A DNA stretch of 15,187 nucleotides from an uncultured Gammaproteobacteria bacterium (lineage in GTDB: Bacteria > Pseudomonadota > Gammaproteobacteria > Rariloculales > Rariloculaceae), in contig CAMPKU010000095.1 of assembly GCA_946887385.1 (NCBI GenBank), forward strand, positions 1-15,187, written 5' to 3'. The notes under the pieces were generated by a model. The model saw only the letters and a list, made by a program, of their open reading frames with translations. It was not told where the DNA came from and made no database searches. Numbering within the stretch: the stretch's first letter is position 1; each line of letters begins with the position of its first letter. Positions 1 through 15,187 of this stretch are shown piece by piece. The position numbers and the translations under genes were made by a program.

Positions 1-1593
1 CTCTGGGTGCATCACATGTACACCACGGGGTTGCCCGGCGTCTCGCTCGGCCTGTTCTCGGCGGCGTCGACGGCTGTCGCGATTCCGACCGGCGTGCAGT
101 TCTTCTGCTTCGTCGCGACGTTGTTCGTGGGCCGCGTCGTGCGCTCCGTGCCGATGCTGTGGGTGCTCGGCTCGTTCGCAATCTTCGTGCTGGGCGGCTT
201 GACGGGCGTGATGGTCGCGCTCGCGCCATTCGATTTTCAGGCGCACGACACGTTCTTCATCGTGGCGCACCTGCACTACGTGCTGATCGGGGGCGCGTTG
301 TTTCCGATCTTTGCGGGAATTTACTACTTCTACCCAATCTTGACCGATCGGATGCTGTCGGCGCGGCTTGGACGTATCTCGTTCTGGCTTGCGTTCGTCG
401 GCTTCAACGTTGCGTTCTTGCCGATGCACTTGACCGGCTTACGCGGCATGCCGCGGCGCGTGTTCACCTACGAAGCGAATCTCGGTTTCGACACGCTGAA
501 TCTCGTGTCGACGATCGGCGCGTTCATCTTGGCGGCCGGCATCGCGCTGATTCTGCTCGACGTGTTGCGGCCGAAGCGCGGCGAGCCGTATCCGCCACGC
601 AATCCGTGGAACGCGGGCACTCTCGAGTGGGTGCAGGAAATGCCCGGCAAGCCGTGGGGCATTCGCTCGATTCCGGAAATCGACAGCCGCTACCCGCTCT
701 GGGACCAGCCGAACATCCTGCGCGACATCGACGAAGGCCGGTTCTATCTACCGGACGCCGAGGAAGGGCGGCGCGAGACGATCGTGACGAGCGTGATCGA
801 CGCGAAACCGCTCCAGTGTCAGCGCCTGCCCGGGCCGAGCTTCGTGCCGTTAATCGGAGCGCTGACGCTCGGCGGATTCTTCATTCTCGGCACCTATCAC
901 CTGTGGTCGCTGGCCGTCGCAAGCCTCGTCGTCGCCATCGGCGTGATTTGCTATTGGCTGTGGACTGCGACGGCCGAGCATCCCGAGAAAGAGCGCAAGG
1001 ACGTCGGCCTCGGCCTTTCGCTACCGCTTTACATCGCAGGCTCGCAATCGGCGAGCTGGTGGGCCATGTTCATCACGATGCTCGCCGTGGCCACGGCATT
1101 CGCCTGTCTCGTCTTCGGCTACTTCTTCTTCTGGACGATCCATGAGGATTTTCCGCCGGAGTCTTCGCCGGGGCCGCACGCCGGGTGGATCGCGGCCGGC
1201 GCCGGCTTGCTGCTCGCATCGTGGGCGCTGACCTGGTTCGCGCGGCACGGCAATCGCGCGGGCAAATCGACGTCGATCTACGCCGCCCTCGGCGGCGCGA
1301 TCGTGGGCGCGACGGCCGGTGCCGCCGCGCTCCTCGCCGGCCCATGGGTCGCCGGCCTCGATCCCACTACCGATGTTTATCCGGCGATCGTCTGGCTCCT
1401 CGTGATCTGGTGCGCGCTCCATGCGGCCGTCGGAATCATCATGCTTGCCTTTTGTATCGTCGCCCGCGCAGCGGGCCGCCTCACCGCGAATCGCGATATC
1501 GATCTTTCAAACGTCACGCTCTACTGGCATTTCGTCGCACTCACCGTTGCGGTCACGGCCCTCGTCGTCGCCGGCTTCCCGAGGGTCGCATGA
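1..1593 (+). CDS. Fused cytochrome c oxidase subunit I+III, C-terminal part (5' end outside window)
   Basis: This is the catalytic subunit of an aa3-family heme-copper oxidase in the inner membrane, reducing O2 with electrons from cytochrome c. The frame is open from base 1, so the true start lies upstream. Codons 2-10 read WVHHMYTTG, with the two CuB-ligand histidines at codons 4-5. HD at codons 82-83 matches the Mg site. AHLHYV carries the heme a3 and heme a ligands at codons 90 and 92. Subunit I helices continue to about codon 190. A hydrophilic linker (about 191-275) leads into a subunit III-like domain with several membrane segments, including SWWAMFITMLA and the COX3-like YWHFV near codon 509. 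Such I+III fusions are known in bacteria. Oddity: the position of the K-channel lysine is Gln (bases 97-99). The stop overlaps the next start (ATGA). The identification is secure; the exact oxidase subtype is not. Confidence 0.95.
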   Translation, partial: LWVHHMYTTGLPGVSLGLFSAASTAVAIPTGVQFFCFVATLFVGRVVRSVPMLWVLGSFAIFVLGGLTGVMVALAPFDFQAHDTFFIVAHLHYVLIGGALFPIFAGIYYFYPILTDRMLSARLGRISFWLAFVGFNVAFLPMHLTGLRGMPRRVFTYEANLGFDTLNLVSTIGAFILAAGIALILLDVLRPKRGEPYPPRNPWNAGTLEWVQEMPGKPWGIRSIPEIDSRYPLWDQPNILRDIDEGRFYLPDAEEGRRETIVTSVIDAKPLQCQRLPGPSFVPLIGALTLGGFFILGTYHLWSLAVASLVVAIGVICYWLWTATAEHPEKERKDVGLGLSLPLYIAGSQSASWWAMFITMLAVATAFACLVFGYFFFWTIHEDFPPESSPGPHAGWIAAGAGLLLASWALTWFARHGNRAGKSTSIYAALGGAIVGATAGAAALLAGPWVAGLDPTTDVYPAIVWLLVIWCALHAAVGIIMLAFCIVARAAGRLTANRDIDLSNVTLYWHFVALTVAVTALVVAGFPRVA

Positions 1594-1982
1594 ACGGCCG
1601 GCACCCGAGCTCGCTTCCCGAGCGCCCGCGTTACCTCGTGCTGCTGGCGGCCTCGCCGACGATCTGGGCCGGGCACTTTCTGTTCGCGTATTGCACGGCG
1701 GCGGTCTGGTGCGAGAAGGTCGCGCCGCCGGGCGGCGCGCTCGGAGCCGCCGGCACCGCGATCTGGATCTTCACGGCGGCAGCGCTCGCCGCGATCGCAC
1801 TCACAGGCTGGCTCGCGTGGCGGCGGCACCGCTACGGCAATTCCGAGCTTCCGCACGACTTCGATTCGCCGGCCGATCGTCACCGCTTTCTCGGGTTCGC
1901 GTGCCTGCTGCTTTCGGGCTTGAGCGCAGTCGCCGTCGTCTACAGCGCGCTTGCCGTCATGCTCGTCGGGAGCTGCCGATGA
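1590..1982 (+). CDS. Small uncharacterised membrane protein of the oxidase cluster
   Basis: This 130-residue protein has three predicted membrane segments (about 15-40, 52-76 and 100-126). I do not recognise it as a named family with certainty. The first helix is the most distinctive, with a Pro-Trp-His-Tyr-Cys pattern (P23, W26, H29, Y34, C35) and C41 just after it. Such residues could bind metal or heme, but that is inference. Its ATG overlaps the stop of the oxidase gene (ATGA), and GAGGG at 1581-1585 can act as ribosome binding site. Its own stop overlaps the ctaG start in the same way. The position between a fused subunit I+III and ctaG argues for an accessory subunit or assembly helper of the oxidase. 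A subunit IV-like role is possible but unproven. Confidence 0.8.
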   Translation: MNGRHPSSLPERPRYLVLLAASPTIWAGHFLFAYCTAAVWCEKVAPPGGALGAAGTAIWIFTAAALAAIALTGWLAWRRHRYGNSELPHDFDSPADRHRFLGFACLLLSGLSAVAVVYSALAVMLVGSCR

Positions 1983-2698
1983 GGCGCGGAACATGGCCTC
2001 TGCGGCCAGCGCAGCGCGTGCGTGCAGCGGCGGGCGCGCTCGCGCTCGCAGCGCTCGCATGCGTCTGGCTGTCGCCGCTGCCTGCGGCGCTGCCCGGGCC
2101 GTTCTCGGCGCATATGGCGACGCACATGACGGTGGTCGCCCTCGCGGCGCCGCTGCTCGCGCTGGCCATGGCCGGCGGCGCACTCGATCCGTTGCGACGG
2201 TTACCGGCCCCGTTGCTCGCACTGCCCGCTTCTCTTGTCGAGCTCGCGGTGGTGTGGGGGTGGCACGCGCCGGCGCTGCACCACCTCGCGCGCCAAACCA
2301 CCGCTTATTTCGTCGCGGAGCAAGCAACCTTTCTCGCAAGCTCGCTGCTCGTGTGGCTCTGCGTCCTCGCGCCCGAACGGCGCGTGCTGCCGCTTTCGGC
2401 CGCAAGCACGGCCGGCCGCGGCTACGAATCGGGCAGTACGAGCGGCGCGGGCGTCGTCGCGCTCCTACTAACGTCGATGCACATGACGCTGCTCGGCGCG
2501 CTGCTCGCGCTTGCGCCGCGGTCGCTCTATCACGAGCACACGAGCTCGGCCCTGGCGGACCAGCAACTCGGCGGCGCCCTGATGCTCTGCATTGGCGGCG
2601 TCGTTTATCTCGCCGGGGGGCTCCTGCTCGCGGCGACTCTGCTCGAGCACGCCGGGCTCGCGGAACCGTATCCGCCGCGCAAGGGAGCTCGCTCATGA
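1979..2698 (+). CDS. ctaG: Cytochrome c oxidase assembly protein, caa3-type CtaG family
   Basis: A 239-residue polytopic inner-membrane protein with about six hydrophobic segments. It matches the caa3_CtaG family (unrelated to the Cox11-type CtaG), which is needed for assembly of caa3 oxidase, probably at the copper centre. Conserved family features are visible: histidines in SAHMATHM (H45, H49), WGWHAP (93-98) followed by H101-H102, TSMHMTLLGALLALAP (165-180), H185, and DQQLGG (194-199). The many His and Met residues near membrane borders fit copper handling. The start is set by the ATGA overlap with the preceding gene and by GGGAG six bases upstream. The next gene again overlaps by ATGA, so translation of the cluster is probably coupled. 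The symbol follows common usage for this family. Confidence 0.88.
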   Translation: MRRGTWPLRPAQRVRAAAGALALAALACVWLSPLPAALPGPFSAHMATHMTVVALAAPLLALAMAGGALDPLRRLPAPLLALPASLVELAVVWGWHAPALHHLARQTTAYFVAEQATFLASSLLVWLCVLAPERRVLPLSAASTAGRGYESGSTSGAGVVALLLTSMHMTLLGALLALAPRSLYHEHTSSALADQQLGGALMLCIGGVVYLAGGLLLAATLLEHAGLAEPYPPRKGARS

Positions 2699-3804
2699 AG
2701 CGCTGGCTGCGTATCGGCGCCGTAATCGCCGCCGTCGCCGCGGTTGGCGGCTTCCTCGTCGTAGCTTCGGGAATTGTGCCGATCACGGCGAGCTCCGGTC
2801 ATTCGGCGCTCACCTACTGGGTGCTCGAGCTCGCCAAGCGCCGGTCGATCGCGACGCACACGCTCGGCATGGATTCGATATCGCTCGACGCACCGTGGCT
2901 CGTGCTCAAAGGCGCGGGCCATTATCACGACGGCTGCAGACCCTGCCACGGCGCGCCCGATCTGCCGCCGCCGCGAATCGCAGGCGCTATGACGCCGCAG
3001 CCCCCCGAGCTGCTTGGCCGCATCGAGATCTATGAACCTCGCGAGCTCTTCTACATCGTCAAGCATGGAATCAAGTTCACCGGCATGCCGGCATGGCCGG
3101 CACAGGAGCGAGACGACGAAGTGCGTGCCGTTGTCGCGTTCCTGCGAGAATTGCCCCAGCTCGACGCAGACTCCTATCGCGCGCTCGTGCACGGGACCGC
3201 GGAGCCGAGAGATCAGGTGACGCCGCTCGCCGATCTCGCGGCGCCCTTCGAGCCGCCCGACGAAGTGGCTACGAGCTGCGGCCGTTGCCACGGCGTGATG
3301 GGAGACGGACGCGGCAGCGCCGCATTTCCGAAGCTCGCAGGACAGAAGCCCGAATACCTCTATCGCGCACTGGGCGCCTACGCGAGCTCCGAGCGCAATA
3401 GCGGCATCATGGAACCGATCGCCGCTGCGCTCGCCGAAGATCAGCGGCGCGCGCTTGCCGACTACTACGCCGCGCTACCGGCGCAGCCTCGTGCCGTTAC
3501 CGGAAACACCGATCGCGCGGCGATCGAGCGCGGCCGAGACATCGCGCACTTCGGGATCCCGGAGAAGGACGTGCCGTCGTGCAGCGACTGTCACGGGCCC
3601 GAAGGTCCGAGACGCAACGCCGCCTATCCGCTGCTCGCAGGCCAGTACGCCGACTATCTGGTACTGCAACTCGAGCAGTTCGCCGCCGCGCGACGCGGCG
3701 GATCGGAATACGCGCATCTCATGCAGCAAGTGGCGCCGCGCATGTCGCGCGACGAGATGGAGGCGGTCGCCGCCTATTACGCGCAAGCAACCGAGGCACC
3801 GTGA
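2695..3804 (+). CDS. Membrane-anchored three-heme cytochrome c
   Basis: This 369-residue protein has an uncleaved-looking N-terminal membrane anchor (about 5-30) and a periplasmic part with three CXXCH heme c sites: CRPCH (81-85), CGRCH (195-199) and CSDCH (296-300). Likely axial methionines follow each: M131 in TGMPAWP, M239 in GIMEPIA, and M342 in HLMQQVA. The first domain resembles single-heme domains with a KHGIKFTGMPAW motif. The second and third look like tandem cytochrome c4-type modules (FPKLAGQ...YL and YPLLAGQ...YL). AAGGGAG seven bases upstream and the ATGA overlap with ctaG support the start. The likely role is electron transfer from the quinol-oxidising chain to the oxidase encoded upstream. 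That is inferred from context, and a substrate dehydrogenase subunit is an alternative. Confidence 0.92.
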   Translation: MKRWLRIGAVIAAVAAVGGFLVVASGIVPITASSGHSALTYWVLELAKRRSIATHTLGMDSISLDAPWLVLKGAGHYHDGCRPCHGAPDLPPPRIAGAMTPQPPELLGRIEIYEPRELFYIVKHGIKFTGMPAWPAQERDDEVRAVVAFLRELPQLDADSYRALVHGTAEPRDQVTPLADLAAPFEPPDEVATSCGRCHGVMGDGRGSAAFPKLAGQKPEYLYRALGAYASSERNSGIMEPIAAALAEDQRRALADYYAALPAQPRAVTGNTDRAAIERGRDIAHFGIPEKDVPSCSDCHGPEGPRRNAAYPLLAGQYADYLVLQLEQFAAARRGGSEYAHLMQQVAPRMSRDEMEAVAAYYAQATEAP

Positions 3805-3841
3805 CGAGCTCCGTGTCTCTCCTCCTCGCCAAGGGCGCGCC

Positions 3842-4849
3842 ATGACCGCCGATATCATCCAGTTCGTCGTCGCGGCCGTCGTGATCATCATGGCGGGAGC
3901 CGCGCTGACGCAGTGCGGCGACATCATCGCGAAGGGAACGAAGCTCGGCGGCCTGCTCGTGGGCACGATCCTGATCGCGGGGGCGACGTCGTTGCCGGAG
4001 CTTGGAGTGAATATCAGCTCGGTCCGGCGCGGCGACGCGGATCTCGCCGTGGGCGACCTCGCGGGCAGCAGCCTGATGAATCTGCTGATTCTCGCCGTCC
4101 TGGACCTGACCCGCTATTCGCGCGGCCGCATGTTGTCTAAGGCCTCGGCGAAACAAGCGCTGGGGGCGAGCTCCAGTATCGCCCTAACGGCGATCGTGGC
4201 GATCTTCATCATGCTGAGCGCGCGCCTCGGGGAGATCGAGATCTGGCGGGTGGGCCCCGGAACGATCGTGCTCGTCGTAGCCTATGTGCTGTGCCTTCGT
4301 CTGATCCACCGCGGCCGCGAAGGGACCGAGAGACGTTCCGACCAAGAGCACGCGATTTGGCCGCCGTTCCTACGCAACCTGCAGCTTCGAGGCGCGATCG
4401 TCGGCTACCTCATCGCGGGCGCTGCGATTCTCTCCGCGGCGCCATTCCTTTCAAGGGCCGCGAGCAATCTCGCCGAGCAGACTGGATTGGGCGGCACGTT
4501 CTTCGGCTCGACGTTCGTTGCCTTGAGCACCTCGCTGCCCGAGGTCGCCACCACGTTCACCGCCGTGCGTATTGGCGCGTTGGACATGGCCATGGGCAAC
4601 ATCCTGGGCAGCAACTCCTTCAATATGGTTTTGCTGATCCCACTCGATCTGGTGTACGACGGTTCGCTGCTGGCGGCGGTGTCGCCCTCGCACGCGTACA
4701 CCGCTCTGTGCGTCATTCTCGTCACGTCCGTCGTGATCCTGAGCCAGCTGTATCCCGTGGAGCGCAAGAAGCCGTTTGTCGAGCCCGACGCGTGGCTTGC
4801 CATCACGCTCGTCATCGCGAGCTTCACGGGACTTTACTTCCTCGGGTGA
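3842..4849 (+). CDS. CaCA-family cation antiporter (Na+/Ca2+ exchanger-like)
   Basis: A 335-residue inner-membrane protein with about ten hydrophobic segments and the two inverted alpha repeats of the calcium/cation antiporter superfamily (Na_Ca_ex). Alpha-1 runs about 41-85 (ATSLPE with E53, then GDLAGSSLMN ending at N80). Alpha-2 runs about 222-265 (STSLPE with E234, then GNILGSNSFN ending at N261). The two glutamates correspond to the central ion-binding acids of the family. A charged cytoplasmic loop (about 155-178) separates the halves. In alpha-2 the position that is Asp in the archaeal exchanger NCX_Mj is Asn, and alpha-1 has GD in place of the usual GN, so the transported ion is uncertain. 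AAGGG six bases upstream supports the start. The gene follows the cytochrome gene by 37 bases and may be cotranscribed. Confidence 0.9.
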   Translation: MTADIIQFVVAAVVIIMAGAALTQCGDIIAKGTKLGGLLVGTILIAGATSLPELGVNISSVRRGDADLAVGDLAGSSLMNLLILAVLDLTRYSRGRMLSKASAKQALGASSSIALTAIVAIFIMLSARLGEIEIWRVGPGTIVLVVAYVLCLRLIHRGREGTERRSDQEHAIWPPFLRNLQLRGAIVGYLIAGAAILSAAPFLSRAASNLAEQTGLGGTFFGSTFVALSTSLPEVATTFTAVRIGALDMAMGNILGSNSFNMVLLIPLDLVYDGSLLAAVSPSHAYTALCVILVTSVVILSQLYPVERKKPFVEPDAWLAITLVIASFTGLYFLG

Positions 4850-4865
4850 GAACCGCCCTCCGCCC
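4850..4865. other. Convergent junction
   Basis: Only 16 bases separate the stop codons of the antiporter (+ strand) and the PoxB-like gene (- strand). There is no hairpin with a T-run here, so any terminator must lie inside one of the coding regions or act through Rho. Confidence 0.7.
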
Positions 4866-6620
4866 CTAAATCAGCTCCCGCACCCGATCGCCGAGCACGG
4901 TCATCGCGATCTTTTCGCGGTTCGGTGTGCCGCGCATGAGCGATTCCGCGAGCTTAGCCGCCTGCTTCAGCGTCGTTTTCGGCGGCATCGGCGGCTCGTG
5001 GGGATCGACGACGGCTTCCACGATCACGGGCCCCGGCTCGTTCAGCGCAACTTCGAGGATCTCGCCGCATCGATGGGGATCCTCGATGGTGTACCCTTTG
5101 CCGCCGCACGCGCGAGCGAACGCTGCGAAGTCGATCGGCGCCAGCTCGCAGCCGTACTCGGGGTTACCGAGAAAGACCATCTGCTCCCACTTGATCTGCC
5201 CCAGCGAGTTGTTCTTGAGGATGATGACCTTGACGGGCAGGTCGTGAGCGACGCAGTTGACGAACTCCCCCATCAGCATCGTGAAGGCGCCGTCGCCGAC
5301 GAATGCCACGCACTGCCGGTCGGGATACGCCACTTGCGCCGCGATCGCATATGGAAAGCCATTGGCCATCGTGGCGAGATTGCCCGACAGCGAGCACATT
5401 TGCCCGCGGCGCACCGGAATATGGCGCGCATACCACGTGGCCACGGTGCCAGAGTCGCAGGCAAAAATCGCATCGTCGCGCAACCGCAAGCCGAGCTCGT
5501 GGGCCACCACCTGCGGCTTCATCGGCATGTCGCGCAACGTGCCGCGCTCTTCCATGAGCTCGCGCCACTCCTTCATGCCGCGCTGCGCACGCTCGAGAAA
5601 GCGGCGCTGCTCGTTGCGCGCAAGCTTAGGCTCGAGTGCGGCGAGCACCTTGCGGGTATCCCCGACCAGCGCGAGCTCGACGGGATAGCGCAACCCGATG
5701 CGAGTCGGATCGAGATCGATCTGCACGGCGCGCGCCTGGCCGGGCTTCGGGTAATACTCGATGTACGGAAAGCTCGAGCCGGCGATCAGCAGCGTGTCGC
5801 ACGATTCGAGCGCATCTTGCGACGGCGCGCTGCCGAGCAAGCCGACGGGCCCTGTCGTGAACGGGCTGTCGTCGGGCACGGCCATCTTGCCGAGCAGCGG
5901 CTTTACGATCACGGCGCCGAGCGTATCCGCGATTCGCTCGAGCTCGGCACCGGCGCCGATGGCGCCGCGTCCGGCGAGAATGACGATCTTCCTGCCCGCG
6001 TTGAGCAGTTTCGCCGCGGCCGTAAGCGTAGTTTCGTCGGGTAAACCGCTGAAGTCGGTATAGACGTCGGAGACGTGATGCGGCACGTTGCGCTTCGACG
6101 TCTCACTCTTATCGAACGGCATGTCCTGAACGTCGACGGGCACGGTGACATGGGCCACACCGCGATATGCGAGCGCCGTGCGGCACGCCAACGCCGTAAC
6201 GGACTCGACGTGCGCCGGCCCCATGATGCGGGAGTTATAAACGGCCACGTCCTGGAAAACCTTGTCGAGCTCCACGTCTTGCTGCGTGTGCGTATGCAGC
6301 AGATCGTGAAACTGCAACCCCGTGATCGCGACGACAGGTGCGCCGTCGAGCTTTGCGTCGTAGAGACCGTTCAGAAGATGGATGCCGCCGGGGCCGGAGG
6401 TAGCGAGGCAGCAGCCGATCTTGCCGGTCCACTTGGCATAGCCGGCAGCCATGAAGGCCGCGGCCTCCTCGTGGCGCACCTGCACAAAGCGCACGGTCTC
6501 CCGGCGCTTGCGCAGCGCTTCGACGATCCCGTTGATTCCGTCTCCGGGTAGCCCGAAGACAACTTCCACGCCCCAGTCTTGGAGCGTGTCGATCAGAATG
6601 TCGGCCGCCGTGTCTGCCAT
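4866..6620 (-). CDS. PoxB-like thiamine-diphosphate enzyme (pyruvate:quinone oxidoreductase family)
   Basis: A 584-residue enzyme with the three-domain layout of the acetolactate synthase/pyruvate oxidase family. The N-terminal domain (about 1-170) binds the thiamine pyrimidine and has the catalytic Glu51 in VRHEEAAAF. The middle domain (about 195-330) is the FAD/Rossmann-like region (ILAGRGA, LLIAGSSFPY). The C-terminal domain carries the diphosphate/Mg motif GDG (442-444) through NN (470-471). E. coli PoxB is 572 residues and has closely similar segments (GDGxFxMLMGxF; LPVKxxxxxN). PoxB decarboxylates pyruvate to acetate and CO2 and reduces membrane ubiquinone. The final residues could form the short amphipathic helix that tethers PoxB to the membrane. 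The start is fixed by two AAGGA boxes upstream. Acetolactate synthase is less likely, and substrate specificity cannot be read from sequence alone. Confidence 0.88.
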   Translation of the reverse strand: MADTAADILIDTLQDWGVEVVFGLPGDGINGIVEALRKRRETVRFVQVRHEEAAAFMAAGYAKWTGKIGCCLATSGPGGIHLLNGLYDAKLDGAPVVAITGLQFHDLLHTHTQQDVELDKVFQDVAVYNSRIMGPAHVESVTALACRTALAYRGVAHVTVPVDVQDMPFDKSETSKRNVPHHVSDVYTDFSGLPDETTLTAAAKLLNAGRKIVILAGRGAIGAGAELERIADTLGAVIVKPLLGKMAVPDDSPFTTGPVGLLGSAPSQDALESCDTLLIAGSSFPYIEYYPKPGQARAVQIDLDPTRIGLRYPVELALVGDTRKVLAALEPKLARNEQRRFLERAQRGMKEWRELMEERGTLRDMPMKPQVVAHELGLRLRDDAIFACDSGTVATWYARHIPVRRGQMCSLSGNLATMANGFPYAIAAQVAYPDRQCVAFVGDGAFTMLMGEFVNCVAHDLPVKVIILKNNSLGQIKWEQMVFLGNPEYGCELAPIDFAAFARACGGKGYTIEDPHRCGEILEVALNEPGPVIVEAVVDPHEPPMPPKTTLKQAAKLAESLMRGTPNREKIAMTVLGDRVRELI

Positions 6621-6796
6621 GACGCATCCTTCCTTGGTAGCGCGTTCGCTCGCGAATGAGCGGACGAGTCGGCTGCAACATGCGTGCCCAAGGCGGCGCC
6701 CGAACTACTGCACTCACGCTCGAATCGCGCCCGCTCGTTCCCCAGAATTGCGAATATGCGTGTGACTATTGCAATCGCGGAACGCCTGGCGGCGAG
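6621..6796 (-). other. Intergenic region upstream of the PoxB-like gene
   Basis: This 176-base gap follows the stop of the PRC-barrel gene and probably holds the promoter of the PoxB-like gene. It includes a stretch richer in A+T than its surroundings (about 6740-6778) with a perfect eight-base palindrome, ATTGCAAT, at 6768-6775. I found no convincing -35/-10 pair and no T-tailed terminator hairpin. Confidence 0.5.
6626..6635 (-). promoter_or_regulatory. Ribosome binding site of the PoxB-like gene
   Basis: On the minus strand this reads AAGGAAGGAT, with AAGGA ending six bases before the ATG. It supports the chosen start at 6620. Confidence 0.75.
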
Positions 6797-7579
6797 TTAG
6801 GTGCCCGCGTCGAAGCGACTGTAGTCGATCGTTGGTAGCCGCTCGATGTCCTCCGCCGTGTGCCGCAGCGTGTAGTGATCGAAACGCGGCTCCCAGCCGC
6901 GGTCGTCCCACGGAAACGCATACACCCCGCGTCGATCGATGTCGCTGCGCGCCTGCACCGCCACCACGGCAAGCAACTTACCGGCGTCATCGAAAACGAG
7001 ATCCGTCACGTAGCCGAACGGCTCGCCACTCTGGTGCACGACGTAGTCGTCGAGCAGAGCAGTCGCCTTCCAGATGTACGGGCCGGTTTCGAAGAACTCG
7101 TTGACACCGTCCAAGTTGCCGACGTCGGCCGCCGTGAAGTACTCCTCGGCGAACATACCGTAGTTCTCCGCCGTCTCTGCCGTGATCGGCGAGTAGACCC
7201 TGCCGCCGCGACGCTCGATCTCGCGCCACGGAATGGTCACGTGAGTATCGGCAATGTCCCAAAAGCCGCCGACCTCGGCTATCAGGGCGACGATCTCCGC
7301 GCGCGGGTTCAGCAGTAGGTTTTTGACGCTGCCGATCTCGTCGCCATGGGGCCCGTAGATCGGCCGATCGACGACGGCGTCGGCGTACCATCCTTCATAG
7401 ACGCGATCGTAATCCCAGCTAGTGAGCGGCATCGGCGAGACTCGCTGCTCTTTGCTCGACCGCGAGCCGGCGCTGTCGCCGGAGTCGCGCGCCTGCTGCG
7501 CCTGCTGCGCCGCCGCGCCGCCGACGAGCCCGATGGCTATTGCAAAGGCCAGAATAGTGCTGGATGTTCGTAGTGTCAT
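6797..7579 (-). CDS. Exported PRC-barrel domain protein
   Basis: A 260-residue protein with a signal peptide (hydrophobic core about 8-23, cleavage probably after AAA at 24). A Gln/Ser-rich low-complexity stretch follows to about 48. Two PRC-barrel-like units come next. The first is about 66-131, with the DRPIYGPHGDEIGSV pattern followed by strands leading to VTIPWREI. The second is about 172-226, with GEPFGYVTDLVFDDAGKL leading to GVYAFPW. PRC barrels are small beta-barrel adaptors found in photosynthetic reaction centre H subunits, RimM and many stress-linked envelope proteins; the partner here is unknown. The start is strongly supported by the ribosome site just upstream. The gene lies between the large outer-membrane protein gene and the PoxB-like gene on the same strand. 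A periplasmic structural or adaptor role is the most that can be inferred. Confidence 0.87.
   Translation of the reverse strand: MTLRTSSTILAFAIAIGLVGGAAAQQAQQARDSGDSAGSRSSKEQRVSPMPLTSWDYDRVYEGWYADAVVDRPIYGPHGDEIGSVKNLLLNPRAEIVALIAEVGGFWDIADTHVTIPWREIERRGGRVYSPITAETAENYGMFAEEYFTAADVGNLDGVNEFFETGPYIWKATALLDDYVVHQSGEPFGYVTDLVFDDAGKLLAVVAVQARSDIDRRGVYAFPWDDRGWEPRFDHYTLRHTAEDIERLPTIDYSRFDAGT
7491..7508. repeat. Two-copy 9-base tandem repeat
   Basis: GCCTGCTGC occurs twice in tandem inside the PRC-barrel gene. On the coding strand it gives the Ala-Gln-Gln repeat just after the signal peptide. It could vary in copy number without breaking the frame. Confidence 0.7.
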
Positions 7580-7713
7580 GACGCCTCCTCCTTGAATTGC
7601 GTCGAACGACTTTGGCCTGCAATCGACGTTCCACTAAGCGCGGGGGCTGAACCGTTGCAGCCGAACTTTTCATCAGCACCGTGCGTGAGTGACGCCGCAG
7701 GCAGATCGGGTCG
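7580..7713 (-). other. Spacer between the outer-membrane protein gene and the PRC-barrel gene
   Basis: 134 bases. Apart from the ribosome site it holds a short inverted repeat (GGCTG at 7645-7649, CAGCC at 7658-7662). That repeat is followed by TTTT only on the plus strand, where no gene ends, so I do not call it a terminator for the minus-strand gene. A promoter for the PRC gene is likely here, but I cannot place one. Confidence 0.45.
7584..7593 (-). promoter_or_regulatory. Strong ribosome binding site of the PRC-barrel gene
   Basis: The minus strand reads AAGGAGGAGG, ending four bases before the ATG, with the first AAGGAG eight bases away. It is the best match to the anti-Shine-Dalgarno sequence in the window and suggests efficient translation of this exported protein. 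Confidence 0.85.
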
Positions 7714-10700
7714 TCACCATCCCACGCCGATCCTGAAGCCGAACACCGCGTCCTCGCTCGGACGCTGGAACGGATACGCCACGAACACTTCGAGCGGAAT
7801 CGCGCCGAAAAGCACGGATCGAGCGGCGACTCCGGCACTGAAAACCGGCACGTGCTCCGCCGTATCGCGTTTGAACGTGACGTCTACCGATTCGCCCGAG
7901 CTCCATGCGGCGCCCACGTCGATGAAGAACGCAAGCTCCGTCGGCGCAGCCGGCAGCTCGAACAATCCGAAGTCTTCCGTGCCGAACAGCGGCAGGCGCA
8001 GCTCGAAGTTGAGAGCCGCGATCCGGCTGCCGACCAAGCGGTCGAACTCCGGGCAGCGTTGCAGCCCGGACGTCGGCGTGCATTCGTCGAGGTCGAACGA
8101 GCCGAGATCATAGCCGCGGACCAGCGCATTGGTGCCTATGTCGAGCGGTGTCAGGCGCGGATCCTCCGCGTCGTTGCCGCGCCGGCCGACGTGCAGGGCA
8201 CGCAGCGCGAACGTCAGAGGACGGCGGAAAAAATACCGCCGGTAATCGACGCGCAGCGTCGAAAATCGCAGGTCGCCGCCCGTCCATTCGTTCTCGAGCC
8301 TCAGACGCTCGCCCCGCACGGGCGACGCGAAGCCGAAGCGCGACGTGTCGCGCACATAGGCGAAAGAAGCCCGCTCGAGATCGAGCGTGGCGGGCGACGG
8401 CAATCCTTGGACTTCCCGGAACGGCTGAAAACCCTCGGGATAAACGAGTCGCTCGAGCTCTCGTTCGAAGTCGATGCGCTGCGCGCCCGCCGACGTCTCG
8501 ATCCGATGATTCTGCGAGAACGGGTACTGCCCGATCAGTGAAAGCTCCGATGCTTGCGCAGCTTCGACGACACGCTCTACCACGTCTGCCGCAACGCTCA
8601 TGCCGTTGACCTCCACGTCTTGTCTTGACAAGAAGGTCGAGCTGCCGATGTAGGGAACTCGCGACACTCGTCCGCCCCACCACCAGCGGCGCGCTTGATT
8701 CAAGTAGAGCGCCTCGGCGCCGAATGTATCCTCGAAATCCAGGAGCCCCGAAGTGCTGCCGCCCTGCACCGTCGTCACGATTTGATGCCGGTTCAGCGTG
8801 TCGCTGAAATAAGCGCTCAACGCGCCGTCGAACGCGCTGCCGTTACCCGCGGTCGCGACGCCGACGGTTGCCGGCCCGATGGCGGTGACGCCGATTCGAG
8901 ACTCATAGTCCCTGACGGGATAGTCCTTAACCTCGCTCGGTAATCCGCCTCTGGAGTCCGCGAGATAGCTCTCGACCGTGTCGTCGGCATCGAGCGAACG
9001 AAACGGCGGGAGCATCGCCGTATTGAGCGGCGTTTCGGCCGGCTGCACGGGCTCGGCTTGCGGCTCGGCGATTCGGTAGATTGCATAGTCGCCGCCTTCC
9101 GGCACCGAGAACGCGATCGCTCCCGTCGCGTCGACCGACAGCGACGGCGACATCGACGTGATGCCCGATACGCCGGTCTTGAGCCTCGTGATGCGCGCCA
9201 TGCGGCGCTCGCCAAGATCGAACCGAAATACGTCGGGGACGCCGTCCGGTGCTCCAATGAAGTACAAGCTCTCTCCGTCCGGAGAGAAATGAGGATCGAT
9301 GTGCTTGCCGTTCGGAAAGATCGGCAGCACCTCGACAGCACGCGTCGCCAGGTCGAGCAGCGCGAGCTGCGGCTCGCCGAAGCTCAAGCGGTCGAGATTC
9401 GTCTCCGGACCGCGGTCCGTCACGAACACGATTCGCCGTCCATCGGGCGAGAACGCGGGCTGGATCGCCGTATAGCCGTCGGCGGTGAGCCGCTCGATCT
9501 CGCCCGTCGCAATCTCGAGCCGATACAGATCGCTTGCGGCGTTCGCCCTGGCCGAGAACACGATCGACTCGCCGTCCGGCGACCACGCCGGATGACGCAT
9601 GCCGCCGATGCCGGGCAGGTCGATGCGCCGCTCGATGCGGCCTCGTTCGACGTCGTAGATCGCGAGCCGGCGCTCGCCCCGCGCGAACACGGCAAACGCA
9701 AATCGGCGGCCGTCCGGGGACCAGGCGACACTCGAATCGAGGAAGCTGAGATTGTCGAAGTGCGGATCCGCCTCCGCGCTCACGAGCTTGCGCTCGACCG
9801 TGCCCGTCTGTACGTCCGCGAGATACAGCTCGAGCGCGAGCTCGCGCGTCGACAGAAATGCCACGTGGCGGCCATTCGGGCTCAGGGCCGGCGCAAGATT
9901 GATCGCGGCGCCCGTGGTTGCGGCGCGGAGCAACGGCTCGGCCACGTCGGCCGGCGTCTGGCGGCTGTCGAGCACTGGGCCATAAGCCATACGCAATGCG
10001 AGATGAAAGTCCGCGAAGAAATCGCGCGCCATCATGTCGAGCACGGACTCGATGGCCGCGTCCGGACCTTCGCCGAGCGCGGTCACGAACAACCTTTGCG
10101 CCGTCGCGTCGTCCCATGTTCCCGCGACGTACGCCCAGACGGCTTGACCGTACTGATACGGCGACGGCCGGCGTTGAACGAGCTTGTCGGGGTCCGGCAG
10201 CCGATCATGCAGCACGGCGTCGCGCATCTGGAGGGCCGTCGCCGGATCATGTCGGCCTTGAGACAAGTACTCGGCGAGCCCTTCGATGACCCAAAGCGGC
10301 ACTTGCGCCGAACGGCGGTTGCGAGCCGGATCGCGCTGCCGCTCTTCGATGATGTCGAACTGAAACACGTGCACGAGCTCATGCCCGATGACGTGGTCGT
10401 TGTCCTCGTTGATCGCGGTGAGCGGCAACACGACGCGGTGCTGCCGGGACTCGGTGAGGCCGCCCGTACCCTCGCCTATCAGAGACTGCGCGATCACGGT
10501 CTGCTGAAAGTCGGCGTGGTCGGCGTAGATTACGAGCGACTTCTTTTCCGACAGCTCGTGCGCGAAGAATTCCGCCAAGCGCGTATACCAGCGCTCGGCG
10601 ATGCGCGCGACATACTCCGCATGCTCCGCCTCCGGCGGGTAGTAGTGAATCAAGAAGTGCTCGGTTTCGAGGATCTCGAAATCGAAGCGCTCCCAAACGA

Positions 10701-10800
10701 CCTTGTTGCGGCCGAAATACTGCGCGGCCGCCGGCGCGGGCGCCCCGGCCCACAAGACGGCAGCGATTAGGCTCCCAAGGCACACGACGGCACGGCGCAT
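7714..10800 (-). CDS. Outer-membrane protein: zinc peptidase (MA-like) + six-bladed TolB-like propeller + Omp85-type barrel
   Basis: A 1028-residue protein with a signal peptide (1-26, APAAA before Q27). About 40-275 is a gluzincin-like metallopeptidase domain with HELVH (140-144) and a likely third zinc ligand, E173, in EGLAEYLS. About 300-580 is a beta-propeller with PD40/TolB repeats. SPNG/SPDG cores occur near 307, 361, 407, 451 and 506, and a degenerate sixth blade lies near 552-580, giving six blades as in TolB. About 625-1028 is a beta-barrel with the Omp85 hallmark VRGYD (894-898) and a terminal aromatic residue, W1028, as in barrel assembly signals. C907 and C916 near that motif may pair in a loop. 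No POTRA domain is apparent. A GGGAGG box six bases upstream fixes the start; a longer open frame to 10953 lacks signal-peptide logic. The function is unknown. Periplasmic proteolysis coupled to an outer-membrane channel is inference. Confidence 0.9.
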   Translation of the reverse strand: MRRAVVCLGSLIAAVLWAGAPAPAAAQYFGRNKVVWERFDFEILETEHFLIHYYPPEAEHAEYVARIAERWYTRLAEFFAHELSEKKSLVIYADHADFQQTVIAQSLIGEGTGGLTESRQHRVVLPLTAINEDNDHVIGHELVHVFQFDIIEERQRDPARNRRSAQVPLWVIEGLAEYLSQGRHDPATALQMRDAVLHDRLPDPDKLVQRRPSPYQYGQAVWAYVAGTWDDATAQRLFVTALGEGPDAAIESVLDMMARDFFADFHLALRMAYGPVLDSRQTPADVAEPLLRAATTGAAINLAPALSPNGRHVAFLSTRELALELYLADVQTGTVERKLVSAEADPHFDNLSFLDSSVAWSPDGRRFAFAVFARGERRLAIYDVERGRIERRIDLPGIGGMRHPAWSPDGESIVFSARANAASDLYRLEIATGEIERLTADGYTAIQPAFSPDGRRIVFVTDRGPETNLDRLSFGEPQLALLDLATRAVEVLPIFPNGKHIDPHFSPDGESLYFIGAPDGVPDVFRFDLGERRMARITRLKTGVSGITSMSPSLSVDATGAIAFSVPEGGDYAIYRIAEPQAEPVQPAETPLNTAMLPPFRSLDADDTVESYLADSRGGLPSEVKDYPVRDYESRIGVTAIGPATVGVATAGNGSAFDGALSAYFSDTLNRHQIVTTVQGGSTSGLLDFEDTFGAEALYLNQARRWWWGGRVSRVPYIGSSTFLSRQDVEVNGMSVAADVVERVVEAAQASELSLIGQYPFSQNHRIETSAGAQRIDFERELERLVYPEGFQPFREVQGLPSPATLDLERASFAYVRDTSRFGFASPVRGERLRLENEWTGGDLRFSTLRVDYRRYFFRRPLTFALRALHVGRRGNDAEDPRLTPLDIGTNALVRGYDLGSFDLDECTPTSGLQRCPEFDRLVGSRIAALNFELRLPLFGTEDFGLFELPAAPTELAFFIDVGAAWSSGESVDVTFKRDTAEHVPVFSAGVAARSVLFGAIPLEVFVAYPFQRPSEDAVFGFRIGVGW

Positions 10801-10953
10801 CCAGTGCCTCCCGAAGCAAGAGCAGTCGTATCGCGTCCATTGCATGCCATGCGCCGCCGCGCGCTCGAAGCACCGTCGCGGCCGGAGGCTCGTGCAAGGC
10901 GTGTGCCACCATCCGCCGGAAACGCGCTGGCACGATAGTTGCTCCGTCGTCAC
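10801..10953. promoter_or_regulatory. Divergent upstream region shared by the barrel-peptidase gene and tamA
   Basis: These 153 bases lie between two head-to-head genes and must hold the start signals for at least the minus-strand gene and probably for tamAB. It contains an inverted repeat, GCATG-C-CATGC, at 10842-10852. On the plus strand GATAGT at 10934-10939 weakly resembles a -10 box, but it lies close to the start codon and has no matching -35 box. No sigma-70 pair is convincing on either strand. I see no Shine-Dalgarno sequence before tamA. Confidence 0.55.
10807..10812 (-). promoter_or_regulatory. Ribosome binding site deciding the start of the peptidase/propeller/barrel gene
   Basis: GGGAGG on the minus strand lies six bases before the ATG at 10800. 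That ATG is also the one directly followed by a proper signal peptide (MRRAVVCLGS...), so it is preferred over the upstream extension. Confidence 0.8.
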
Positions 10954-12663
10954 ATGGCGCCGCGCGCTGGCATCATCCTTGCGTTATGGTTCGCGGCCGG
11001 CACGGTTCGCGCGGCAACGATGATCGACGGCATCGACGGCGATGTGCTCGACAACGTTCGGCAGTTCATCGACGAACCGGACTGCGCCGCCGGCGCCACG
11101 GCCGTCCGCCGCTACATTCGCGACCTACCCGAGGACGTGCGCCCCGCCCTCGAGGCGTTCGGCTACTACGAGCCGCGCCTACGCGCCCGGCGCATGGCCG
11201 ACACAGCGGAATGCTGGAGCGTCGAGCTGACCATCGAGCCGCGCCAACCCGTGGTCGTGCGCGACGCGTCGGTCGCGGTCACTGGCCAGGCAGGGGACGA
11301 TGCGGCTGTCGGTGCGCTCGCGAATGACTTTCCCCTGCCTCCGGGCAGCACCCTGAATCATGGCCGCTACCGCGACTTCAAAAGCCGGCTTGCCGCCCTG
11401 GCGCGGGAGCGCGGCTACCTCGACGCGCGCTTTACGACCGAGCGCATCGATGTCTACGTTGACGAACGCGCGGCCGACATCGAGCTCACGTTCGACTCCG
11501 GCCCGCGTTACGCATTCGGCGCCGTCACGTTCGCAACCGATGCCCTGCGCAGTGACGTGCTCGACAGCTTCGTGACCTTCGAGCCGGGCCAGCCCTATGA
11601 CGCCGGCTCCGTCGCCGACCTGCAGCGGACTTTGACGGCGAGCGAATACTTCGAGCAAGCGCGTGTCGTGCCGGAATTCGATGCCGCCGACGACGGCGTC
11701 ATACCGATCCGCGTCGATGCCGTGCCCGCAGAGCCGACGAGCAGCGCGATCGGCGTCGGCTTCTCCACCGACGATGGCCCACGCTTCAGCTACGCGCGCG
11801 AAAACGTGCGCCGCAATCGGGCCGGTCATCGCTACGAGCTCGACGTGCTGCTGGCGCAGGTGCGGCAGAACGCGACACTCGACTACCGCATTCCGATCGA
11901 CAATCCACGGCGCGATTGGTGGAGCCTGCGTGCCGGCGCGGAGCGGGAAGACATCGACGCAGGCGTCGGCTCCGTCGCGCGGCTTGGGCCGCATCGGGTA
12001 CGGGTGACGGGCGACCGCACGGTGACCCGTTTCGTGGACTTACTCGTCGAGCACGACCAGATCAGCGGTGGCACGCTCGACACGAGGCTCGTGCTGCCGG
12101 GGCTCGAGTGGTCGCGAAGCTATCGCGACGATCTCATACGGCCGCGCGAAGGGTACCGGCTGAGCTACGGCGTCTCGCTCGGCGTCGGCGACGTCGAGCT
12201 GATCCAAGCCGACTTCCGCGGCAAGTGGGTCACTGCGACGCCGTGGGACGGGCGCGTGATCCTTCGCGGCCGAGCGGGCGTGACACTCGAGGACGATGAG
12301 TTCGATCGAGTGCCGCTGTCCCTGCGCTTCTTCTCGGGCGGCGACAACAGCGTCCGCGGCTACGACTATGAAACGCTCGGCCCCCGCAACGCCGCCGGCG
12401 ATCTCATCGGCGGCAACCGTGTATTCGAAGCCAGTGTCGAGTACGAGCACCCCGTCACTCAGTCGTGGTCGGTGGCCACCTTCGTCGATGCGGGTAACGC
12501 ATTCCTGCGCTCGGATTTCGACCGGCGCACGGGAGCGGGCATCGGTGCGCGCTGGTTTACTCCGATCGGGCCCGTGCGGCTCGATATCGCATGGCCCATC
12601 GATACGGCGCCCGGCGAGGACGACGGCCCTCGTTTGCACTTGAGCCTTGGGCCGGACTTGTAG
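10954..12663 (+). CDS. tamA: TamA, outer-membrane component of the translocation and assembly module
   Basis: A 569-residue Omp85-superfamily protein (E. coli TamA is 577). A signal peptide covers about 1-20. Three POTRA-like domains follow at about 22-96, 98-181 and 184-258; for example RYAFGAVTF opens the third. The 16-stranded barrel runs about 262-569, with the L6 motif VRGY at 467-470. The tail SLGPDL matches the typical TamA ending. TamA works with inner-membrane-anchored TamB to insert certain outer-membrane proteins and to support envelope lipid transport. The ATG at 10954 is chosen because it opens the signal peptide directly. A TTG five codons upstream is possible, and neither has a clear ribosome site. 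C44 and C87 in the first POTRA region could form a disulfide. The tamB start follows after five bases. Confidence 0.93.
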   Translation: MAPRAGIILALWFAAGTVRAATMIDGIDGDVLDNVRQFIDEPDCAAGATAVRRYIRDLPEDVRPALEAFGYYEPRLRARRMADTAECWSVELTIEPRQPVVVRDASVAVTGQAGDDAAVGALANDFPLPPGSTLNHGRYRDFKSRLAALARERGYLDARFTTERIDVYVDERAADIELTFDSGPRYAFGAVTFATDALRSDVLDSFVTFEPGQPYDAGSVADLQRTLTASEYFEQARVVPEFDAADDGVIPIRVDAVPAEPTSSAIGVGFSTDDGPRFSYARENVRRNRAGHRYELDVLLAQVRQNATLDYRIPIDNPRRDWWSLRAGAEREDIDAGVGSVARLGPHRVRVTGDRTVTRFVDLLVEHDQISGGTLDTRLVLPGLEWSRSYRDDLIRPREGYRLSYGVSLGVGDVELIQADFRGKWVTATPWDGRVILRGRAGVTLEDDEFDRVPLSLRFFSGGDNSVRGYDYETLGPRNAAGDLIGGNRVFEASVEYEHPVTQSWSVATFVDAGNAFLRSDFDRRTGAGIGARWFTPIGPVRLDIAWPIDTAPGEDDGPRLHLSLGPDL

Positions 12664-12668
12664 GCCCA

Positions 12669-15187
12669 ATGCGTAAGCGCGTGCGCAAACCACTGCTTTT
12701 CGTCGCTGCCGCATTCGGCGCGTTGCTCGTCCTCCTGTTGGCCGGCATCGCGGTCGCGCTCACGACGGCGGCCGGCGCTCGCTGGTCGCTCGCCGCGGCC
12801 GCCAAGCTCATGCCTGGAGAGCTCGTTGTCGACGGCGTCGACGGCTCCATTGCGGGCGGCCTCGTCCTGACGAACGTGCGCTACGAGTCGCCGGAGGTAG
12901 CGGCGACGCTCGCGCGCCTCGCCGTCGAAGCGCGACTCGACGCGTTGCTCGACCGCCGAGTCGTGCTTCCGCGCCTTGCGGCCGAGGACGGCACGGTGAC
13001 GCTGCGCCCGTCGGCGCCCGAGGCTCGGGAGCCTTCGGGCGAAGCGCCCGCGTTACCGGAGGTTCCCGATTGGATCACGGTGCGGTCGCTACAGATTCGC
13101 GACGTCGCGCTTGCCGGCGCCGTCGACGTCATGGTGGCCGAGCTCGTTGCGAGCATTGCGGGCCCGCGGCTCGAGATCGAAGCGTTCGAAGCGCACGTCG
13201 CCGGCGGTCGAATCGAAGCGTCGGCAGACGCGCGCCTCGGCGGCGATGCGGCGGCGCGCATCGAAGGCTCGTGGACGATGCCGGCCGATTCAATGCAAGG
13301 CGCCGACGGCACACGCGTCGAGATCGCCGCCGACGTTGAGCTCGCGGCGAACACGACGCCGTGGCGCGCGACGCTGGCTTGGGACCGCCTCGCGGTGCAA
13401 ACCGGCGGCACACGCTGGTCGAGCCCCATGGGACGCTTGACGCTGACGCCCGGCACGATGCCGATCGAAGTCGAGCTCACGGCCGAGCTGACGGCGTCCG
13501 CGTTGCCGGCCTCGGCGACGGTCTTTGCCTCCGCGAACGTGGCGGGCGACACCCTCGAGGTCGAAGCGCTCGACGTCGAGACGCTCGGCGGCCGAATCGC
13601 CGCATCCGGCGTCGCCGACTTGGGCGCGCTCGCCGGCCACGCGGCCGTCGAATACTCGATGCTCGATCCGTCGTTAGTCGATCCGCGCATCGAAGGCATG
13701 TTGCGGGGCACGGTCGTCGCTGCGTTCGTCATCGAGCCCGAAATCGTCGCCGGAGCAGCCGGCACGTTCGGAGGCATCTTGGGCGGCCGGCCGCTCGACG
13801 GAACGCTGCGCGCGCGCATGCAAGGGGGGGATACGCACGTCGAGCGCGCTCGAGGCGCTCTCGAGGACGGCGGTATCGACCGTGCGGGCCGGATCTCCGG
13901 CGACACGGTGGATTTCAGGTTCGAGGCCGTGCTCCCCGAGCTCGGCAATTGGTATCCGCCGGCCGCGGGCTCCTTGCGCGCAAACGGCTCGCTCTCGGGC
14001 CCCGCGAGCAATCCGGCGCTCGACGCGGAGCTGACCGCCGAGAACGTCTCGGTCGAGACGCTGCCGCCGCTCGACTCCTTCTCACTGAACCTGGCCGGTA
14101 CGTTGGCGGCGCACGAGGCGCGCCTTCGTGCGAGCAGCGCATACGGCACGGTAGACGTGCAGATCGAGCAAGGTTGGAACGGCGAGCGGCTCCGCGGCAC
14201 GGTGCTCGCTTCGCGGCTTGCGGTGGATCAAGCCGGCACGTGGACGTTGACTGCGCCGGCCGAGTACGGGCTCGCGAGCGCGAACGCAAACCTGGAACGG
14301 CTCTGCTACGAAGGCCCGCAGGACGCGCGGCTTTGCACCGCCATTGCCGACGATACGCTGCTAGTCGATGCGGCGGACGTGCCCAGCGCCCTCGCGGAGC
14401 CGTGGGTGGGCGGTGGCGTGCATCTCGACGGAGCGGCGGATGTCGTGTTGACGCTAGGCTGGCGCCCGGCACTGCACGGCTCCTTCACGCTGACGCAGCC
14501 GATGTTGCGGGTGGCGCCGCCGGCCGCCGCGGGCGCCGACCAGCGTTCGGCCGACGAGGCTTCGCTCTCCGAGTTTGGGGCGATCAACGATCTTCGCGTC
14601 ACCGGCACACTGAGCGAGCAGGCGCTCGACGCGCGATTGACGGCGGTGCTCTCCGCGAGCGGCGATCCGCTTGAAGCACGGTTGATGCTGGCGCCACCGA
14701 CGGCGCAAGGCACGCTCGACGCGGCGCTGTCGGCGCGGCTCACGACTCTAGAGCTCTTCGACGCGCTCACGGAGGATCTCGAGAATCTCACGGGCTCGCT
14801 CGCGGTGAATCTGCGCGCGACGGGCACACCCGCCGAACCCGAGCTCGGGGGCGAGCTCGCCGTTGCCTCGCTCGGCGCGAGCGTTCCGCCGCTCGGCATC
14901 GAAATTTCGCAAGGGCGCCTCACGGCGCGCCCGATGGGGCTCGGCGCGCTGGAGTTCGATGCAGAGCTCTGCTCCATGGGCTGCGTCGAGCTCGAGGGCT
15001 CGCTCTCCGTCGAGGCCGAGACGGCCCCATGGCGCATAACGGCCGAGCTGACCGGCGATTCGTTCGAGCTCGCCGACCTTGCGGAGTTGCGCGCGGTGAT
15101 TGCGCCCACGCTGTCGCTCGACGCAACTCCGGCGGCCTGGCGTGTCACGGGCGGCCTCGCGATCGACGAAGGGCTGCTCGCCGCCGC
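12669..15187 (+). CDS. tamB: TamB, N-terminal two-thirds (3' end outside window)
   Basis: The frame is open from the ATG to the window edge (839 codons visible; E. coli TamB is 1259 residues). A basic start (MRKRVRK) precedes one membrane anchor (about 8-32). A long run of short beta-strand repeats follows, with patterns such as LSGPASNPALDAELTAENV and GTLSEQALDARLTAVLS, typical of the AsmA/TamB beta-helical proteins that span the periplasm. The LCYEGPQDARLC pair (C546, C556) and a second pair in LCSMGC resemble cysteine motifs I recall from TamB homologues. Placement five bases after tamA confirms the identity. The conserved C-terminal TamB domain that contacts TamA is beyond the window. Codon structure stays consistent across a run of seven G at 13824-13830, so no frameshift is present. 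TamB is thought to act with TamA in outer-membrane protein assembly and lipid transfer. Confidence 0.92.
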   Translation, partial: MRKRVRKPLLFVAAAFGALLVLLLAGIAVALTTAAGARWSLAAAAKLMPGELVVDGVDGSIAGGLVLTNVRYESPEVAATLARLAVEARLDALLDRRVVLPRLAAEDGTVTLRPSAPEAREPSGEAPALPEVPDWITVRSLQIRDVALAGAVDVMVAELVASIAGPRLEIEAFEAHVAGGRIEASADARLGGDAAARIEGSWTMPADSMQGADGTRVEIAADVELAANTTPWRATLAWDRLAVQTGGTRWSSPMGRLTLTPGTMPIEVELTAELTASALPASATVFASANVAGDTLEVEALDVETLGGRIAASGVADLGALAGHAAVEYSMLDPSLVDPRIEGMLRGTVVAAFVIEPEIVAGAAGTFGGILGGRPLDGTLRARMQGGDTHVERARGALEDGGIDRAGRISGDTVDFRFEAVLPELGNWYPPAAGSLRANGSLSGPASNPALDAELTAENVSVETLPPLDSFSLNLAGTLAAHEARLRASSAYGTVDVQIEQGWNGERLRGTVLASRLAVDQAGTWTLTAPAEYGLASANANLERLCYEGPQDARLCTAIADDTLLVDAADVPSALAEPWVGGGVHLDGAADVVLTLGWRPALHGSFTLTQPMLRVAPPAAAGADQRSADEASLSEFGAINDLRVTGTLSEQALDARLTAVLSASGDPLEARLMLAPPTAQGTLDAALSARLTTLELFDALTEDLENLTGSLAVNLRATGTPAEPELGGELAVASLGASVPPLGIEISQGRLTARPMGLGALEFDAELCSMGCVELEGSLSVEAETAPWRITAELTGDSFELADLAELRAVIAPTLSLDATPAAWRVTGGLAIDEGLLAA

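What the first reader, a model, noticed from the sequence alone, without database searches (positions are those of the whole stretch)
7714..10800. One polypeptide joins a zinc peptidase, a complete six-bladed TolB-like propeller and an Omp85-type barrel
The sequence shows HELVH plus a downstream EGLAEY glutamate, five clear SPDG-type blades with a degenerate sixth, and a VRGYD-bearing barrel with a terminal aromatic. Classical Omp85 proteins place POTRA domains before the barrel. Here a peptidase and a propeller occupy that periplasmic position. I recall databases annotating related mixtures in other phyla as PD40 or BamA/TamA family proteins, but I know of no described function. A self-contained outer-membrane protease/channel, for example one that processes or clears substrates at the barrel mouth, is a testable inference.
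Basis: partly seen in the sequence, partly recalled or inferred. Interest (0 to 1): 0.75.

Follow-up and report, generated by a model that had tools for sequence, protein, structure and literature searches.

The report
Outer-membrane barrel fused to zinc peptidase
This gene encodes one bacterial outer-membrane protein built from a zinc-peptidase-like domain, a TolB-like propeller and a BamA-like barrel; it belongs to a very large, uncharacterised family whose propeller and barrel have been described before but whose peptidase domain seems to have been overlooked.

The parts
7714..10800 (-). Whole gene, 1028 aa plus stop: signal peptide, zinc-peptidase domain, six-bladed propeller, linker, Omp85 barrel
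10723..10800 (-). Probable Sec signal peptide (residues 1-26), cleavage after AxA, no lipobox cysteine seen
   Evidence: sequence; helix 2-19 in the model; homologue consensus ends AxA before QYFGRNKV; no signal-peptide program was run
10699..10722 (-). QYFGRNKV, residues 27-34, at the predicted mature N-terminus: highest-scoring 8-residue stretch of the protein, yet low pLDDT
   Evidence: (F/Y)GxN kept in 12 of 13 and 20 of 20 distant relatives, literal FGxNK in 8 of 13 and 14 of 20
9952..10680 (-). Gluzincin-type zinc-peptidase domain, residues 41-283
10459..10476 (-). GEGTGG, residues 109-114, upstream of HEXXH; possible substrate-binding edge (inference)
   Evidence: G113 and G114 invariant in A1 and fourth best 8-mer window; but the GG pair is kept in only 5 of 13 and 11 of 20 distant relatives
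10369..10383 (-). HELVH, residues 140-144: two zinc histidines and the catalytic glutamate E141
   Evidence: invariant in A1; HE..H in 119 of 119 homologues, 76 of 76 locus ORFs, 13 of 13, 20 of 20
10267..10284 (-). EGLAEY, residues 173-178: E173 the probable third zinc ligand
   Evidence: invariant in A1 and A2; 13 of 13 and 20 of 20 distant relatives; aligns with LWLNEGFA of an M1 aminopeptidase (E 0.19, weak)
9046..9951 (-). Six-bladed TolB-like beta-propeller, residues 284-585
8893..9045 (-). Linker, residues 586-636, in the place where POTRA domains usually lie
   Evidence: no POTRA hit; only short helices and one short strand; least conserved part after the signal peptide
7717..8892 (-). 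Omp85 barrel, residues 637-1028, about 16 strands, terminal Trp
8110..8121 (-). VRGY, residues 894-897, the Omp85 loop 6 motif
   Evidence: G896 and Y897 invariant, V894 and R895 nearly so; RG at this place in 11 of 13 (not L084, L086) and 19 of 20 distant relatives, the other cut by its contig end
8053..8082 (-). Stretch from C907 to C916 just after VRGY; the two cysteines are a possible extracellular disulfide of this subgroup
   Evidence: both invariant in A1; gaps at these columns in 13 of 13 and 20 of 20 (one of them cut off before the barrel end)
10954..12663 (+). Divergent neighbour: TamA-like, POTRA domains plus Omp85 barrel (context, not part of the protein)
   Evidence: Pfam over cut-off; NCBIfam TamA 443.1 of 625 bits
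12591..15185 (+). TamB-like gene next to tamA, cut by the window end; start not determined (context)
   Evidence: Pfam TamB 23.2 of 22.4 bits; NCBIfam TamB 168.3 of 825 bits; frame

Best explanation
It is an outer-membrane-anchored zinc metallopeptidase. The Omp85-type barrel sits in the outer membrane; the gluzincin domain and the TolB-like propeller hang from its N-terminus into the periplasm, in the place of POTRA domains. The propeller holds or presents a substrate, the peptidase cleft binds an extended segment, and E141 with zinc held by H140, H144 and E173 cleaves it. The most likely job is processing or clearing envelope or outer-membrane proteins, analogous to E. coli BepA working on the BAM complex, with protease, propeller and barrel in one chain. 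Shown by calculation: the three folds, the order of domains, the invariant catalytic residues. Inferred: zinc binding, proteolysis, periplasmic side, substrate.
For: Folds. HEXXH kept in every sequence I looked at: 119 of 119 homologues, 76 of 76 ORFs picked from 80 loci, 13 of 13 distant relatives and 20 of 20 more; E173 in 13 of 13 and 20 of 20. The two active-site stretches are the second and third most conserved 8-mer windows of the protein. Of the 66 members of A2, 65 match Pfam BSP (a peptidase family) at E 0.01 or better, best 1.6e-8. The barrel motif RG persists in 11 of 13 and 19 of 20 distant relatives and the terminal aromatic in 19 of 20, so the parts travel together. Of the 16 matches in 20 genomes that covered the N-terminal part but not the barrel, 12 also have an Omp85 match in the same frame, one of them below cut-off; 4 have none (my comparison). 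Side of the membrane, by analogy: the N-terminal domain of Omp85 protein PlpD was placed in the periplasm by experiment (PMC11116518, passages). Analogy for the job: BepA, a periplasmic zinc peptidase that promotes or degrades LptD, probably on the BAM complex, through an edge strand next to its active site (PMC8423444, abstract).
Against: No substrate, zinc or activity data. The best peptidase fold matches are collagenases and aminopeptidases, not M48 peptidases like BepA, and Foldseek's own E-values are modest (best 3e-4, 4 matches at 1e-3). The matched folds include 7edx (TFIID; recalled as a non-enzymatic M1-like subunit) and leukotriene A4 hydrolase, so the fold alone does not prove proteolysis. 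The GG pair I would read as a substrate-binding edge is kept in only 5 of 13 and 11 of 20 distant relatives. Relatives are almost absent from the sampled class of G001 (1 of 114), while BepA was studied in E. coli. Neighbours do not point to one pathway. Relative placement of the three domains was not read out; only the overall pTM (0.83) suggests it is fixed.
Confidence: 0.42

Rival explanations
1. Peptide-processing pore: the barrel passes peptides and the propeller acts as a gate or sieve in front of the peptidase, as propellers do in S9 peptidases and tricorn protease (recalled). The role would be peptide use or trimming, not quality control.
For: Propeller lies between peptidase and barrel in the chain; S9 peptidases are among the Foldseek matches of the whole model, driven by the propeller; the peptidase domain resembles collagenases and aminopeptidases.
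Against: BamA-type barrels are not known as open nutrient pores (recalled). In one sampled phylum matches are nearly universal (80 of 81 Gemmatimonadota), which fits housekeeping better than an optional diet, though not decisively.
Confidence: 0.2
2. Surface display or secretion: the barrel exports the peptidase and propeller to the cell surface, as once proposed for PlpD.
For: Omp85 relatives such as FhaC translocate proteins (PMC4104836); the peptidase resembles secreted collagenases (secretion recalled).
Against: For PlpD the idea was tested and the N-terminal domain found periplasmic (PMC11116518, passages). The chain has two large folded domains before the barrel.
Confidence: 0.12
3. Assembly scaffold first, enzyme second: an Omp85 insertase or lipid-handling partner in which the propeller recruits partners as BamB does; the metal site is structural or rarely used.
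For: Heinz and Lithgow propose a BamA-BamB-like fusion (PMC4104836, section 10). Envelope genes lie nearby: tamA- and tamB-like genes in the window, an MlaD-type gene convergent and close by in 15 of 56 loci with at least 1.5 kb downstream.
Against: Unbroken HEXXH plus E173 in the relatives examined is hard to explain without catalysis. The MlaD link appears mostly in one lineage and is convergent, so it may be shared synteny.
Confidence: 0.18

Closest known systems
WD40-Omp85 subfamily (Heinz and Lithgow 2014, PMC4104836)
   Same: N-terminal TolB-like propeller joined to an Omp85 barrel, without POTRA
   Different: The word peptidase does not occur in its main text and section 10 gives no such domain for this subfamily; its member list is in supplements I could not read, so identity with this family is likely but untested. 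Its 'Metallo' subfamily is defined by PF00149, which I recall as a metallophosphoesterase domain, not a protease.
PlpD / patatin-like Omp85 (PMC11116518)
   Same: Enzyme domain N-terminal to an Omp85 barrel, held in the periplasm
   Different: Patatin-like (lipolytic) domain and one POTRA; no propeller
BepA with the BAM complex (PMC8423444)
   Same: Zinc peptidase working beside an Omp85 machine that has a propeller subunit (BamB)
   Different: Separate proteins; M48 family (keyword), with a TPR domain (recalled); substrate known
M9 bacterial collagenases, M30 and M1 peptidases
   Same: Gluzincin fold, HEXXH and a downstream glutamate (motifs of these families recalled, except the M1 stretch seen)
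   Different: 10-14% identity in the M9 rows, 11% in the M30 row and 10-17% in the aminopeptidase rows; no propeller or barrel (recalled)
TolB
   Same: Six-bladed propeller fold, 21% identity over 245 residues
   Different: TolB has another N-terminal domain (recalled) and no barrel

Membership tests
Omp85 superfamily | C-terminal Omp85 barrel | tested here: met
Omp85 superfamily | Loop 6 (V/L)RG(Y/F) motif (recalled as defining) | tested here: met
   VRGY in the window, nearly invariant in A1
BamA or TamA | N-terminal POTRA domains | tested here: not met
   no POTRA hit; linker of 51 residues against a 79-position POTRA model, without the fold
WD40-Omp85 subfamily | TolB-like propeller before an Omp85 barrel | tested here: met
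   against PMC4104836
WD40-Omp85 subfamily | Sequence clustering with the published members | not testable with these tools
   member lists are in supplements, no look-ups allowed
Gluzincin zinc peptidases (clan MA) | HEXXH with a downstream glutamate ligand | tested here: met
Gluzincin zinc peptidases (clan MA) | Gluzincin fold | tested here: met
Gluzincin zinc peptidases (clan MA) | Zinc binding and proteolysis | not testable with these tools
   needs protein
Pfam BSP or Peptidase_MA_2 | Score over the curated cut-off | tested here: not met
   18.5 of 23.8 and 16.2 of 32.4 bits for the window; some relatives score better (BSP 1.6e-8, Peptidase_MA_2 4e-9 at best)
TolB (NCBIfam TIGR02800) | Score over the equivalog cut-off | tested here: not met
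   126.2 of 343.15 bits

The most novel reading that the evidence does not exclude
A one-chain outer-membrane assembly and quality-control machine: barrel, propeller and protease cooperate so that the barrel receives or folds an envelope protein while the attached zinc peptidase removes failures, with the conserved mature N-terminus ((F/Y)GxN) acting as a built-in docking or switch peptide. It would be a protease arm of the Omp85 superfamily spread over at least three phyla and unnoticed.
Probability: 0.2. Interest if true: 0.8.

Novelty: new variant of a known kind. Interest (0 to 1): 0.52.

Why it matters
Until PlpD, studied Omp85 proteins were found to assemble or move proteins, and a 2024 paper names the WD40-like subfamily among those not well characterised (PMC11116518, passages). 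If that subfamily carries an active zinc peptidase, whole phyla would have an outer-membrane protease in the superfamily best known for assembly. The prediction is sharp: alter one residue (E141) in a cultivable relative and look at the envelope proteome. Salinibacter altiplanensis and Salinivenus lutea carry members.

Tried and rejected
Whole-genome search of the window's own genome: none held. Profile search against PDB sequences with the peptidase part gave only a weak M1 aminopeptidase match (E 0.19) and a chance MarR match (E 1.1), so family assignment rests on fold. With the full alignment the 54 PDB sequence matches have their best stretches in propeller positions, so no solved relative of the whole protein was found by sequence. 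In the VIA rows of the whole model, propellers and barrels fill the list; hence the separate model of the peptidase domain.

Considered and rejected: pseudo-enzyme (no HEXXH loss in the sequences examined); sole Omp85 of the cell (each of the 20 genomes searched has at least three Omp85 matches, members of this family among them; which of them is BamA was not determined); a recognisable extra domain in L072 (its 1713-aa frame has no Pfam hit at E 0.01 before the peptidase part).

Genome context was weak. MlaD-type gene convergent and within about 520 bases in 15 of 56 loci that hold 1.5 kb downstream (76 of 80 loci had a picked ORF); 8 of the 15 also have an ABC ATPase of the same cluster. L033 and L035 look like near-duplicates (same positions and percent identity), not checked by alignment. 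The 15 are titled Gemmatimonadetes, Gemmatimonadota, uncultured Gemmatimonadetes or Longimicrobiales, except L014, titled Gammaproteobacteria. Two more cluster members, in L029 and L049, lie further off and are not counted. Pfam was run on 7 of the 17 cluster members; all 7 are MlaD. tblastn of five window genes (tamA, tamB, TPP enzyme, PRC protein, exchanger) found only a barrel match of tamA next to the gene in L001 and in L081, which is from the same genome.

Biases to know: one search fetched loci with patterns that include EG[LM]AE and QYFGRN, so those two motifs are favoured in L001-L080 (EG.AE in 73 of 76); HEXXH was not in the patterns. The distant relatives (L082-L114) were picked by me among profile matches that reach the N-terminal part: 13 of 16 such N-terminal-only matches, and 20 rows. 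One of the 80 Gemmatimonadota genomes with a match (G438) matches only in the barrel (318-residue frame). A2 uses 65 of the 66 pieces that passed my coverage filter out of 76 ORFs; L033 was left out. A1 holds 72 of the 120 listed proteins. One search missed L001, L045, L048 and L056, probably because my ORF picker took overlapping frames (seen for L001). Columns for distant relatives come from adding them to A1 at fixed length, so single columns in the barrel may be misplaced.

Full report
What was checked. The open frame at window 7714-10800, minus strand, encodes 1028 residues from ATG. The start gives a basic and hydrophobic leader ending in AAA before QYFGRNKV, a typical signal-peptide site by eye; no signal-peptide program was run. 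Pfam finds PD40 (1e-29, five stretches) and Omp85 (4.9e-11, residues 759-1028) and no peptidase family over its cut-off. NCBIfam gives TolB-type propeller matches well below the cut-off and no model for the whole protein.

Conservation. The protein search scored the 7993 candidates sharing most words and kept 7188 at E 1e-3; of the 120 listed, one is the query's own entry. All 119 others carry HE..H. In A1 (72 rows) H140, E141, H144, E173, G174, A176 and E177 are invariant. Of 80 loci fetched from species genomes, 76 gave an ORF in my picker and 76 of 76 have HE..H; EG.AE is in 73 of 76, a motif favoured by the fetching pattern. More telling are relatives far from A1: in 13 regions from the genomes HE..H is present in 13 of 13 and E173-G174 in 13 of 13, with E177 in 7 of 13, RG at the loop 6 place in 11 and the GG of GEGTGG in 5; in 20 more, from the samples, HE..H and E173 are in 20 of 20, GG in 11, and RG and a terminal aromatic in 19, the exception being cut by its contig end. 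Scored in 8-residue windows over A1, the best three stretches of the protein are QYFGRNKV (27-34), EGLAEYLS (173-180) and GHELVHVF (139-146), then GEGTGGLT (109-116). A dead peptidase would not be expected to look like this.

Spread. With A1 at E 1e-60, matches occur in 80 of 81 genomes of the phylum of G003 (the locus there is titled Longimicrobiales, hence Gemmatimonadota; in one of the 80 only the barrel matches), 59 of 99 of the phylum of G002 (Salinibacter), 33 of 80 of the phylum of G007 (titled Acidobacteria) and 1 of 114 of the class of G001 (titled Gammaproteobacteria, the match being G001 itself). Among 58 genomes searched as relatives of G001, only G001 matches. Group names are taken from the record titles, since the genome tool tells none. 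Many rows match in the N-terminal part only; such rows come mostly from frames of about 940-1250 residues, and in the 20 genomes compared, 12 of 16 such frames have a separate Omp85 match, one of them below the cut-off, and 4 have none. The window's organism is probably a gammaproteobacterium (a 64% identical homologue is so named, and tamA- and tamB-like genes lie next door), so the gene may have arrived there by transfer; I built no tree.

Context. In the window the gene is divergent from a tamA-like gene, with a tamB-like frame after it. In L001 (63% identical) a 555-residue frame with a POTRA and an Omp85 barrel follows in the same direction. In 15 of 56 loci with enough sequence, 14 of the 15 with Gemmatimonadota-type titles, an MlaD-type gene lies convergent and near. 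All are envelope genes, none is a constant partner.

What is known. Heinz and Lithgow 2014 (PMC4104836; I read the abstract, sections 10 and 13 and passages) divide Omp85/TpsB proteins into ten subfamilies. Their WD40-Omp85 subfamily has a propeller most like TolB before the barrel and is read as a BamA-BamB-like fusion. The word peptidase does not occur in the main text. Their 'Metallo' subfamily is defined by PF00149, which I recall as a metallophosphoesterase domain; if that is right, the genuine peptidase sits in the WD40 subfamily. The PlpD paper of 2024 (PMC11116518, passages) lists WD40-like Omp85 proteins among those not well characterised and shows that PlpD's enzyme domain stays in the periplasm. 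A 2026 review of the BAM complex (PMC13067283, passages) speaks of at least 12 Omp85 members; the passages shown mention no peptidase-propeller-barrel protein. Eight paper searches were answered: domain architecture, Omp85 with propeller and peptidase (13), WD40 (18, 20 of 30 papers listed), WD40-Omp85 (48), PD40 (62, no paper), HEXXH (63), BepA-related terms (64) and a mixed query (81). They listed no paper whose title or abstract start describes this peptidase domain; I opened four of the papers, and most subscription journals and all preprints are not held.

How it may work. The steady order peptidase, propeller, barrel, the absence of POTRA and the invariant active site suggest an enzyme fixed at the periplasmic face of the outer membrane. 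BepA offers the nearest working example: a periplasmic zinc peptidase that promotes or degrades an outer-membrane protein, probably on the BAM complex, using an edge strand by its active site (PMC8423444, abstract). The GEGTGG stretch before HEXXH could be such an edge in the window's own subgroup; it is not kept in many distant relatives, so this is a weak inference. The conserved mature N-terminus, placed with low confidence by both models but kept as (F/Y)GxN in 32 of 33 distant relatives, might be a docking or switch peptide; I recall that TolB's own N-terminus binds TolA. None of this is shown.

Verdict. Its new part is a probable zinc peptidase domain that the published descriptions I could reach do not mention, in a family far more widespread than expected.

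Noticed in passing
window 10699-10722: QYFGRNKV at the predicted mature N-terminus is the most conserved stretch of the protein in A1 although both models place it with low confidence; (F/Y)GxN in 32 of 33 distant relatives, literal FGxNK in 22 of 33.
   Followed up: partly
window 8053-8082: C907 and C916, just after the VRGY motif, are invariant in A1 but gaps stand at these columns in the 33 distant relatives, one of them cut off before the barrel end: a subgroup-specific possible disulfide in loop 6.
   Followed up: partly
L036:13082-14029 and 14 other loci: MlaD-type gene (with an ABC ATPase of one cluster in 8 of the 15) convergent to the barrel gene, 14 of the 15 loci with Gemmatimonadota-type titles.
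   Followed up: partly
L001:12957-14624: A second Omp85 protein with a POTRA domain lies directly downstream in the same direction in the 63% identical relative.
   Followed up: partly
window 6797-7579: PRC-barrel protein (Pfam PF05239) downstream of the barrel gene on the same strand.
   Followed up: no
window 4866-6620: Thiamine-pyrophosphate enzyme, best NCBIfam match PRK08273 but under its cut-off.
   Followed up: no
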